64,000 nt of DNA from Halothermothrix sp. Its GTDB lineage: Bacteria; Bacillota; Halanaerobiia; DY22613. The notes beneath the pieces were generated by a model that saw only the letters and a program-made list of their open reading frames with translations, did not search any database and was not told the DNA's origin. The translations under genes were made by a program, and so were the position numbers. Of the stretch, positions 1 through 64,000 are shown one piece after another; position 1 is the stretch's first letter; each line of letters starts with the position of its first letter. The stretch lies in the NCBI GenBank assembly GCA_016841825.1, contig JAENYK010000001.1, positions 372,001 to 436,000 of the forward strand, read 5' to 3'.

Positions 1-648
1 CAAATTAACGATGAGTCCGCAGAATCTGCCTCGTCTGTAAATCAAAATACCGATAATCCAACAGAGGTTAATTCTACTGCAGACCAGGCAGCCAATGAAT
101 CTGCAGAGTCTGTCTCAACGGTAAATCAAAGTACCGATAATCCAATAGAGGTTAGTTCTACTGCAGACCGGGCTGCCAATGAATCTGCAGAGTCTGTCTC
201 AATGGTAAATCAAAATACCGATAGTTCAAAAGAAGTTAATTCTACTGCAGACCAAATTATTAATGAGTCCGCAGAATCTACTTCCACTGAAGACCAAAGT
301 GTCAGTGATTCAGCAAAATCTGATACTACTATCGACAAAGCTACCGTTAACAAGACAGAATCTAATTCTGCTGAAGATAAACAATCTCAAACAAATATCA
401 CTGGTAAAAATGATAGCACTAAGACCCAAAGCAGCACCATTACCATTGAGAAAAATGATAAAACTAAAAATGAAACTCCGAATTCTGAACAAACTCGCCA
501 GGATACCACAAGTAAAGATAAAGATTCTGTAAGTAAAGAAAAGAATGAGGAAAAATACGCTAATACTCAGGGAACATTAGCCAAAATACTCTTTCTATTT
601 AAAGAATTTGGTGCCTGGCTAAATGGGCTTGTGTTAAGCATTTTCTAA
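1..648 (+). CDS. C-terminal part of a repeat-rich protein (5' end outside window)
   Basis: The frame is open from base 1 to a TAA at 646-648, so the true start lies upstream. The visible 215 residues are low-complexity and polar (Ser, Thr, Asn, Glu, Asp, Lys). They begin with about three and a third copies of a 28-residue repeat containing NESAES and STAD motifs, then become Lys-rich. The last 25 residues switch to a hydrophobic/aromatic stretch (LAKILFLFKEFGAWLNGLVL) that could be a membrane anchor or amphipathic helix. This fits a long disordered linker before a C-terminal anchor, perhaps in a surface or envelope protein. I do not recognise the family and the N-terminal domain is not visible. 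A bidirectional terminator follows. Confidence 0.75.
   Translation, partial: QINDESAESASSVNQNTDNPTEVNSTADQAANESAESVSTVNQSTDNPIEVSSTADRAANESAESVSMVNQNTDSSKEVNSTADQIINESAESTSTEDQSVSDSAKSDTTIDKATVNKTESNSAEDKQSQTNITGKNDSTKTQSSTITIEKNDKTKNETPNSEQTRQDTTSKDKDSVSKEKNEEKYANTQGTLAKILFLFKEFGAWLNGLVLSIF
10..288 (+). repeat. 84-bp in-frame tandem repeat
   Basis: Units at 10-93, 94-177 and 178-261 and a partial unit from 262 share an 84-nt (28-codon) period. Each begins with an AATGA-type codon pair encoding NES and includes a CTGCAGA segment. The repeats keep the reading frame. More copies may lie upstream of the window. Confidence 0.85.
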
Positions 649-663
649 TAGAATGGTACTATC

Positions 664-699
664 AAAAGTACTACAACCCGACGGTTGTAGTACTTTTTT
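664..699. terminator. bidirectional intrinsic terminator
   Basis: A 14-bp stem (AAAGTACTACAACC with GGTTGTAGTACTTT) around a CGAC loop is flanked by T runs on both strands. It lies between the converging genes ending at 648 and 708 and can serve both. Confidence 0.85.
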
Positions 700-707
700 G
701 AATTCGG

Positions 708-1925
708 TTAGAAAAACTCCAACATCCGTGGGGTAGGCAAACTAAAAGCACGGTCTAAAACCGGAATAATCTCCAGATCATTAACTACAACTTTTTCAAA
801 ACTTGCCGCTTCACTGAAAGTAATATAGTTCGCAAAGAGTTGAGATAATACAGAGATGTCGAGCTTAATTACGCACTCACTCTTCTGATCTCTGATAACC
901 TGCGGCTTACCATCTGTTAAGATCAGTTTATACATACCGCTATTGACGGGTAAAAAGCTATCTTCAACCTCAAAAGTAACCTCCAAATCTACCCCATGAT
1001 AGTTCATTCTACTCAAAAATGATCTTTCAACATCCACGAGTCTGAACATCCAACCAATACCCACTTTTTGCGAATGCTTATATAAGTGACAGATCATATC
1101 CTTATCTCGCCTTGGTTCAGCTAATAAAATGTGAAAGGGTTCATTACGACTGGCATAATACAGGACATTATCAAATTGATCCAGTTGGCTAGCAATATAA
1201 CTGAGTAATCCAAAATAAGCATCCTGAGTATTATAAATCATCTCTTCTATCTTTAAGACATTGTCCAAAAACCCGTTACCTTTCTCAAAAGCTACCTGCA
1301 GATAACCTTGAATCTCCCCATCTTTTTCAAAAACAAAGATATTAGGATTCTTTAATTTAAACTGCCAAACCCGCTCAGATCTTTTCGCCAGACAGTTACC
1401 TGCGCGGGCGAATCTGTCATAACAGACTGAGATCCCTTCTAAATCTGTCTCGTAAGATCTTCTGACATACAATCGCCGCTCATCAATGGGCAGAGAATTC
1501 GGATTAAACATATACTCTTTAACCTCTCCTACTTGACCCCATCCCATCTTCTGATAGAAATCATGCCTGAAAGGATAAAGGATAGATGTACTAATATTCT
1601 TCTCCTGCATCCTCTGCAATGCATCCATAATCAAGGCTTTGGCTACACCCTGCTTTTTAGAATCCAGAGCTACACAGACAGATCCAATCCCCCCCATAGT
1701 TAATTCATTATAATTCTGATAAATCTCAAAATCATACAGAGTATAACCACCCAAAATCCTGCCATCATCCCCTTCTGCCACCAGGGTTTTACTGGTTTTA
1801 CTCTCCAGTCTCTTTTCTAAATTTTCTGCCATCTTTTCCGGAATAATATCTACACCAGGATATGCACCACAATAGACTCTGATAAAATTGTCAAAGTCTT
1901 CTTTTCTAATCTCCCGAATTTTCAT
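708..1925 (-). CDS. Eis-family GNAT N-acetyltransferase
   Basis: A 405-residue protein, the usual length for Eis-type (enhanced intracellular survival) acetyltransferases. An N-terminal GNAT domain (about residues 1-130) contains the acetyl-CoA binding segment around VCVALDSKKQGVAKALI. A second GNAT-like half follows, then a C-terminal SCP2-like domain (about 300-405). Family members acetylate amines of varied substrates, including aminoglycosides in some cases; the substrate here is unknown. The start is supported by AGGAGG 9-10 nt upstream. It appears to be a single-gene unit ending at the shared terminator. Confidence 0.85.
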   Translation of the reverse strand: MKIREIRKEDFDNFIRVYCGAYPGVDIIPEKMAENLEKRLESKTSKTLVAEGDDGRILGGYTLYDFEIYQNYNELTMGGIGSVCVALDSKKQGVAKALIMDALQRMQEKNISTSILYPFRHDFYQKMGWGQVGEVKEYMFNPNSLPIDERRLYVRRSYETDLEGISVCYDRFARAGNCLAKRSERVWQFKLKNPNIFVFEKDGEIQGYLQVAFEKGNGFLDNVLKIEEMIYNTQDAYFGLLSYIASQLDQFDNVLYYASRNEPFHILLAEPRRDKDMICHLYKHSQKVGIGWMFRLVDVERSFLSRMNYHGVDLEVTFEVEDSFLPVNSGMYKLILTDGKPQVIRDQKSECVIKLDISVLSQLFANYITFSEAASFEKVVVNDLEIIPVLDRAFSLPTPRMLEFF

Positions 1926-2051
1926 TTTGCCAAAACCTCCTAAAAAATAAAAGTGTTTAATCTAATTTTCGGCAATCCCAACAAAAGTACCTTCTTCTAT
2001 CTATACTAAATCAAAATTTTCGGGAAACAAATTTTTAGACTAACGAATATC

Positions 2052-2975
2052 CTACTCATCTTGCTTATCAAATTCACCTACAAGATGAACTTCAGGTTCT
2101 AAATCTACTCCAGCTTTTGCTTTGACCTGCTTTTGAACATGTTGAATTAATTTTAGCACATCGCTGGCCCTGGCTCCTCCAACATTAATAATGAATCCTG
2201 CGTGTTTTTCGGAAACCTGAGCTCCACCAATGGTATACCCCTTCAATCCCATTTGATCAATCAAGGTTCCGGCAAAATACCCAGGTGGTCTCTTAAATGT
2301 ACTCCCTGCACTCGGATATTCCAGCGGCTGTTTGTTTTTACGCCTTGAGTTAAGTTCATTCATTTTATCTCTGATCTCAACTGAATCACCAGGCTGTAAT
2401 TCCATCTCGACCTCAACTACAATCCAACCATTTTTTTGAAAGATACTCTGCCGATAACCAAATTCCATTTCTCTGGCATTCAACGCTCTCATCTCACCGT
2501 GAGGAGTTAATGCGGTGACTCTGGTTACTACATCTCTCATCTCTCCACCATAAGCACCAGCATTCATGACGACTGCTCCTCCCAGAGTTCCGGGAATACC
2601 ACTGGCAAATTCCAATCCTGTCAACTCAGCATTTACAGCAAATCCCGCGAGTTTTGCCAGAGTAACTCCCGATTCTGCAATAATTTTAGTTCCTTCAGAC
2701 CGAACATTATTCAAACCAGTTAATCTGAGAACTACCCCTCTAAACCCCTTATCCCCGATTAAAATGTTACTTCCTTTACCGAGAACAAAATAAGACTGGT
2801 TATGTTCAGCTAAAATCCGCATAACCTGTTGTAAAGCATTACTATTCTCTGGTTCGACTAGCAGATCAGCAGGACCACCAATTTTAAAACTGGTATATTC
2901 TTTCAGCGGAGCATCTGATATAACTTTACACCCCGAAAGTTTAGCCAAAACCTCTTTAATCTCTGATAAATCCAT
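2052..2975 (-). CDS. murB: UDP-N-acetylenolpyruvoylglucosamine reductase
   Basis: MurB reduces UDP-GlcNAc-enolpyruvate to UDP-MurNAc with NADPH and FAD in cytoplasmic peptidoglycan precursor synthesis. The 307 residues match the length of the shorter (type II) MurB enzymes. FAD-binding motifs are visible at YTSFKIGGPAD (about 27-37), GKGSNILI (about 62-69) and ASGIPGTLGGAVVMNAGAYG (about 123-142). Catalytic-region motifs SAGSTFKRP (about 222-230) and the C-terminal EPEVHLVG follow. TTAGGAGGT lies 7 nt before the ATG. It stands apart from any mur cluster, as is common in Firmicutes. Confidence 0.97.
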   Translation of the reverse strand: MDLSEIKEVLAKLSGCKVISDAPLKEYTSFKIGGPADLLVEPENSNALQQVMRILAEHNQSYFVLGKGSNILIGDKGFRGVVLRLTGLNNVRSEGTKIIAESGVTLAKLAGFAVNAELTGLEFASGIPGTLGGAVVMNAGAYGGEMRDVVTRVTALTPHGEMRALNAREMEFGYRQSIFQKNGWIVVEVEMELQPGDSVEIRDKMNELNSRRKNKQPLEYPSAGSTFKRPPGYFAGTLIDQMGLKGYTIGGAQVSEKHAGFIINVGGARASDVLKLIQHVQKQVKAKAGVDLEPEVHLVGEFDKQDE

Positions 2976-3234
2976 TACGCTAACCTCCTAACATTGCTCT
3001 TTCTGTATCTATTCATTTCTCGTTCAGATCACTATTTTCCTGCCATTTCATATTCTACTTCGTCTGATTAGATCTGAGCATTTCCATGTCTAATTAATTT
3101 TTCTCATCTAATGCCTATATTATTCACTTTTCGGAATGAGTATGTAAAAAATCTCTTTGCTCATAAATTATCTACTCCTCCCGGGATAGATAAAATTGGA
3201 GAATACACCTATAAAGATCTGGCAACTTATTACC

Positions 3235-4320
3235 TTAACCTTTCTTTAAACCACTACCCGTTAAGGGCAAAACTACATTGGCTTTTGCCGGAATCATTCC
3301 CTTCCGCAGAGCCTGATAAAAACCTGCAGCCACCGTGCCTGAAGTTGGTTCAACGTAAATCCCCTGTTTAGCCAATTCTTCTACCCCATGCAATACGTCC
3401 TCATCTCCTACAGTTAACACTACACCAGCTGTAGCCCTGACGGCTTCCACAATATCCCGCTTACGAACAGGATTACCTACACTGATCCCTTCTGCAACTG
3501 TAGGAGTTACAACTTTGTCTGGTAATGAGTTAAACTCTGCATAAACAGGTGTACAATGAGCTGACTGAATAGCAATGAACCTGGGAAGACCAGGAATCAT
3601 CTCTAATTCTAACAGATCTCGAAATCCCAGATAAGCCCCCAATAGCATTGTACCATTCCCTACGGGGAGAATAATTATCTCAGGACTGATGCCTCCTAGC
3701 TGTTCCCACAACTCATAAGCCATCGTTTTAGTACCTTCAAAGAACAGCGGATTCCAGGAATGACTGGCATAATATACTGAGCTGGCTTTTTCCATCACAG
3801 CCGATGAAGTGGCATCTCGATTACCGGATACTTTGACAACCTTAGAACCATAAGCCCTGATCTGCTTGATTTTACCGGCAGATGTCTCTGCCGGTAGATA
3901 GATCTCACACTCTATTCCGGCGGCAGCGGCATAAGCGGCTATCGCAGCACCGGCATTACCCGAAGAGTCTTCAACAATCTGCTTGATTCCCCATTCTCTG
4001 ATCTTACTGAGCATAACCGCTGCTCCCCGATCTTTATAAGAACCAGTTGGACTGAGAAATTCCAGTTTTACATACACCTGATGTCCACCTAGCTTCTGTT
4101 TTAATAAAGGAGTCATTCCTTCTCCCAAGGTAACTATTGCAGACTGATCCTTAATGGGCAATAATTCCCGATAACGCCATAAACTCCGGTCTTCATCAAC
4201 TACCCTAAATTTTTTAACCTTACTCCGTAATTCTAATAACCCCCCACAGGAGCATCTCCAGATTGGCTGATCAAGACTATATTCCTTATGACATTCTTGA
4301 CAGACAAATTTGGTTGACAT
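3235..4320 (-). CDS. thrC: threonine synthase (PLP-dependent, with N-terminal zinc ribbon)
   Basis: It converts O-phosphohomoserine to threonine. From the start at 4320 the protein has 361 residues. A zinc ribbon with CQEC and CSCG pairs (about 6-26) precedes the PLP fold. The PLP lysine lies in SYKDRGA, the phosphate-binding loop is SSGNAGAA and a second glycine loop is PVGNGTM. The protein ends in PLTGSGLKKG. A longer reading from 4347 is possible, but GGAG sits about 8 nt before the internal ATG at 4320, so I prefer that start. A related fold-type II enzyme acting on another phosphorylated amino acid cannot be excluded. Confidence 0.85.
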   Translation of the reverse strand: MSTKFVCQECHKEYSLDQPIWRCSCGGLLELRSKVKKFRVVDEDRSLWRYRELLPIKDQSAIVTLGEGMTPLLKQKLGGHQVYVKLEFLSPTGSYKDRGAAVMLSKIREWGIKQIVEDSSGNAGAAIAAYAAAAGIECEIYLPAETSAGKIKQIRAYGSKVVKVSGNRDATSSAVMEKASSVYYASHSWNPLFFEGTKTMAYELWEQLGGISPEIIILPVGNGTMLLGAYLGFRDLLELEMIPGLPRFIAIQSAHCTPVYAEFNSLPDKVVTPTVAEGISVGNPVRKRDIVEAVRATAGVVLTVGDEDVLHGVEELAKQGIYVEPTSGTVAAGFYQALRKGMIPAKANVVLPLTGSGLKKG

Positions 4321-4519
4321 ATCATCATCTCCAATTCCAATTAACATTTTAAAACCTTTTCAGTACGACTACTTTCGACAACTAGACACACAAGAAATCA
4401 CCTCATTCAGACTGACCGTGGAAACGATTTATTTTAATTTCTAAGCATATCTTGAAATTTGTCCTCTCTCCTATTTATAATATAAGAAGAAGCAAATTTC
4501 TGCAAGAGAGGTGTACCTA

Positions 4520-5446
4520 ATGGTGAAATCACTTATAGATCATTTCCACGACTCTGAACAAATAATTACCTATCGGGTTAACCCTTCTGAGGCTGGCTCA
4601 ACAGTCTATCAACTTTTACGCCGAAAACTCAAAATCTCCAGAACATTTTTACGGAAAATTCGGGGAGAATACCGCCTGCGAGTTAATGGTCAATACCGGA
4701 ATTTTTCCACAACCCTTCTGCAGTCAGGAGACCTGATAGAATTTAACTTTAATTTTAATGAAACATCTGAGTATAAACCCATACCAATGCAGTTAGATAT
4801 AATTTTTGAAGACGCCAACCTTCTTGTCGTAAATAAACCCAGCGATCTATTGGTTCACCCCACAGCAGATGAGAGAGAATATACTCTGGCTAATGGTGTA
4901 TTATATTATTTACAGCAGCAGGGTAACTACAACCTTTTTCGACCGATCCACCGCCTTGACCGTAACACATCAGGCTTAATTTTGATCGCAAAGAATCAAT
5001 ACGCTCATAATTATCTTGTAGATCAATTTGTCTGCCGCGAAATTCACCGTCAATACCTGGCTTTTGTGCATGGAGTTATTGACAATGACTCGGCAACCAT
5101 TAATCTTCCAATTGGCAGAGTTCCCGGCAGTATAATTCAAAGACAGATCGACTTTTCAGGGGGAAAAGAAGCTATCACTCATTACCAGGTGATCCGGCGA
5201 TATGCTGACACGACATTACTGAGCCTTACTCTTGAGACTGGCAGAACTCATCAGATCAGAGTGCACCTGAGTCATCTGGGACATCCCCTAATCGGAGATA
5301 CTCTGTATGGGGGAAGTGAACGGTTAATTAAACGCCATGCTCTTCACTCGTTTCAGATTAACTGCCAATTACCTTTGACTCATCAGCTTGTAAAATTAAG
5401 AGCGCCATTAACCACTGATTTGGACAAATTGCAGAGAACACTATAA
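4520..5446 (+). CDS. RluA/RluD-family pseudouridine synthase
   Basis: About 308 residues. An N-terminal S4-like RNA-binding region (around VYQLLRRKLKISRTFLRK) precedes the pseudouridine synthase domain. The catalytic motif HRLDRNTSGLIL contains the nucleophilic Asp. Later motifs are GRTHQIRVHLSHLGHPLIGD and YGG. Such enzymes isomerise specific uridines in 23S rRNA or tRNA. An upstream GTG at 4511 is in frame, but GAGAGG lies 9 nt before the ATG at 4520, which is the better start. The 3' end abuts a terminator serving the opposite strand. The exact target position cannot be told from sequence. Confidence 0.92.
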   Translation: MVKSLIDHFHDSEQIITYRVNPSEAGSTVYQLLRRKLKISRTFLRKIRGEYRLRVNGQYRNFSTTLLQSGDLIEFNFNFNETSEYKPIPMQLDIIFEDANLLVVNKPSDLLVHPTADEREYTLANGVLYYLQQQGNYNLFRPIHRLDRNTSGLILIAKNQYAHNYLVDQFVCREIHRQYLAFVHGVIDNDSATINLPIGRVPGSIIQRQIDFSGGKEAITHYQVIRRYADTTLLSLTLETGRTHQIRVHLSHLGHPLIGDTLYGGSERLIKRHALHSFQINCQLPLTHQLVKLRAPLTTDLDKLQRTL

Positions 5447-5478
5447 AAAAATGACCTTCCACCGGTTAGCAGAAGGTC
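5447..5478 (-). terminator. terminator of the peptide cassette
   Basis: On the minus strand GACCTTC pairs with GAAGGTC (5472-5478 with 5453-5459), followed by a run of seven T. It lies just downstream of the repeat-peptide gene and touches the 3' end of the converging pseudouridine synthase gene. Confidence 0.8.
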
Positions 5479-5503
5479 AAAGCTATGTAAGACGCCAAAA
5501 TCA

Positions 5504-5707
5504 TTACACTTCAATTGGAGCTGTTGGACCACCCAGGGGTCCAACTTCTATAGGTGCAGTTGGACCGCCAGTGATACCTGCTTCGATTGGAGCTGTAGGT
5601 CCTGAAGCTGGACTTACTTCAATTGGAGCTGTTGGACCTGCCAATACTACCAATGAAGCAAAGATCATCATCAGTAGGCTTAGAAATACTACTATAAATT
5701 TTCTCAT
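5504..5707 (-). CDS. secreted precursor with four GPTAPIEV/A repeats (putative signalling peptide)
   Basis: A 67-residue protein. Residues 1-23 form a signal peptide: MRK, a strongly hydrophobic core, and VLA before the expected cleavage site. The remainder is exactly 44 residues: three 12-residue units (GPTAPIEV plus SPAS; GPTAPIEA plus GITG; GPTAPIEV plus GPLG) and a final GPTAPIEV ending at the stop. The gene starts 1 nt after the stop of the upstream TPR gene, and its ribosome binding site (AAAGGAGAGGG) is made by that gene's last codons, so translation is probably coupled. The layout resembles Phr precursors next to Rap receptors. The multi-copy format and the function are inferred; no mature peptide can be proven here. 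Confidence 0.85.
   Translation of the reverse strand: MRKFIVVFLSLLMMIFASLVVLAGPTAPIEVSPASGPTAPIEAGITGGPTAPIEVGPLGGPTAPIEV
5507..5638 (-). repeat. 36-bp in-frame repeat encoding GPTAPIEV units
   Basis: Four copies of a roughly 24-nt block (encoding GPTAPIEV or GPTAPIEA) are separated by 12-nt variable spacers, giving a 36-nt period. Third-codon positions differ between copies (for example the Ile and Val codons) while the octapeptide is kept, which argues for selection on the peptide rather than recent duplication. Confidence 0.85.
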
Positions 5708-5708
5708 C

Positions 5709-6884
5709 TTACCCTCTCCTTTCTAATTGTTGTCTATATCTATCATATTCACTACGATAGAAAGCATATTCAGACTCATTCCCCAAACGCTGAGCACTTA
5801 TGTATTTGAGCAGACATACTTCATAAAGTAATTTCAAGCAGGGTAAATTTTGATCCTTCTTATATCCCAACTCTGCAAAAGCATAAGCCAGATCAAGATT
5901 TCCAGTTTTAAAAAAATATAAAGCAGTGCCATAACAATTTCTACTCATCTCATTAGTATCATTTCTCTTGCAAAGCCAATTCCAGGCCAGATCAAATATA
6001 TCTTTCGCCTCTTCATATCTTTCCTGATGCACATAGATGATTCCAATCTCATCCATCACATAGCCAAACAGGTTCTCTTTGGTAAACTGCTCCTCTTTCA
6101 TCTTGTCTAAGATCTCTAAAGCAGCATCAAACTCCTCCTTCTCAATCAGGATACAGGAATAATCCAACATACTAAATAATTCTAAATCCCTAAATCCATG
6201 CTGTTTACACATCAAGATAGCCTCTTTTAAGTGTCTCTCCGCTTCGATTAAATCATTGTTAGTCTCTGTAGAATAATTCGGAACCTCCAGATACCGATAC
6301 CAGTCTTTAGTTAAATCAAACTCCTCCACAGTTAAACTCTTTAAGCGATCTTCAACCCGTTTGACCTGCGAATAATAATTCCGCTGTTGACTCTTATAAA
6401 TCAAGCAGCAGGATATCTCAATATATGATCTGATAATAATCCTCATCTCTTCGCTCAGATCTATATCTTTCTCTTTGCATCGTTCTATGTCTCGTTGTGC
6501 ATATTTGTAGATATCGCTAAAGATCTGGATCGCCTCATCATATTCACCAATAATCCGTTTGCTGACACCAAGTGCCATCTCCACTTTTATCAGTTGCCCT
6601 TTCCAATCTTTGAGCCTGGTCTTATTCTCATAGTAGAGCTTTTCGATAATATCATGACCTATCATGCTGTCAATACTTAAATAAGCCATCCCCCTGATCC
6701 GTTCGCTCTCTATAATAAATAAATCATTTTTCAAATAAATTTCGGCAAGCAGTTTTGCCTGAGTAGCCAGATCATATGACCGAATATAGTTATGTCCTTC
6801 ATTCATTGCCCTGGTCGCTTGTGTTATTAATTCATGAAAGTCTTTTTCTAATGCATCTTCTGTAAAATTTACTCTCTCAGCCAA
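5709..6884 (-). CDS. TPR-repeat Rap-like receptor protein
   Basis: A 391-residue helical protein with repeated TPR-like segments, for example ALGVSKRIIGEYDEAIQIF (about 105-123), EIGIIYVHQERYEEAKDIFDLAW (about 285-307) and the final GNESEYAFYRSEYDRY region. No HTH or transmembrane segment is evident. Its length and all-helical plan resemble Rap regulators (about 370-380 residues) rather than the HTH-bearing PlcR/NprR group. It is clearly paralogous to the protein at 61677-62837; both share the C-terminal ending, including NESEYAFYRSE and LERRG. A perfect sigma-A promoter lies upstream and a secreted repeat-peptide gene follows immediately. Receptor function is inferred from this arrangement. 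Confidence 0.85.
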   Translation of the reverse strand: MAERVNFTEDALEKDFHELITQATRAMNEGHNYIRSYDLATQAKLLAEIYLKNDLFIIESERIRGMAYLSIDSMIGHDIIEKLYYENKTRLKDWKGQLIKVEMALGVSKRIIGEYDEAIQIFSDIYKYAQRDIERCKEKDIDLSEEMRIIIRSYIEISCCLIYKSQQRNYYSQVKRVEDRLKSLTVEEFDLTKDWYRYLEVPNYSTETNNDLIEAERHLKEAILMCKQHGFRDLELFSMLDYSCILIEKEEFDAALEILDKMKEEQFTKENLFGYVMDEIGIIYVHQERYEEAKDIFDLAWNWLCKRNDTNEMSRNCYGTALYFFKTGNLDLAYAFAELGYKKDQNLPCLKLLYEVCLLKYISAQRLGNESEYAFYRSEYDRYRQQLERRG

Positions 6885-6916
6885 AACAAATTCCCTCCTT
6901 TTTGGGTTCTACCTAC

Positions 6917-6945
6917 ATTATACATTTGTAGATAATTTTTGTCAA
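6917..6945 (-). promoter_or_regulatory. consensus sigma-A promoter of the TPR/peptide operon
   Basis: On the minus strand TTGACA (6945-6940) is separated by exactly 17 nt from TATAAT (6922-6917). The -10 box lies about 30 nt upstream of the TPR start codon, giving a short leader with the ribosome binding site. Confidence 0.85.
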
Positions 6946-6973
6946 GTATGCAAATTAATCTTTACTAAGTTAA

Positions 6974-7007
6974 AGCCCTGCACAATCAGTAAGATTGTTA
7001 CAGGGCT
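6974..7007 (-). terminator. possible terminator after the secreted TPR gene
   Basis: AGCCCTG (6974-6980) pairs with CAGGGCT (7001-7007), with partial inner pairing. The T run after the stem is short (TTTA), so termination may be weak. Confidence 0.45.
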
Positions 7008-7061
7008 AGAAAATAGTATTTATCAATCTAGTCTACAATACTCAAAAGATAGTGAAACTCT

Positions 7062-7790
7062 TTAGATCTCCTGTGCCCGCTCTTTGTATTCTGCTCCATC
7101 CAACTCATAACCTGGCTTAATTGGCATCTGGATGATCTGTTCCAGAGTTTCTTTAGCATCTTTTTTCTTACCAGCAGCATTATAAGCTTCATATAAACCC
7201 CATTGGAAAACAAAACTATCTGGGTTTAACTCAACCGACTTCAATGCATATTCTACAGCCTTCTTCTTATCGCCAACACTCAAAGGCCAACCTGGAACTT
7301 TCCAATATAGCTTGCCTAAAACATAATACGCATCCGGAAATTGAGGATCAATCTCTAAACACTGCTCCAGTTCAGTTTTCATCGGTTTCACCATAAACAG
7401 ACTATTCAGTATTCCTTTTTCTTCTCCAACCCGTCCCATCAACGCAGCTAACCAGTAATGACCCTCTACCTGGTCTGGATATAGTTGAGTGGCCTTTTCT
7501 GCTCTTTCTTTTCCCTTTTCATATGTAGCTAAAGGATCTTCAATATTATTGCCAAATTTTTCATAGCACCTGGCTGCTTTCCAGAGTAATTCATAGTTAT
7601 CCGGATATTCTTCCAGTAAGCTCTCATAAATAGCTCCTGCTTCAATCAGATTCGCGGGATCATCCCATGCTTGAAAAAGTTTTTCTGCTGCACTAATCTG
7701 TGCTGCCAGATCATCTCCTGCCGCCCAGATAGAGCTGCCTATAAATAAACTCATAAGTACCAGTAACACAATAGAAGTTTTTTTCAACAT
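7062..7790 (-). CDS. secreted TPR protein (TRAP-T/TatT-like)
   Basis: 242 residues. A signal peptide occupies about residues 1-23 (MLKKTS, hydrophobic core, cleavage near WAA). The mature part is built from TPR-like helices, with units around NYELLWKAARCYEKF, VEGHYWLAALMGRV, PDAYYVLGKLYW and SFVFQWGLYEAYNAAG. The pattern resembles the TRAP-transporter T-component/TatT family of periplasmic or extracellular TPR proteins. No TRAP membrane subunits are nearby, so the partner is unknown. It lacks a clear lipobox Cys and is probably released or surface-associated. It is transcribed as a single unit between two terminator-like hairpins. Confidence 0.75.
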   Translation of the reverse strand: MLKKTSIVLLVLMSLFIGSSIWAAGDDLAAQISAAEKLFQAWDDPANLIEAGAIYESLLEEYPDNYELLWKAARCYEKFGNNIEDPLATYEKGKERAEKATQLYPDQVEGHYWLAALMGRVGEEKGILNSLFMVKPMKTELEQCLEIDPQFPDAYYVLGKLYWKVPGWPLSVGDKKKAVEYALKSVELNPDSFVFQWGLYEAYNAAGKKKDAKETLEQIIQMPIKPGYELDGAEYKERAQEI

Positions 7791-7889
7791 ACATTCTCCT
7801 CCTTAACTAATATACTTTCATATACAAATATTCTGCTTAATTATGGATATATCCTTTTTCGCTAATTTGACCAAAAGAAATCCTCCAAT

Positions 7890-7919
7890 AAGAAAACCCC
7901 GGAATCTAAAACCAGGGTC
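7890..7919 (-). terminator. intrinsic terminator after the DUF6648-like gene
   Basis: On the minus strand ACCCTGG pairs with CCGGGGT (one G-T pair) and is followed by TTTTCTT. It lies 21 nt past the stop of the gene at 7940-8509. Confidence 0.7.
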
Positions 7920-7939
7920 TCTTCGTTTGATGATTGTAT

Positions 7940-8509
7940 TTAATATTTCTGATTAATATACTGATCAATTACAGATATATGATTACCAGACTTAAAAACC
8001 CCCGCCTGTTCTAGCCTTTCTTTAATCCGATCATTTTTGGAGTGTAAGATTAGGTGATCAAAATCACGCAAAACTATCTCAATCAGGTCACCTTTTAAAA
8101 ATTTAGATCTTACTCTGATAAAATAGCCTTCTATATTTTTAAAATCAGTCAATTCCAAAATCTTTAAAGTTGCCTTATCTTTTTGATAATAATAAAAGTT
8201 TACATCATCAATGGCTTTCCGATAGTATTTCTCATGTTCACCTCTGCGTTTAATATCCCTCGCTTCCATATATTGATACTTAGCCAGGATATTATAATAA
8301 TGATAATTTAAAAAAGCCTTTTGTAAACAATCAATATTTTTGAAAGGTTTAACGTTCAAGCTCATAACAAAATCGTAATTAGCAGTGATAAATTCTCGTT
8401 TGCTCATATCTCCCATGGAGAATTGCTCAATCAAAGCCTCCCGATTGGTAAAAAACTTGTCATACATTCCACCACGGGGAATATTTAACACATCTGTGAT
8501 CTTTGGCAT
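7940..8509 (-). CDS. DUF6648-like cytoplasmic protein
   Basis: A 189-residue soluble protein rich in Tyr, Lys and Phe, with no signal peptide or membrane segment. The N-terminal part (NIPRGGMYDKFFTNREALIEQF) and the Tyr-rich centre (NYHYYNILAKYQYMEARDIKRR) resemble the small Firmicutes family DUF6648, whose function is unknown. The recognition is by overall appearance and not certain. AAGGGGAG lies upstream of the ATG. It has its own terminator and no operon partner. Confidence 0.7.
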   Translation of the reverse strand: MPKITDVLNIPRGGMYDKFFTNREALIEQFSMGDMSKREFITANYDFVMSLNVKPFKNIDCLQKAFLNYHYYNILAKYQYMEARDIKRRGEHEKYYRKAIDDVNFYYYQKDKATLKILELTDFKNIEGYFIRVRSKFLKGDLIEIVLRDFDHLILHSKNDRIKERLEQAGVFKSGNHISVIDQYINQKY

Positions 8510-8666
8510 GATAAACTCCCCTTTCTTCTGCTAATTATACCAGATTCCCCTGCCCCCTGCAAGACACCATCAAAACATGTTATTTTAATTCAATTAATAC
8601 CATTTTAGTTCTATTAATTTAATTAAGTTGATTATTAGTTATAATCATGTTATCTGAAGGAGACAG

Positions 8667-8759
8667 ATGACAATCAAATATTTTAATAAAAATATTAGCA
8701 TTGACAGAATTGATGCAGATCCAGAAATCAGTATCAAACAAGTTATAAATTGTCGATGA
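8667..8759 (+). CDS. possible 30-residue small protein
   Basis: GAAGGAGA lies 4-5 nt before an ATG that opens 30 codons ending in TGA (8757-8759). The product would be a short charged peptide (begins MTIKYFNKNISI). No homologue is recognised. It lies just before the promoter of the amidohydrolase gene and could be a real small gene or chance. Confidence 0.3.
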   Translation: MTIKYFNKNISIDRIDADPEISIKQVINCR

Positions 8760-8777
8760 AAATTGATCATCTGGGTT

Positions 8778-8806
8778 TTTACATTTACTCAGAAAAGTGA
8801 TAGAAT
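8778..8806 (+). promoter_or_regulatory. sigma-A promoter of the amidohydrolase gene
   Basis: TTTACA (8778-8783), a 17-nt spacer and TAGAAT (8801-8806) lie 28 nt upstream of the preferred start codon. Confidence 0.7.
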
Positions 8807-8833
8807 ACTATCAGATAGAGAGGAGGAATGTAT

Positions 8834-10216
8834 ATGCAGAATGATTATCCTGATCTTGATCTGGTAATTACCAATGGTTGTATCATGGATCCCCGAAGTG
8901 ACACTGTCGTGACAGCCAACCTGGGGATCAAAAGTGGTAAGATCACAACTATTACTTCCGACGAGCTCATTGGTCAAGAGATTTTGGATGCTTCTGGACT
9001 TGTCGTCGCCCCCGGGTTTATCGATATCCACTCCCACATCGATGGTAACGAATATATGGCAGGGTTGGCTGCTTTACAGGGCATAACCACTACCCTGACC
9101 GGTAATTGTGGAATGTCCCTCTTTCCCATCGGTCCTTTTCTGGATACGATGGATCAGGGGTTTGTTATTAATATCGGTACTTTGGTTGGTCACTCCTGGA
9201 AATTACGAGAATTGGTAGGATTAGATGATTACACTCAGGCTACCTCCAGCCAGATCTCCAGAATGGAAAATCTGGCCCGACAGGCTTTAAATGAAGGTGC
9301 TCTGGGAATTTCATTGGGAATTGAATATGCTCCGGCTACCACCTACAAAGAAGCCAGAGTTTTGTGTGAAATTGCTGCAGAATATGATGGATTTGTCGCC
9401 ATTCATCCCAGAGGAGATGTAGAACGATTTGACTCCTCTCTGGAAGAGATCTTTGCTCTCAAAAAAGATACAGATGCCAGAGTTCACATATCACATCTAA
9501 CTTATAATTACGGATTTGGAATGCTGGATCAAGCTATCCACTTGATTGAACAGAACATTAATGAAGGAAGGGAGATCACCTGTGATAGTGGAGCTTATCC
9601 ATTTTTTGCTACTTATATTGGAACCCCAACCTTTGATCCCGGCTGGACAGAAGAACTGCACTGCTCATTATCTGACCTGATCATCTCCAGTGGACCGCAC
9701 ACAGCCAAAAAATGTACGCCCGAATTATATGCGGAAATTAGGAAAAGTGCACCTTTAACTGTAGGAACTGTTCTGGCTGCAGGTCTGGAATCGGAGATGT
9801 TAACAGCATTAACTCTACCTTATGTCGTCTTTTCTACCGATGGTGCAGTAGCTAAAGAACCCGAAACCGGTCATCCTCAGGATTCGGGAACATATCCCAG
9901 AATACTGGGTTCTTATGTACGAGACAAAGGTCTGCTGACTCTCATGGAAGCATTGGGTAAATCCTCTAATCAGGTCGCCAAAATTCTTAACCTGACTACC
10001 AAAGGATGGATTGGATTAGAAGCGGATGCCGACCTGGTTATCTTTGATGCCGATACTATAATTGATCGTTCTGATTACCTAACGATTGGCAAACCTGATT
10101 TACCTCCACAGGGAGTTCGGGCTGTGATAGTCAATGGACAGATTGTTGCCCGGAATGGGCAGTTGACTGGAGTCAAACCTGGGCGAAGCATACGAAGGTC
10201 AAAAATAAGCATATAA
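8834..10216 (+). CDS. N-acyl-D-amino-acid deacylase/D-aminoacylase-type amidohydrolase
   Basis: About 460 residues. It is a metal-dependent amidohydrolase-superfamily TIM barrel with an N-terminal beta-sandwich start (DLVITNGCIMDPRSD). The metal-binding FIDIHSHID motif lies near residue 64. Conserved barrel segments follow: GNCGMSLFP, GALGISLGIEYAPA, VAIHPRG, VHISHLTYN and FSTDGAV. The C-terminal ADLVIFDADTI returns to the sandwich. The family hydrolyses N-acyl-D-amino acids or related cyclic amides. AGGAGG (8821-8826) is too close to the ATG at 8828 and well spaced for the ATG at 8834, so I use the latter. It is a single gene with its own promoter. Confidence 0.85.
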   Translation: MQNDYPDLDLVITNGCIMDPRSDTVVTANLGIKSGKITTITSDELIGQEILDASGLVVAPGFIDIHSHIDGNEYMAGLAALQGITTTLTGNCGMSLFPIGPFLDTMDQGFVINIGTLVGHSWKLRELVGLDDYTQATSSQISRMENLARQALNEGALGISLGIEYAPATTYKEARVLCEIAAEYDGFVAIHPRGDVERFDSSLEEIFALKKDTDARVHISHLTYNYGFGMLDQAIHLIEQNINEGREITCDSGAYPFFATYIGTPTFDPGWTEELHCSLSDLIISSGPHTAKKCTPELYAEIRKSAPLTVGTVLAAGLESEMLTALTLPYVVFSTDGAVAKEPETGHPQDSGTYPRILGSYVRDKGLLTLMEALGKSSNQVAKILNLTTKGWIGLEADADLVIFDADTIIDRSDYLTIGKPDLPPQGVRAVIVNGQIVARNGQLTGVKPGRSIRRSKISI

Positions 10217-10500
10217 TGGGGGATGCCAATATAGCGATACTGAACATCCCACAATAATGTTAGCACTAGATAATTTGATATCCAACAAGAAAAAAACAAA
10301 ATTAAGGGATGCAGATTGATGATACGTGATTCTATAGTTCCACTTTCTAAAGACAAAATCCACCGTCAATTCTATTGAAATATTCTTATAGTAATCTGGA
10401 AAACACTAAAATATGCTGCACTATATTCAATCTGCTTCTGACTTACCACGATTATTTATACAAAGGTTTGATATTACCCTGTGATGAATGCCTTCAGACA
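10217..10500. other. intergenic region without recognised gene
   Basis: About 280 nt between the amidohydrolase gene and the terminator of the SSB-like gene. I see no gene with a ribosome binding site, no RNA motif and no repeat. Short open frames on the minus strand are antisense to the upstream gene. Confidence 0.5.
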
Positions 10501-10530
10501 AAACAAAAACGGCCGCTTTGATCAGCCGTT
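10501..10530 (-). terminator. intrinsic terminator of the SSB-like gene
   Basis: On the minus strand AACGGC (10530-10525) pairs with GCCGTT (10513-10508) and is followed by TTTTGTTT. Confidence 0.75.
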
Positions 10531-10560
10531 AAAGTAGAAGAGATCGGTTTTATTCAACAC

Positions 10561-11571
10561 TTAACCCAGGATATCAATCCGTTTTGCCGAGACTTCATAC
10601 GCGCGGTGCCTACTCTTATAACCATCAATACCAATAATTCGTAATAGCTCAGATTCAGCCTTAGAATCATGGACGCTTGCTGAATGCAAAAATTCTTTTA
10701 ACTGATAACTCTGTTCCGGGGTTGGAAGATGTTCTTTATAATATATCCTTGACTGTAACCTTCCATTCAATAAGACCTCATGGTTCTTTTTCAATGACTT
10801 ATGCATTATCTCAGCCATCTCGTTCCATAAGATAACATTCACATAATCCTGTTTCAAATCTTCACGCTTATGTTCGCTATGAGGACGCTTAATGTATAAG
10901 ATAAAGTTTAATAAAGGCCGACCTTCTTCTGTATACCGAAGTTCAGGATCATTACACACTCGCCCCAAAAGAAAACATTTATTTTCATAAATCCTATCTC
11001 CCTGAGTTAAGTATCTGGAACCACCCTTCATTCCGCAGATATAAACCTCTTTAAATGCTATCTGATACTGATTCCTCCTGATATTTAACAGATCCATACT
11101 CTGTAAAAACTCATCTTTCCGATGAAAAAGTTTGATACTGCGCAAATATTCGTCTAATTCCCGATTTTGTTCTGCGGTCAAGTCCACTGCTACCTGTAAA
11201 TCTCTTGACTGAATCTCACCATTAAAAATGATAAAATCACCTTTATGTATCCGATCATAACAGAATTGAGCTGAACGTCCAAAGGTTATGATAGGGAATA
11301 TATCTACTACATAGTCTAGCATCTGCTCAACATCATTAGGATTATCCAACCTGGTATTTAGTAAATGCGAATACTTATCTAACTCATTGATCAATTCCCG
11401 AGTTAAATCCTCTCCACGATAATTTAAATTTACTGAAACCCTGCGTTTTTTAAGATAACCTATCCGCAAGATTCTGAGAGTTGATTTAAAAATGGGAAAT
11501 TCTTCATCTTTCATTTCTAAAGTTGGGTAATCTAAAACTTCCCCCGCAATCCATAGCTCATTAAAGTGCAT
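10561..11571 (-). CDS. SSB-like protein with two OB-fold regions
   Basis: 336 residues, about twice a normal SSB. The C-terminal part (about 200-275 and the final VSAKRIDILG) has a clear single-stranded-DNA-binding OB fold: ENKCFLLGRVCNDPELRYT, then DYVNVILWNEMAEIM and HEVLLNGRLQSRIYY. The N-terminal half repeats the pattern more weakly, with NELWIAGEVLDYPTLE, RVSVNLNY and GDFIIFNGEIQSRDL. It lacks the acidic DDDIPF-type tail that recruits partners in canonical SSB. It is probably an accessory ssDNA-binding protein. AGGAGG lies before the ATG and the gene is monocistronic. Confidence 0.75.
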   Translation of the reverse strand: MHFNELWIAGEVLDYPTLEMKDEEFPIFKSTLRILRIGYLKKRRVSVNLNYRGEDLTRELINELDKYSHLLNTRLDNPNDVEQMLDYVVDIFPIITFGRSAQFCYDRIHKGDFIIFNGEIQSRDLQVAVDLTAEQNRELDEYLRSIKLFHRKDEFLQSMDLLNIRRNQYQIAFKEVYICGMKGGSRYLTQGDRIYENKCFLLGRVCNDPELRYTEEGRPLLNFILYIKRPHSEHKREDLKQDYVNVILWNEMAEIMHKSLKKNHEVLLNGRLQSRIYYKEHLPTPEQSYQLKEFLHSASVHDSKAESELLRIIGIDGYKSRHRAYEVSAKRIDILG

Positions 11572-11734
11572 CTGAGATTCCTCCTTATTATCAAATTACC
11601 TTTTAATACGTCAATGTTGTACCATTTTGCTCAGTAACCTAGAGCAATCTTCTACCACAATATATATGTACTCAGATACATATTTATGCTATTGGTTAAA
11701 GAAAAATCAATTCAATTTATTTTTTTAATTAAAT

Positions 11735-11776
11735 AAAGAAAAACCGCCGTGATCTTCGCCTTTTTCGACAGCGGTT
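11735..11776 (-). terminator. intrinsic terminator of the GNAT gene
   Basis: On the minus strand AACCGC pairs with GCGGTT (11776-11771 with 11747-11742) and is followed by TTTCTTTATT. Confidence 0.6.
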
Positions 11777-11781
11777 AATCC

Positions 11782-11871
11782 TTACCCATCATTTATTTTT
11801 AAAGATATAACTTCTTTAGCAGCAAATCCTCTTACTTCTCGATCTTTTAACTCTGGTACGTAGATTTCCAT
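11782..11871 (-). CDS. possible 29-residue peptide after the GNAT gene
   Basis: An ATG overlapping the end of the acetyltransferase gene opens 29 codons (begins MEIYVPELKDREV). No convincing ribosome binding site is visible, although translational coupling is possible. It lies before the terminator, so it would be cotranscribed. It may be a gene remnant. Confidence 0.25.
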   Translation of the reverse strand: MEIYVPELKDREVRGFAAKEVISLKINDG

Positions 11872-11872
11872 A

Positions 11873-12349
11873 TTAACTTTTTCTCTCAAATATATAGATT
11901 GTAGCTTCCTTTCCTGCTATCTCCAAATTCATAGTGCGCGCCAGTGTAAATCCCATTTTCGGTGTTGCTTCCAATGATGCCCGATTAAAATCTCCTACCC
12001 AGGCCTCCACCTTTATCCCGGCGGGCAGATTTTGAAAGACCTGTTCCACTAATCTCTTACCAACACCTTTATGACGATACTCAACAGCTACCAACAGTGA
12101 AGCAAAATAAACCATTTCTCCATCAACAATTTCACTATAGACACCCACATACCCTACTAACTGTCCCTTTTCATTCTCTGCAATCTGAACATTAACAACT
12201 TCGGAACCAAATAATCGATCTCTGGCTGTCTCTGTGTCAACCATCTGCCCAATAGGGATATGGCTGGCCCAAAAAGTTTCATCAGCAAAACTCTTACTCA
12301 ATTCCATTAATTGAGGTATATTTTTTGGTTCTGGATAACAAATCTTCAT
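11873..12349 (-). CDS. GNAT-family N-acetyltransferase
   Basis: 158 residues from the start at 12349. It is a single GNAT domain, with the acetyl-CoA pyrophosphate loop in YRHKGVGKRLVEQVF (about 94-108) after the beta-4 strand FASLLVAVE. The C-terminal part (EATPKMGFTLARTMNLE) is typical. The substrate is unknown. AAAGGAG lies 7 nt before this ATG; a further in-frame start at 12373 overlaps the binding site and is unlikely. Confidence 0.85.
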   Translation of the reverse strand: MKICYPEPKNIPQLMELSKSFADETFWASHIPIGQMVDTETARDRLFGSEVVNVQIAENEKGQLVGYVGVYSEIVDGEMVYFASLLVAVEYRHKGVGKRLVEQVFQNLPAGIKVEAWVGDFNRASLEATPKMGFTLARTMNLEIAGKEATIYIFERKS

Positions 12350-12500
12350 TTTTTCTCTCCTTTCAAATTCCAATCTTTACTCTCCTATCTTCTCTAGATT
12401 TTTAAATACTCCTGCAAATATAATATTTATCACAGATTTCCAATACATTGAGTGAAATTAGTACATATGTAGTTTCAATTTTTCTAATGAAAATACTATA

Positions 12501-12556
12501 TTAAAAAAGTTTATAAATTAAGCCATAATTCCGACCATATTTACAAACTTTTTTAA
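12501..12556. terminator. AT-rich bidirectional hairpin, probable terminator
   Basis: TTAAAAAAGTTTATAAA (12501-12517) pairs with TTTACAAACTTTTTTAA (12540-12556) with one mismatch, flanked by A and T runs. It lies downstream of the AEC transporter gene, after about 70 nt. Confidence 0.5.
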
Positions 12557-12622
12557 TAGTTTTATTCATTTTAATCTCAATTTATTTCCCTGAAATTTTC
12601 TGAAATACTCACCTTAGTCATG

Positions 12623-13552
12623 TCAAAACAACTGCAGTAAAAATACCAACCCCGGTATAGTTACAAGTGATAATAGATTACTGAGAAATACTATCCTGGC
12701 TGCCAAATCAGTCTCGCCATCGTATCTACTGGCAAACATAGCTGTATTGGCAGCAGCAGGCATCCCGGCAAGAATTACCGATACAGCCAATAATGTGCCA
12801 GATAATCCAAACGCCATACATATCACGAGAACTAAAATCGGAATTATTAGCAATCGCAAAATATTTGTCAGATAGATTAATCCATTATTCCAGATCTCTT
12901 TGATAGCTGATCTCCCCATCAATGCTCCAATAACTAACAAAGATAGAGGGGTTGTTATATCTCCAATCATCTCCAGGGTATAAGCTATCGGATAAGGAAG
13001 TTTGATCGAAAATAAGAAAAAGATAAACCCAATTAAAACTGCTATCATCCCAGGTGTCAATAACCGTTTCCACTCAAACTTAAAACCTTTTTCTTCTCTT
13101 CGACGAAAAATCCATACACCTAATGTCCAGACTACTAATCCATATGTAAAGTTAAAGATTGAAGCATAAAAAAGTCCCTGTTTTCCAAAAATAGCATCAA
13201 TCACTGGATATCCCATAAAACCGATATTCGGAAAAATCAACATGAACTGAAAGATGTCTTTATACTTGTCGGAGATTTTCAATCTACTGGTTACAATTAT
13301 AGCTATTATCCAGGAAAATAGATATAATCCCAGAGATATCATCAATAATTGTCCTATTTCCCACAACATTTCCCGGGAAAAGTCGAAACTCATTGAAGTA
13401 ATAATTAAAGCCGGTAATGTCACATCCATTACCAACCTGGTGATACCAGTGATTAATTCATCGTCAACCACCTTCAAGCGATAAAGGATAAAACCAACTA
13501 ATGTGATTAGAAATAATACAAGAATTTGATAGAATATTGGCAATAAATTCAT
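12623..13552 (-). CDS. AEC-family transporter (auxin efflux carrier type)
   Basis: 309 residues with about ten hydrophobic segments split into two five-helix halves. Family landmarks include ITRLVMDVTLPALIITSM (about 40-57), FPNIGFMGYPV (about 108-118) and LAGMPAAANTAMFA (about 262-275). AEC proteins export small organic anions or amino-acid-like compounds; the substrate is unknown. AAAGGAG is 8 nt before the ATG at 13552, favouring it over an in-frame start at 13570. It is divergent from trmB. Confidence 0.88.
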   Translation of the reverse strand: MNLLPIFYQILVLFLITLVGFILYRLKVVDDELITGITRLVMDVTLPALIITSMSFDFSREMLWEIGQLLMISLGLYLFSWIIAIIVTSRLKISDKYKDIFQFMLIFPNIGFMGYPVIDAIFGKQGLFYASIFNFTYGLVVWTLGVWIFRRREEKGFKFEWKRLLTPGMIAVLIGFIFFLFSIKLPYPIAYTLEMIGDITTPLSLLVIGALMGRSAIKEIWNNGLIYLTNILRLLIIPILVLVICMAFGLSGTLLAVSVILAGMPAAANTAMFASRYDGETDLAARIVFLSNLLSLVTIPGLVFLLQLF

Positions 13553-13594
13553 ATATCTTACTCCTTTCAAAATGATCCAGTCTTACCTATAGGG

Positions 13595-13623
13595 TTGCAA
13601 TTTTTTCGACAATATAGTACAAT
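13595..13623 (+). promoter_or_regulatory. sigma-A promoter of trmB
   Basis: TTGCAA (13595-13600), a 17-nt spacer and TACAAT (13618-13623) lie 35 nt before the trmB start codon. Confidence 0.75.
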
Positions 13624-13658
13624 CTGAGAGAACACCGTTTGAGAAAGGATGACCAGAT

Positions 13659-14312
13659 ATGCGAATGCGGAACAAACCAGGAGCCGAAGATGAGTTGAAG
13701 AAAAATCCCCATGTAATCTTCGGACCAGAAGATCATAACAACCCCTCTGGACACTGGCATCACATCTTTAACAACTCCAATCCCATTCATCTGGAGATTG
13801 GAACAGGTAAAGGTAAGTTTATCATGGACATGGCAGAACTCTATCCAGAGATTAACTTTATTGCTATCGAAAAGATTGAAGAAGTCCTGCTCTTCCCCGC
13901 CCGATTTGCAGTTAAAAATCAACAGGAAAATCTTATGCTTATCTACGGTAACGCTCAATTTATTGATGAATATTTTTCTTTCTCTGAAGTAGAACGAATT
14001 TACATCAATTTCCCTGACCCGTGGTTGAAAAAGAAACATTACAAACGTCGTCTGACCCACCATAGATTTTTGGAACGGTACAAAAAGTTCTTACAGATCA
14101 AGGGTGAGATTCATTTTAAAACTGATAACCTGGAGCTTTTTAATTTCTCATTAGAAGAACTCCCGCAGCACGGATTTGAAATCAAAAACTTCACTTATGA
14201 CCTCCACAATAGCAAATTCTTCAAAAATAATGTTATCACAGGTTATGAACAGCGCTGGATCGATCAGGGAAAACAAATTTGTCGCCTTGTTGGTGTCTGG
14301 ACAGGTAAATAA
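13659..14312 (+). CDS. trmB: tRNA (guanine-N7)-methyltransferase
   Basis: TrmB methylates G46 of tRNA using S-adenosylmethionine. The 217 residues match the family. The start MRMRNKPGAED is typical. The SAM site is HLEIGTGKGKFI (about 44-55), the acidic residue follows in FIAIEKIE, and the signature YINFPDPWLKKKHYKRRL lies at about 114-131. The C-terminal GYEQRW is also conserved. AAAGGATGA lies upstream. A long antisense frame here lacks any recognisable product. Confidence 0.96.
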   Translation: MRMRNKPGAEDELKKNPHVIFGPEDHNNPSGHWHHIFNNSNPIHLEIGTGKGKFIMDMAELYPEINFIAIEKIEEVLLFPARFAVKNQQENLMLIYGNAQFIDEYFSFSEVERIYINFPDPWLKKKHYKRRLTHHRFLERYKKFLQIKGEIHFKTDNLELFNFSLEELPQHGFEIKNFTYDLHNSKFFKNNVITGYEQRWIDQGKQICRLVGVWTGK

Positions 14313-14446
14313 CATCACCGGGAGGACGAAACGGAAAGAAAAGAAGAGCTTTTTCACGGCTTTTTACACTCCTCTTCTGCAGAAGGATTTTCTGCACTAA
14401 TCTCCCGGGATACAAGATAGTCTTCTTTTCCTGCACTGGACACTAA

Positions 14447-14473
14447 GTAAAAGGAGACCTCCAGCAGGTCTCC
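14447..14473 (-). terminator. intrinsic terminator of pepV
   Basis: On the minus strand GGAGACC (14473-14467) pairs perfectly with GGTCTCC (14459-14453) and is followed by TTTTA. Confidence 0.8.
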
Positions 14474-14490
14474 CCAATAGTCAAATATAT

Positions 14491-15891
14491 TTATTTTGCC
14501 AATGCTACAATAGCTTTGGCATAGATTTTCGCATTGAGAATAAGATCATCTATTGCGATATACTCATCTTTTTGATGAGCCAGCTCTGGTTGTCCAGGAA
14601 ACAGTGGACCAAAAGCCACAGCTTTTTTAATGGACCTGGCATAGGTTCCACCACCAATTGTAATCGGTTCACTATCATCGCCAGTTAATTCCCGATAAAC
14701 TGTCATCAGTTTAACAATCAATTCGTCATCAGCCGGAATAAATAATGGAGCCAGATGATTTCCCGGTACCACCCTGACTTCGCTTTCCTTTAGTTTTTCC
14801 GCCATTTCCTGATATACCTCTTCCTGAGAACTGGTTACTGGATAACGAACATTAACGATTACTTTTCCACTATCTGAATTCAAATCAACCAAACCTACAT
14901 TAAATATCAATTTTCCAGAAACTTTATCTTCCAATCCACAACCAATAGACTCACCATAATACTCCATCCCAATTTTTTCTGCATAAAAGCGAACAAAGTC
15001 GGACGAATCACTGGAATCCAGGTTCAGTTCAGCCAGAAAGGTCATCAACTGGGAGATAGCGTTAACCCCGGTCTCCGGCATACTTCCGTGGGCAGAGATA
15101 CCATAAGATCTGATCAGTAACTGATTACCCGCTTCTTCCCATTCTAATTTGGTATGATGTTTAGCTGCAAACTGCTTGATAGTGTCCTGTACCTTGCTAT
15201 AATCATCACCCACAAGAATAGCTTCACAATAATCTGGTACCATATTCGGTGCATTACCACCTTTAATGGATTTGAGCTGTAATCCCGAACCAGTACATCC
15301 AGATTTACGACTAAAGTCCTGTTCTAAAGTAAAGACCATAATTCCTTTCTCACCATGGATTGCAGGGAAAGAAGCATCCGGAGAGAAACCAATATCAGGT
15401 AACCCTGCACGCTCTAAATAATAATCCAGACCCGGACCACCAATCTCTTCATCAGTTCCAAAGATTAATCTTACCCGTTTTCCCAACTGAATACCAACAT
15501 CTTTAATCGCTTTCAGCGCATAAAGAGCTGCAATGGCTGGCCCTTTATCATCTATAGTACCCCGCCCAAAAATTTTATTATCATGAATTTCGGCTCCATA
15601 AGGGGGATATGTCCAGTTACTTCCCTCTGGTACTACATCCAAATGTACCAGTACACCCACAATCTCATCTCCCTGCCCCATCTCAATATGACCAGCCCAG
15701 CCATCAGTATTGAGAGTCTCAAAACCTAACTCCTGACCTAACTTCAACACATACTCCAGACAATCATTAATTCCTTCTCCATAAGGTTTACCAGGAAGCT
15801 CATCAGCTTTAACGCTCTTAATTCTAACTAACTCCTGAGTTGACCTAATAATCTGATCACGCATACCTTCAACCCGTGTAAGTAGAGCCAC
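14491..15891 (-). CDS. pepV: M20-family dipeptidase PepV
   Basis: 466 residues, as expected for PepV, a cytoplasmic zinc dipeptidase of broad specificity. Zinc-site motifs are visible: VGVLVHLDVVPEG with the first His and Asp (about 77-89), GRGTIDDKGP with the bridging Asp (about 109-118), FGTDEEIGG with the catalytic Glu (about 144-152), and a late His in AHQKDE. The lid domain lies between them (about 185-370). The start is GTG at 15891 with GAGGAGG 7-8 nt upstream. It is an isolated unit with a strong terminator. Confidence 0.93.
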   Translation of the reverse strand: MALLTRVEGMRDQIIRSTQELVRIKSVKADELPGKPYGEGINDCLEYVLKLGQELGFETLNTDGWAGHIEMGQGDEIVGVLVHLDVVPEGSNWTYPPYGAEIHDNKIFGRGTIDDKGPAIAALYALKAIKDVGIQLGKRVRLIFGTDEEIGGPGLDYYLERAGLPDIGFSPDASFPAIHGEKGIMVFTLEQDFSRKSGCTGSGLQLKSIKGGNAPNMVPDYCEAILVGDDYSKVQDTIKQFAAKHHTKLEWEEAGNQLLIRSYGISAHGSMPETGVNAISQLMTFLAELNLDSSDSSDFVRFYAEKIGMEYYGESIGCGLEDKVSGKLIFNVGLVDLNSDSGKVIVNVRYPVTSSQEEVYQEMAEKLKESEVRVVPGNHLAPLFIPADDELIVKLMTVYRELTGDDSEPITIGGGTYARSIKKAVAFGPLFPGQPELAHQKDEYIAIDDLILNAKIYAKAIVALAK

Positions 15892-16031
15892 AATAATACC
15901 TCCTCTTTATTCCAATTAATCTCCAGAGACATTTTTAATCCCTCTTTTTTAAAAATATTCGCTCCTAATCCGTTATATCCTGCTAACAACTTCCACTTTC
16001 TGAAGTTAGCCAATCTTTGCTTAAGTCCAGA

Positions 16032-16997
16032 TTAAAACCAATCTTTTTTTCGAAAAAATACTACCATTCCTAAAAAAATAATCACCATAACGCTAACAAT
16101 CTTCCAAAATCCCCCCAACCCTTCGTTAATCAAAGGCATGTTATGGAAATTCATCCCAAAAATACCCGTAACAAATGACAGTGGTAACATCAGGGTAGCA
16201 ATGATACTCATTGTCTTCATCACTTCATTCATCCTATTAGTCACCTGGGACAGATAAGAATTCATTGCATCAGGGAACAGCTCTTCATAGATCGCCAGAT
16301 GATCTAAAACCTCCTGAGTATGATCCAAAATGTCTCTAAGCTGATATGTAAGATTCCCACTGAATAAAGAATGATCGATCTGAATTAACTTAGTAATAAT
16401 CTGCTGTTGAGGATATAAGAATCGCTTTAAACGTAACACCCACTTCTTTAACTCGAAGGTCTCTTCTAAAATGGATGGAGAAAACTTTTTAAAAATATGA
16501 TGCTGCAAAGTGTCCAATCGTTCATTTATATGATTGATTACTGGCATAATATTATCTGTCAAAATATCCATGATTTTAAACAATAATTTCTCTGTCGTCA
16601 CCATGATTTGTGGATTAGCATTAACACTATGTAAAACCTCTTCAATGGTCTTAGAATTTTTATGATGTACAGTAATTAATATTTTTCTGGTGAAAAAAAT
16701 TTTAATTCCCAGGGTGTCTAACGCATGTGAACCAGAATAATAATTAATCCCCCGAAAAGCAAAAAAGAAAAAATCCCCATAATCCTCCATCTTTGGTTTA
16801 GCTCCTTCTTCCCGACAATCCTCAACTGCCAATGCATGTAATCCCAGACCCTGAACCAGGAATTGATAATCTTCATCCACGGGAGTCTCAATATCTAACC
16901 AGATAATAGAGCAGTCATCAGTTAGATATTTTTTCACAGTCTCTTCAGTTAGAGAAACATCCAATTCACCATCAGCAAATCTAACAATTCTCTTCAT
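16032..16997 (-). CDS. corA: CorA-family magnesium/cobalt transporter
   Basis: 321 residues with a large cytoplasmic N-terminal domain and two C-terminal transmembrane helices (about 262-283 and 297-315). The GMN selectivity signature is present as FGMNFHNMP between them. The C-terminal basic tail FFRKKDWF is typical. It probably imports Mg2+ as a pentamer. It lies 33 nt downstream of the zinc-ribbon gene at 17031 and is probably cotranscribed with it. Confidence 0.94.
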   Translation of the reverse strand: MKRIVRFADGELDVSLTEETVKKYLTDDCSIIWLDIETPVDEDYQFLVQGLGLHALAVEDCREEGAKPKMEDYGDFFFFAFRGINYYSGSHALDTLGIKIFFTRKILITVHHKNSKTIEEVLHSVNANPQIMVTTEKLLFKIMDILTDNIMPVINHINERLDTLQHHIFKKFSPSILEETFELKKWVLRLKRFLYPQQQIITKLIQIDHSLFSGNLTYQLRDILDHTQEVLDHLAIYEELFPDAMNSYLSQVTNRMNEVMKTMSIIATLMLPLSFVTGIFGMNFHNMPLINEGLGGFWKIVSVMVIIFLGMVVFFRKKDWF

Positions 16998-17030
16998 CCA
17001 TCATCATTCCCTTTCTCATCTGCCACTAAT

Positions 17031-17510
17031 TCAAATAGTTCTGCCACATTTCGTGCAAAATCTGGCATCTTCATCATTTAATTCCCGACAGAAAGGGCAG
17101 CGAACTTTCACCACTATCTTCTCCCGGTAATTGTCACTACTGCCAGGTTTAGTGGTAAGACCCCGAACCACATCCTCCTTATCCAAAGTATCATCTACCT
17201 CATCCCGCGAGCGATTCCATGATTCCAAATCTTCTTCAGTTTGTTCTGGAGCCAAAATCCTCAAATTTGCCCGCCCAATATTCATCAAAATAGCTCCAAC
17301 GGAGATTATAATAAATCCACCAAAACCTCTGCCAGCAAAACTATACATACTATCTCCAAAACTGAGAAAATTAGAACCCAAATCACGTCCAGAAGGAATA
17401 TCATCAAACATAACAAAAAAAGTGGAGAAAAAGATTAGTATTCCGAGGATAGTAAGAAATAAACCGATATAATATAAGACCTTACGCTCTTCAGACCTCT
17501 TCTTGCTCAC
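17031..17510 (-). CDS. membrane protein with C-terminal zinc ribbon
   Basis: About 159 residues. Two transmembrane helices (about 11-32 and 51-76) are followed by an acidic linker and a C-terminal zinc ribbon with CPFC and CTKCG pairs. The family is not recognised beyond the zinc-ribbon-plus-TM architecture common in Firmicutes. GGGGG sits about 7 nt before a GTG at 17510; the in-frame ATG at 17528 overlaps the binding site, so GTG is the likely start. It probably forms a unit with corA. Confidence 0.75.
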   Translation of the reverse strand: MSKKRSEERKVLYYIGLFLTILGILIFFSTFFVMFDDIPSGRDLGSNFLSFGDSMYSFAGRGFGGFIIISVGAILMNIGRANLRILAPEQTEEDLESWNRSRDEVDDTLDKEDVVRGLTTKPGSSDNYREKIVVKVRCPFCRELNDEDARFCTKCGRTI

Positions 17511-17710
17511 AGCTAATGCCCCCTTCAAGAGTTATCAGTCAATATTTTTTACAGTTAATCTTGATCTTTCGACCATACTGGCAGATCTTCACCTTTCATC
17601 ACTTCTCACCGGGCATTCATTGAACAACAGATACTCTTTCGATATCCCAGGGTTCGCTTCACTCCACCTCAAAACTCTTTTATTATAGTTCTTTCTTATT
17701 TTTAATATTT

Positions 17711-18031
17711 TTAATCATTCTTTGACTCATTAATTGTGTATAACCACCAACCACTTTTTTTACTTCTACTCATCTGTCGGTCACAGTAAATAACTGCTTC
17801 CATATCTTGGTCAGTTCTAACCCGAAAGCAGTGAGCTCTGACATACCTTTCACCAGCAGCTCTACCTCCTTCTGGAGAAGTCCTTTTCCACTGTTCCAGA
17901 ACTTCGATAACCTCATACCAATTATCTCGCCAACAAAAACGTCGAGGACAGTCAGGAGAACCACTTACCAATGTTGAGGCTCTCATCGTCTCCACATCAA
18001 CGGTAATTAATTCACTAATAAATCTCTCCAT
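17711..18031 (-). CDS. DUF6504-like small protein
   Basis: 106 residues from the start at 18031, which has GGAGGGGA 5 nt upstream (the longer frame to 18079 would overlap the aminotransferase end). It is Trp/Cys/Arg-rich with PRRFCWRDNWYEVIEVLEQW, RYVRAHCFRVRT and EAVIYCDRQM, then WWLYTI. The pattern of a beta-rich fold with conserved aromatic residues resembles DUF6504, of unknown function; the assignment is tentative. It lies 45 nt after the aminotransferase gene and is probably in its operon. Confidence 0.7.
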   Translation of the reverse strand: MERFISELITVDVETMRASTLVSGSPDCPRRFCWRDNWYEVIEVLEQWKRTSPEGGRAAGERYVRAHCFRVRTDQDMEAVIYCDRQMSRSKKSGWWLYTINESKND

Positions 18032-18075
18032 ACTGTCCCCTCCATATTTTTCAGGTTTTGTTATATCCCGAATTA

Positions 18076-19191
18076 TCATCTATAGTATTTTTGCAGATAG
18101 TCCTCCAGCAATCTCAGAGCCTGCGGCATATTCTTCCTACCAAAACCGATCCGAAAATTCTTATCTCCTGCGCCATAATAGTTCCCAGGTGCAAGCAAAA
18201 CACCCTGTTCTTCCACCAGTCTAATGCAAAAATCTTCAATAAATTCATCCACTAATAAACGTGGAAAGGCAATAGAACCTGCCCGGGGTCGGTGCCAACT
18301 GAGAAGATCAGCATATTGAACAAAGAAATCATCTAACAAGCGTAGGTTGTTTCCAATTATCTCTAGATTGCGTTCCAGAAGACGCTCTTTATTTTTTAGA
18401 GCCACGATAGCCAAATACTCACTTGGTGCACTGTTACAGATCGACGTATAATCTTTATATGAAGCAAACCGTTCAAAAATGTCTTGATCTTTCGTACAAA
18501 TCCATCCGATTCGTAAACCTGCTAACCCAAAAGCTTTGGACATAACTCCCAAAGAAATCCCTTTCTCATATAGATCACAGATAGCTGGTAAGCGATATGC
18601 TTCCTTATATTCTAAATAACGGTAGACTTCATCGGACAAGATATATAAATCATGTGCTTTAGCCAACTCCACAACCTGGGCCAAATGTTCTTTACTCATT
18701 AGATAACCTGTAGGATTGTGTGGATTATTTAAAACGATAGCTCTGGTATTGGGTTGAATAGCCATCTTTAATTCTTCCAGGTCAGCATCCCAACCATCTT
18801 CTTCCTTCAATATCCAGGGTGTTAGTTCACAGTCGATCGAACGGGCTATCTCAAACAGGGATTGGTATGCTGGTGACATATAAATCAGATGATCTCCCGG
18901 TTTTAAAGCAATATTCATAAAAATAAAGATAGCTTCTTCGGCTCCAGCTGTCACAATCACATTGTCATAAGTAATCGTCTTATACAGATTAGCAATCTCT
19001 ACCCTTAAGTCAGGATGACCCAATGTCTCAGTATAGCCGAGCCATAATTCTCCCAAATCTGCTGCATCATCCTCCAATTCCAAAATCTGCTTTACCGTAA
19101 AAGACTCACAATCAGAACTGCACAATAAGTATGGAGCTTTAAACTCATATTTAGCAAAGAAACGTTCCAGTTGAAAATCTTGAATTATCAT
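18076..19191 (-). CDS. class I/II PLP-dependent aminotransferase
   Basis: 371 residues, fold-type I. PLP-site motifs are VTAGAEEAIFIF (about 81-92), LNNPHNPTG (about 153-161), LSDEVYRYLEY (about 184-194), and the Schiff-base Lys in SKAFGLAGLRIGW (about 218-230). The late Arg lies in FRIGFGRKNM. It is closest in appearance to aminotransferases related to capreomycidine synthase/aspartate-type enzymes, but the substrate cannot be told. It overlaps the upstream membrane-protein gene by 4 nt, so the two are translationally coupled. Confidence 0.88.
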   Translation of the reverse strand: MIIQDFQLERFFAKYEFKAPYLLCSSDCESFTVKQILELEDDAADLGELWLGYTETLGHPDLRVEIANLYKTITYDNVIVTAGAEEAIFIFMNIALKPGDHLIYMSPAYQSLFEIARSIDCELTPWILKEEDGWDADLEELKMAIQPNTRAIVLNNPHNPTGYLMSKEHLAQVVELAKAHDLYILSDEVYRYLEYKEAYRLPAICDLYEKGISLGVMSKAFGLAGLRIGWICTKDQDIFERFASYKDYTSICNSAPSEYLAIVALKNKERLLERNLEIIGNNLRLLDDFFVQYADLLSWHRPRAGSIAFPRLLVDEFIEDFCIRLVEEQGVLLAPGNYYGAGDKNFRIGFGRKNMPQALRLLEDYLQKYYR

Positions 19192-19538
19192 CTCGGGACA
19201 CCTCTCACAAATTTGTAACGGGAACTCCTCCGTCTAGTAGATTTGACAATCACAATAAAGAAAATCCATCCCCATAAAAGGCTATTTAAAACGAAGGGTA
19301 AATCTTTAAACCAGGGAAAAGTTATCGAAAATTTTTGGAAGATCCAGACAAAGGGAAATGCCAGTATCCGATACAATCCAGCTGAAATAACAGAAAATAA
19401 GCCGCCAACTGACCAGAGAGAATCTTCGTAAAAGACCAACTTACTGACAAATGACAGGAGCATCATCGTTGACTGGAATAAAAAATGAGTCACTACAATG
19501 ATTAGGTACAAGATTAATCGCCTGATATATTTCATCAT
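19188..19538 (-). CDS. small membrane protein, unknown
   Basis: 116 residues with three or four hydrophobic segments (about 8-30, 40-63, 70-76, 86-100) and a basic C-terminus (STRRRSSRYKFVRG). No family recognised. AAAGGAG precedes the ATG by 6 nt. It overlaps the aminotransferase start by 4 nt, which suggests a functional or at least transcriptional link. Confidence 0.75.
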   Translation of the reverse strand: MMKYIRRLILYLIIVVTHFLFQSTMMLLSFVSKLVFYEDSLWSVGGLFSVISAGLYRILAFPFVWIFQKFSITFPWFKDLPFVLNSLLWGWIFFIVIVKSTRRRSSRYKFVRGVPR

Positions 19539-19628
19539 CTGCCACTCCTTTAAGTTAATTTATTATTTTGATTATTCTTATACTTCGCCATTCCTTAAAT
19601 AAATCCTCTATAATTGTAAAGTTCACAA

Positions 19629-20189
19629 CTAGAGTGCATTTTTCAGATATTTAAAATCATTCTCCCGCTCTTCCTGATTAGTCTCAGTGTACAATCCAAG
19701 TAAGTCTGCCAGAGCAAAAGCAAATTCCAGATAGGCATTTCCTTTAGCAGTTATAATATTGCCATCAATTACCACAGGCTCATCTAACCAGTTTTCCCAT
19801 TCAAAGAGTTCTCCACCTTCTTCTTCATCTAAAGAGGTAGTATATTGCCTATCCTGCAAAATACCTGCTTTAGCAAGGTGAATGGGTGCTGCACAAATAG
19901 CTCCCAATACTTTCCCCTGTTGATGAGCAAGTTTCAACAATTCCGTTACCCGGCAGTTGGCTAAAAGATCATGCCATATACCACCAGGGATTATTACCGC
20001 TTCATAATCTTCAATATTGACCTCATCCAGGGTCAGATGAGCATTAATCAACAGACCACTGCTCTCCGTAAAGGGACCAATCTCTGGTGCAGCAGTAATG
20101 ATCTCATATCTAGATTTTAATAGAGTAGTCGCCAGAATAATCTCATACCCAACAAATTTATCATACAGTAACACCAAAATCTTTTTCAT
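19629..20189 (-). CDS. DJ-1/PfpI-family protein
   Basis: 186 residues, flavodoxin-like. The nucleophile-elbow Cys is in GAICAAPIHLAKAG (about 95-108) and the DJ-1 type acidic residue region is near the N-terminus (VLLYDKFVGYEI). Family members act as glyoxalase III, deglycases or chaperones, and some clostridial versions are of unknown role. GGAGGAG lies before the ATG. It is 20 nt downstream of the alkA-like gene and probably in the same transcript. Confidence 0.85.
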   Translation of the reverse strand: MKKILVLLYDKFVGYEIILATTLLKSRYEIITAAPEIGPFTESSGLLINAHLTLDEVNIEDYEAVIIPGGIWHDLLANCRVTELLKLAHQQGKVLGAICAAPIHLAKAGILQDRQYTTSLDEEEGGELFEWENWLDEPVVIDGNIITAKGNAYLEFAFALADLLGLYTETNQEERENDFKYLKNAL

Positions 20190-20209
20190 CCATTCTCCTC
20201 CTTTTTAAA

Positions 20210-20824
20210 TCAGTTCTTGTTCTCCAGACTTCGCCAGAGATACCATGAAGCGATGGTTTCATAAGGATGCCACAATCTGGCGACTTCCCCCATCTCCTCC
20301 AGAGTAGGTATCTCTTCAAAATTATATAAATTTTGAATCGCCTTCTTTACTCCCAGATCTCCTACAGGTAAAATATCTGTTCTGTTTAAACAAAAGATTA
20401 GAAACATCGTCACAGTCCAGGGTCCAATTCCTTTAACTTTGACCAACTGCTTCTCTATCTCTCGATTAGACAGTTGATCTATCGTCTCCAGAGTCACTTC
20501 ACCACTTAAGACCTTTGCTGTCAAATCTTTAAGATAGCGAACCTTCTGCTTAGACAATCCTACAGATCTTAGCTCCTCCTCATTCAATTCCATTACCCTT
20601 TCCGGATCAACCTGCCCCTGCGGAAAAAGACTAATAAACCGATTATTGATGGCATCGGCTACTTTAATCGAGATCTGTTGACTGATAATTGATTCACAAA
20701 GATTTTGATAGTAATTAACTGGTGATGCGAGAGTACATGGCCCGTACTCTTTGATCACCTGAGCTAAAATAGGATCATTCTCAGACAAGTATTTTTCTGC
20801 TTCATGCCACTTTTCTACCGTCAT
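20210..20824 (-). CDS. AlkA-type DNA-3-methyladenine glycosylase
   Basis: 204 residues of the HhH-GPD superfamily. The helix-hairpin-helix is VKVKGIGPWTVTMFLIF (about 133-149) and the catalytic Asp lies in RTDILPVGDLGVKKAI (about 153-168). It excises alkylated bases in base-excision repair. It lacks the N-terminal domain of E. coli AlkA, as in the shorter archaeal and Firmicutes versions. It is the first gene of a pair with the DJ-1-like gene. Confidence 0.9.
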   Translation of the reverse strand: MTVEKWHEAEKYLSENDPILAQVIKEYGPCTLASPVNYYQNLCESIISQQISIKVADAINNRFISLFPQGQVDPERVMELNEEELRSVGLSKQKVRYLKDLTAKVLSGEVTLETIDQLSNREIEKQLVKVKGIGPWTVTMFLIFCLNRTDILPVGDLGVKKAIQNLYNFEEIPTLEEMGEVARLWHPYETIASWYLWRSLENKN

Positions 20825-20937
20825 CTACAATCACCCCTGGATTAAGTATTTATCTTTATAAACTTTTTCCAATCACATTCTTTATTCTTCATAACATTGA
20901 AAGTGTCCTGCTTTTGTATACTAGACTAATCTTTAGA

Positions 20938-20977
20938 CAAAACGAAAACACTCCCGTAATCTGATAGAAGTGTTTTT
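20938..20977 (-). terminator. intrinsic terminator of the EamA gene
   Basis: On the minus strand AAAACACTTC pairs with GGAGTGTTTT (one G-T pair) and is followed by CGTTTTG. Confidence 0.65.
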
Positions 20978-20997
20978 GAATGGACTTAACCATTTTG

Positions 20998-21897
20998 TTA
21001 TATTCGAGCCTTCCAATCAACTCTGGATTTAGTTTCCGGCATCTGCACATAAACAACCCCCAGAATAATTAACAGGACTCCAAACCATTGTTGATAACTC
21101 AACCTCTCAGCAAAAATAACCATCCCTAAAATTAGAGCAGTAACTGGTTCAACAGTACTGATAATAGCTGCCAATGATGGACCGATCTTTTGAACTCCTG
21201 AATAGAATGCCATAATCGCAAACACCGTAGAGATGATCGCCATGACAATGATCGCCTCCCAGGCAATAGCACCCAATTCAAAGATTAAACTGCCCTGAAT
21301 TAGACCCAGAGCGGTAAAAAATATAGCTGAAAAAAGAATGATAAATGCGGTCAGAACCTTGGGCTCCTGGTTAAAAGTATACGGACTACCCAAATAAACT
21401 ATATATAACGCATAGAACAAGGCCGAGATCAGAGCCAGCAGGACACCAACGGGATGAAAAGCCAATTTCCCACCCCAGGTCATCGATATTGCCCCCACAG
21501 AAACTAATCCCAGAGCAACAATTTTAGCTCTGGTAATTGGTGATTTTAACAATACTGCGGATAGATAGGTGACCACGACCGGATAGACAAACATAATCAT
21601 TGCTGCCATTGATGATGGAATATAGTACAGTGACGTAAAATAAGTTACTGCCATAACTCCATATCCAAAAATAGCCATTATTACAAAAATCCCTAATTGT
21701 TTAAGAGTTACTCTGATCTTGGTCTTGGTCCACCATAAATAAGGCCAAATAATCAATGATGCAATACAAAAACGAAACGCCAGAATCGTCACAACATTGG
21801 CTCCACCACTATAACTAAGCATAGTTAATAAAGGTAATGTTCCAAAACATGCCGAAGATAATATTACCTGTAAACCACCAATTTTATTAATTTTCAT
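20998..21897 (-). CDS. EamA-family DMT transporter
   Basis: 299 residues with ten predicted membrane helices in two EamA repeats; the second ends near PVTALILGMVIFAERLSYQQWFGVLLIILG. Members export or import metabolites such as amino acids or nucleosides; the substrate is unknown. It starts 28 nt after the GNAT gene upstream and likely shares its transcript. Confidence 0.87.
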   Translation of the reverse strand: MKINKIGGLQVILSSACFGTLPLLTMLSYSGGANVVTILAFRFCIASLIIWPYLWWTKTKIRVTLKQLGIFVIMAIFGYGVMAVTYFTSLYYIPSSMAAMIMFVYPVVVTYLSAVLLKSPITRAKIVALGLVSVGAISMTWGGKLAFHPVGVLLALISALFYALYIVYLGSPYTFNQEPKVLTAFIILFSAIFFTALGLIQGSLIFELGAIAWEAIIVMAIISTVFAIMAFYSGVQKIGPSLAAIISTVEPVTALILGMVIFAERLSYQQWFGVLLIILGVVYVQMPETKSRVDWKARI

Positions 21898-21925
21898 CTA
21901 ACGTCCACCTGTTCTATAATTATTT

Positions 21926-22468
21926 TTAGGTCCAGACAAATTCCATAACAATAAAATCTGTAGAATTTAATAGAGTAGTACTATATTTTGCAGCCTCAAC
22001 AAAATCTGCTTGCCGAAACGGTAAAGTAGTCTGCCAGGCTAAACCTGAATCACTACAGTTCCCTTCCTCCCAACAGGCTACTTCGACTCCGTTGAAACCC
22101 CACTCTTGTGCGATCTCAACAAATTCCCGGGCCAGTGCCTCTCCAATACCCCCCGCTCGATACCCAGGGTTAACCCAAAGATGCCCACCTACCAATCTAT
22201 TTGTATCCTGCAAATCTTTTCGACAGGGCCAGGATATCTCCAGAGCAGTCCCTTTATCCAGGAATGAAAACCAACCAACTATCTTACCGATCTCTACCTC
22301 TTCAGCTACTAACACCCCTCCCTGCTTATTCTGATACAGTTCGTACAAAAAATGATCCCCCAGCTTACTCACTGCCCTGTCTGAATCTGGATTATAGTCA
22401 ATAAAGGTATTATTCCATCTGTTCTCAGCTAAATCCTCTGCATCTTCCAATAAACGCATTACTATCAT
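21926..22468 (-). CDS. GNAT-family N-acetyltransferase
   Basis: 180 residues from the start at 22468, where GGAGGGAG lies about 7 nt upstream; an in-frame start at 22534 has no such site. The GNAT core is LWVNPGYRAGGIGEALAREFVEIAQEWGFNGVEV, with the acetyl-CoA loop YRAGGIGEAL. The substrate is unknown. It forms a probable two-gene unit with the EamA transporter, which could export its product. Confidence 0.82.
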   Translation of the reverse strand: MIVMRLLEDAEDLAENRWNNTFIDYNPDSDRAVSKLGDHFLYELYQNKQGGVLVAEEVEIGKIVGWFSFLDKGTALEISWPCRKDLQDTNRLVGGHLWVNPGYRAGGIGEALAREFVEIAQEWGFNGVEVACWEEGNCSDSGLAWQTTLPFRQADFVEAAKYSTTLLNSTDFIVMEFVWT

Positions 22469-22706
22469 AATCTCTCTCCCTCCTCTTATGCCTATCGTCA
22501 AAGAATCAAAAGAAATTCCCCACCAAACAGTCAATTATAGTCCTGCTCGAACTTTTTAGAAAATTCCCAATAAAAGATAATCATCTTTTGAATTTCTACA
22601 TTTAAAGAACAATTCCCTGCTGAAAATTCCTGTTTATTCAGAAGAAATATACATAGCTGAATACAATAGATCACCTACTGATACATCCCAGGAACAGACA
22701 CCACGG

Positions 22707-22745
22707 AAAAAACGCGATAAAGAGCCAATTTCTCTTTATCGCGTT
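22707..22745 (-). terminator. strong intrinsic terminator of asnS
   Basis: A perfect 14-bp stem (AACGCGATAAAGAG with CTCTTTATCGCGTT) with a 7-nt loop is followed on the minus strand by six T. Confidence 0.92.
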
Positions 22746-22762
22746 TTATAATAGATTCATCT

Positions 22763-24157
22763 TTAAAATTTAGCATTACCCGGAGTTCTTGGGAATGGAA
22801 TGACGTCACGGATATTGGAAATACCGGACATATACATTAACATCCGTTCAAAACCCATCCCAAATCCGCTATGGGGAACACTACCCCAACGACGAATATC
22901 CAGGTACCACTCTATCTCTTCTGTAGTCATATTTAGTTCTTTCATTCGTTCAATCAATACATCAAGACGCTCCTCACGCTGTGAGCCACCAACAATCTCA
23001 CCAACCTGTGGAACCAGAACGTCAACAGCACGAACCGTCTTACCATCTTCATTCATTCGCATATAGAAAGCTTTAATATCTTTTGGATAGTCTATTACCA
23101 TCATTGGTCGTTTAAAATGATCCTCTGTCAGATAGCGTTCATGTTCTGATTGTAGGTCAATACCCCATTCTACCGAGAAATCAAACTTCCGATCAGCTTT
23201 TTCTAAAATCTTTATCGCTTCAGTGTAAGACACAATACCAAACTCAGATTTAACAATGTTTTCCATGGTTTGAATCCGTGTATGGCTCTGATCTACCCAT
23301 TTGTTAAAGAACTCCATCTCTTCCTGGCAGTTATCTAATGCATACTGACACAGATATTTTAAAAATGCTTCAATAACTTTCATATTCTCTTCCAGATCAC
23401 AGAAAGCCATCTCTGGTTCGATCATCCAGAATTCCGCTACATGGCGAGATGTGTTGGAATTCTCTGCCCGAAAAGTCGGACTAAAAGTGTACACATCCCC
23501 GATAGCAGTAGCCAATAATTCAGCTTCCAACTGTCCAGACACGGTCAGGGATGTCTCTTGACCAAAGAAATCCTGACTAAAATCCACATGTCCATCAATC
23601 ATCGGAACTTTGTCCAGATCAAAGGTGGTAATCCTAAACATCTCGCCTGCGCCTTCACAATCACTGGCTGTGATAATTGGGGTATGAATATAATAGAATC
23701 CACGCTCCTGATAGAACTGATGAACTGCATAGGCTAGCTTACTTCTAAAACGATTAAGTACTCCATAAGTGTTAGTCCTGGGACGCAGATGGGCAATCTC
23801 CCGTAAAAATTCCATGCTATGACGCTTCTTCTGCAGTGGGTAGTCTGTTGGACAATCGCCTACCACTTCTAATTTTTTAACCACAACCTCCCAGGCCTGT
23901 TTACCACCTTGAGATGATACTAAGTCACCTACTACTTTGATGCTGGTTCCAGTGTTAATCTCATCTAACACGGGAAAGTTATCGGGTTCCATGACCAGTT
24001 GAAGATTGGAAAGAGTACTTCCATCATTTACCTCTATAAAAGCGATATTCTTGGAAACTCGCTTAGTACGCACCCAACCTAAGATAATAACATCTTCCTG
24101 CCCTACTGTACTCATCAGGGCATCTTTTACTTTTAGACGTTCAAAGTAATGCATCAT
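22763..24157 (-). CDS. asnS: asparaginyl-tRNA synthetase
   Basis: 464 residues from the ATG at 24157, which has AAGGAGG 5 nt upstream; an extension to 24190 is not supported. The N-terminal OB-fold anticodon-binding domain (ILGWVRTKRVSKNIAFIEVNDGS) precedes the class II catalytic domain. Motif 2 lies around FSPTFRAENSNTSRHVAEFWMIEPE and motif 3 at GFGMGFERMLMYM. The spacing and the RAENSNTSRH sequence distinguish AsnRS from AspRS. No T-box leader was seen upstream. Confidence 0.97.
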   Translation of the reverse strand: MMHYFERLKVKDALMSTVGQEDVIILGWVRTKRVSKNIAFIEVNDGSTLSNLQLVMEPDNFPVLDEINTGTSIKVVGDLVSSQGGKQAWEVVVKKLEVVGDCPTDYPLQKKRHSMEFLREIAHLRPRTNTYGVLNRFRSKLAYAVHQFYQERGFYYIHTPIITASDCEGAGEMFRITTFDLDKVPMIDGHVDFSQDFFGQETSLTVSGQLEAELLATAIGDVYTFSPTFRAENSNTSRHVAEFWMIEPEMAFCDLEENMKVIEAFLKYLCQYALDNCQEEMEFFNKWVDQSHTRIQTMENIVKSEFGIVSYTEAIKILEKADRKFDFSVEWGIDLQSEHERYLTEDHFKRPMMVIDYPKDIKAFYMRMNEDGKTVRAVDVLVPQVGEIVGGSQREERLDVLIERMKELNMTTEEIEWYLDIRRWGSVPHSGFGMGFERMLMYMSGISNIRDVIPFPRTPGNAKF

Positions 24158-24363
24158 AATCCTCCTTTTTCCCTGGTTTAATATAATCAAAATAGAAAAT
24201 TTTCCTTCCTACTATTATACCACAAATTATCGGACACTCAAATAATTTTTACTCTACTTTGATAATTTCCTGAAATAAGTAAGGTTATACTAAAGTATAG
24301 GGTTATAGAGAATACTACCCAATAATCTACCAGATAAATTATGAAAAAGGAGTTGTTCAAAAG

Positions 24364-25182
24364 ATGCCAGAGATTCCTGAAATCGAAACTGTCCGCCGAC
24401 AACTGGAAGCGACTATTGTTAATAAACAGATTAAATTGGTTGAGATAACCAGAGAAAAGACATTTAATGTACCGATTGAGGAAGTACTACATCATCTGGA
24501 GAAGACAACTGTCACCAGAATACTTCGCCGAGGCAAAATAATTATCTTACAGTTCAATCAACCTATATCGTTACTTTTTCACTTCATGCTAGAGGGTTAT
24601 CTGAAATATCTCAATCCTACTGAAGAATTTGAAAAGAATTATCAGTTAATGTTGGAGTTTACCACTGGTGAAAAATTATATTTCTGCAAGATGTATCTGG
24701 GCTACATTCATCTGGAGATGACCACCGATTTAGACCAAATAACCGAAATTCAGGAGCTAGGGCCAGACCCCCTGGATATAGACTTCACGGCAGCAAAATT
24801 CCAGCAAATGCTGACCAGAAGGCGGAAGATGATTAAACCTCTGCTAATGGATCAAGACTTTATTGCTGGAATTGGAAATACATATTCTAATGAAGGACTT
24901 TTTCTCGCCGGCATTCTACCAGATAGGAAGGCCAGTGAACTGCAGACCGGAGAGATCCAAAAGTTATATTCTAAGTTACGCCAGATATTACGTGAGTCGA
25001 TCAACCTGGGTGGAGTAAGAGACACAGCATACTCCAGCAGTGACCAATTAACTGGCGGATTTACTCCTGAATTAAAAGTTAGTTATCGAGAAGGCGAACC
25101 GTGTTATGTCTGTGGCACACCGATTTCTTATGCAAAAATCGGTGGTAGAAATGCTTTTTATTGCACAGTATGTCAACATTAA
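24364..25182 (+). CDS. Fpg/Nei-family DNA glycosylase
   Basis: 272 residues. The N-terminus MPEIPEIETVRRQLE has the catalytic Pro2 and Glu3 after Met removal. The conserved Lys is in RRGKIIIL (about 56-63), the H2TH region around FIAGIGNTYSNEGLFLAGILP (about 161-181), and a C-terminal zinc finger has CYVC and CTVC pairs. Standard Fpg begins PELPEVE and ends in TYFCPxCQ, so this is a slightly divergent member. It probably removes oxidised purines. AAGGAGT precedes the start. Confidence 0.9.
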   Translation: MPEIPEIETVRRQLEATIVNKQIKLVEITREKTFNVPIEEVLHHLEKTTVTRILRRGKIIILQFNQPISLLFHFMLEGYLKYLNPTEEFEKNYQLMLEFTTGEKLYFCKMYLGYIHLEMTTDLDQITEIQELGPDPLDIDFTAAKFQQMLTRRRKMIKPLLMDQDFIAGIGNTYSNEGLFLAGILPDRKASELQTGEIQKLYSKLRQILRESINLGGVRDTAYSSSDQLTGGFTPELKVSYREGEPCYVCGTPISYAKIGGRNAFYCTVCQH

Positions 25183-25243
25183 TTAACTTTAATATCCAAA
25201 GTCTGTACAGAGTTCAGTTAACTCAATCTCCAAATCTTCATCA

Positions 25244-25906
25244 TTATTCTTCTTTATGATCGATTTGTCCAATCATAAACAGAATGGCCATTGCTAAAAA
25301 AGTCATAATTAGAACCAATTGATTGGCTACTCCATACTCTCCAGAGAGCACCGCCTGATAAATAGCCAATGACATGGTCTGGGTTCTTCCCGGAATATTA
25401 CCGATCAGCATTAAGGTTGTCCCAAACTCTCCCAATGATCTGGCGAAAGTCAGGCCAATCCCTGCAATCACACTTTTCTTTATCAATGGTAAGATAATTT
25501 TATAAAATATCTGAAAATCAGTAGCACCATCCACTTTTGCTGCATGTTCAATCTCTCTCTCCAAAGTAGACAGAGCAGGTCTGACCGCATTAATAAATAA
25601 GGGCAGTGAGACCACAACAGCAGCTACCACTCCACCAGTCCAATGAAATACCAATCTGATACCCAGAGATTTCTCTAACCAGAAACCGACAATTCCTCTC
25701 CGACCAAAGATAAGCAGCAGATAATAACCCAGAACAGTTGGAGGAAATATTAATGGCAAACTTATTAAAACCTGGGCCAGCCTCTTCCCGGGGAATCTCA
25801 CCCTGGCCAGAAGCCAACTTATCCCCATTCCGGCCAAAAAAACAATGCATGTAGAGATTATTGCTATTTTTAAAGATAGATAAATGGGGAATCCAACTGG
25901 ACTCAT
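25244..25906 (-). CDS. modB: molybdate ABC transporter permease
   Basis: 220 residues with five or six membrane helices. The cytoplasmic EAA loop is EHAAKVDGATDFQIFYKIILPLIKKS (contacts the ATPase). The sequence FPPTVLGYYLL and GRTQTMSLAIYQAVLSGEYG are typical of ModB/CysT-type permeases. GAGGTG lies 6 nt before the ATG at 25906, and its binding site overlaps the end of modA. No modC ATPase gene follows: the next gene converges from the other strand. Confidence 0.9.
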   Translation of the reverse strand: MSPVGFPIYLSLKIAIISTCIVFLAGMGISWLLARVRFPGKRLAQVLISLPLIFPPTVLGYYLLLIFGRRGIVGFWLEKSLGIRLVFHWTGGVVAAVVVSLPLFINAVRPALSTLEREIEHAAKVDGATDFQIFYKIILPLIKKSVIAGIGLTFARSLGEFGTTLMLIGNIPGRTQTMSLAIYQAVLSGEYGVANQLVLIMTFLAMAILFMIGQIDHKEE

Positions 25907-25917
25907 GTAATTCACCT

Positions 25918-26694
25918 CTATGGCAGCGGATTTTCAAAGCCGTATTTATTCAGAATAGTTCCTCCCTCTTCCGATAATACCCAATCGATAAAACTTTCAG
26001 CCAATTTTTGCTGTGCACCTTCAACAAGTCCGATAGGATATTCAATCTGGGGATGAGAACTCTGAGGTAAGGTATATACAACTTCAACATTCTCAGAGAT
26101 GAGAGCATCTGTCAAATAAACAAACCCCAGATCAACTTCTTCCTGTTCTACATACTGCAAAACCTGTCTCACATTACCGGCATAGATTAGATTAGTCAGC
26201 TGATCCCACAGACCAAGGTTTTTCAGAGCAGCAGCAGCATATTGTCCTGCGGGAACTGTCTCTGGATCAGCAATACAGATCTCCCGAATCTGTGTACTCA
26301 AAAGATCCCCGGGTTCCGAAATCTTTTGACCATCCTGGGGAGTGACTACTACCATCCGATTTAGAGCAAAAATTTGCACAGACTCCCGATCAATCAAATT
26401 CTTCTCTAACAGAGCATCCATCTGTTTAACCCCTGCCGAAGCAAAAATATCTGCCACAGCACCCTGTTCAATCTGAATCTGCAGAGCACCAGAAGATGCA
26501 AAATTAATATTAATCTTAGTATCTGGATTCTCTTCTTCAAATCTTCTGGCCAGATCTGTAAAAACATCACTCAGACTGGCTGCAGCAAACACGACCAATT
26601 CCTGTTTTTCAGCAGGTCGATTGAGATAAAATCTAACTCCGACCAGACCTCCTACCACAATAAGTATCAATAACCATACCCACCATTTCTTCAT
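25918..26694 (-). CDS. modA: molybdate/tungstate-binding protein of ABC importer
   Basis: 258 residues. An N-terminal membrane segment (about 5-22, WVWLLILIVVGGLVGV) acts as signal anchor or signal peptide. The ligand-binding fold begins LVVFAAASLSDVFTDLARRFEE and continues with INFASSGALQIQIEQGAVADIFASA and DPETVPAGQYAAAAL, the classic oxyanion contacts of ModA. No lipobox is clear. A TTG start six bases further upstream is also possible. modB follows directly. Confidence 0.9.
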   Translation of the reverse strand: MKKWWVWLLILIVVGGLVGVRFYLNRPAEKQELVVFAAASLSDVFTDLARRFEEENPDTKININFASSGALQIQIEQGAVADIFASAGVKQMDALLEKNLIDRESVQIFALNRMVVVTPQDGQKISEPGDLLSTQIREICIADPETVPAGQYAAAALKNLGLWDQLTNLIYAGNVRQVLQYVEQEEVDLGFVYLTDALISENVEVVYTLPQSSHPQIEYPIGLVEGAQQKLAESFIDWVLSEEGGTILNKYGFENPLP

Positions 26695-26726
26695 CAGCAA
26701 AACATCCTTTCATCTGAGTCATTTAG

Positions 26727-27026
26727 TTACTCCCATGTACGCAGATAATTCTCATCTAGCTTCTGCAATACACTTTCTTCCAGGTCGATATTACACAGAT
26801 AAGCTAATTGAAGGAGATATAGGGTAACATCTGCCAGTTCTGAGCCCAGAGCTTCTTTATCAAGAGGTGTCTCTCCCCACTGAAAATGTTCCAGAACTTC
26901 GCTGGCTTCCAAAGCCAGAGAGATAGCTATATTACGTGGAGTTTGAGGTTTTTTCGAATCAATCTCATACCAGCCTTTAGCTGCAACAAACTCATTCATC
27001 TTAGTCATTAACTGTTCGATCTCCAT
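26727..27026 (-). CDS. MazG-like nucleotide pyrophosphohydrolase
   Basis: 99 residues. The all-alpha NTP-pyrophosphatase core carries the EASEVLEHFQW metal-binding Glu motif (about 38-48) and the ELADVTLYLLQLA motif with Glu and Asp (about 63-75). It probably hydrolyses non-canonical or surplus dNTPs such as dCTP, as in the DCTPP1/RS21-C6 group. GGAGGT lies before the start. It sits between the methyltransferase and modA with short gaps and may be cotranscribed. Confidence 0.85.
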   Translation of the reverse strand: MEIEQLMTKMNEFVAAKGWYEIDSKKPQTPRNIAISLALEASEVLEHFQWGETPLDKEALGSELADVTLYLLQLAYLCNIDLEESVLQKLDENYLRTWE

Positions 27027-27055
27027 TCATAGACCTCCTCTAATTATTCCACCAA

Positions 27056-27688
27056 CTATCTCTTGCGTTTTTTAAATTTGTTGGCCATCTCTTCACGTTT
27101 AGCCTGTTTTTTGTTTTGAGGCTTTTTTTGTCTGGCAGGCGGGGCCAGACTCCGTTTTTCCGCAGTCAAAACATAATAGTCATCAATCTTGTGGACAGTA
27201 ACTCCACCAAAAATAGAACTTAGTTTATTCTTATACCAATTAAGACGTTTCACCACCATGACCATTATACCTCCCAGTGCCAGCAGGGGAAAACCATCTT
27301 CAATAAAACTCCTGGGTACTGAGAAATCTTCATGGTAAGGTGGGTTACTTAAGATAATAGTAAATCCATCAGTCTTCACATTTTCCAGACCATTGCTGAG
27401 CAGAATTGGAATATCTCCAACCCCATTCTGCTCAGCATTAAGTTTAGATAATCTGATGGCTTCCGGACTTACATCAACCATGACTACCCGCTCACTGCCG
27501 ATTAGCTTAGCTGCCAGGATACCAACAATCCCATAGCCGCATCCCAGATCAAGAACTTTATCTTCTGGAGTAAATTCTACTACTGATAACATAGCACTAG
27601 TTCCCGCATCTATCTGTTTAGGTGAAAAAACCTGATCTGTCGTGGTAAATAATAAATCCACGCCACGCAAGTTGACCCTTACCGTCAT
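27056..27688 (-). CDS. class I SAM-dependent methyltransferase (RsmC-like)
   Basis: 210 residues. The SAM-binding motif is VLDLGCGYGIVGILAA (about 45-60) with the acidic VMVDVSPEA, and the catalytic NPPYHEDF motif (about 112-119) marks N-methylation of a base in RNA or another planar amine. The start FTTTDQVFSPKQIDAGT resembles RsmC/RlmG-type 16S rRNA guanine methyltransferases, here without the N-terminal duplicate domain. The Lys/Arg-rich tail (from about residue 185) probably binds RNA. Confidence 0.85.
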   Translation of the reverse strand: MTVRVNLRGVDLLFTTTDQVFSPKQIDAGTSAMLSVVEFTPEDKVLDLGCGYGIVGILAAKLIGSERVVMVDVSPEAIRLSKLNAEQNGVGDIPILLSNGLENVKTDGFTIILSNPPYHEDFSVPRSFIEDGFPLLALGGIMVMVVKRLNWYKNKLSSIFGGVTVHKIDDYYVLTAEKRSLAPPARQKKPQNKKQAKREEMANKFKKRKR

Positions 27689-27883
27689 CCAATCTCCTCC
27701 CTGGCTAAGCTTTACATCTTAGCATCTATTTACTTCTACAGGTTATACCACTTATCCTCTCCCATTGACGGGATATTTAACATTAATAAACAAAATTTTG
27801 CAAAAAATATTTAATTGTTATTACCATCTGTACCCTTGTATCTGGTGCAGTTTCTACCCGATGGGCACATCACAACACCTGGT

Positions 27884-27979
27884 TTAGACAATCGTTAAAA
27901 GTATGCGGCGATACTTCATCAAAAAGCTTCCATGGTCAGACCTCAAATAACTTCCATATGAATTAATCACTAATTGCAT
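27884..27979 (-). pseudogene. cas1: remnant of the cas1 N-terminus
   Basis: A strong AGGAGG is followed after 6 nt by an ATG opening MQLVINSYGSYLRSDHGSFL, which matches the start of Cas1 integrases (MxLVINxxGSYLRxxxxxFLxK). The frame ends after only 31 codons and no catalytic region is recognisable, so this is a truncated stub. It lies about 50 nt downstream of cas6 on the same strand, as in intact CRISPR-Cas loci, and supports decay of the system. Spacer acquisition by this copy is not possible. Confidence 0.7.
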
Positions 27980-28027
27980 CTTTTACCTCCTTCACAGACA
28001 ATAACTAGTTGGTTCAGCACTTAACAT

Positions 28028-28696
28028 TTACTTAATTAGCCTGATAGTTCCGAACCCTCTAGCTGTAGAATTACCCAATCCTATCAATTCAGGTAGTTTC
28101 AAATTAGAATGAAACTCTCCCCCAAATCCAATCATCTGTTGATTTTTAAATTTTACAGGAATTGATTTTAATATTGGCAGCACAAACACCTGTGAATCCA
28201 ACCAACACCCTGTGGCTTTTGCATAACTTAAGATGTTTCCAACCAGAAGTCGCTGGAGAAATTCGTTCTTATCAAAATTAGGCTTGTCTTCTCCTTCAGA
28301 ATATATATTATAATTTTGCTGATTTAGTGCCATCCATGGTGTCAGGAATCTATATGTATATTTCAAAGTCGATTCAAAGACCATCTCTATCTCATCAACA
28401 AATAAAGTTTTTTCAAATTCCGTAAATACTTCATCCCTTAATATCAACTTATCTATGTCCAAAAAATAGTGACATATTAAATTGGCTCCTTCATTCAAAC
28501 CCACCACAGTAGGCTTACCATCTATAATTTTATACTGAATCAGGGGATAGCCATATCGATATTTTCCATCCCCTATATGATTATGAAAAAGTACTTCAGA
28601 GAAAGAATTGGCGAAAAAACCTCGTAAATAATGTCCAAAACTTATGTGAAAATTTTCTGCTGTATTGAAGCGTAAAATAGCCTGTTTTATCTTCAT
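28028..28696 (-). CDS. cas6: CRISPR-associated endoribonuclease Cas6
   Basis: 223 residues from the ATG at 28696, which has AGGAGG 6 nt upstream. The C-terminus carries the glycine-rich Cas6 signature GLGNSTARGFGTIRL. The N-terminal part (NFHISFGHYLRGFFAN, YPLIQYKIIDGKP) fits the ferredoxin-like fold of the Cas6 group associated with type I-B and III loci. Candidate catalytic His residues lie near the N-terminus. Cas6 cuts pre-crRNA at repeat hairpins. No effector genes remain here; only a cas1 stub and a two-repeat array are close, so it may be an orphan or serve an array elsewhere. Confidence 0.85.
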   Translation of the reverse strand: MKIKQAILRFNTAENFHISFGHYLRGFFANSFSEVLFHNHIGDGKYRYGYPLIQYKIIDGKPTVVGLNEGANLICHYFLDIDKLILRDEVFTEFEKTLFVDEIEMVFESTLKYTYRFLTPWMALNQQNYNIYSEGEDKPNFDKNEFLQRLLVGNILSYAKATGCWLDSQVFVLPILKSIPVKFKNQQMIGFGGEFHSNLKLPELIGLGNSTARGFGTIRLIK

Positions 28697-28706
28697 ATTC
28701 AACCTC

Positions 28707-28853
28707 CTAAAAGGAAAGAGTAGTCTCTGTAATCTCCCTTGTCATTGGGATCATCTTACCAGGAGATCTAATAAAGTTTTCCCACCACTTGCTGGTGAAT
28801 AATCTCCGATCAATTTCAAAGTACGAAGCATTTATATCACCCCTCTCTATAGA
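28707..28853 (-). pseudogene. unidentified 3' gene remnant upstream of cas6
   Basis: An open frame of 48 codons without a plausible start ends in TAG immediately before the cas6 ribosome binding site. Its codons read like real protein (FEIDRRLFTSKWWENFIRSP). It could be the tail of a lost cas or accessory gene. A second frame starting with an ATG after GAGGGG (26 codons) overlaps it. The family is not recognised. Confidence 0.3.
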
Positions 28854-29181
28854 TTAATATAATAAAATTTAAGTGGTATTTTTCTTTTTATATAATTATA
28901 TTAGTTCCTCCTTAACTTTACAAGACAAGATATGGATGTTGATAATAAAAATTGTTTATTATGTTATTAATTATACCACTTTTCTGTAAATGATCTGAGG
29001 ACTTTATTTTACCACGTACAAAATTTTTGCCCTTTGCCAATTATGATGATTCAAAATATTATTTTAGGGATATTACATAAGTTTTATGATGTTCGAAAGA
29101 GATATAATTTCTCTAATCGCAGTATGTGTGAATTTTTCTAATTACTAAGTCCGTGATTGGTAGTAAAAGGGAAAATTTTTG
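28854..29181. other. AT-rich intergenic region
   Basis: About 330 nt between the cas6-side remnant and the XRE promoter. It is very AT-rich with stops in all frames. I see no gene or structured RNA. Confidence 0.5.
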
Positions 29182-29210
29182 TTGACATATACGCATTTTA
29201 TTAATATAAT
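29182..29210 (+). promoter_or_regulatory. perfect-consensus sigma-A promoter of the XRE gene
   Basis: TTGACA (29182-29187), 17 nt and TATAAT (29205-29210) lie 37 nt before the start codon. A consensus promoter on a regulator gene suggests strong basal expression or tight repression, perhaps by its own product. Confidence 0.9.
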
Positions 29211-29246
29211 TTTTATATATAAGGTACAAAAAGGAGGAACACCAGT

Positions 29247-29516
29247 ATGAGCAAATTATCTTATCAATGGATTAATACCGACAAATTGAAGAACATTATG
29301 GAAGCCAAAGGATGGTCGGAGTCAATATTGGCTGCCAAATTAGAAGTTGATAACTCTTATTTAAATCGTATTCTCAGAGAAAAACGAAATGGGGGAGTAA
29401 AACTTTTGTTAGGTTTACTAAAATTATGTGAGAAAGAAGGTTTAGACATTTTTGAGTTTATTGAGTATCAAACTGACAAAAAAGAATCACAACTGAAAGA
29501 TAATAATTTAGAATAG
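29247..29516 (+). CDS. XRE-family HTH regulator
   Basis: 89 residues. A Cro/CI-type HTH covers about residues 10-68: LKNIMEAKGWSESILAAKLEVDNSYLNRILREKRNGG, then GLLKLCEKEGLDIFEFI. There is no second domain. AAAGGAGGA is about 8 nt before the ATG. Its N-terminus is closely similar to the gene fragment at 51413-51517 (WxxTDKLKxxMExxGWSE). It is likely a repressor of a mobile or accessory module; the target is unknown. Confidence 0.85.
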   Translation: MSKLSYQWINTDKLKNIMEAKGWSESILAAKLEVDNSYLNRILREKRNGGVKLLLGLLKLCEKEGLDIFEFIEYQTDKKESQLKDNNLE

Positions 29517-29612
29517 AATGAATGGGTCTTTACTCACTGCTGAATATAGGCAGAACTAATTTATCATTGGGTTTGCATATTAAGTCTGGCATCCCAAAGC
29601 CCAAAATAAAAA

Positions 29613-29676
29613 GTGACCGTATTCTATATCCAATCCTTTGAGGAGGTGTTGGATAACGACTTAGAATTACGGTCAC
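29613..29676. repeat. long imperfect hairpin with GTGACC ends (copy 1)
   Basis: GTGACCGTATTCTA pairs with TAGAATTACGGTCAC, and inside TATCCAA pairs with TTGGATA, leaving a small loop near TTTGAGG. The outer ends AAAGTGACC/GGTCAC recur in the second hairpin 90 nt away. A GGAGGTG motif sits in the loop side. It may be an IS or MITE end or a structured RNA. Confidence 0.65.
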
Positions 29677-29762
29677 AATTTCGATTAACGGATGATAATT
29701 TAAATGAAAATCTCTGTACGCAATATATAAAATTAACCAACTATAATGTTAATTTCCAAAAA

Positions 29763-29829
29763 GAAAGTGACCATCTTTTCTGTTAATATGGGAAAAGTGG
29801 GGATAGAGATACAGAATTGGGTCACTTTC
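29763..29829. repeat. hairpin with GAAAGTGACC ends (copy 2)
   Basis: GAAAGTGACC (29763-29772) is inverted as GGGTCACTTTC (29819-29829), 46 nt apart. The interior differs from copy 1. The pair of elements spans 29613-29829. Confidence 0.6.
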
Positions 29830-29891
29830 AAAGGGATGTTAATGCACTCATAAACATTATATAACTATATTGTATATACGTCAATAAATTA

Positions 29892-29920
29892 TTGCATATT
29901 TTTTACTATTATAGTACAAT
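29892..29920 (+). promoter_or_regulatory. sigma-A promoter of the second XRE gene
   Basis: TTGCAT (29892-29897), 17 nt and TACAAT (29915-29920) lie 34 nt before the start codon. Confidence 0.75.
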
Positions 29921-29953
29921 AATAATAGGGAAAAATTATAGGAGGGGAAATCC

Positions 29954-30478
29954 ATGAAAAACCAACCATTTTTTGAAAGCAAAATATTGGCGAAGAGAAT
30001 TTGTGAATTTAAGGCCAAAAATAGCCTCACCTATCAACAGTTAGGGGATGCTCTTGGAGTAGACAAAAGTTATCTGAATCGAGTCGTCAAGATGGTTTCT
30101 CATATGTCTATGCCAGTATTAATTCGTCTGGCTAAATACATGGGAATACCTTTGTATGTTTTATTAATGCCATCTGAAGAAATGATTAGGACAGAGTTCG
30201 TTGAAACTCTGAAACTTCAAATGTCAGAAAAAAACATCTCTACAGATGAGTTGGGAGAAACGTCGGGAATTTCTCCAATCCGCCTGATAGAAATATTGCA
30301 GGGAGATTCGATAATTACCTATAAAGAGTACGAACTACTGGCAGAAGCACTACAAATTGAAGCACCCTCCTATCAAGCCGATAACCTTGAACTGTTGGAG
30401 ACACTTATCTTTAACCTCCCCATGCAAGACAACAAAAAAGACAGTGTTATCCAATACATCAAAGAGAATCTAGAATAG
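29954..30478 (+). CDS. XRE-family HTH regulator with C-terminal helical domain
   Basis: 174 residues. A Cro/CI HTH lies at about 14-62 (SLTYQQLGDALGVDKSYLNRVVKMVSHMSMPVLIRLAKYMGIPL). A second HTH-like helical segment follows at about 80-130 (LKLQMSEKNISTDELGETSGISPIRLIEIL), which looks like a duplicated XRE domain. AGGAGGGG precedes the ATG. It has its own promoter and terminator and converges with the broken TPR/peptide cassette, which it may control (inference). Confidence 0.85.
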   Translation: MKNQPFFESKILAKRICEFKAKNSLTYQQLGDALGVDKSYLNRVVKMVSHMSMPVLIRLAKYMGIPLYVLLMPSEEMIRTEFVETLKLQMSEKNISTDELGETSGISPIRLIEILQGDSIITYKEYELLAEALQIEAPSYQADNLELLETLIFNLPMQDNKKDSVIQYIKENLE

Positions 30479-30479
30479 A

Positions 30480-30507
30480 AAAGACTCCTACACAATGGAG
30501 TCTTTTT
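30480..30507 (+). terminator. intrinsic terminator of the XRE gene
   Basis: AAGACTCC (30481-30488) pairs with GGAGTCTT (30497-30504), followed by TTT. Confidence 0.8.
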
Positions 30508-30563
30508 GCTGTCAAACAAATATATTTCCCTCCCTGAACACAATCTGAGTCAAAAATAGCTGG

Positions 30564-30677
30564 TTATATCACTATTTTCGGACTTTCATCTGGGACTACG
30601 TATGGATCAGCAAAAACAGAAATACCCCCCCAACAAATAAATACCACTAGCAATACTATACAGAATACCTTCTTCAT
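30564..30677 (-). CDS. 37-residue Phr-like secreted peptide precursor
   Basis: The ATG at 30677 follows GAGGGGGG by 6-7 nt; that binding site is formed by the last codons and stop region of the TPR remnant upstream. The product has MKK, a hydrophobic core and an AxA-like end (SVFA), then a short polar tail DPYVVPDESPKIVI. This is the classic plan of Phr/PapR-type pro-peptides. Translation and processing are inferred. It has no sequence similarity to the GPTAPIEV precursor, but the gene order is the same. Confidence 0.6.
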   Translation of the reverse strand: MKKVFCIVLLVVFICWGGISVFADPYVVPDESPKIVI

Positions 30678-30680
30678 CAG

Positions 30681-31091
30681 TTAACCCCCCTCATTCTTCT
30701 TATATTTGCTTACTATAGGATGTATTCTCCAATTTTTTTTCAAGTTTTCTCTCAGAGAATCTAAATTTCCATGGTTATATTCATCCATTAGCACATTGAT
30801 CTTTACCAAACAGTCACAAGCCATGACAGTTGCTTCAGCGTTTTTAAAATATTCAAATGCAAGATATACAGTGTCTAAAGCTCTAAATAGTTGTTCCTCC
30901 ATCAATTCCATCTCTGCTTTAAAGTAAAAAGTATATCCTAATGATATGTTCTGTTTATAACTAGATCCTAATACTTCAGCCTTATCCAGATAGTCCTTAC
31001 CAATATCTGGAACAACATTATTATTGTTTTTTGCAATTTTTATGTACAATTCCGCTAAATTATTATACACATCAGCAAGGTTATTATTTAA
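30681..31091 (-). pseudogene. 3' remnant of a TPR receptor-like gene
   Basis: An open frame of 136 codons begins right after an in-frame TGA and encodes TPR-like helices (LADVYNNLAELYIKIAK, ISLGYTFYFKAEMELMEEQLFRALDTVYLAFEYFKNA). Compared with the two full-length TPR proteins of this window (386-391 residues), about two thirds are missing. A GTG at 31070 is the only near-start codon and has no clear binding site. Upstream lie short ORF fragments and hairpins that suggest insertion or deletion. The following Phr-like gene is intact. Confidence 0.7.
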
Positions 31092-31131
31092 TCATCTATT
31101 GAGAAAGTAGGCACCTCACTGATTCCAATTC

Positions 31132-31263
31132 ACTCATTTTGATAAAAAATATTCAAAATGAGTGATGTATATGACTTCTTATTCTAAAATCATGGAAAAT
31201 ATAGTCTCTCAAAAATTCTCATTGCCAGACAGCCCTTCTAATAATACAAAGGTTATCATTTAA
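31132..31263 (+). other. 11-bp inverted repeat followed by a 30-codon ORF
   Basis: ACTCATTTTGA (31132-31142) is perfectly inverted at 31153-31163. An ATG at 31171 opens 30 codons (MTSYSKIMENIVSQKF) ending in TAA at 31261-31263. The combination resembles the left end of an insertion sequence with the start of a transposase, but the family is not recognised. Confidence 0.35.
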
Positions 31264-31308
31264 TGTTAAAAAATTTCATTAAAAACTGTATTCAATAAGA
31301 TACTACTA

Positions 31309-31419
31309 TCTCCAATCCTTATTTTGATGGATTATCAATAATGACTCACTTACACATATGCTATTCCGAAAGAGTTGGTGGAGTTTCAATCCTTATTTTA
31401 ATGGATTATCAATAATGAC
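31309..31419. CRISPR. two-repeat CRISPR remnant
   Basis: Two 37-nt repeats (31309-31345 and 31383-31419) surround one 37-nt spacer (31346-31382). The second repeat begins GTTTCAATCCTTATTTTAAT, the form typical of type I-B/III repeats. The first repeat has a degenerate 5' end and one internal G/A change, as expected for a terminal repeat. No further units are found on either side. cas6 and a cas1 stub lie 2.6-3.5 kb away. Confidence 0.7.
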
Positions 31420-31424
31420 CCGTC

Positions 31425-31505
31425 CTAAGTCATAAATGGCGATATATAGCGGTTTGTAATCATCAAGCTAGCCGAAAAATCTTTAAAAAATTGATTAAAT
31501 TTCAT
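31425..31505 (-). other. 26-codon ORF with good ribosome binding site, probable IS remnant
   Basis: AAAGAGGTG precedes an ATG (31505) that opens MKFNQFFKDFSASLMIT and stops at the CRISPR repeat edge. Upstream, GGAGTAA (31559-31565) and TTACTCC (31614-31620) form an inverted pair. It may be the 5' end of a truncated transposase. The remaining bases to 31782 hold nothing recognised. Confidence 0.3.
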
Positions 31506-31782
31506 GTCGAAAACACCTCTTTTGCCCGGTTTGCCGTAAGATTACCTTTGAATAAATTGGAGTAACTAAGAGTAAATGCAAGCTAATTTCCCCTAATCGG
31601 TATTGCCAAATATTTACTCCAATAAATTTTTTCACTTACTTGCAATCTCTGTTTTAACATTTCTCTAAAAAATGTTCATTAATTACAATACATTCACCAC
31701 ACTATATTATGACTCCTGCTTTGATCTTCATTTTCTCCATAGAAAATAGACACTGCATCTGCTCTCCCTCAAGTCACTAATC

Positions 31783-32400
31783 TTATTTTCGCAAAATCAT
31801 CGACTGAAAATGAATCTCTCCCCGATGGGGAATTTGCTTAAAATATATCAGATCAAAAACCTGACTGACGGCTTCTTTCATCTTATCTTCCGGATAAAAA
31901 GCAAAAAAGCGCTTGGGTAAGTATGGATCATGTTCCCAGACTTCATTCACCTCTGGCCCGCCATACACTCCCATATAGAACAGTCCACCAGGTTTCATCA
32001 CCCGTTTAATCCCCTTCAGCACTTTCGGTAGGCTGGCTTTTGGTACATGTAACAGACAGTTCAATGCCCATACTGCATCAAAACTTTCAGCGGGGAACTC
32101 GAGGTTATAAAAATCCATCACATAAGCCCGCAGCCCCTTCTCTTTACATAGACGAACCATCTCAGGTGTCAGGTCTGTGGTTACAACTTTGAAACCCTGA
32201 TCTTTAAAGAATTTACTATCATAACCAGTGCCAGCACCAATATCTAACAGACTCTCCTTTCTGTCGTCCACTAATAGTTGATAAAAATTCTCTCGTTCAT
32301 CTAACTTCCATTGATCGACCTCATCAGTCTCCCGTTCTCTGGCCATCCGATCATAACTTTCGATAAGACTTAATTTAATTTTATCTTCCATCTTCTTCAC
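31783..32400 (-). CDS. class I SAM-dependent methyltransferase
   Basis: 205 residues. SAM motif I is LLDIGAGTGYDSKFF (about 55-69), followed by VTTDLTPEMVRLC, AYVMDFYNLEFPAESFDAVWALNCLLHVPK and a VMKPGGLFYMGVYG segment. The group resembles Methyltransf_11/25 small-molecule methyltransferases; the substrate is unknown. It starts 10 nt after the AlaX gene and is probably cotranscribed. Confidence 0.87.
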   Translation of the reverse strand: MKKMEDKIKLSLIESYDRMARERETDEVDQWKLDERENFYQLLVDDRKESLLDIGAGTGYDSKFFKDQGFKVVTTDLTPEMVRLCKEKGLRAYVMDFYNLEFPAESFDAVWALNCLLHVPKASLPKVLKGIKRVMKPGGLFYMGVYGGPEVNEVWEHDPYLPKRFFAFYPEDKMKEAVSQVFDLIYFKQIPHRGEIHFQSMILRK

Positions 32401-32410
32401 CCCTAATCCC

Positions 32411-33604
32411 CTATTTCAGAATTCGATTAGTCAGAATCATCTCAGACGCCTGGAGCAGACTTTCGAGATTGTTAATCTCACTACCGCCACCCTGAGCTGA
32501 CTTAGGATTACCACCTCCACTACCATTAATCAGACCAATAACCTCTTGCAAAAGATCGTTCATATTCACCTGCAGATCATCAGATCGACTAAAACTAACC
32601 TGCACTTTCTCGCCTTTGGCAGCAAAGAGAACAATAACCTGCTGATGACGGATAATCTTATTGGCCAGTCGCTTCATCTCACCCATATCGCGATCAGTAA
32701 AGACTTCCCTAACCAGACGAACACCATTAATCACTCTGGCATTGTCATAATATTCTTCAGCCTCGTAAGCTTGAACCTTCTCATGTAAGAAGCCAACTTC
32801 TTTGCGTAAATCTTTAGCCTCAGCATAAACCCGATTGAATCCATCCAGAGATTCATTATCTTTACAGGACAGACGATTTGCAATCTGATTAATCTGCTCA
32901 TTTTTCCATTGATAATCCTCTAAGGCCCGCAAACCACAGATAAATTCTACCCGAATATTATCCTTTTTCTTCTCCCATCTGCGAATCTTCACCACTCCAA
33001 TCTCCCCAGTGCTGGACGGATGGGTTCCCCCGCATGGAGAGTAATCTATTCCTGTAATCTCCACAATTCTAATATCTGTATCCACCACTGGAGGTTTTCG
33101 CAGCGGAAGTTCTTTCAGCCGATCAGGTTCAATGATATATGCTTTAATTGGCAAATTACGATAAATAAGCTCATTAACAGCAAACTCTATCTTCTTCACC
33201 ATCTCAGAAGTCAACTCATCCAGAGTCAGATCAATAGTCACATACTCATCTCCCAGATGAAAACCCACAGTTTCTGCATCATATATCTTTTCAAAACAGG
33301 CAGATAACAGATGCTGACCAGCGTGCTGCTGCATATGGTCAAATCTCCGTACCCAGTCGATCTCACATTCTACCTCCTTAGAGCCGATTGAACCCTCAAC
33401 CACATGTAAGATCTCCTCACCATCCAGAACATCCAGCACCTTAACCCCTGCTATCTCTCCCAGATCATTAGGTTGTCCACCTGAAGTTGGGTAAAAATAA
33501 GTTCCATTCAATACCACCACATGTCTACCATCTTCTAAAGTCTCTTCCCGCACTATCTGTGCTGAAAACTTTTGCACATATGAATCAGTAAAGTAACTTC
33601 TCAT
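32411..33604 (-). CDS. alanyl-tRNA editing protein (AlaX-L type)
   Basis: 397 residues. It is a free-standing editing enzyme that deacylates mischarged Ser/Gly-tRNA(Ala). The N-terminal AlaRS-like barrel has the PTSGGQPND motif. Zinc-site motifs are HMQQHAGQHLLS (HxxxH, about 91-102) and CGGTHPSSTGE (about 190-200). A C-terminal DHHA1-type domain ends with NGSGGGNPKSAQGGG (about 360-375). This is the long form of AlaX. It is followed by the methyltransferase gene. Confidence 0.93.
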   Translation of the reverse strand: MRSYFTDSYVQKFSAQIVREETLEDGRHVVVLNGTYFYPTSGGQPNDLGEIAGVKVLDVLDGEEILHVVEGSIGSKEVECEIDWVRRFDHMQQHAGQHLLSACFEKIYDAETVGFHLGDEYVTIDLTLDELTSEMVKKIEFAVNELIYRNLPIKAYIIEPDRLKELPLRKPPVVDTDIRIVEITGIDYSPCGGTHPSSTGEIGVVKIRRWEKKKDNIRVEFICGLRALEDYQWKNEQINQIANRLSCKDNESLDGFNRVYAEAKDLRKEVGFLHEKVQAYEAEEYYDNARVINGVRLVREVFTDRDMGEMKRLANKIIRHQQVIVLFAAKGEKVQVSFSRSDDLQVNMNDLLQEVIGLINGSGGGNPKSAQGGGSEINNLESLLQASEMILTNRILK

Positions 33605-33764
33605 CTCGCTACACTCCTATCTCGTATTATAGTAAAAATTCGTCATCTATCTAGATATACCCTTTTTAAGCTCCCGATTTTATCCCCATTCCCCGTGGGT
33701 GATTATCACCATTACTTCCAGGTAAATACCCGTCTATTATCCCCATTACCCAAAATAGATATAA

Positions 33765-33787
33765 AAGAAGGGAGTCAATCGACTCCC
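33765..33787 (-). terminator. intrinsic terminator of the small basic protein gene
   Basis: GGGAGTC and GACTCCC form a perfect 7-bp stem with a 4-nt loop, followed on the minus strand by TTCTTTTAT. Confidence 0.7.
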
Positions 33788-33875
33788 AATATGTGCTAAG
33801 TTATGAATAAATCCATCCTGTTCAGGCTGCCTGCAAATAAAGTATATTGATGCCACCTTTGATGGCAAGAAACAA

Positions 33876-34100
33876 TCAGAATTGATCATCATCGGCCAAT
33901 TCGGCTTCTAATTCCAACTCTTCATCATAGACGTCCAGCCAATCTCGTTTGCTACGTCGGTAAGCACTGCGGTTTTTAGGACTACGGTCCATCTTTTCTT
34001 CAATCAAAGCCCTGGTTTTCGCCTGCTTGCGACGTTTCTTCTCATCAAGAGCTTTCTCTTCCCGCTTGCTTTCCCGATTATCCACGATGTTATGAATCAA
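33876..34100 (-). CDS. small highly charged protein, unknown
   Basis: 74 residues with a Lys/Arg/Glu-rich first two thirds (ESKREEKALDEKKRRKQAKTRALIEEK, probably one long helix; quoted in parts only) and an acidic C-terminus (EELELEAELADDDQF). No family is recognised. AAAGGAGGG lies about 10 nt before the ATG and a terminator follows, so it is likely a real gene. It may bind nucleic acid or ribosomes, but this is a guess. Confidence 0.65.
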   Translation of the reverse strand: MIHNIVDNRESKREEKALDEKKRRKQAKTRALIEEKMDRSPKNRSAYRRSKRDWLDVYDEELELEAELADDDQF

Positions 34101-34541
34101 CTTCTATCCCTCCTTTCAAAGGCAGCATACCCTGCTATACAGGGATGAGTATGAACTACCACCAGTTAAATGTGCAGCCTGAATTAAAAATGAATGAGAC
34201 GGGCATCTCTAATACCCACTTATATTATAACAGAATCACATAAGTTTTTGAACAAGTTTTAAGAGAAGTTTTCCAACAAAATTCACCCAAATAAAGGTCA
34301 CATACCTAAATTATATGAAGAATTCAGAGGATTGTCAATACTCTTGTATCCCTTTGCTATATACTATGCAAAAAGCTTCCCCCGTTGACCTCTATTTTGG
34401 CAAATTACGAAGTCAATTCCTGGGAAAAATCATATCACAGATGACCTCCTATTTTTTGGTATGCTCTTAAGTTTCGTTAGATGTTTAACTCCTCCTGCAT
34501 ATGACTATAATTGATCCACGAATCACAAGATATTGGACCAA
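34101..34541. other. 440-nt intergenic region
   Basis: No gene with a binding site is seen. The region has mixed composition and no clear repeat. The part nearest 34101-34200 is less AT-rich and could hold a leader of the small basic protein gene, but no known riboswitch pattern is recognised. Confidence 0.45.
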
Positions 34542-34568
34542 CAAAAAACGGCTATATCTCCTAGCCGT
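34542..34568 (-). terminator. intrinsic terminator
   Basis: On the minus strand ACGGCTA pairs with TAGCCGT (7 bp) and is followed by TTTTTGTTG. It ends the gene at 34623-35069. Confidence 0.82.
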
Positions 34569-34622
34569 CTGAGTTGAATATCTATTTTCGATTATCGCAT
34601 CACCTAATGTATGGTCATCTAA

Positions 34623-35069
34623 CTAACAATCAATCTGGTCAAATACCTGATGTGCTTCCTGCAGCAGTTCTTCATCGTCATTTTTTAATCCCACAATTAG
34701 CAGATCAAACCCATCCTGAAATTGAAGTATCACTGGAGTCAGATGAGTTCCCTGGGGATACAAAAACTCAATCGTATCCCTGACCATTCTAAACTGAAGT
34801 CTAAGTTCAATCATCTCTTCAACCAGATTCTCTTCTGATGAAGTCGTTCCCCGACCAGAACCATTAAGGTATCCATGCAAATAGTCATCAACAAGTCTTC
34901 CAATCTGTTCTAACTGATCTTCCGCCAGATTTAACGGATCCTGTGCAAAAGCTACTTTACCAACCAGATTTTCATCTGATATGATTCCCTGCAATTGCAT
35001 AATATGAATACCGCCACCCACCAGTACCATGATCAGGATCAAAATCAGGGTTTCAAAATATTTTCTCAT
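34623..35069 (-). CDS. secreted or membrane-anchored protein, unknown
   Basis: 148 residues from the ATG at 35069, where GGGAGG lies about 6 nt upstream; the longer frame to 35126 is not supported. A single N-terminal hydrophobic segment (LILILIMVLVGGGIHIM) acts as signal peptide or anchor. The rest is acidic and helical (LVEEMIELRLQFRMVRDTIEFL). No family recognised. It is monocistronic with a terminator. Confidence 0.65.
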   Translation of the reverse strand: MRKYFETLILILIMVLVGGGIHIMQLQGIISDENLVGKVAFAQDPLNLAEDQLEQIGRLVDDYLHGYLNGSGRGTTSSEENLVEEMIELRLQFRMVRDTIEFLYPQGTHLTPVILQFQDGFDLLIVGLKNDDEELLQEAHQVFDQIDC

Positions 35070-35210
35070 CCTGCCAACCTCCCAGGGTTTTAAAATAACA
35101 TCTTTGTCAACAGATATTACACACATAGAATAATAAACTTACTCTTGTGTTTAATATAACCCTTTTTGGCAGATTTTAACCATGCTCACAAAATTATTTT
35201 GCCAACAATA

Positions 35211-35975
35211 TTAAATCACTTCCACTCTTTTCATCCTCCAGATTGTCAATGCCTGTAAGATAATAGCATAGAGCAGAGTGGTCAATATACTTTTCCAGGC
35301 TATAGACATATTTAGATCTCCCAACATATTTGCCTGTCGGACCAGGTTATAGGGCAGCCAGTCTGCCAATCCCTTAATATTATACAAAACTGGCTCTATA
35401 TAATTGAACAATAATACTATCATCCCCGCTACTAATCCCTTTCTGGTAAAACTACTGAACAATAAGAGTAAAGATATAGTGAAGATATAGTATATGGCGA
35501 ATAATAGACCAGATCTTAAAGTATCAGCATACCCAACAATCACTCCCTCAAAAAGAAGATTAACATAATAAGTATTCAAAATAAATCCAACCAATATCAG
35601 GAATAAAAGCGTCAAACTATAATGTATAGATTTAGCCAAAACAATTCCTTCCGATTTAGAACCTTTGGAATACGGAAAGACCAGCTTCTCTTGCCCGATC
35701 TCATCGCTAATGATTCCCATCAGACTTAGAATGACAAAAAGATTTCCCAATTGATAAATATCTTTCATATAGTTAGCAACCGCCTGCACAGGATCAAATT
35801 GCATAAACTGCATCATCTCTGCCGGAATCTGATTTTTTAAAATTGTCGGAAGGATTTTTAACATCAATGGATCAGCAATAGCAAAAAAGATAAAGCCTAC
35901 AGCCAGAACCAGATACCTATATTGCCTCCAGGATTCGATGATTTCTTTTTTGAAATAGGCCTTAAATGTTCTCAT
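35211..35975 (-). CDS. yxlG: YxlG-like ABC-2 permease
   Basis: 254 residues with about six membrane helices. It starts with a cytoplasmic segment FKAYFKKEIIESWRQYRY typical of ABC-2 permeases. It overlaps the 3' end of the ATPase gene by 4 nt. Its position as last gene after an ECF sigma factor, anti-sigma, two small membrane proteins and an ABC ATPase matches the B. subtilis sigY-yxlCDEFG operon. In B. subtilis the products limit SigY activity. Substrate unknown. Confidence 0.82.
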   Translation of the reverse strand: MRTFKAYFKKEIIESWRQYRYLVLAVGFIFFAIADPLMLKILPTILKNQIPAEMMQFMQFDPVQAVANYMKDIYQLGNLFVILSLMGIISDEIGQEKLVFPYSKGSKSEGIVLAKSIHYSLTLLFLILVGFILNTYYVNLLFEGVIVGYADTLRSGLLFAIYYIFTISLLLLFSSFTRKGLVAGMIVLLFNYIEPVLYNIKGLADWLPYNLVRQANMLGDLNMSIAWKSILTTLLYAIILQALTIWRMKRVEVI

Positions 35976-36886
35976 ATTTTCACCATCCTTACGAATATAT
36001 CTTCCAGAGTAATCTGTCTGATCTTATAAGAGACTAATCCCAGATTAAAGTCGGCAATCACTTCCGGTAATTTATATTTAGCCATTTCCGGATCGCTAAC
36101 ATAGACACTCAATTGAGAGTCTTCAACCTTCACATCTTGTACCCAATCCAACCCACTGAATTTGGTCAGAATCGCATCCAACTGCCCTGTTACTTCCAGA
36201 TCAAAAATAGGCTGGATAAATTTCTGCCGCAATTCATTCATATCTTCAGTTAACCTGATCTCACCCTGGTGCAAAATGCTTACCCGATCACAAACCCGTT
36301 CCACATCCGCCAATATATGAGTAGAGAGAAATACTGTGATCTCCAGGTTCTTTAACTGTTCAACCAGGTTTAACATATCCATTCGTCCCTGGGGATCTAA
36401 AGCAGAAGTTGGTTCATCTAAAAATAGATATTGAGGATGATTAAATAATGCTACAGCCAATCCCAATCTTTGCTTCATTCCCCGACTATATTTACCTATC
36501 CTGCGCCTGGTCACATCTGTTAGCTGAACCAGTTCCAATAGTTCATCAATCCGCTTTGAGATCTCCTTTTGAGGATAACAACTCAGATCACCAATCATTC
36601 TCAAATACTCAGGGGCATTCATATATCCATAATACACAGGATTCTCCGGTAAATAACCTATCCGCTGCCGCAGAGCATCTTTATTTTTCCGCAAATCCAG
36701 ACCATCAATCAAAACCTGACCATCTTGAAAATCAATGAGACCTGTGAGTACATTCATGGTCGTTGATTTACCTGCCCCGTTGGGACCCAGAAAACCAAAG
36801 ACAGTACCTGCCCCGATACTAAAATTTATCCCCTTTAAAACCATAACACTACCATAGTTTTTTACAAGATTCTTAACTTGCAGCAT
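35972..36886 (-). CDS. yxlF: YxlF-like ABC transporter ATPase
   Basis: 304 residues. Walker A is GPNGAGKSTT (about 34-43), the signature YSRGMKQRLGLA (about 133-144), Walker B YLFLDEPTSALDP (about 153-165) and the switch His in LSTHIL. The C-terminal extension (about 215-304) is typical of ATPases working with ABC-2 permeases. It lies between the PLDc_N-type gene and the permease gene in the SigY-type operon. Confidence 0.93.
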   Translation of the reverse strand: MLQVKNLVKNYGSVMVLKGINFSIGAGTVFGFLGPNGAGKSTTMNVLTGLIDFQDGQVLIDGLDLRKNKDALRQRIGYLPENPVYYGYMNAPEYLRMIGDLSCYPQKEISKRIDELLELVQLTDVTRRRIGKYSRGMKQRLGLAVALFNHPQYLFLDEPTSALDPQGRMDMLNLVEQLKNLEITVFLSTHILADVERVCDRVSILHQGEIRLTEDMNELRQKFIQPIFDLEVTGQLDAILTKFSGLDWVQDVKVEDSQLSVYVSDPEMAKYKLPEVIADFNLGLVSYKIRQITLEDIFVRMVKI

Positions 36887-36889
36887 GTT

Positions 36890-37102
36890 TTACACATCCT
36901 TCTCTCTGCCGACTGTCAAAAAAATTATCGGACCTAAAATCTCACCCAGAACTATAATCACAGCCCAGACCCACTTAGGTAGAAATCTCACTTTTTCTGC
37001 TTTTACCAGAACAAACAAAGCGGTAATCATCAGTATTAACTGTATTACTAATACTGGCAGTAATAGCTGAATAATCTCCATAACCGACATATCTGCAAAC
37101 AT
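36890..37102 (-). CDS. yxlE: YxlE-like small membrane protein (PLDc_N domain)
   Basis: 70 residues from the ATG at 37102, which has GGGGGAAA about 5 nt upstream. Two membrane helices surround a short loop with LPKWVWAVIIVLGEILGPIIF, the Phospholipase_D-nuclease N-terminal (PLDc_N) pattern. In B. subtilis YxlD/YxlE take part in keeping SigY inactive. It starts 16 nt after the zinc-ribbon gene. Confidence 0.82.
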   Translation of the reverse strand: MFADMSVMEIIQLLLPVLVIQLILMITALFVLVKAEKVRFLPKWVWAVIIVLGEILGPIIFLTVGREKDV

Positions 37103-37118
37103 CTCGCTTTCCCCCTTA

Positions 37119-37460
37119 TTAATCATTTTTCAATTGATAAGCACAATACGGACAATAAGTCCAGTCAAACTGTACCTCAGCATCACAGCGTGCACAGGTT
37201 AATCTTCCTCCGCCACAGTGAGGACAGGAATGTTCCTTTTTCCGAAAAGCCCGACCGCAATCTGGACAGACCACCTTCCTATACCTGGTAACGATTAGAT
37301 AGATTAGTAGGCTACTGGGTACATTTAATAAGCCAAAAATTCCCCAGATCCAGTATAACTCCCCCCGCTTTCTCGCATCGAAAAAAATCCAACTTGCCTG
37401 AAGAATCAACAAAAAGATAATCGGAATTAGATATATAGCTCCAGATTCAATATCGGTCAT
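37119..37460 (-). CDS. YxlD-position membrane protein with zinc ribbons
   Basis: 113 residues. Two helices (about 8-28 and 38-60, with WGIFGLLNVPSSLLIYLIVTR, PLDc_N-like) are followed by two or three Cys pairs: CPDCG, CPHCG, CARC and CPYC. It occupies the place of YxlD in the SigY operon but carries an added zinc-ribbon tail not present in the short B. subtilis protein. That tail may sense metal or redox, or bind a partner (inference). Confidence 0.75.
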   Translation of the reverse strand: MTDIESGAIYLIPIIFLLILQASWIFFDARKRGELYWIWGIFGLLNVPSSLLIYLIVTRYRKVVCPDCGRAFRKKEHSCPHCGGGRLTCARCDAEVQFDWTYCPYCAYQLKND

Positions 37461-37467
37461 TTATCAT

Positions 37468-37878
37468 CTACCTCCTCTTCTCAATCTGCATTCTGGTTAA
37501 GGGAATTATACTTAGTGGTAATAATATAAAGAAAATCAGTTGGACAACAATTAGTCCTTGAAACCCTTGCCATCTATATAAAAGGTAATATAGCAAAAAA
37601 ACTGTAATCATAATACTGACAAATTTGCTCAGATCCAGAATCAGACGTTTTCTCTCTCTGGACTCATAAGCATGACGCATCACTTTTTTTACCATGAGAT
37701 AGCCTGAATCCATCGGTGGATCAAACTCATTTAACCTGTTCTGTACCATTTGCAACTCACCCAAATAATCAGCACACTCAACACAATTTTCTATATGATC
37801 TCTTAAATCTGCCGTCTCTTCCCCTTCACCATAGGCCAAATCAAGTAACTGTTGTCGATACTTCTCACATTTATTCAT
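37468..37878 (-). CDS. zf-HC2 anti-sigma factor (YxlC position)
   Basis: 136 residues. An N-terminal zinc-binding anti-sigma domain has Cys4 and the HIENCVEC motif (HxxxCxxC, about 29-36). Two membrane helices follow (about 85-100 and 105-125). It overlaps the sigma gene end by 8 nt. It most likely holds the ECF sigma factor at the membrane. In B. subtilis YxlC plays this role without the zinc motif, so this is a positional counterpart. Confidence 0.85.
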   Translation of the reverse strand: MNKCEKYRQQLLDLAYGEGEETADLRDHIENCVECADYLGELQMVQNRLNEFDPPMDSGYLMVKKVMRHAYESRERKRLILDLSKFVSIMITVFLLYYLLYRWQGFQGLIVVQLIFFILLPLSIIPLTRMQIEKRR

Positions 37879-38392
37879 CCTCTTCCCCCCCTGTCATCCG
37901 TTTTCTCAAAAAATTCATGCAGTAATACATCCTGGATTTGACTGTTCCAACAGGGCAATTCAACATCTGCCCTATCTCCTGATAGTTGTAACCAAAATAA
38001 TGTTTTAGGACCAAAACCAACCGTTTATCAAGTGGTAACTCGGCCAACAACTCAGTAATAATTAAATCAGTCTCTTTTGCTTCTAATATCCCTACCTGCA
38101 GCTTATCTATATCTTCTACCATAATCAACCGATGATTTTTTCTCAGATGATCTTTATAAAGATTAGTTCCGATGCTGATTAGCCAGGTAGAAAATTTGGA
38201 TCGGTTTTTAAATTTTTTGATCTTTTTCAACGCTTTTAACATCGTTTCCTGAGTCAAGTCTGCTGCCAGTTCCCGATCCAGAGTAATTTTAAGAAGATAG
38301 CCTTTGAGGATAGCATAATTCTGATCTAAAAGCTCTTCCATAGCTTTCAGATCACCTTTTTTTGCTTTGTAAACTAATTCAAATTCCTGCAA
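37871..38392 (-). CDS. sigY: SigY-like ECF sigma factor
   Basis: 173 residues. Region 2 contains ELAADLTQETMLKALKKIKKFKNRSKFSTWLISIGTNLYKDHLRK in pieces (about 41-85). Region 4 has LDKRLVLVLKHYFGYNYQEIGQMLNCPVGTVKSRMYYC in pieces (about 118-155). The start is TTG at 38392 with GAGGTG 7 nt upstream; no ATG fits. A rare start and overlap with the anti-sigma gene suggest tight dosage control. Confidence 0.88.
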   Translation of the reverse strand: MQEFELVYKAKKGDLKAMEELLDQNYAILKGYLLKITLDRELAADLTQETMLKALKKIKKFKNRSKFSTWLISIGTNLYKDHLRKNHRLIMVEDIDKLQVGILEAKETDLIITELLAELPLDKRLVLVLKHYFGYNYQEIGQMLNCPVGTVKSRMYYCMNFLRKRMTGGEEDE

Positions 38393-38554
38393 AAGCCATC
38401 ACCTCTTTCTATCTATCTGCCAATAAGACGAGTTTACTACATAAAAGGTTCACCTAATCCACAAATTTTATCAAAAAAATTACACCTGATAGGTGACCAG
38501 AGAAGATTAACATCACAAATTAACTCAAAAATATGAAAAAATCAAACTTATCAC

Positions 38555-38592
38555 ACAGCAAAGCCCGGATAACAAAATGCCATTCCGGGCTT
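38555..38592 (-). terminator. hairpin after pepF, probable terminator
   Basis: AAGCCCGGA pairs with TCCGGGCTT (9 bp) around a 14-nt loop. The T run after it on the minus strand is short (CTTTG). Confidence 0.55.
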
Positions 38593-38671
38593 CAAAAGAT
38601 CTTATATTCACAGGGTTATCATCTCAAATGCACTATTCCATCTCAAAAAATATCGTAGATTTTCAAATAAC

Positions 38672-40480
38672 TTACGTTAAAAGCTTCTCAACTTCAGCAA
38701 CAGCATCTTTAAATTTATTCAATGCCTGTTCAATTGGTTCTGGAGTACTCATATCCACTCCCGCTTTTTTTAAAATATTAATTGGATAATCAGAATTACC
38801 TGCTTTTAAGAAGCTCAGATAATTTTCAATAGCAGGCTGCCCCTCTTCCAAAATTCTTTGTGCCAGAGCTGTGGCTGCCGAAAACCCAGTAGCATATTTG
38901 TAAACATAAAAGCCGTAGTAGAAGTGAGGAATTCTGGACCATTCCAGACTGATCTGCGGGTCTACAACCATATCTGGACCATAGTACTTCTGGTTCAACT
39001 CATAGTACAGTTTCCCCAACAGTTCATGGGTTAAGGGTTGACCACTTTCAGCTTTCTGGTGAATCATCCTTTCAAATTCAGCAAACAGAGTTTGACGATA
39101 AACTATACCTCTAAATTGTTCCAGGAAATGATTCAATACAGCCAATTTAAAACCTTTATCTTTTGTATTCTTGACTAGATAATCCATTAATAAGATCTCA
39201 TTTAGCGTAGAAGCAACTTCTGCCAGAAAGATCTTATATCTATGATACAAAAAAGGCTGTGCTTCACTGGAAAAATGCGAATGTAAAGCATGACCCATCT
39301 CATGAGCCAGAGTGTACATGCTATCTAGCGTATCATTGTAGTTCATCAGGACATATGGATGAACTCCATAAACCCCTGCTGAATATGCACCACTGGTCTT
39401 ACCTTCAGTCTCATAGACGTCAACCCAATGAGATGTCAAACCATTACGTAAAATCTCCTGATACTCTTTACCTAAAGGAGCAACTGCTTTGATTATGGTC
39501 TCTTTAGCCTCTTCAAAAGGAATCTTGATATCTACATCCTTAATAATTGAAACATTAACGTCATACATATGGAGTTCGTCAACACCCAAAACCTTTTTAC
39601 GGAGTTTCATATACTTATACATTGGTTCCAAATTATCAGAAACGGTTTGGATCAGATTATCATAGACACTCACAGGAATATTATCATCATCCAGAGACGC
39701 CTCTAAAGTAGAATTGTAATTCCGAACCTTGGTATAAAAGATACTGCCTTTAACTTTAGATGCCAGAGTAGTAGCCATTGTATTCTTATGATTCTCATAG
39801 GGAACGTAAAATGCCTCAAAGGCATCTTTTCTGACCCGACGATCTTTACTCTGAGTAAATTTGATATACCGTCCTTTGGTTAATTCTACCTCATTACCAT
39901 CCTCATCTTTTATAGCAGGGTATTTGATATCTGCATTATTTAACATGACAAATATCTGATTAGGTGCACTCCCCATCTCACTGGTCATAGCTATTACCCG
40001 CTCTAATTCAGCAGACAGCACATGGGATCTGGTTCTGGTCAGATCATCAATGTAGTGTCGGCAGATAGCTAGCTCTTCATTGACATTCAAAAACTCTTCA
40101 AGTTTGGCTTCTGGAATCGCCAAAATCTCCGGAGTAATGAAAGAAGTATTACTTGATAACTCGGTAGACAGACTAAGTACCCGATCAAACAAGCTCTGGT
40201 TCTCAGATATACGCGTATCTTCATCCTTCTTACGGGCTGCATATTGAAAAAGTCGTAAAATCTTTTGTGATGTCTGATCACTATATCTGAAACATTCTAA
40301 TAAATTTTCTGCAGATTCTCCTAACTTGCCCTGGAACTGTTTAAATCCCGGAATTCTGTCTTTAACTACCTGAAAATCTGCTTCCCAGGCCTGGATGTCA
40401 GGATAAATATCCTGCAGATCCCACTTATACTCTTCTCCAATATCAGATCTTTGAACCAATTTCTTTTTGTTTTCTTCCAT
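38672..40480 (-). CDS. pepF: oligoendopeptidase F (M3 family)
   Basis: 602 residues. It is a cytoplasmic zinc metallopeptidase cutting 7-17-residue peptides. The zinc motif is HEMGHALHSHF, with the downstream Glu in LAEVASTLNEI. The N-terminus ENKKKLVQRSDIGEEYKWDLQDIYPD is typical. The start is uncertain: the ATG at 40480 fits the family, whereas upstream only TTG/ATT codons near GGGGGG (about 40510) would give 6-12 more residues. It could degrade imported peptides, including the organism's own signalling peptides (speculative). Confidence 0.92.
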   Translation of the reverse strand: MEENKKKLVQRSDIGEEYKWDLQDIYPDIQAWEADFQVVKDRIPGFKQFQGKLGESAENLLECFRYSDQTSQKILRLFQYAARKKDEDTRISENQSLFDRVLSLSTELSSNTSFITPEILAIPEAKLEEFLNVNEELAICRHYIDDLTRTRSHVLSAELERVIAMTSEMGSAPNQIFVMLNNADIKYPAIKDEDGNEVELTKGRYIKFTQSKDRRVRKDAFEAFYVPYENHKNTMATTLASKVKGSIFYTKVRNYNSTLEASLDDDNIPVSVYDNLIQTVSDNLEPMYKYMKLRKKVLGVDELHMYDVNVSIIKDVDIKIPFEEAKETIIKAVAPLGKEYQEILRNGLTSHWVDVYETEGKTSGAYSAGVYGVHPYVLMNYNDTLDSMYTLAHEMGHALHSHFSSEAQPFLYHRYKIFLAEVASTLNEILLMDYLVKNTKDKGFKLAVLNHFLEQFRGIVYRQTLFAEFERMIHQKAESGQPLTHELLGKLYYELNQKYYGPDMVVDPQISLEWSRIPHFYYGFYVYKYATGFSAATALAQRILEEGQPAIENYLSFLKAGNSDYPINILKKAGVDMSTPEPIEQALNKFKDAVAEVEKLLT

Positions 40481-40739
40481 ACTATCAGTGGATAAAATCC
40501 ACTTCCCCCCCTTCAAATATTAGCTCTTATTAAAATTCTTTGCAATCTGTTCTGGAATTATCCCACCAATGCACACATTTGGCTAATTCCAGACTCTCCT
40601 TACATAAATTTGACAAATAAATGGCTATCCCTTCCTCATGATGAAAACTTGCTGAAAATTTTAATTTTTTTTGAGTTTGTTGAAACTTTTGAGTTATTAT
40701 TTACGTATACCTAACTAGATAACGAACGGAGGCGATATT

Positions 40740-41111
40740 GTGGTTAAATTTATCTTGGAATTGGTCAAAAAAGGGCTCGGATTATCTGTAATCGCTACTA
40801 TTATTGGAACTATCGTTTACTTTATAACTGGCCATACATTCGTTAACTGCATTACATATGCTAATTTTTATCTATTTCTTGCCATCTTCATCTATGTATT
40901 TTTTACAGGTCTTTTTTCCAATCAAAGTCGAGCAGCACGGGCCAGTAACTTCTGGTATCAACAGGGAGGGTATTTTAGATTCGATCAGGAATTCAAAGAT
41001 TCAGAGCAGCTCGTCTCTCATGGATTAAGTTTATTTATTATTAGCCTTGTTCCTCTCCTGATCAGTTTTATCCTGTACAAAGTATTCTTTCCAATCAATC
41101 ATCTGTTCTAA
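40740..41111 (+). CDS. small integral membrane protein
   Basis: 123 residues with four membrane helices (about 13-30, 37-58, 92-112 and a short C-terminal one). The loop has basic residues SRAARASNFWYQQGGYFRFDQEF. It may be a DUF3899-like protein, but this is uncertain. The start is GTG at 40740 with GGAGGCGA upstream. It has its own terminator. Confidence 0.7.
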   Translation: MVKFILELVKKGLGLSVIATIIGTIVYFITGHTFVNCITYANFYLFLAIFIYVFFTGLFSNQSRAARASNFWYQQGGYFRFDQEFKDSEQLVSHGLSLFIISLVPLLISFILYKVFFPINHLF

Positions 41112-41133
41112 GAATTTAATCAGCTAAATTTCT

Positions 41134-41178
41134 AATCTCCTCCTCTAAATGAGAGATCATTTGAAGAGGAGATTTTTT
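41134..41178 (+). terminator. intrinsic terminator
   Basis: AATCTCCTC (41134-41142) pairs with GAGGAGATT (41166-41174), followed by six T in total. Confidence 0.82.
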
Positions 41179-41323
41179 GTTTTCACAACTTATAAACAGT
41201 GTTTTTTATCATATTTGCATCATTATACAGGAATTATCTACAATATTAGCGAATTTTCTTAATATGACGTTATTTTATGTTCAGCTTAACAAAACGATTT
41301 ACCACCTGGAAAGGAGAGATTAG

Positions 41324-42460
41324 ATGAATAAGCAAATTGAAATTATTCCAGTGCAAACGCCCTCTGATGTGCGACAGTTTATCAAACTACCTTATACTAT
41401 TTATCAAAATGACCCTCACTGGGTACCACCTTTAGAAAGTGAGATTAGTAAACTACTCAATCCAGAATCCAATCATCTTTTACAAAAAGGACCATATCAA
41501 TTCTTCCTGGCTAAGAAGAATGGACAGATAGTAGCCCGTTTAGGAGTTGGCATAGATGAGAAGATGAATCGGGAGAAAGCCAGAGAAGCAGGCTATCTCA
41601 CCTTATTTGAATCTATCAACGATTATCCAGTAGTAGAAATACTCCTGGACTATGCCGTTAACTGGTTACAGGAACGGGGAATAAAATCGGTTTACGGTCC
41701 TATTTCTCCGACTAATGGGGATGATTATCGGGGGTTTTTGGTGATGGGATTTGATAGTTCACCGGTACTGATGAACTCTTATAATCCTGAATATTATCCA
41801 ACTTTCTTTGAAAGATACGGTTTTACTAAAGATCTCGACCTATACGCCTATTACTATGACCTCTCCAGCGAGGTTAATCCAAAACTACTAAAAAGTGTCA
41901 CCATGGCTCAAAAACGCTACGGATTTAGAGTTGACAGTCTTCAGATGAGCAGGCTTCAGGATGAACTCCGGGATATAAAAAAAATTCTGGATGAAGCCAT
42001 GCCCGAAGAATGGGAGAATCTAATTCCTCCCGAGATGGATGAACTGCAATCTATGGCAGATCAATTTACCAAACTGGCTGAACCTACTTTGATTAATATT
42101 GCCCGCCATGGTAACCGTCCCATTGGTTTTGCCCTGGCTTTACCAAATTATAATGAAGTATTAAAAAAAGTTGGAGGACGTCTTTTTCCACTGGGATTCT
42201 TAAAGTACCTCTGGTATAAACGAAAAATAACCAGTGGACGGATCTTCGTCATGTTTGTCGTCCCCGATTTTCACAAAAAAGGAGTCTCTGCTGCTATCTA
42301 TCTTCATACACTATTGGCAGCTCAAAAATTAGGTTATAATTTTGGCGAAGGTTCCACTATCGGTGAGATAAATTTACCGATGCGCAGAGATGCAGAAGGG
42401 GTTGGTGGAGTTCACTATAAGACCTATCGTATTTATAAAAAGAATATCCAGAAAGGATGA
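41324..42460 (+). CDS. large acyltransferase-like (GNAT-fold) protein, copy 1
   Basis: 378 residues. The N-terminal motif DVRQFIKLPYTIYQNDPHWVPPL is characteristic of a group of large GNAT-like proteins. The middle has GPISPTNGDDYRGFLVMGFD, and the C-terminal half holds an acetyl-CoA-loop-like KKGVSAAIYLHTLLAAQKLG. The function is unknown. It is followed after 6 nt by an MFS transporter and then by a paralogue at 43821-44948 with the same motifs throughout. AAAGGAGAG precedes the ATG. Confidence 0.75.
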   Translation: MNKQIEIIPVQTPSDVRQFIKLPYTIYQNDPHWVPPLESEISKLLNPESNHLLQKGPYQFFLAKKNGQIVARLGVGIDEKMNREKAREAGYLTLFESINDYPVVEILLDYAVNWLQERGIKSVYGPISPTNGDDYRGFLVMGFDSSPVLMNSYNPEYYPTFFERYGFTKDLDLYAYYYDLSSEVNPKLLKSVTMAQKRYGFRVDSLQMSRLQDELRDIKKILDEAMPEEWENLIPPEMDELQSMADQFTKLAEPTLINIARHGNRPIGFALALPNYNEVLKKVGGRLFPLGFLKYLWYKRKITSGRIFVMFVVPDFHKKGVSAAIYLHTLLAAQKLGYNFGEGSTIGEINLPMRRDAEGVGGVHYKTYRIYKKNIQKG

Positions 42461-42466
42461 ATTACA

Positions 42467-43807
42467 ATGTCACAAACTTATTTAACACGTAAGGAAAAGC
42501 TGGCCTATGGGTTTGGTGATAATGGTCTAAGTATGTCTTATACCATTATCAGTTTTTTCTTCCTCTTTTACCTGACCGATGTTGCCGGGTTAAATCCCGC
42601 TTTAGCCGGAGGTGTTGTGCTTATTGGTAAACTTTGTGATGCTATCACCGACCCACTGGTAGGTTATCTCTCAGATCGAACAACAACTAAATGGGGAAGA
42701 CGCAGACCCTACTTTCTCTTTTCCTCGATACCTTTTGGGGTAAGTTTTTTCCTCTTATGGGTTCCAATACCTTTTAGTACGCAGCTGGGACTATTTGTAT
42801 ATAATTCATTATTGTATGTCCTATTCACAACTTCCTATACTCTCTTTGCTGTGCCCTATATGTCCTTGACTCCAGAATTAACACCTAATTATGATGAGAG
42901 AACTAATCTAACAGCATATCGTATGGCTTTCTCAATTATTGCCGGTCTAGTAGCTGTAGTCATTCCTCAGTTAATTGTTCATAGTTTTGCAACACCCCAG
43001 ACCGGGTTTATGATTATGGGTGCTATTTTCGGAATTCTGATAACGACTTCACCTCTGAGTGTTTTCTTCGGGACAAAAGAACGGGTTAGTGGTAACGAAG
43101 ATTCAACCTCCTTTTTTCAAGGAGTTAGCCTGACTCTAAAAAATCGTCCCTTTCTAATAGCTCTGGCCATCTTTCTTTTTACCTGGGGAGCTATTGATAT
43201 TATTTCTGCAGTCTTTATCTATTTTATTAAATACTGTCTGCTTTTAGAAGGTTACGATTCTGCTATCTTTGGTGCACTTTTCATCTCCGCGGTGGTTCAA
43301 CTCCCCCTATGGGTTAAAATTAGTGAAAAATACGGCAAGAGAATGACGTATTTAATTGGGATTGGGTCAATGATTGTCGTCCTCTTCCCCATCTTTTTAT
43401 TAGGGGCAGGTCAACTTACCGGCGTCTTTGTTCTAGCTATTCTGGCTGGAGCCGGTGTTTCTGTTGCCCATGTGATTCCTTATTCGATCTTGCCAGACTG
43501 TATAGATTACGGTCAGTCTGTTACTGGTAAACGAATGGAAGGTATCTATTATGGATTTACCACCTTCGCTCGCAAAGTTACTACTTCTATATCTATCTTC
43601 ATCATTGGTCAAGTATTAAACTGGACAGGTTATGTAGCCAACCAAACCCAAAATACTGCTACTATCTGGGCTATTCGCTCACTTATAGGTCCTGCGGCGG
43701 CTCTTGTTCTGGCTCTTGGCATTATCTTTATGCTCAAGTTCCCCATTGACAGAGCAAGTCATCAAGCGATTATTAATAGTATTCAGGATCATAATGCCGC
43801 TATGTAA
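42467..43807 (+). CDS. MFS transporter of the GPH (glycoside-pentoside-hexuronide) type
   Basis: 446 residues with about 12 membrane helices. The N-terminus EKLAYGFGDNGLSM, the loop DPLVGYLSDRTTTKWGRRRPYFL and the central TNLTAYRMAFSIIAG are hallmarks of the GPH cation symporter family. Later DCIDYGQSVTGKRMEGIYYG is also typical. Usual substrates are sugars or glycosides, although related proteins carry lipids. It is encoded between two paralogous acyltransferase-like genes with short gaps (6 and 13 nt), so the three form one operon. Confidence 0.88.
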   Translation: MSQTYLTRKEKLAYGFGDNGLSMSYTIISFFFLFYLTDVAGLNPALAGGVVLIGKLCDAITDPLVGYLSDRTTTKWGRRRPYFLFSSIPFGVSFFLLWVPIPFSTQLGLFVYNSLLYVLFTTSYTLFAVPYMSLTPELTPNYDERTNLTAYRMAFSIIAGLVAVVIPQLIVHSFATPQTGFMIMGAIFGILITTSPLSVFFGTKERVSGNEDSTSFFQGVSLTLKNRPFLIALAIFLFTWGAIDIISAVFIYFIKYCLLLEGYDSAIFGALFISAVVQLPLWVKISEKYGKRMTYLIGIGSMIVVLFPIFLLGAGQLTGVFVLAILAGAGVSVAHVIPYSILPDCIDYGQSVTGKRMEGIYYGFTTFARKVTTSISIFIIGQVLNWTGYVANQTQNTATIWAIRSLIGPAAALVLALGIIFMLKFPIDRASHQAIINSIQDHNAAM

Positions 43808-43820
43808 AGGAGTTGATCTA

Positions 43821-44948
43821 ATGAACGATTCAATCGAAATTATCCGGGTAACATCTTCTATGGAAGTCAAAGATTTTATCAAATTACCCTATACAATTTA
43901 TAAAAATGATCCATACTGGATACCACCTCTGGAAAGTGAGATCAAAAGTTTACTAGAACCAACTTCCAATGCCCTGCTACGAAAAGGCCCCTTTCAATTC
44001 ATCTTAGCTAAACAGAATGGGCAGACTGTGGGAAGATTAGGCATGGGAGTTGACCATGTGATAAACCAATCCAAAAACCGCCAGGAAGGTTGGATAACTC
44101 TTTTTGAAGTAATCTCCGATTATCAGGTGGCGAAAACTATGCTTGACTATGCAGCCTCCTGGCTTAAAGCACAGGGTATGAATACCATAGTTGGTCCTAT
44201 CTCTCCAACCAGGGGAGATGATTATCGTGGATTGATGATTATGGGTTTTGGATCTCCCCCTGTATTGATGGGCACTTATAATCCAGTGTACTATCTTGAA
44301 TTTTTTGAGCAATACGGTTTTATAAAAAATATGGACTTTTGTGCTTATTATTATGATCTCAAACGAGAGATTGATCCCAAACTACTCCAGAGCGTAGCAC
44401 GGGTAAAAGAACGTTATGGTTATGAAGTACACCCTTTAAGAATGGAGAGAATCAATGAGGAATTATTGGATGTCAAACAAATTTTGGAAGAAGCCATCCC
44501 TGCCGATTGGCCTCATCTAGTTCCTCCAGATATGGAAGAATTAAATACGATCGCAGATCAGTTATTAAAAATTGCTGAACCATCTTTGATTAATATTGCC
44601 CGTCATGGCGATCGCCCTATCGGATTCGCCATTGCCTTACCCGATTATAATAATGTACTCAGACATCTAAACGGACGTCTCTTACCCATCGGATTTTTAA
44701 AATTTCTCTGGTATAAGAAGAAAATCCACGGTGGAAGAATTTTTGTCAACTTTGTAGTCCCCGATTTCCACCGAAAAGGAGTATCAGCAGCGGTTTATCT
44801 AAAAGCTTTTCTGGCGGCCAAAAAGCTAGGTTATACCTATGCTGAAGGTTCCTATATTGGTGAATGGAATGAGCCAATGCGTCGGGATGCCGAAGGAGCA
44901 GGTGGAATCTTGTATAAGATGTTTCGAATTTATGAAAGAGAGATCTAA
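43821..44948 (+). CDS. large acyltransferase-like (GNAT-fold) protein, copy 2
   Basis: 375 residues from the ATG at 43821, which has AAAGGAG 7-8 nt upstream; the frame is open further upstream into the MFS gene, but no binding site supports that. It is a clear paralogue of the 41324-42460 product: KDFIKLPYTIYKNDPYWIPPL, GPISPTRGDDYRGLMIMGFG, RKGVSAAVYLKAFLAAKKLG. The two copies may form a heteromer or act on related substrates of the transporter encoded between them. A terminator follows. Confidence 0.75.
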   Translation: MNDSIEIIRVTSSMEVKDFIKLPYTIYKNDPYWIPPLESEIKSLLEPTSNALLRKGPFQFILAKQNGQTVGRLGMGVDHVINQSKNRQEGWITLFEVISDYQVAKTMLDYAASWLKAQGMNTIVGPISPTRGDDYRGLMIMGFGSPPVLMGTYNPVYYLEFFEQYGFIKNMDFCAYYYDLKREIDPKLLQSVARVKERYGYEVHPLRMERINEELLDVKQILEEAIPADWPHLVPPDMEELNTIADQLLKIAEPSLINIARHGDRPIGFAIALPDYNNVLRHLNGRLLPIGFLKFLWYKKKIHGGRIFVNFVVPDFHRKGVSAAVYLKAFLAAKKLGYTYAEGSYIGEWNEPMRRDAEGAGGILYKMFRIYEREI

Positions 44949-44966
44949 AAAACTGGAACGATAATA

Positions 44967-45010
44967 AAATCACCTCCTGGTTAATATAGAACTGGAGAGG
45001 TGATTTTTTT
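44967..45010 (+). terminator. intrinsic terminator of the three-gene operon
   Basis: AAATCACCTC pairs with GAGGTGATTT (10 bp) and is followed by a T run to 45010. Confidence 0.85.
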
Positions 45011-45129
45011 GCTGCCTATCGCTAATAGATGTTAAAAACGGCTAACTTTTACCACTTCATCTATCACTTTTAGAAATTCCCGTCATACACTATCCTATGT
45101 AGTCAATTATTCTAAAGGAGCTGAAGATC

Positions 45130-46047
45130 ATGAAAGAAACAACACGCTTCAGTCAAGGTAAAAGGGTGTTAGTCTTCACATTAATCATCAATACCACTCT
45201 GGCAATTTCAAAAATTCTCATCGGATATCTGGCCCATAGTAGAGCTATCATCGCAGATGGAATTCATTCAGCTTCCGACTCTTTTAGTACAATAATTGTT
45301 TTCTTTAGCCTTAGATATGCCTGTACTCCTCCTGATTCATCCCATCCTTATGGTCATGAACGTTCTGAGACACTGGCTTCTAACATTCTGGCTCTGAGTC
45401 TGATTGTCAGTGGTCTATTTATTCTCAAAGATAACCTGACAAGTATAATTAATCGGGATCTTTTCTATCCCCAGTTTATCAATATCTGGGCTGCCCTGGT
45501 CTCAATTATTGCTCAGGAAGGTACATATCATTATGCTATGCATGTCGGAAAAAAGATCAATAGTCCTTCAATAATGGCAGATGCAATCCATCACCGATCA
45601 GATGCTCTTTCCTCTATTGCCGCACTGTTTGGGGTTATTGCTGCCCGTAACGGTCTCCCAATATTAGACCCGATTGCCGGAATTGTTGTCGGTGGGATGA
45701 TCATCCGCGTAGGCTGGGGAATCCTTATAGATACCATAAATGAGTTGATGGAAGCCTCCCCAGATGAAAAATATCTCAATCAGATCACCGGAATTGCTGT
45801 ATCAATAGAAAAAGTTAAAACTGTCACCGATCTAAAAATTCGTAAACATGCTGCTTCTGAAATAATTGAAATGACCATAACTGTTAATTCAAAACTGTCA
45901 ATGGAAAAAGCTCATCAGATTGCGCATCAGGTCAAGAATGAGATTATCGATAAAGTTAGCCAACATCAGATCAAGGAAGTCTATATTCATGTAGACCCTT
46001 ACTATTTAAAGAATACTGAGCAAAAAAGAGATAATTGTGTAACCTGA
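45130..46047 (+). CDS. cation diffusion facilitator (CDF) metal exporter
   Basis: 305 residues with six membrane helices. The metal-site motifs are ADGIHSASDSFS (helix 2, about 41-52) and ADAIHHRSDALSSI (helix 5, about 149-162), with HxxxD pairs typical of Zn/Fe/Mn exporters. The C-terminal cytoplasmic domain (about 210-300) has the ferredoxin-like metallochaperone fold (VKTVTDLKIRKHA). The SHPYGHER motif follows helix 2. AAAGGAGCTG precedes the ATG. Which metal is exported cannot be decided. Confidence 0.92.
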   Translation: MKETTRFSQGKRVLVFTLIINTTLAISKILIGYLAHSRAIIADGIHSASDSFSTIIVFFSLRYACTPPDSSHPYGHERSETLASNILALSLIVSGLFILKDNLTSIINRDLFYPQFINIWAALVSIIAQEGTYHYAMHVGKKINSPSIMADAIHHRSDALSSIAALFGVIAARNGLPILDPIAGIVVGGMIIRVGWGILIDTINELMEASPDEKYLNQITGIAVSIEKVKTVTDLKIRKHAASEIIEMTITVNSKLSMEKAHQIAHQVKNEIIDKVSQHQIKEVYIHVDPYYLKNTEQKRDNCVT

Positions 46048-46063
46048 TAATGTTCACAAGTTA

Positions 46064-46110
46064 TAAAAAGACTTTTATTTCGTTAGTCATCGCTATCCGA
46101 AATAAAAGTC
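46064..46110 (-). terminator. terminator of the pxpBAC operon
   Basis: A perfect 13-bp stem (GACTTTTATTTCG with CGAAATAAAAGTC) with a 15-nt loop is followed on the minus strand by TTTTTATAA. It lies 140 nt after the stop of pxpC. Confidence 0.7.
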
Positions 46111-46252
46111 ATGATGTTCAGGGGGCCAAACTTAGTACTGTAATCCGGGAGTGACCTATTCTGTCATCACAGCACTCAGTAACACATTTATTAGTTACTT
46201 CATTAATAATCTATGCGAATTTTTGTCAAAGGTTCCAGATCCATTAGACACC

Positions 46253-47203
46253 TTAAGAGAATAACCTATCCTCAGATAAGCTTTCTAATACCTTCTCCAT
46301 CTGTAGATATAACTCCTGTGCCTCCTCAACAGACACCTGACAAAATCGTAGAAGATCACCCGGTTTACTCTGGCTTATCAGAGGCAGATCTACACTGATC
46401 ACAGTACCAATACGCGTATAACCACCGGTGGTCTGGCGATCTGCCATAAGGATAATTGGCATGCCATCTGCGGGGACCTGGATTCCCCCGAAAGGAATGG
46501 CATCTGAAATAATATCACTGCCGGCTTGCTTCTCTATTTTCGGTCCTTTTAAACGATACCCCATCCGATCAGAAAGGGAAGTAACTTCATACTTAGCGGA
46601 GTAAAATGTAGTAATCCCGGCTGGAGTGAATCTCTCAAACTCTGGCCCCCGAATTACCCTGACCTCTTTTTCCCGCGAATACACAGGTTGATTAAAATAC
46701 CAGCGGGGGCGAAAAGAGATTGGATCAATAATTGGGGACTTGATAGGTAAAAAATCACCTTTCTGCAAAGCTCTTCCCTGAAAACCACCAAGCTGACCTC
46801 GAAGATATGTAGAACTACTTCCCATTACCTGGGCCAGCTCAAATCCTCCCGAGATCGCAAGATAACTTCGACAGCCACTTTTGATTCCCCCAAACTCTAA
46901 AATACTTCCCTTCTTTACTGCCAGACCACACCAGGTCGGTACAGGTTGACCATCAATTCTGGGTTGCAGATCAGCTCCGGTAATTGCAATCACCGTATCT
47001 ATTGTAAACTCCAGTTTTGGTCCCAGAAGAGTGATCTCCAATGAAGCAGTATCCCGTGGATTTCCAACCAGAATATTCGCCATCTGCAAACTAATTGGAT
47101 CCATAGCTCCCGCAACTACCATACCTTCCCGTTGATGACCTATTCGCCCCAGATCCTGGACTGTTGTTAACAGTCCAGGATCGACAACTCGAATTCCTGT
47201 CAT
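46253..47203 (-). CDS. pxpC: 5-oxoprolinase subunit C (biotin-dependent carboxyltransferase family, KipA-like)
   Basis: 316 residues of the KipA/AHS2 domain family: VVDPGLLTTVQDLGRIGHQREGMVVAGAMDP in pieces at the N-terminus, then SDRMGYRLKGP and DGMPIILMADRQTTGGYTRIGTV. With PxpA and PxpB it hydrolyses 5-oxoproline to glutamate at the cost of ATP. It overlaps pxpA by 4 nt. Confidence 0.94.
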   Translation of the reverse strand: MTGIRVVDPGLLTTVQDLGRIGHQREGMVVAGAMDPISLQMANILVGNPRDTASLEITLLGPKLEFTIDTVIAITGADLQPRIDGQPVPTWCGLAVKKGSILEFGGIKSGCRSYLAISGGFELAQVMGSSSTYLRGQLGGFQGRALQKGDFLPIKSPIIDPISFRPRWYFNQPVYSREKEVRVIRGPEFERFTPAGITTFYSAKYEVTSLSDRMGYRLKGPKIEKQAGSDIISDAIPFGGIQVPADGMPIILMADRQTTGGYTRIGTVISVDLPLISQSKPGDLLRFCQVSVEEAQELYLQMEKVLESLSEDRLFS

Positions 47204-47970
47204 CTATGGCCACCCACTTTAGTAATCTCTATCCCTTCGCGATGTAATCCCTCACGAAGTTTTTTCACAAATTCCAGAGCTTTAGCACCATCGCCATGTA
47301 CACAGATAGTATCAGCCTTCAAAGTAAGCTTCGTGCCATCTGTAGCGATGAGTGTACCTTCTCTCACCATTTGCACCACCCGGGCCAGTGCCTCAGTACT
47401 ATCCTGTACCATAGCATCAGCTCTACTCCGGGGTGTCAAAGTTCCATCTGCCTGATAAGTCCGATCTGCAAAGACTTCTTCTGCCACCTGTAGTCCGGCT
47501 TTTACACCAGCTTTAACTAACTCGCTTCCTGCAAGAGCAAATAAAATCAGTCCTGCATCCAGATCTTTAATTGCCCGAGCTATAGCTTCTGCTATCATCT
47601 GATCAGTCGAAGCCTGATTATACAGAGCACCATGCGGCTTAACATGTCTAACTCGATCTCCAAAAAGTTTGGCAAATCCCTGGATAGCCCCAATCTGATA
47701 AACTGTCAATTGATAAATCTCATCTGCACTTAACTTCATCTCCCGACGCCCAAAACCGTTCAGATCAGGATAACCAGGGTGAGCCCCGATACCCACGCCC
47801 TGTTCATGGGCTAATTTTACCGTTTCAAACATCACCTTTGGATCTCCTGCGTGGAATCCACAGGCGATATTCGCTGATGTGATTAATTTTAAGACTTCTT
47901 CATCCTGTCCCAACTTATATCTTCCAAAACTCTCACCAAGATCGCTATTGATGTCCACTCGAAAAATCAT
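47200..47970 (-). CDS. pxpA: 5-oxoprolinase subunit A (LamB/YcsF family)
   Basis: 256 residues. Family motifs are DINSDLGESFGRYKLG at the N-terminus, SANIACGFHAGDP (about 32-44), GAHPGYPDLNGFGRREM and HVKPHGALYN. It works with PxpB and PxpC in ATP-dependent 5-oxoproline cleavage, removing this damage product of glutamine and glutathione-like compounds. It overlaps pxpB and pxpC by 4 nt each, so the complex is translationally coupled. Confidence 0.96.
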   Translation of the reverse strand: MIFRVDINSDLGESFGRYKLGQDEEVLKLITSANIACGFHAGDPKVMFETVKLAHEQGVGIGAHPGYPDLNGFGRREMKLSADEIYQLTVYQIGAIQGFAKLFGDRVRHVKPHGALYNQASTDQMIAEAIARAIKDLDAGLILFALAGSELVKAGVKAGLQVAEEVFADRTYQADGTLTPRSRADAMVQDSTEALARVVQMVREGTLIATDGTKLTLKADTICVHGDGAKALEFVKKLREGLHREGIEITKVGGHR

Positions 47971-48704
47971 CTCTGTTCATCCTCCTTAATTGTTTTTATC
48001 TGAACCTGATATTCCCCTCTCTCTACCCTGACTCTGATCTGCTGATACACTTCCGATTGAATAGCAACAAATTGCAGATAATCTCCTGCCCGTAAAAATA
48101 CAGGTTCTGCACGTTGAGGGTCGTACATCTTCACTGGAGTGTGCCCAATAATCTGCCAACCACCGGGAGCATCCAGGGGATATATTCCGGTCTGCATTCC
48201 ACCAATCCCCACCGATCCACCGGGAATCTTCGGTCGGGGATTGGTCAAACGTGGAGTCGCTATAGCTTCGGATAATCCACCCAGATACGGAAAGCCCGGT
48301 GCAAAGCCTAACATATAGACTAAATATGGTCTAGATGTATGTAAGTCAATTACCTGTTCAACTGTCAGTTCATGGGCTTCGGCTACGTAATTCAGATCTG
48401 GTCCGCCCTGACCACCATATAAGACCGGAATCTCTATCAATCGGGCAGTCGGTAATTCCACAACCTGTAGTTTCTCTTTTATCATCTCAAGACGTGATAG
48501 TAATTCCCGGTAGCAGATATCTTTCGGCTCATAATAAACACTTATCGCCACATAAGTTGGGACGATTTCGACAATTCCGATAATCTCTTCTTTCTCCAGA
48601 GCATAAGCAAAAGCTCTAATCTCCCGATTAACCTCCTGAGAGATGATCTCGGGGAACCCAATTCTCACTCCCCGATCACCTAATGGCTCAAAACTGATCT
48701 CCAT
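47967..48704 (-). CDS. pxpB: 5-oxoprolinase subunit B (KipI-like)
   Basis: 245 residues from the ATG at 48704, preceded by GAGGAAGG. The AHS1/KipI domain shows FEPLGDRGVRIGF, YMLGFAPGFPYLGGL and PGGSVGIGGMQTGIYPLDAPGGW in pieces. It is the first gene of the pxpB-pxpA-pxpC operon. In B. subtilis the homologue KipI also inhibits the sporulation kinase KinA, but the complete pxp set here points to oxoprolinase as the main role. Confidence 0.94.
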   Translation of the reverse strand: MEISFEPLGDRGVRIGFPEIISQEVNREIRAFAYALEKEEIIGIVEIVPTYVAISVYYEPKDICYRELLSRLEMIKEKLQVVELPTARLIEIPVLYGGQGGPDLNYVAEAHELTVEQVIDLHTSRPYLVYMLGFAPGFPYLGGLSEAIATPRLTNPRPKIPGGSVGIGGMQTGIYPLDAPGGWQIIGHTPVKMYDPQRAEPVFLRAGDYLQFVAIQSEVYQQIRVRVERGEYQVQIKTIKEDEQR

Positions 48705-48792
48705 AACAACCACCTTCCTCATAAATTACGTCTAATTTTTAGTCTAATTGTCCAGAATTTACTTCCCCTATTATTAACTCCACCCCTGAAAG

Positions 48793-49680
48793 TTACTTAA
48801 ATCGGGAACTGAGAAAGACTCCTCCAATAATCAACCCGGCCGCAAATACTTTAAACCACCCAATTACTTCATGCAAAATCAAAAAAGACAATATCATGGA
48901 GAAAGCTGGTACTAGATTCACATAAACAGCTGTCCTACTGGCTCCAATCTGTTGAATCGAGATCATCTGAATTAGATAACCTAATACAGAAGGAAAGATT
49001 GCCATATAAAGTACTGCAAACCAGCCTTGCCAGGTTATCTGAGGTAACTGCAGCCAGATTCGCTCACTTATCATGAAAGGGATCAAAATGATTAAACAGA
49101 CTAAAAACACATGGGCCATCAACTTCAAAGAAGAGACTCTTCCTTTAACACGTCGACCAACCACCGAATAGATAGCCCAACAGAATACTCCGCCTAACAT
49201 AATCAGATCACCAACATTAAAAGTAAAATTCCACAATACCTCCAATTTACCATTAGTAGCTGTTAAGATTACTCCTGTTAGCGCCAACAAAATCGCTCCC
49301 AGACGCTGCAAATTAAAAGTTTCTTTCAGAAAAATCGCTGCCAGCACAGTAGTAATCATTGGATTAGTCGCACCAATTATTGAAGAATTAACTGCAGTCG
49401 TATATTTTAACGCAGTAAAAAACAAAATATGATAACCAAACATTCCCACAGTCCCTAACACAATAGTCAAGGGCCACAGTGACCTCTCTAATTTCCAATT
49501 TTGTCCTTCTTTTTTCCAGAGGACTCCAAACATTAAAATAGTAGCAAAGAAAAAACGAAAAAATGTCGCACCATATGGTGAGAACTCCTGTACTCCAATT
49601 TTACCCGCGATAAATGCTCCTGACCAAAAAAACGCAGTCACAACCATTGCCAGGTGCATCTTGGTCTCCGGTTTCATCAT
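48793..49680 (-). CDS. EamA-family DMT transporter
   Basis: 295 residues, ten membrane helices in two EamA halves: FFWSGAFIAGKIGVQEFSP at the start and VNLVPAFSMILSFLILHEVIGWFKVFAAGLIIGGV near the end (in pieces). Substrate unknown. It shares only modest similarity with the EamA protein at 20998-21897. It lies 89 nt upstream of pxpB on the same strand, possibly in the same transcript, and could move a related amino acid (inference). Confidence 0.87.
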   Translation of the reverse strand: MMKPETKMHLAMVVTAFFWSGAFIAGKIGVQEFSPYGATFFRFFFATILMFGVLWKKEGQNWKLERSLWPLTIVLGTVGMFGYHILFFTALKYTTAVNSSIIGATNPMITTVLAAIFLKETFNLQRLGAILLALTGVILTATNGKLEVLWNFTFNVGDLIMLGGVFCWAIYSVVGRRVKGRVSSLKLMAHVFLVCLIILIPFMISERIWLQLPQITWQGWFAVLYMAIFPSVLGYLIQMISIQQIGASRTAVYVNLVPAFSMILSFLILHEVIGWFKVFAAGLIIGGVFLSSRFK

Positions 49681-49869
49681 CGTTACCTACTTTCTTTATA
49701 TATTTTGCTGATAAATAACGCTAATTACTACAGATATATATCAATATCATCACCTAGAATTATTCTTGATTAAAAGTTGAATTCCTGTTTCCAACTCTCT
49801 TTTAAACGAAAAGTATATTTGCTAAGCAAAAAGAGTAGACTAAGAAAAAAGCAATAGGGAGATGATGAG

Positions 49870-50064
49870 ATGGATCGTTTAGCACTACTTTTAGTAATTA
49901 TTGGTGCTCTAAACTGGGGTTTAATCGGTCTGTTCCAGTTTGACCTGGTCGCCGCTATATTTGGTGGTCAGGGAGCCTGGCTCAGTCGAATAGTTTACTC
50001 CCTGGTAGGGCTGGCAGGTATCTGGTCCATTACTTTACTTTTTAGAGAACGTAACGAAGTATAA
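49870..50064 (+). CDS. DUF378 membrane protein
   Basis: 64 residues with two membrane helices. The sequence IIGALNWGLIGLFQFDLVAAIFGG and the later VYSLVGLAGIWSI are diagnostic of DUF378, a small family of unknown function. GGGAGATGATGAG precedes the ATG. The downstream hairpin at 50147-50185 ends its transcript. Confidence 0.9.
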   Translation: MDRLALLLVIIGALNWGLIGLFQFDLVAAIFGGQGAWLSRIVYSLVGLAGIWSITLLFRERNEV

Positions 50065-50146
50065 GGATTCTTGAATTCAATTCAATAGATCATAAGATCA
50101 TATTTCAGCAAAGAATTCTTAAAAATCTCTCTAAAAGCATGCACAC

Positions 50147-50185
50147 AGAAAAGCCTTCTCCAAATTTAAAGGAGAAGGCTTTTCT
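50147..50185. terminator. strong bidirectional terminator
   Basis: A perfect 15-bp stem (AGAAAAGCCTTCTCC with GGAGAAGGCTTTTCT) with a 9-nt loop lies between the converging DUF378 and HemAT-like genes. Confidence 0.88.
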
Positions 50186-50194
50186 GTCCAAAAA

Positions 50195-51337
50195 TTAATT
50201 TAATTTATTTTTAAACTTGTCCACAAGCTCTTCTAAAGATTCAACGATCTCTGCGAGAATCTGGGCTGAGTTTGCCAATTCGTGAATAGTGGCAGATTGT
50301 TCTTCTGTTGATGCACTGGCTTCCTGAGTACCAGACGCAATCACCGTTAAAGCATGGGAGATATTTTCGATAAGTTCCACAGTCTTCGAAGTACTTTTCT
50401 CAGTATCATTTTGAATACCTCTAACCATTAAACCAATCTCTTTGGCCGCTTTTGAGGATTCGACAGCCAGTTTCTTCACTTCCTGTGCTACGACCGAAAA
50501 TCCACGTCCGGCATCTCCGGCACGGGCAGCTTCGATGGTAGCATTCAAAGCTAAAAGATTAGTTTGATCGGCAATACGGTTAATCGTATCAACAGCTACC
50601 TGAATTTTTTTGACAGATTCCTGAGAAGTCTCTGTCATGTGTTTAATCTCTTCTGTAGCTTCATTAGTAGTGTCTGCCTGTTCCTGACTCTCTCCAGAGA
50701 TCTCCACAACCCGCTGAGCCAGATCATCAGAAGCTATACTGATCTCTGATGTAGAAGTAGCCAGATCTTTAGCAACACTGGTCACCCTCTCACTGGTACT
50801 CTGCAGCGTATCAATAACTGTATTAATCTCCATAAATGAGGAGATATAAGTCTCAATAGCCAACTGCATGTCGATATTGATGATCTTGAGAACAGCCTGA
50901 ATATACTTAGAGATCAATTCCGGTTTAGCTCCATACTTCTCCTCAAGCATGGGAATAATCTCATTATAGTAGATAGAGTAGGCAGCAATATAGTATTTAG
51001 GTTTAAGTTTTATCCGATCATGGACTTTACCAATCCGATACCTTTCCTGAAAATAAGTCAGGTCATATTTACCACTGGTCAGTTCAATAAAGTACTTCTT
51101 TTGAGTCTTTTTCAATTTCTCAACTGTGCTATGCTGATTAATAATATTTTTCAACTCCGAAAATTCGGTAATGTGAGCATAAAAATGATCAACAACTCTA
51201 TCAGCAGCACTCGTAAACATATCTCTCAAATGGGTCAACAGTAGAGCATCTTCATCAGTAAAACCAACTAATCTCTTCCGCATCTCGATCTCCTGGGTGG
51301 TAAGCGCTTGCTCATAATTCTGGAATTGATGGCTCAT
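50195..51337 (-). CDS. globin-coupled methyl-accepting chemotaxis protein (HemAT-like)
   Basis: 380 residues without transmembrane helices. Residues about 1-175 form a sensor globin: [14 protein letters not shown], then the proximal His region [21 protein letters not shown]. Residues about 190-380 form the MCP signalling domain with the hairpin tip [21 protein letters not shown] in pieces and [15 protein letters not shown]. Such receptors bind O2 through haem and signal to CheA. In an apparently anaerobic lineage it would serve oxygen avoidance. AGGAGGGA precedes the ATG. Confidence 0.93.
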
Positions 51338-51412
51338 AAACCCAATCCCTCCTATCAGTAAGTATTACTATTATTATAGCAGAGATATATATAATATACA
51401 AGGGGGGATGTA

Positions 51413-51517
51413 ATGAATGAACCACAACAATGGGTCAGTACAGACAAGTTAAAACGCTTTATGGAGAACAATGGATGGTCTGAGAATACTAAACTATATA
51501 GTATTAATTACTGCTAA
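51413..51517 (+). pseudogene. truncated XRE regulator gene
   Basis: GGGGGG lies 4-5 nt before an ATG opening 34 codons. The first 26 residues (QQWVSTDKLKRFMENNGWSE) match the N-terminus of the XRE regulator at 29247-29516, then the similarity stops and a TAA follows. The promoter side and the start are kept but the HTH recognition helix is lost, so this is a broken copy. Confidence 0.65.
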
Positions 51518-51573
51518 GCTTATATCTTTTAAAAGTTGTTTAGTTCGAAATAATCTCTAGAGCTACACTCACC

Positions 51574-51834
51574 TCAGAATTCCATATTTTCTACACTCTT
51601 AATTATTTCTTCCTCTCCATTAAATAAATTTAGTTCATCCCAGATGCTGTAGAGTTCAGCTACTTTTTTCACCAGTGTGTCATATTCAGTATATGTTTCT
51701 AAAGATGTATCGGCATCAAAGGAGTTCTCCAGCGTAGGGATTATACCATAAAATTTTCCTGATGACAATGAAATAATTGACAGTTTAGAAGGACTATCTT
51801 CAACATAGCGGTTTACATGAAAGTCGCCAAGCAT
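51574..51834 (-). CDS. small protein at the end of the ABC/ECF operon, possibly truncated
   Basis: 86 residues from the first ATG. The frame is open about 9 codons further upstream (reading DSDINHTQN) without a good start or binding site, so the N-terminus may be missing or the translation coupled. The protein is acidic (LENSFDADTSLETYTEYDTLVKK, quoted in part) with no signal or membrane segment. No family is recognised. It lies 22 nt after the ABC permease gene. Confidence 0.5.
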   Translation of the reverse strand: MLGDFHVNRYVEDSPSKLSIISLSSGKFYGIIPTLENSFDADTSLETYTEYDTLVKKVAELYSIWDELNLFNGEEEIIKSVENMEF

Positions 51835-51856
51835 ATTCTGTGTATGATTTATATCG

Positions 51857-53134
51857 CTATCCTATTTGGTGATTTTTAAAAGTGTATTTAATAAATGGAA
51901 TAGTCAATAACGAACCAATTGATGCAAAGACAATGTAAAATGTTGCAGGAGTATATACAGATCCCAAAACCTCAAATAAATAATTTGAATAAATATTAGA
52001 ATACTGTGTTGCCTTTGCAGGGAATATCTGAAATAGCTGATACAATAATCGAGTTTTAGGTGAGACGTTAAATAATCCAGGTGCAAACAGAAGTAAAAAA
52101 GAAGCCGTGATAACCAAAAATGGTGATTTTAACCATGCTGAAAAAAGCATGGTCAATATTCCAAAAAACAAAGTGATAAAAATAGTAACATTGATTCCAA
52201 TTAAGCTTGCTTGCAACAGAGTAAGAGGATATGTTGAATAAACATTGATTGTTTGTATTGCCATATTAGCTCCGTTAATACCATGAATCGACAACATTGA
52301 CAACAAAAAATAAAACAATACCACAACTGATACAGCTACTGAAAATGTTACACCTGTAAACAGTTTTGCAAAGATTGCCTTGCTTTTTCCGTATTTTGAT
52401 GATAATATAATCTGGTCTGTTTTCAAATAATATTCATGTGCAAAAACTGGTGAGATACAAAATGCAATAGCAATCATTATAGCCAAAGCAATTACTTCTA
52501 AGTACTTATTAAAATACAGATATCCGTCATAATGGTCGTTATAGTAGGGTGTTGTTACTTCTGAAAGCATATCAAAATGTTTTTCTTTCTCATTTTGGGA
52601 CAGATTGGCCAAACCAGTAATATATACAACTAAAGCTCGATTAATCGACGCATAGAAACTTTTCGCATCATTCACGGTAAGTGTATCAATCGGCTTTACC
52701 CTACCCGGATTGAAGACTTGAAACCCATCGGTAGAAAGTTCTCCGGTATTTTTCTCATAAACATTATTTATGATATCAACTGCCTTTTTGTAGGGCAAAA
52801 CATATTTGATGTAGGCATCACTTTTTAAATGTCTACCATATTCATTAATTAGGTAGTTTTCGTCATCATTAATCATAATGGTATTTTGCTCGATGGCTTC
52901 CTTTATAAAAACTTCATCCATTACCCCTGCTTTTGAACGGATAACCTCTTTGTCTAACTTCATTGCTTCAAATGTAGAGGTTCCACCCGTCAAATGCCAG
53001 TATGAAGTAGAAGTAACTGATACTATGTTAAAAAGTACAACAATAATTACAAGTAGAAACAAACTGACCATAGTGCTTTTTCTTTTAAACATTTTTTTAT
53101 ACTCAAAACCTACAATGTCAAAAAAGCTATGCAT
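51857..53134 (-). CDS. ABC-2 type permease
   Basis: 425 residues from the ATG at 53134, which has GGTGGG upstream. One N-terminal helix (about 20-42) is followed by a roughly 170-residue extracytoplasmic domain and five helices, from about residue 215 to the C-terminus. The cytoplasmic start FDIVGFEYKKMFKRKSTMV is typical. It overlaps the ATPase gene by 8 nt. The pair is probably an exporter for a peptide or antibiotic-like compound, controlled by the ECF sigma factor encoded upstream. Confidence 0.8.
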   Translation of the reverse strand: MHSFFDIVGFEYKKMFKRKSTMVSLFLLVIIVVLFNIVSVTSTSYWHLTGGTSTFEAMKLDKEVIRSKAGVMDEVFIKEAIEQNTIMINDDENYLINEYGRHLKSDAYIKYVLPYKKAVDIINNVYEKNTGELSTDGFQVFNPGRVKPIDTLTVNDAKSFYASINRALVVYITGLANLSQNEKEKHFDMLSEVTTPYYNDHYDGYLYFNKYLEVIALAIMIAIAFCISPVFAHEYYLKTDQIILSSKYGKSKAIFAKLFTGVTFSVAVSVVVLFYFLLSMLSIHGINGANMAIQTINVYSTYPLTLLQASLIGINVTIFITLFFGILTMLFSAWLKSPFLVITASFLLLFAPGLFNVSPKTRLLYQLFQIFPAKATQYSNIYSNYLFEVLGSVYTPATFYIVFASIGSLLTIPFIKYTFKNHQIG

Positions 53135-53996
53135 TTTCGCCCACCTCACTAAAATAGTATAAATATAAATCCTCCAAAGTTGCTCTTACACTGATGGCAT
53201 TTTCACAAGGATTTTCATCACATACAAAACGTATAAATGTTTTATCTTTCCCTTCTCTTAAGTTGATGATCGGATATAAATTGCTTAGCTTTTTGGCTGT
53301 CTTACTATCAACGCTACATTCGAAAACCTTGCCCTCAATAATCTTGATAATATCCTCTAAACTGCCTTTGTGGATCAGTTGACCATCCTTCATTATCAAG
53401 ATTGTTTCTGCAATATTTTCAATATCCGTAACTATATGGGTTGAAAGCAATACAATTCTATCAATTCCAAGCTGCGAAATAAGATTTCTAAAACGTACAC
53501 GCTCTTTGGGGTCAAGTCCTGCTGTTGGTTCATCCAAAATCAAAATCTTGGGATTATTAAGCATGGCCTGTGCTATTCCGAGACGTTGCTTCATGCCACC
53601 AGAAAAGGTCTTAATTTTTCGCTTTGCCATATCAAACAGTGAGACAAGCTCCAACAACTCTGTAGATTTTTCTTTTGCCCTTTGCTTTGGTAAACCTTTA
53701 AGACTTGCCATGTAGCACAAAAATTCCATTGCTGTAAATTCTGGATAATATCCAAAATATTGGGGCAAATATCCAAGTACATCACGATAATCCTCATGGT
53801 TTACGTCTATCCCATTGAATTTAACCTCTCCACTTGTAGGCCTTAAAATGCCACACATCATACGCATTAAGGTTGTTTTTCCCGCACCATTTGCACCTAA
53901 GAGTCCGTAAACACCTCTGGTTAATGTTAAAGAGATCCGGTCAACAGCTATCTTGTTTTGATACTGCTTTGTTAAACGGTCAATTGTAAGTTCCAT
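53127..53996 (-). CDS. ABC transporter ATPase
   Basis: 289 residues from the ATG at 53996, preceded by GGAGGGG. Walker A is GANGAGKTTLM, the signature FSGGMKQRLGIA, Walker B ILILDEPTAGLDP, and the switch LLSTHIV. The C-terminal 70 residues are a regulatory extension. It pairs with the permease at 51857-53134. Confidence 0.93.
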   Translation of the reverse strand: MELTIDRLTKQYQNKIAVDRISLTLTRGVYGLLGANGAGKTTLMRMMCGILRPTSGEVKFNGIDVNHEDYRDVLGYLPQYFGYYPEFTAMEFLCYMASLKGLPKQRAKEKSTELLELVSLFDMAKRKIKTFSGGMKQRLGIAQAMLNNPKILILDEPTAGLDPKERVRFRNLISQLGIDRIVLLSTHIVTDIENIAETILIMKDGQLIHKGSLEDIIKIIEGKVFECSVDSKTAKKLSNLYPIINLREGKDKTFIRFVCDENPCENAISVRATLEDLYLYYFSEVGENA

Positions 53997-54709
53997 TGTT
54001 TCCCCTCCAATTTCCAAATATATTTAAATGTCTGAAAGATCATTAAAATAAGTAAAGCAAAGAATACAATGCCCCATAAAGTCAGAAATTTATCCGTAAA
54101 TACAGTTTTTATTGAATAAACCAAAACGCTGTTTAACACGCTAACAAAACAACTGATACCACCACAGATATAGAATGTTTCTCTTATCCTTACATGATTT
54201 AGTACAAAAAGAGATAGTGTACAGGTCAGCATAAAAGGGACAAGCATATAGATTCCTAATCGCCAAAAACTATAACCTGTTTTTCCGCTAAATAATAATA
54301 AAAGTATCACAAAAACAGTAAAGTTTAAACTCCCCAGTATCCCCAAACGCACCAACACAATATCCGTAAGACTATACCTACAACTCATTTCGAGCTCTTC
54401 CATATGACAGGAAGTACTCCTCGAAATTTCCATAACAGAAATCAAGACTATAAATGGTAACACCGAAAATACAATCCATACAAATCTAAATATGTCATCA
54501 ATATAGATAAACCTCAACCCAAGCAAAACACTAATTACCAAAGCAATCGACATCATCCAAACACGTTTCCTAATGTACCTTATTTGGCTAAAAATAAAAT
54601 CACTATATGTTGCTTTTGGAAAACTGATTTTTTGCAAAAATTCGTTTTTCCTGACAGGTAAGGGTGCACTAAACGCCAACTTTATTCGCATTTTTAGTTT
54701 TCGATTCAA
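53972..54709 (-). CDS. six-helix membrane protein in the ECF sigma operon
   Basis: 245 residues. A basic N-terminal region of about 45 residues precedes six membrane helices. The family is not recognised. The start is TTG at 54709, overlapping the TGA of the sigma gene (TTGA), with GGAGG 7 nt upstream. Its place between an ECF sigma factor and the ABC genes suggests either a second permease-like subunit or an anti-sigma factor; there is no zf-HC2 motif. Confidence 0.7.
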   Translation of the reverse strand: MNRKLKMRIKLAFSAPLPVRKNEFLQKISFPKATYSDFIFSQIRYIRKRVWMMSIALVISVLLGLRFIYIDDIFRFVWIVFSVLPFIVLISVMEISRSTSCHMEELEMSCRYSLTDIVLVRLGILGSLNFTVFVILLLLFSGKTGYSFWRLGIYMLVPFMLTCTLSLFVLNHVRIRETFYICGGISCFVSVLNSVLVYSIKTVFTDKFLTLWGIVFFALLILMIFQTFKYIWKLEGKQWNLQLTV

Positions 54710-55164
54710 TAAAAATCCTCCTCTCTTAAAACAAGCTTTATTTGTTTTAATGATTTATTTAGTCTTCGGTACACACTAAACCGTGAAAGACCAGTAATAT
54801 TGCTAATTTCCCTCATTGACAAATCATTATTAAACCGTAGAAGCACAATCTCTTGCAAATTCTCTGGCAAGGTGTTAATAGCTTGCCTTATAATAAAGCT
54901 AGTTTCAAAATCTTCAAAATTGTTTTCTGATGGGATATCTTCATCTAAAGAACGTGTTTCTATTTTTTTATATGTATCAATGCACAGGTTTTTTGCTATG
55001 GTATAAAGATATGCAAGTGACTTTCCACGATTAATATAAGAATTTTGACTAAAAAACTTAAGGAAAGTTTCCTGTGTTAAATCCTCCGCTAGCTGTGAAT
55101 TCCTTACTTTGAAATAGCAATATTTGTATATTTTGTCATATTGGTCTTTTAGCTCTACAGACAC
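54706..55164 (-). CDS. ECF-type sigma-70 factor
   Basis: 152 residues. Region 2: YCYFKVRNSQLAEDLTQETFLKFF and SLAYLYTIAKNLCIDTYKK in pieces. Region 4: LPENLQEIVLLRFNNDLSMREISNITGLSRFSVYRRLNK in pieces. The start is GTG at 55164 with AAAGGAGG 8 nt upstream. It heads a four- or five-gene operon with a membrane protein, ABC ATPase, permease and an 86-residue protein, similar in plan to the SigY operon at 35211-38392 but not closely related in sequence. Confidence 0.87.
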   Translation of the reverse strand: MSVELKDQYDKIYKYCYFKVRNSQLAEDLTQETFLKFFSQNSYINRGKSLAYLYTIAKNLCIDTYKKIETRSLDEDIPSENNFEDFETSFIIRQAINTLPENLQEIVLLRFNNDLSMREISNITGLSRFSVYRRLNKSLKQIKLVLREEDFY

Positions 55165-55267
55165 GAGAAAACCTCCTTTCATAATGTATAACGATTAAGG
55201 GATATAAAATGTGCGGAAATTATTGAAACCTGTCATAAAATTCAATTGTCGTAATTTGAATTGTGAA

Positions 55268-55300
55268 ATAAAAAAGCCTATCTAATCTTAATTAGGTAGA
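55268..55300 (-). terminator. intrinsic terminator after the SHOCT gene
   Basis: CTACCTAAT pairs with ATTAGATAGG (minus strand) with a TAAG loop, followed by CTTTTTTATTT. Confidence 0.7.
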
Positions 55301-55432
55301 CTTCGACTACAGTCTGATACCCTCATAAATGAGAGTGTCAATACTATAATCCTCTTTTTCATATTTATAAACTATATCTTCGCTAAATGTTACGATTTCC
55401 TATCACAGTCATAAGCACATTTTACTTCACTC

Positions 55433-55660
55433 CTATTTACCTTTTAACACATTTTTTCTTTCTAAGAATTCTTCTCTACCAATCTCGCCTCTCGCATACT
55501 GTTCTTCCAGAACAGCAATTCCATTGAAGTTACTTGTGCTTTTGGAGAACAATTTAGTGACTAGATAAATAACTCCACCAACCAACGCAATATTTAAAAA
55601 TATTCCCAAAATACTACCCCAGCCGCCAGATCCATAATAACCAAAACCATGACACCACAT
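55433..55660 (-). CDS. SHOCT-domain small membrane protein
   Basis: 75 residues. A His/Gly/Tyr-rich N-terminus (MWCHGFGYYGSGGWG) precedes one membrane helix (about 18-38). The C-terminal SHOCT motif is VLEEQYARGEIGREEFLERKNVL. Such proteins often lie near copper or other metal-stress genes. GAAAGGAAG precedes the ATG. A broken His-rich gene lies just upstream. Confidence 0.85.
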   Translation of the reverse strand: MWCHGFGYYGSGGWGSILGIFLNIALVGGVIYLVTKLFSKSTSNFNGIAVLEEQYARGEIGREEFLERKNVLKGK

Positions 55661-55682
55661 TTCAATTCACTTCCTTTCTAAT

Positions 55683-55828
55683 TTATTTCTTATTAGAAAA
55701 CATACCTCTCATCATCACAATATGCGTTAATGGACAGAGCAAAATAACATCATCCAACCATGGTCATGAATATGCCTATGTCCTGCAGCATTTTCGTGTT
55801 CTGTGCATTGTTCTTTACTTTGATCCAT
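55683..55828 (-). pseudogene. frameshifted small His-rich membrane protein
   Basis: GAGGCGAT precedes an ATG opening MDQSKEQCTEHENAAGHRH and then HDHGWMMLF. The frame runs into TAA at a TGTCCATTAA sequence; shifting one frame at the preceding T run gives LLCPLTHIVMMRGMF and a stop just before the SHOCT gene. The rebuilt product (about 47 residues) resembles short DUF2933-like proteins (HGWMMLLC pattern) that often pair with SHOCT proteins. It is a frameshift mutation or a sequence error in a T run. Confidence 0.5.
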
Positions 55829-55937
55829 TTTATCGCCTCTTTTATTCAATTCTAACAAACTAGTGTGAATATTTTATGAACAACCTTGTAATTTGCTATT
55901 TAACTTAAAAACTAATAGTTCTGGGCATAATTAAAAT

Positions 55938-57983
55938 CTATTTATGCCCAATTTTAGTGCTTATTCTTAATTTTACTAATAAAAAAACCAAAAGGTATAA
56001 ATTTAAAGATAGTAAAGTGAAAGAAAGATTTATAAACAACATAATATTAACTTTAAGTACACTAAGAATAATCAAAATCGGCATAGATACCACTAGATTA
56101 AATAGCACTATATTCTCCCATATCTTACTCTGACTAATGCTTAAATAAAATGCGAGTATATATATAAGGTATTTTAATACATTGATTTTAATTCCTAACA
56201 CATAGTAATCTAGCAAAATCATTAATAGAATTAGAATTAGAATCACTATCAATCCAAATGGCTTCTCCTTATTTATTCTTCCACGGCAATACATGAAGTA
56301 AAATATCAGAACTCCACAGACTAAAACACTCAATTGAATACTAAAGGTAACTAGTAACTCACCTTGCAAGAATTTTAACCCTACTAGATAATAAATCATC
56401 ATTTCTTTTGCATAAGCCATTAGCGAGAATGAATTATCGAATTTTACATATCCTTCTGCTTTATCTGTAACCAAAAAAGCTACTTTTTTATCTACATTAT
56501 TCAAAAATTTTACTAAAGCATTTCCCGAACCTCTATCTTCCATATAATTAGCTATTACTGCACTTTTGTACTCTTTCTCGTCAATCTGCAAAGGTATCAC
56601 TACATTTTCTTGGAAAGTATGCGGCAAATCTAATAGAAAATGATCATCAGACCAATTTCCGATACTTTCGAACATACCCCACATTGGATCACCAATCATA
56701 AAGGCTCTAGGAAGCTGTTCAATTAGTCTGCTAATCTCATGATTATGGAATGCAACTAACTTACTCAATGGGACTTCATTAGTAGTAATTAGATATGGCA
56801 AGCCACTAATATAAGGAGCAGTTACCCCACCATTTTTAATAGAACCTACATAAGCAACGACTCCTTTGTGTATCGCCTCTAATGCTATACTACTACTATC
56901 AGAAAAATCACCAGTAAAGCAAGCTTCTGCAATAAATAAAGATGAATTAACAAAAGGAAAGTTTGAAGTAGATAGGTATTCATTATCTTGAAGTTTGAGA
57001 AAAGAAGGTGTACCATGAGCAGTAATTTGAATGTAGTTGCTATCCCAAAATTCCTTAAAAATAGTGGTCTTTGCTGCAGATGACCCATCAAAAACAAAAT
57101 ATAACGACTCACCTTCCCCTTCCCTTTTGCTCCCCTGTTTTTCTTCAGGTCTTATAATTAAATACTTATTATTAAATTTCAATTCTCTATAGAAAAAACT
57201 TCTAGCTACAAGTAAATTAGCATCTTGAATATTTTTGCCAGTAATGATACCAACTCCACTTTCATACATACCATCCTGATCATAATCCAGGTAATTATAT
57301 AATTCCTGAAGTTTTTTTGGAGAAAAGTCGTGTGGTTGTACTACCCAGGCAAAATAAGGTTTACTTTTCGTGTATTCTTTTAAATCAAACAACAACTTTC
57401 CATTACGATATGCTGCTAAATATGTACCTACTGGACAATATTCCATGCTATCAACAAATACCATGACCCTACTTGCTGAGAATAAAGTACTATAATATTG
57501 TCTGATTTGCTTATAGTTGTTATACTCTTCTCTGATAATTTGGTCTCCTATATCTTGATCAAGATTACCCAATACTATTATCTTGTTAATGTTATGGTTT
57601 TCCAAATATCTAGTTAAGTCCTTCCTGAACAAAAGAGGGATGCCTAATTTCGCAGATATCTGACTACCCATTGCAACCACTCTCTGATCTTCATCTGTTA
57701 CTACAACAACTGTTTCTGTAACCATCTCTTTTTGCAACACATCAATTTGTTCAGTAGTAATATGTTCGATTTTATATTTATAAAGTTCCGTAAAGTGATT
57801 TATTGCTTCCTCTTCTGTTGGCTCTGCCATTATGATTGGATTATTCTTCTCTATGGCGAACGGCATTAGTCTATAAAAATCTTTGAGGTTTTCAACAACA
57901 TAAAGTTCTTGTATAGCACAGACGTTAGAACTGCTAATGTTTATAAAACACAAAATGAACAATATAAAAATTATCTTTTTCAT
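55938..57983 (-). CDS. membrane-anchored caspase/gingipain-like (C25-type) protein
   Basis: 681 residues. Signal peptide at about 1-23. An N-terminal region (about 24-150) resembles a cell-wall-binding or substrate-handling domain (VVVVTDEDQRVVAMGSQISAKLGIPLLF). The catalytic domain (about 250-430) has the His in YIQITAHGTPSF and the Cys in LFIAEACFTGDFSD, the dyad spacing of gingipain/clan CD peptidases. At least five membrane helices follow from about residue 545 to the C-terminus. The active domain would face outside. It is monocistronic. Specificity is unknown; processing of secreted proteins or peptides is possible. Confidence 0.75.
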   Translation of the reverse strand: MKKIIFILFILCFINISSSNVCAIQELYVVENLKDFYRLMPFAIEKNNPIIMAEPTEEEAINHFTELYKYKIEHITTEQIDVLQKEMVTETVVVVTDEDQRVVAMGSQISAKLGIPLLFRKDLTRYLENHNINKIIVLGNLDQDIGDQIIREEYNNYKQIRQYYSTLFSASRVMVFVDSMEYCPVGTYLAAYRNGKLLFDLKEYTKSKPYFAWVVQPHDFSPKKLQELYNYLDYDQDGMYESGVGIITGKNIQDANLLVARSFFYRELKFNNKYLIIRPEEKQGSKREGEGESLYFVFDGSSAAKTTIFKEFWDSNYIQITAHGTPSFLKLQDNEYLSTSNFPFVNSSLFIAEACFTGDFSDSSSIALEAIHKGVVAYVGSIKNGGVTAPYISGLPYLITTNEVPLSKLVAFHNHEISRLIEQLPRAFMIGDPMWGMFESIGNWSDDHFLLDLPHTFQENVVIPLQIDEKEYKSAVIANYMEDRGSGNALVKFLNNVDKKVAFLVTDKAEGYVKFDNSFSLMAYAKEMMIYYLVGLKFLQGELLVTFSIQLSVLVCGVLIFYFMYCRGRINKEKPFGLIVILILILLMILLDYYVLGIKINVLKYLIYILAFYLSISQSKIWENIVLFNLVVSMPILIILSVLKVNIMLFINLSFTLLSLNLYLLVFLLVKLRISTKIGHK

Positions 57984-58292
57984 TATTAACCCTCGTTTCT
58001 GAATAAGTAAACTTAAATGATAGAAACTTTCTTTTTAACCATTTTGGTTGTATTTTTCTCTATTTGGTTTTGGGCTAATTATCATATAAACATATTTATG
58101 GGTTTATTACTATTATAATTCTTTTTTTAAGATCAATCAAGTAATTTTTTGATTTTACCGTTATGTATCAATCCTTCCCACCTCTCGCCTCTGCTATGTA
58201 ATAAGGTAAATAAGTTCTTGAATTATAGCATGAATATTAATGACACTATTGGGACAACTTAGTCACAAAACAATCATTAAGGAGATGAGTAC
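57984..58292. other. 309-nt AT-rich intergenic region
   Basis: Divergent spacer between the clan CD peptidase gene and the small membrane protein gene. It should contain both promoters, but I cannot pick either with confidence. Nothing else is recognised. Confidence 0.5.
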
Positions 58293-58652
58293 ATGCGTGA
58301 TACAATTACCATAGGAGCTATTGCAGGCATAATTGGAACTATCGGTATGCATATAACCAACATGTTTTTAAAATCTCTGGGGTTAGTAAAAATAACTACT
58401 CTACAGATTGCATCTTCATTATTTTTGGATTGGGATAAAACAAACACAACTTATGGGATAATAGTTGGATATATTAATCATTTTTTTATTGGAAGTATAG
58501 TAGGAGTAACTATAGCTTTTGTTTTTAAATATACTGGAAAAGATTACTTCCTTATAAAAGGTTTAGGAATTACAGGAATTTTTTATCTTGTTTCTATGGG
58601 GTTTATGATACCTTTACTTAAAATTATTCCACAAATAAGAAATTCCCCTTGA
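58293..58652 (+). CDS. small membrane protein truncated by the IS200/IS605 insertion
   Basis: 119 residues with four hydrophobic segments: one near the N-terminus (ITIGAIAGIIGTIGMHI), two in the middle and one at 95-112. The product ends IPQIRNSP exactly where the IS right end begins, so the last codons are IS-derived and the native C-terminus is probably lost. No continuation is seen beyond the far end of the IS. AAGGAGATG precedes the ATG. Family not named; the look is that of small Firmicutes proteins of unknown function. Confidence 0.6.
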   Translation: MRDTITIGAIAGIIGTIGMHITNMFLKSLGLVKITTLQIASSLFLDWDKTNTTYGIIVGYINHFFIGSIVGVTIAFVFKYTGKDYFLIKGLGITGIFYLVSMGFMIPLLKIIPQIRNSP

Positions 58653-58740
58653 ACCTCTCACGACTAAAGTCGCGAGATTCCCGATTCATTGATCTGGTTA
58701 TAGATCTCCGCGGGCGTAACTTCGGGTGGAACCTACCCTA
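58649..58740 (-). ncRNA. predicted omega/reRNA scaffold at the IS right end
   Basis: The 3' end of tnpB and the IS right end form a GC-richer structured stretch (GGTTCC.., CGCCCGCGG.., then the terminal hairpin). In TnpB systems this transcript is the guide-RNA scaffold and the bases just past the element act as guide. Here the adjacent guide (GGGGAATTTCTTATTTGTGG) lies in the interrupted membrane-protein gene. This is by homology of position only. Confidence 0.5.
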
Positions 58741-59868
58741 GATTTGCTGACTTAACAATCTTAAGCCTTCGTTTTTTATATTTATACTGGCATTATGATC
58801 TCGATCATGTTTACTTCCGCAATTTGAGCAAACCCATTCGCGGATTTTGAGATCTTTAATTTCTGGATTTTTTTCATTACATACATAACAGATTTGGCTG
58901 GAAGGATAGTACTGGTCGATCTTTACCGCAATACGACCATACCAATCTGCTTTGTAATCTATCATTCTACCAAATTCAGACCAGGAAATGTCACTTATAG
59001 ACTTAGCATATTTCGAATCTTGTAGCATATCCTTAATATCCAAACTTTCCCGACAGATCACTTGGTTTTCGTTGATCAGTCTAAAAGAAAGTTTGTTCAA
59101 AAAATCGTTACGCTGATTAGCTATTCGTTCGTGAAGTTTTGCAACCTTATGTTTTTGCTTATACCATTTGCCACTGCCGATTTTCTTGCGACTTAATTTC
59201 CTCTGTTGTCTTGTAAGTTGCTGTTCTAGTTTTTGTAAATGTTTTGGGTTAGCTATCATTTCACCAGTCGACAGAGTTGCAAAATGCTTAATACCTAAGT
59301 CAATACCGACTACATTTTCGCTATTTGGTAACTCTTCGATCTCAGATAAGCAACAAACTGATACAAAGTATTTTCCGGTTGGTGTCTGGCTGATGGTAGC
59401 ATTAATGATCTGCCCTTCTGGATTACGTGAGTTAGCAAACTTAACCCAACCTAATTTAGGTAATTTGATTCGATCTCCTTTAATCTCTATATTGTTATTG
59501 GTAAGGTTAGTTTTATATTTTTTCCAGTTGTTTCTCTTAGATTTGAATTTAGGGAATCCCTGATTCTTGTTACCCTGCTTAACTTCACGAAAAAAGTTTT
59601 GGTAAGCTGCATCTAGATTTCGTAAGCTATTTTGTAGAGCAAATTTATCGACTTCTTTTAGCCAGGTTAATTCCTTTTTGAGTTGAGTCATATCTTTACT
59701 GCATTGAGTGTAGGTTAAGGTAGTTCCCCTGGTTTTGTACAATTCAATCCGCTTCCCTAAATAGTAATTATAGACAAAACGAACACAACCTAAAGTTTTT
59801 CTAATTAATGTTGCTTGACTTTTAGTTGGATACAAGCGATATTTGTACGCCCTTTCAACTATCTTCAT
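58738..59868 (-). CDS. tnpB: TnpB RNA-guided nuclease of IS200/IS605
   Basis: 376 residues, full length for TnpB. The N-terminal helix-rich part starts RAYKYRLYPTKSQATLI. The RuvC motifs are complete: Asp in VVGIDLGIKHFATLS (about 186-200), Glu in VICRESLDIKDM (about 271-282), and Asp in HDRDHNASINI (about 354-364). The zinc finger has CYVC and CSNC pairs between the last two. TnpB cuts DNA matching its guide RNA and helps keep the element in place. It lies 6 nt after the tnpA remnant. Confidence 0.93.
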   Translation of the reverse strand: MKIVERAYKYRLYPTKSQATLIRKTLGCVRFVYNYYLGKRIELYKTRGTTLTYTQCSKDMTQLKKELTWLKEVDKFALQNSLRNLDAAYQNFFREVKQGNKNQGFPKFKSKRNNWKKYKTNLTNNNIEIKGDRIKLPKLGWVKFANSRNPEGQIINATISQTPTGKYFVSVCCLSEIEELPNSENVVGIDLGIKHFATLSTGEMIANPKHLQKLEQQLTRQQRKLSRKKIGSGKWYKQKHKVAKLHERIANQRNDFLNKLSFRLINENQVICRESLDIKDMLQDSKYAKSISDISWSEFGRMIDYKADWYGRIAVKIDQYYPSSQICYVCNEKNPEIKDLKIREWVCSNCGSKHDRDHNASINIKNEGLRLLSQQI

Positions 59869-59874
59869 TATGAC

Positions 59875-60033
59875 TCACCTCTGTTTCTGGTTATTGATAT
59901 AATTCTCAATTTGCTCCCTGGTGTTTTCACTTACTGTAGCAACAAAGTAAGATGGATTCCAAAGATGACCACCCCATACTACATGATATTGAATCGAATA
60001 TACATACCCTCTTCCCTTATGTATTTCTATCAT
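59875..60033 (-). pseudogene. tnpA: tnpA remnant with internal in-frame deletion
   Basis: A good binding site (GTAGGAGGG) and ATG open a 52-codon frame. Its first part (KGRGYVYSIQYHVVW) is the normal N-terminus of the Y1 transposase and its second part (LWNPSYFVATVSENTREQI) the normal C-terminal region. The middle, about two thirds of the protein with the HUH metal-binding motif, is absent, joined at GGH. The frame is kept, so a short peptide may still be made, but it cannot be a transposase. Confidence 0.8.
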
Positions 60034-60105
60034 ATTATCCCTCCTACATTTATTATAAAATATGTAAAAGGTAGATGCAAGCGAGACCAGTACTTAAAAG
60101 AGATA

Positions 60106-60131
60106 TTTCTCTTAACATATGTTAAGAGAAA
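60106..60131. repeat. 26-bp perfect palindrome in the IS left region
   Basis: TTTCTCTTAACAT is followed directly by its reverse complement, centred at 60118/60119. It lies between the tnpA remnant and the left-end hairpin. It could be a secondary structure for single-strand transposition or an operator. Confidence 0.7.
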
Positions 60132-60175
60132 CGTCCTTACTCATGACTGAAGTCACTAGTTTGCGGGCGTTAGTT

Positions 60176-60598
60176 CATCAAAACAATTTTTGTCATCTTT
60201 CCTCCTCCTTGTCTATAGGATAATGCTTTTCGTCCCGATTTAATCTCCAAATGCAAAAAGAGCGGATATTAACCACTCTTTTTGGAAGGTAAAGATATTG
60301 GGTTTATAATAAGGGTAAGTGTACACGAAAAAAATTATGAATTTTGAGAACTTATCCAAATATATTTTTAACAAAGCTAAATTTTCTAATTTAGTCAAAG
60401 CGTGAAAAATGTCGAATCTACTGTTATAATATATATTAGCCATTAACAAGTAATCTCCTGCAAGTCCAATAAATTTTTTTTGATTATTTATCCCGTTTTA
60501 TTCAAGGAAGAACAAATTAACCGTTTGTACAGCTGCTATACTAGTCTTCTTTTTCACCTGTTGGGTGAAAAGAAAAAAGGTAAATTTATATAGCAACA
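60176..60598. other. region without intact gene, probable IS3 debris
   Basis: About 420 nt next to the IS605 left end. It contains a hairpin (TTTTCACC, 4-nt loop, GGGTGAAAA, near 60552-60572) just before the recognisable IS3 transposase fossil. Short frames lack binding sites. Probably the decayed 5' part of the same IS3 element. Confidence 0.4.
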
Positions 60599-60787
60599 AG
60601 ACCTAACGAACTTTGATTTGGAGATATTACCTACATTCCAACTGACGAAGGTTGACTATATCTTGCAGCTGTGGAAGACGCATTTAATAAAAAGGTAGTA
60701 GAGTAGTCAATGGATAACGGTGAAAAAACCTTCTATGAAGCTTTTAATCAAGAATTTATAGAACTCAGATTATTGTTTTTGAGCTAG
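60599..60787 (+). pseudogene. fossil of an IS3-family transposase (orfB) core
   Basis: Frame 60599 reads [50 protein letters not shown], which is the DDE-domain start of IS3/IS150-type transposases ([23 protein letters not shown]...). All three stops (TGA, TGA, TAG) fall at positions that are Trp in intact proteins. The remaining part to 60787 is only weakly recognisable. The gene is dead. Confidence 0.75.
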
Positions 60788-61045
60788 ATGAATAATTCGA
60801 GTTCTATATTTGAAGACTCTGACAGAAAGATTTTCTATGGTCTTTCTTACTACCAACCATTTGAAACTACACGGCTACAATTTTAAAAAACACCCGCAAT
60901 CAATAGGTGCGTCAAATTTAATAATTTTACCTGTTAAAGTAACTCTCATATATTCTGTGGATATAACGTTACAATTTTTATTTAATAAACAAAAAGAGAC
61001 ACTATTATTTGACCCTTAACAGTAAGTCAGGCAACCAGATCAAAC
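60788..61045. other. AT-rich region without recognised gene
   Basis: About 260 nt between the IS3 fossil and the terminator of the second peptide cassette. A 69-codon frame (60810-61019) has no binding site and no recognisable product. Confidence 0.4.
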
Positions 61046-61083
61046 CATTAAAAAATCCTCCCAGCATGACAACCAGGAGAATT
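61046..61083 (-). terminator. terminator of the second TPR/peptide operon
   Basis: ATTCTCC pairs with GGAGGAT on the minus strand, followed by six T. It lies about 10 nt after the stop of the third precursor copy. Confidence 0.65.
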
Positions 61084-61094
61084 TTTATTAACTA

Positions 61095-61202
61095 CTAAAG
61101 AACTATAATAGTGTGTGCTGTTGACCCATCCTCTGCAGGTGGTCTAACTAGCCCACCTGCAAGAGACACCTCGACACCTACCATCAATAAAGCCCAGATC
61201 AT
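61095..61202 (-). pseudogene. decayed or alternative third peptide precursor
   Basis: The DNA before it repeats the leader of the two upstream precursor genes (AGTAGGAAGTAGAGAG), but the segment with the usual ATG is altered. The frame continues from an internal ATG (61202) with a hydrophobic core (MIWALLMVGVEVSLAGG) and a short tail RPPAEDGSTAHTIIVL. The signal-like core aligns with those of copies 1 and 2, but the secreted part is different. It could be a decayed copy or a functional precursor with a weak start. Confidence 0.45.
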
Positions 61203-61256
61203 TAAGACAATTAATCCCTTACTCTCTACTTCCTACTTAAATATCGTCGCTTTCTC

Positions 61257-61442
61257 CTAATCATCACCTACTGGAACCCACGGTCCACATTGAACAATTG
61301 CACCTCCAGTATGATCAGAAGTAACAACCGTTACGTCAGTAGATATGCTTTCTAACGTGATCTCATCAGTAGCTGATACAGCAAAGGTAAAGCTAGATAC
61401 AACCATCAACAACATTAAACTAACTACCAAAATTCTCCTCAT
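61257..61442 (-). CDS. secreted peptide precursor, copy 2
   Basis: 61 residues. The first 24 form a signal peptide (MRRILVV, hydrophobic core, cleavage near VSA). The mature part begins TDEITLES and ends HTGGAIVQCGPWVPVGDD, with one Cys. It differs from copy 1 only at a few positions, all in the last ten residues. AGGAGAAGG lies 5-6 nt before the ATG. Cotranscribed with the TPR receptor gene. Confidence 0.8.
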   Translation of the reverse strand: MRRILVVSLMLLMVVSSFTFAVSATDEITLESISTDVTVVTSDHTGGAIVQCGPWVPVGDD

Positions 61443-61488
61443 AATTACCTTCTCCTCTCTACTTCCTACTTAATATCATCGCTTTCTC

Positions 61489-61674
61489 CTAATCAACACC
61501 TATTGGAACCCACGGGTCACATTGAACAATTGCACCTCCCGTATGATCAGAAGTAACAACCGTTACATCAGTAGATATGCTTTCTAACGTGATCTCATCA
61601 GTAGCTGATACAGCAAAGGTAAAGCTAGATACAACCATCAACAACATTAAACTAACTACCAAAATTCTCCTCAT
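61489..61674 (-). CDS. secreted peptide precursor, copy 1
   Basis: 61 residues, nearly identical to copy 2 but ending AIVQCDPWVPIGVD. It starts 2 nt after the stop of the TPR gene; its binding site GAGAGGAGAGGG is formed by the last codons of that gene (LERRG), so translation is coupled. The gene order repeats that of the GPTAPIEV cassette at 5504-6884, and the signal peptide is of the same type, but the secreted part is unrelated. Probably an extracellular signal or small secreted effector. Confidence 0.82.
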   Translation of the reverse strand: MRRILVVSLMLLMVVSSFTFAVSATDEITLESISTDVTVVTSDHTGGAIVQCDPWVPIGVD

Positions 61675-61676
61675 AA

Positions 61677-62837
61677 CTACCCTCTCCTCTCTAATTGATT
61701 TCTATATTTTTCATGCTCACTTCTATAAAAAGCATATTCTGATTCATTTCCATGTCGCCTAACCTGGATGTATTTCAAAAGGGTAATCTCATAAAGCAGC
61801 TTTAAACTACAAAGGTCATTATCTCTGTTCAAAGCCATTTCTGCAAAAGAGTATGCCATACTTAATTTACCAATCTTGTGATAATATAGACTCGTGCCAT
61901 ATAAATTTCTGCTTAGACCATCTAAATCCTTCTTTTTGGATAACCAATTCCAAGATTTATGCAAAACTTCTACACCTAATTCTAATTTACCAATATTAAT
62001 ATAAGCGATACCTTTTTCATTTAGAACATAGCCTAAAACATTTTCAGCAATATATTCCTCATTCTCTAGAAATTCCAGAATTTTTATTGAGTCGAAATAA
62101 TCCTCTTTTTCAATCAATATATTTGCTTTATTCAGCAAACACATTAATTCCATTTCTTTAAGCTGATATTCTTTTGCCAGTCTTAACGCTTCATTAATAT
62201 AACGTTCAGCTTCTTTCAATTCGTTATTAGTCTCTATCGAAAAGGTGACTTTATTTAATTCTTCCTTTATCTGTTCTAAATTATCATAGCCAATTTGTCT
62301 AACCTTATTTTCGTAACTATTGATAATTAATGGATAGTTTATTTGACGGCTTTTATATAATAATGTAACTACAATATTTGCTGTCACTCTAATGACTCTT
62401 GATATGTTGCTTAGTGAATTTTTCCCATTCTCATTAGCCTGTTCTATCTGCTTTTGACTTAGTTTCAGACAATCATGAAAAAATATCAATGCCTCATCAT
62501 ATTCTCCAATACATTTTTTGGCAGTTCCCATTGCATAAGTCATTAAAGTCTCGAAATATATTTTCCCCTTTATTAATGAGCGACTTTCACAATAAAGCTT
62601 ATTTAAAATCTCATGACCACTCATTCTATCCATTCCTAATCGGGATAAACCTCTGAGCAATTCGCTCTCAAAAATTGATAAAGGATCCTCTAAAATAGTC
62701 TGTGCAATGTATTTAGCCTGAACTGCCAGATCATAAGCTTTCTCGTAATCAAGATCCCTATTCATTGCCTGCTTACATTTCTCTACACGTTCTTTAAATT
62801 GGTCTTTCATATTCATCTTGACAATAGAATCAATCAT
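61677..62837 (-). CDS. TPR-repeat Rap-like receptor protein (second paralogue)
   Basis: 386 residues, all-helical with TPR-like units (YAMGTAKKCIGEYDEALIFFHDCLKL in part, about 108-133; EKGIAYINIGKLELGVEVL, about 285-303). No HTH, signal or membrane segment. It is paralogous over its full length to the 5709-6884 product: matching landmarks are ESE-LRG near residue 60, GHEIL/GHDII, CIGEYDEA/IIGEYDEA, IETNNELKEAERY/TETNNDLIEAERH and the C-terminal NESEYAFYRSE with LERRG. A GGGGTAGG binding site and a good promoter lie upstream. Inferred role: intracellular receptor for the peptide encoded next to it. Confidence 0.85.
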   Translation of the reverse strand: MIDSIVKMNMKDQFKERVEKCKQAMNRDLDYEKAYDLAVQAKYIAQTILEDPLSIFESELLRGLSRLGMDRMSGHEILNKLYCESRSLIKGKIYFETLMTYAMGTAKKCIGEYDEALIFFHDCLKLSQKQIEQANENGKNSLSNISRVIRVTANIVVTLLYKSRQINYPLIINSYENKVRQIGYDNLEQIKEELNKVTFSIETNNELKEAERYINEALRLAKEYQLKEMELMCLLNKANILIEKEDYFDSIKILEFLENEEYIAENVLGYVLNEKGIAYINIGKLELGVEVLHKSWNWLSKKKDLDGLSRNLYGTSLYYHKIGKLSMAYSFAEMALNRDNDLCSLKLLYEITLLKYIQVRRHGNESEYAFYRSEHEKYRNQLERRG

Positions 62838-62874
62838 AAACCTACCCCCTATCTGCTATTTTAAATCTATTATA

Positions 62875-62903
62875 AGTATAAACGATATTCATATATTTTT
62901 CAA
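62875..62903 (-). promoter_or_regulatory. sigma-A promoter of the second TPR/peptide operon
   Basis: On the minus strand TTGAAA (62903-62898), 17 nt, TATACT (62880-62875), 37 nt before the TPR start codon. Confidence 0.78.
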
Positions 62904-62907
62904 GTAT

Positions 62908-63057
62908 TTAGAATATAAAAAATAATTCCCCAAGTTTTAAATACAATGAAATGCCTACAACTACCATTACCACTCCAAAGGTTATCATCCATTGATGCTC
63001 CTTGATGGATTGACAGTAGATCTTTTCAGAGTGGCTCTCAGAAGCTGTAATATATAA
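62908..63057 (-). pseudogene. possible 3' remnant of a membrane protein gene
   Basis: A 49-codon frame without a start ends in TAA at 62908-62910. It reads KEHQWMITFGVVMVVVGISLYLK (quoted to show a membrane helix; in part) before the stop, like the C-terminal helix of a membrane protein. The family is unknown. It lies directly upstream of the TPR promoter. Confidence 0.3.
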
Positions 63058-63189
63058 TTAGAATTCATTTTTATTGAATTAATGATAATTATTCCCATTA
63101 ATTAACTGATTATTTTCATACTCGATGGTGAAAACTCTCTTGATTTATTGGCAATTATATGTTACTCTAATTAGGAACAAATAAATAGC

Positions 63190-63292
63190 TATTAGCGCTA
63201 GGGGAGCTGGAGAGGCCAGCTGAGATAAAGATCCGCTCGAATCTTTGACCCTTTTTACCTGATCTGGATAATACCAGCGTAGGGAAGTGGTT
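63190..63292 (+). ncRNA. TPP riboswitch (THI element)
   Basis: The conserved parts are present in order: GGGGAGC, then GCTGAGATAAAG, and after a variable P3a region ACCTGATCTGGATAATACC followed by AGCGTAGGGA. It binds thiamine pyrophosphate. It stands upstream of thiW-thiD with a terminator hairpin at 63326-63359, so ligand binding most likely causes premature termination. Confidence 0.95.
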
Positions 63293-63325
63293 GTAATCAT
63301 GTACATTGTTTTCTGTGTATCTGAT

Positions 63326-63359
63326 AGCACAATTCCGTCGTTGGGATTGTGCTTTTTAT
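63326..63359 (+). terminator. riboswitch-controlled terminator
   Basis: AGCACAAT (63326-63333) pairs with ATTGTGCT (63346-63353), with further inner pairing, followed by a T run. It lies 34 nt after the riboswitch core. Confidence 0.85.
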
Positions 63360-63384
63360 TTTAAGCATAATCCCACCTATTGCT

Positions 63385-63421
63385 CATCCTCCCCTGGTGC
63401 TAAAATTTTTTTAGGAGGATG
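63385..63421 (+). promoter_or_regulatory. hairpin that can hide the thiW ribosome binding site
   Basis: CATCCTCC (63385-63392) is perfectly complementary to GGAGGATG (63414-63421), which contains the thiW Shine-Dalgarno sequence. Formation would block translation of thiW. Confidence 0.55.
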
Positions 63422-63428
63422 ATTTTTT

Positions 63429-63929
63429 ATGCAAACCAAAAAACTAACTTTATCCGCTCTACTCATTGCTATCGGTACTCTGACAGGACACATAATCTAT
63501 ATTCCCGTGGGAATCTCCAAATGTTTTCCCATTCAACACACGATCAATCTGTTATCTGCTGTCCTTCTTGGCCCTGGTTATGCAGTAGCCAATGCTTTTT
63601 CCATCTCTTTACTGCGAAACATTCTCGGAACCGGCTCGCTTTTAGCTTTTCCCGGTAGTCTTTTTGGCGCTTTATTGGCAGGATTGATCTTTCGAAAGAC
63701 CACCAGCAAAAGTTTCGCTGCATTAGGGGAAATTTTGGGCACAGGAATTATCGGAGGAATCGCCTCCTACCCCATTGCCAAATATATCATCGGTAATGAA
63801 GTGGCCGTCTTCTTTTTTGTCATCCCTTTTCTGATCAGCACTCTTGGAGGAAGTTTGATCGGTTATCTGCTGCTTAAGTTGTTCGAACAGAATAAAATTA
63901 TAAAAATAGCCGGGAGGGTTATCAAATGA
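63429..63929 (+). CDS. thiW: ThiW, substrate-binding S component of an ECF transporter for a thiazole precursor
   Basis: 166 residues with five or six membrane helices. Typical ThiW features are [24 protein letters not shown] and [25 protein letters not shown] in pieces. It uses a shared energizing module encoded elsewhere. It imports a thiamine precursor (thiazole moiety) and is under the TPP riboswitch. AGGAGG lies 10 nt before the ATG. The stop overlaps the thiD start (ATGA). Confidence 0.93.
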
Positions 63930-64000
63930 AAAAAGTTCTAACGATTGCAGGCTCTGACAGCAGTGGTGGTGCGGGAATTCAGGCAGACCTGAAAACATTC
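63926..64000 (+). CDS. thiD: hydroxymethylpyrimidine/phosphomethylpyrimidine kinase (5' part)
   Basis: Only 25 codons are inside the window. The start [20 protein letters not shown] is the diagnostic N-terminus of ThiD, with the substrate-binding [11 protein letters not shown] loop. It phosphorylates HMP and HMP-P in thiamine synthesis. GGGAGGG lies upstream within the thiW end, and the 4-nt overlap indicates coupling. Confidence 0.93.

Follow-up and report, generated by a model that had tools for sequence, protein, structure and literature searches.

A TPR receptor gene and a small gene for a predicted secreted precursor with four copies of the octapeptide GPTAPIE[V/A] form an operon on the minus strand (5452-6945) of the window, the whole 64-kb stretch of DNA analysed here. 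The pair is probably an RRNPP-type intracellular peptide-sensing module whose receptor carries no HTH. The operon is composed of the following features:

6917..6945, minus strand: sigma-70/sigma-A-type promoter, TTGACA-17-TATAAT, 12/12 match
5709..6884, minus strand: TPR receptor gene, 391 aa, TTG start, AAGGAGGG ribosome-binding site, HTH-less
5504..5707, minus strand: precursor gene, 67 aa, four GPTAPIE[V/A] copies, predicted secreted
5452..5479, minus strand: intrinsic terminator of the receptor-precursor operon, 12-pair stem, TTTTTTTATA T tail

Enclosed by one promoter and one terminator, the receptor and precursor genes are, as read from the sequence, a single unit. The operon promoter is one of just three perfect TTGACA-16..18-TATAAT matches on both strands of the whole window. 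The TAA stop codon of the receptor gene is separated by 1 base from the ATG of the 67-aa ORF, with the precursor's ribosome-binding site overlapping the receptor gene end. The first-pass annotation had described a 391-residue TPR ORF under a perfect promoter, followed after 1 nt by a 67-residue four-copy precursor, and each of these elements is confirmed from the sequence. Immediately upstream of the operon, a 242-aa secreted TPR-like protein is encoded (7062-7790, minus strand).

The precursor consists of MRKFIVVFLSLLMMIFASLVVLA followed by GPTAPIEV SPAS GPTAPIEA GITG GPTAPIEV GPLG GPTAPIEV, the fourth copy ending directly at the stop codon. The 23-residue leader has a positive n-region and a hydrophobic core, and its V-L-A/G junction fits the -3,-1 rule; a crude cleavage-site finder favoured a cut 6 residues upstream of this junction. 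Shuffling the mature part 20,000 times never produced more than two near-identical 8-mers, against the four observed. Differences between the octapeptide copies are almost all silent (pN 0.029, pS 0.595; pN/pS ~0.05), while the 4-residue spacers diverge at both kinds of site (pN 0.649, pS 0.706; pN/pS ~0.9). The copies are old, as their silent sites are strongly diverged, and the octapeptide is the selected product, its amino acids being kept while the spacers evolve freely. By this measure, the octapeptide and not the spacers is under purifying selection, which bears out the earlier suggestion that synonymous differences between copies reflect selection for the peptide. Corresponding pN/pS values between copies of other precursors are 0.038/0.684 for the three-copy L002 precursor and 0.065/0.727 for the two-copy L047 precursor.

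A Pfam scan of the 391-aa receptor returns a weak TPR_12 match (9e-07), just under Pfam's cut-off; the receptor of the paralogous locus L002 has a TPR match above it. The AlphaFold model, built with four paralogues as alignment, is an all-helical superhelix of 20 helices (mean pLDDT 87, pTM 0.83). Rap proteins, in several cases with bound peptide, are the best bacterial chains against this model, with Z scores of 25.1 for peptide-bound Rap phi105 (3.9 Å over 309 residues), 24.7 for phi3T and 24.3 for RapF-PhrF, alongside 23.7 for MalT, 22.6 for NprR and 19.1 for AimR. Unrelated TPR superhelices (APPBP2, MalT and LGN, some of them eukaryotic) reach Z scores nearly equal to those of Rap or higher, and the match is not specific; the predicted fold supports the RRNPP assignment without proving it, since eukaryotic TPR superhelices score as high. 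A second modelled receptor, from family II, gives similar structural matches, and a PDB sequence profile search returned no RRNPP chains.

The module shares with RRNPP(A) systems a TPR receptor within 250-500 aa, an adjacent propeptide gene within 10-100 aa (67 aa here) and, in the predicted model, a TPR superhelix with a concave groove like that of known members, although other TPR superhelices score alike. The N-terminal helix-turn-helix of the HTH-bearing members (PlcR, NprR, Rgg, AimR and AloR) is missing, and Pfam scanning of the receptor matched no HTH family. Also missing is the hallmark of the Rap subfamily, the three-helix RapH_N domain that binds response regulators: it has no match in the same scan and none at E<=0.1 in either this genome (G000) or a relative (G001), whereas a B. 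subtilis control was detected. In the model, superhelix helices are present from residue 9 onwards and superpose on the TPR region of Rap and NprR. The receptor is thus Rap-like in predicted fold and proposed action and, without RapH_N, is not classed as a Rap. The RRNPP-like receptor/propeptide reading of the first-pass annotation is partly supported, by layout, selection and recurrence; its Rap-like receptor is so in predicted fold, without a RapH_N domain.

Five family I receptors are present in G000 (5.08 Mb, 43 contigs), the other four being 41-43% identical to the 391-aa receptor. A small ORF lies 1-3 nt behind each of them (5/5), with a Sec-like leader at 4/5 loci. The paralogous features are:

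61677..62837, minus strand: paralogous TPR receptor, 386 aa, about 40% identical, in the same window
61489..61674, minus strand: precursor 1 of the 386-aa paralogue, 61 aa, Sec-like leader, C-terminus ...CDPWVPIGVD
61257..61442, minus strand: precursor 2 of the 386-aa paralogue, tandem gene duplicate, C-terminus ...CGPWVPVGDD
L002, 2650-2766: three-copy precursor, MLNIKC-GPGLPLED-AY-GPGLPPED-ACAV-GPGLPLED-IL
L003: precursor with C-terminus ...VIASPTIPITDPWTTPISAIF
L004: precursor with C-terminus ...LNGPWVPVTDD

A third small ORF behind the 386-aa paralogue (61095-61202, minus strand; MIWALLMVGVEVSLAGGLVRPPAEDGSTAHTIIVL) has an N-terminus that is not positive and may be decayed or a further peptide gene. 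The L002 precursor has a good ribosome-binding site and is leaderless, and it is in frame with the receptor gene, whose stop codon precedes it by two codons; the missing leader fits poorly with export. Recurrence of peptide genes behind homologous receptors, proposed earlier as a check, is found at all five family I receptors, and repeats recur beside paralogues (three GPGLPLED-type copies at L002). No conserved neighbouring genes surround the family I loci, and nothing there hints at the output partner.

Outside this genome, the family I receptor was found solely in G001 (3.56 Mb). The orthologue (L013, 4158-6020) lies in the same gene order, flanked by RluD-like and threonine-synthase-like genes and, on the opposite side, by an SSB-like gene. 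The 3' end of the receptor gene is occupied by an IS element encoding a 518-aa transposase, the last residues of the receptor are altered and the peptide gene is absent; this receptor is probably an orphan. A detector requiring an adjacent propeptide should miss it, because the IS element removed the peptide gene. Beyond the bacterial family, no relatives of the family I receptor were found in 398 genomes of the phylum, 101 relatives, phages, plasmids and viral contigs, and a scan of a genome-contig collection, which may omit the window's own and near genomes and therefore carries little weight, likewise gave none.

Scanning the DNA behind TPR genes in G000 and G001 revealed further receptor-peptide pairs in four more receptor groups. 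The family II receptors L047 and L050, from the two genera, share 66% identity. In the two-copy L047 precursor, GPIQKPV immediately follows the predicted leader and GPIQRPV ends at the stop codon, and the other family II precursor runs to its stop codon in about eight degenerate GPIE[E/Q]P[I/L/M] units; the GPI[Q/E]xP peptide is kept across genera while the remaining precursor has diverged. Conservation of repeats together with the receptor across genera, proposed as a check in the first-pass annotation, holds in family II; family I offers no such comparison, as the G001 peptide gene is gone. The precursors of two further groups are:

Family III: ...GPNWPPDDGITSLVEYL and ...NGPTWPGDS
Family IV: ...TTDPFLPTDENG and ...TTDPGIPWPPPTDG

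Family V members with a predicted secreted small ORF behind them number about 14 in G000 and four in G001, and in both genomes the strong family V matches have a secreted-type small ORF downstream. The L123 precursor of this family contains two pseudo-repeats, PHPEPGN and PYPEPGN. L117 (235-2467, minus strand, reverse-complement coordinates) holds two tandem family V receptors, one with a predicted secreted small ORF behind it that ends in PIIGNPL and the other without a clear peptide. At L103 in G001, a second precursor gene lies 140 nt behind one receptor, encoding ...TTDGPSPAPSEGW after ...TPSPDPAD.

The repertoire amounts to at least about 22 receptor-peptide pairs in G000, a lower bound counted around TPR matches only, and about eight in G001. 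A predicted secreted small ORF follows 20/55 receptor-like ORFs and 2/138 other ORFs of the same DNA (Fisher p ~1e-10), a ratio that is somewhat flattering, as the receptor-like set was defined via similarity to receptors found through their peptides; in the window alone, the count is 0/31 for other ORFs. Many of the PF13424 matches are TPR proteins lacking a peptide gene, so the TPR proteins here are not all receptors.

Two other readings would deny the peptide a role as a signal. The repeat could be a neutral or slippage-made low-complexity tail without function, since tandem repeats expand easily and copy number in family II is 2 in one genus and about 8 in the other; this is highly improbable, given that silent sites have diverged with amino acids kept, that the equally old spacers have not been conserved, and that repeats of differing sequence lie beside differing receptors. 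It is unlikely, to a lesser degree, that the peptide is a secreted effector, either a proline-rich antimicrobial or a multi-core natural product, with the TPR protein as regulator, chaperone or immunity protein. Multi-core natural-product precursors too are generally known to have multi-copy cores and spacers, and a Pro-rich [GDN]P..P core, a motif picked after viewing the data, is present in 18/23 precursors versus 6.1 +/- 1.8 in shuffles. Against such an effector stand the receptor-then-propeptide order, which is the RRNPP layout, and the ~22 pairs with diverged peptides in one genome, which suit a signalling repertoire better than toxins; moreover, the genes flanking the family I loci, judged from their sequences, are unrelated and include no recognisable gene for modification, proteolysis or export. 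A multi-core RiPP in particular is held unlikely, as the family I loci contain no recognisable maturation genes. Taken as a sensing module, the operon points to the four-copy peptide as a chemical message between or within cells.

For this sensing module, we infer a route of export, cleavage, spacer removal, re-import, groove binding and partner contact. The precursor would be exported through Sec and cut by signal peptidase between VLA and GPTAPIEV, which would free the N-terminus of copy 1 itself. Proteases would then trim the 4-residue spacers to yield up to four GPTAPIE[V/A] peptides per precursor, of about 755-783 Da, and an oligopeptide ABC importer would return the peptide to the cytosol; the genome contains ten strong matches to SBP_bac_5 (OppA-like) genes. 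There the peptide would sit in the superhelix's concave groove and alter how the receptor holds a cytosolic protein, as in Rap; a protein target is proposed because the receptor has no DNA-binding domain. One Spo0A is encoded in the genome, and a link to sporulation via Spo0A is possible.

The envelope bears on where the message is read. Halanaerobiales, to which this genome probably belongs, are known LPS diderms (PMC5007114), LpxC is encoded in the genome and the host probably makes LPS. With LpxC present, a Sec product would reach the periplasm first, so that the signal may serve first as an export-import readout in the periplasm and reach the outside only via pores. In a variant of the sensing reading, the system would be a cell-autonomous export-import or envelope-status timer, the peptide passing to the periplasm and being re-imported with little or no exchange between cells. 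The periplasmic destination of a Sec product and the size of the octapeptide (~783 Da), near the usual general-porin limit as generally known, argue for such a timer; possible passage via porins or vesicles and the action of monoderm RRNPP relatives between cells argue against it, and we consider it a minority option, plausible but doubtful.

Among known systems, Rap-Phr of Bacillus (Rap105-Phr105 and Rap3T-Phr3T, PMC11343458) is alike in its HTH-less TPR receptor of similar length and in the small precursor directly downstream, a Sec precursor by prediction here. Phr105 contains two ERPVGT copies with LKLA between them (PMC11343458), both systems thus having repeated peptide copies set apart by a 4-residue spacer. 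The system described here differs in having no RapH_N, no sequence homology found, four copies of an unrelated peptide, a diderm host and a first copy that starts right at the predicted signal peptidase cut. Its multi-copy layout, set apart earlier from the usual single-signal Phr precursors, lies within the known Phr format: AimR, NprR, PlcR and Rap propeptides with up to six identical copies are described for Bacillales (PMC9765709), and up to eight copies are cited in a study that examined two duplicated phage Phr precursors experimentally (PMC11343458). The main text of PMC12700828 notes HTH loss for a candidate subfamily, subfamily 17 of Anoxybacter fermentans, which resembles the present system in its HTH-less receptor and adjacent propeptide and belongs to a member of the Halanaerobiales, possibly of the same bacterial family as this genome. 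The AloR-AloP system of Paenibacillus has a comparably large paralogous repertoire, with >25 receptor-peptide pairs in some genomes versus about 22 here (PMC7425212), but AloR receptors carry an HTH and their hosts are Paenibacillaceae, whereas the receptors here are HTH-less. New here are the receptor family, the recurrent multi-copy and leaderless precursors, the repertoire size and the diderm setting; a full-text search found no open-access papers containing both 'RRNPP' and 'diderm'.

We give even weight to a broader proposal, in which ~22 HTH-less RRNPP-like pairs would form a lineage-specific repertoire in an LPS diderm, multi-copy precursors would have arisen repeatedly (4x, 3x, 2x and ~8x) with one leader lost, and sensing through signals with a [G/D]PxxP core would have become adapted to an envelope with two membranes. 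Descriptions of RRNPP signalling treat it as a Gram-positive Bacillota trait; a diderm repertoire of ~22 pairs raises the question of whether such peptides cross the outer membrane or are read in the periplasm. Multi-copy precursors with diverged silent sites offer a natural test of the residues read by the receptor and of the sites of proteolytic cleavage, and a peptide core common to diverged receptors bears on the evolution of specificity.
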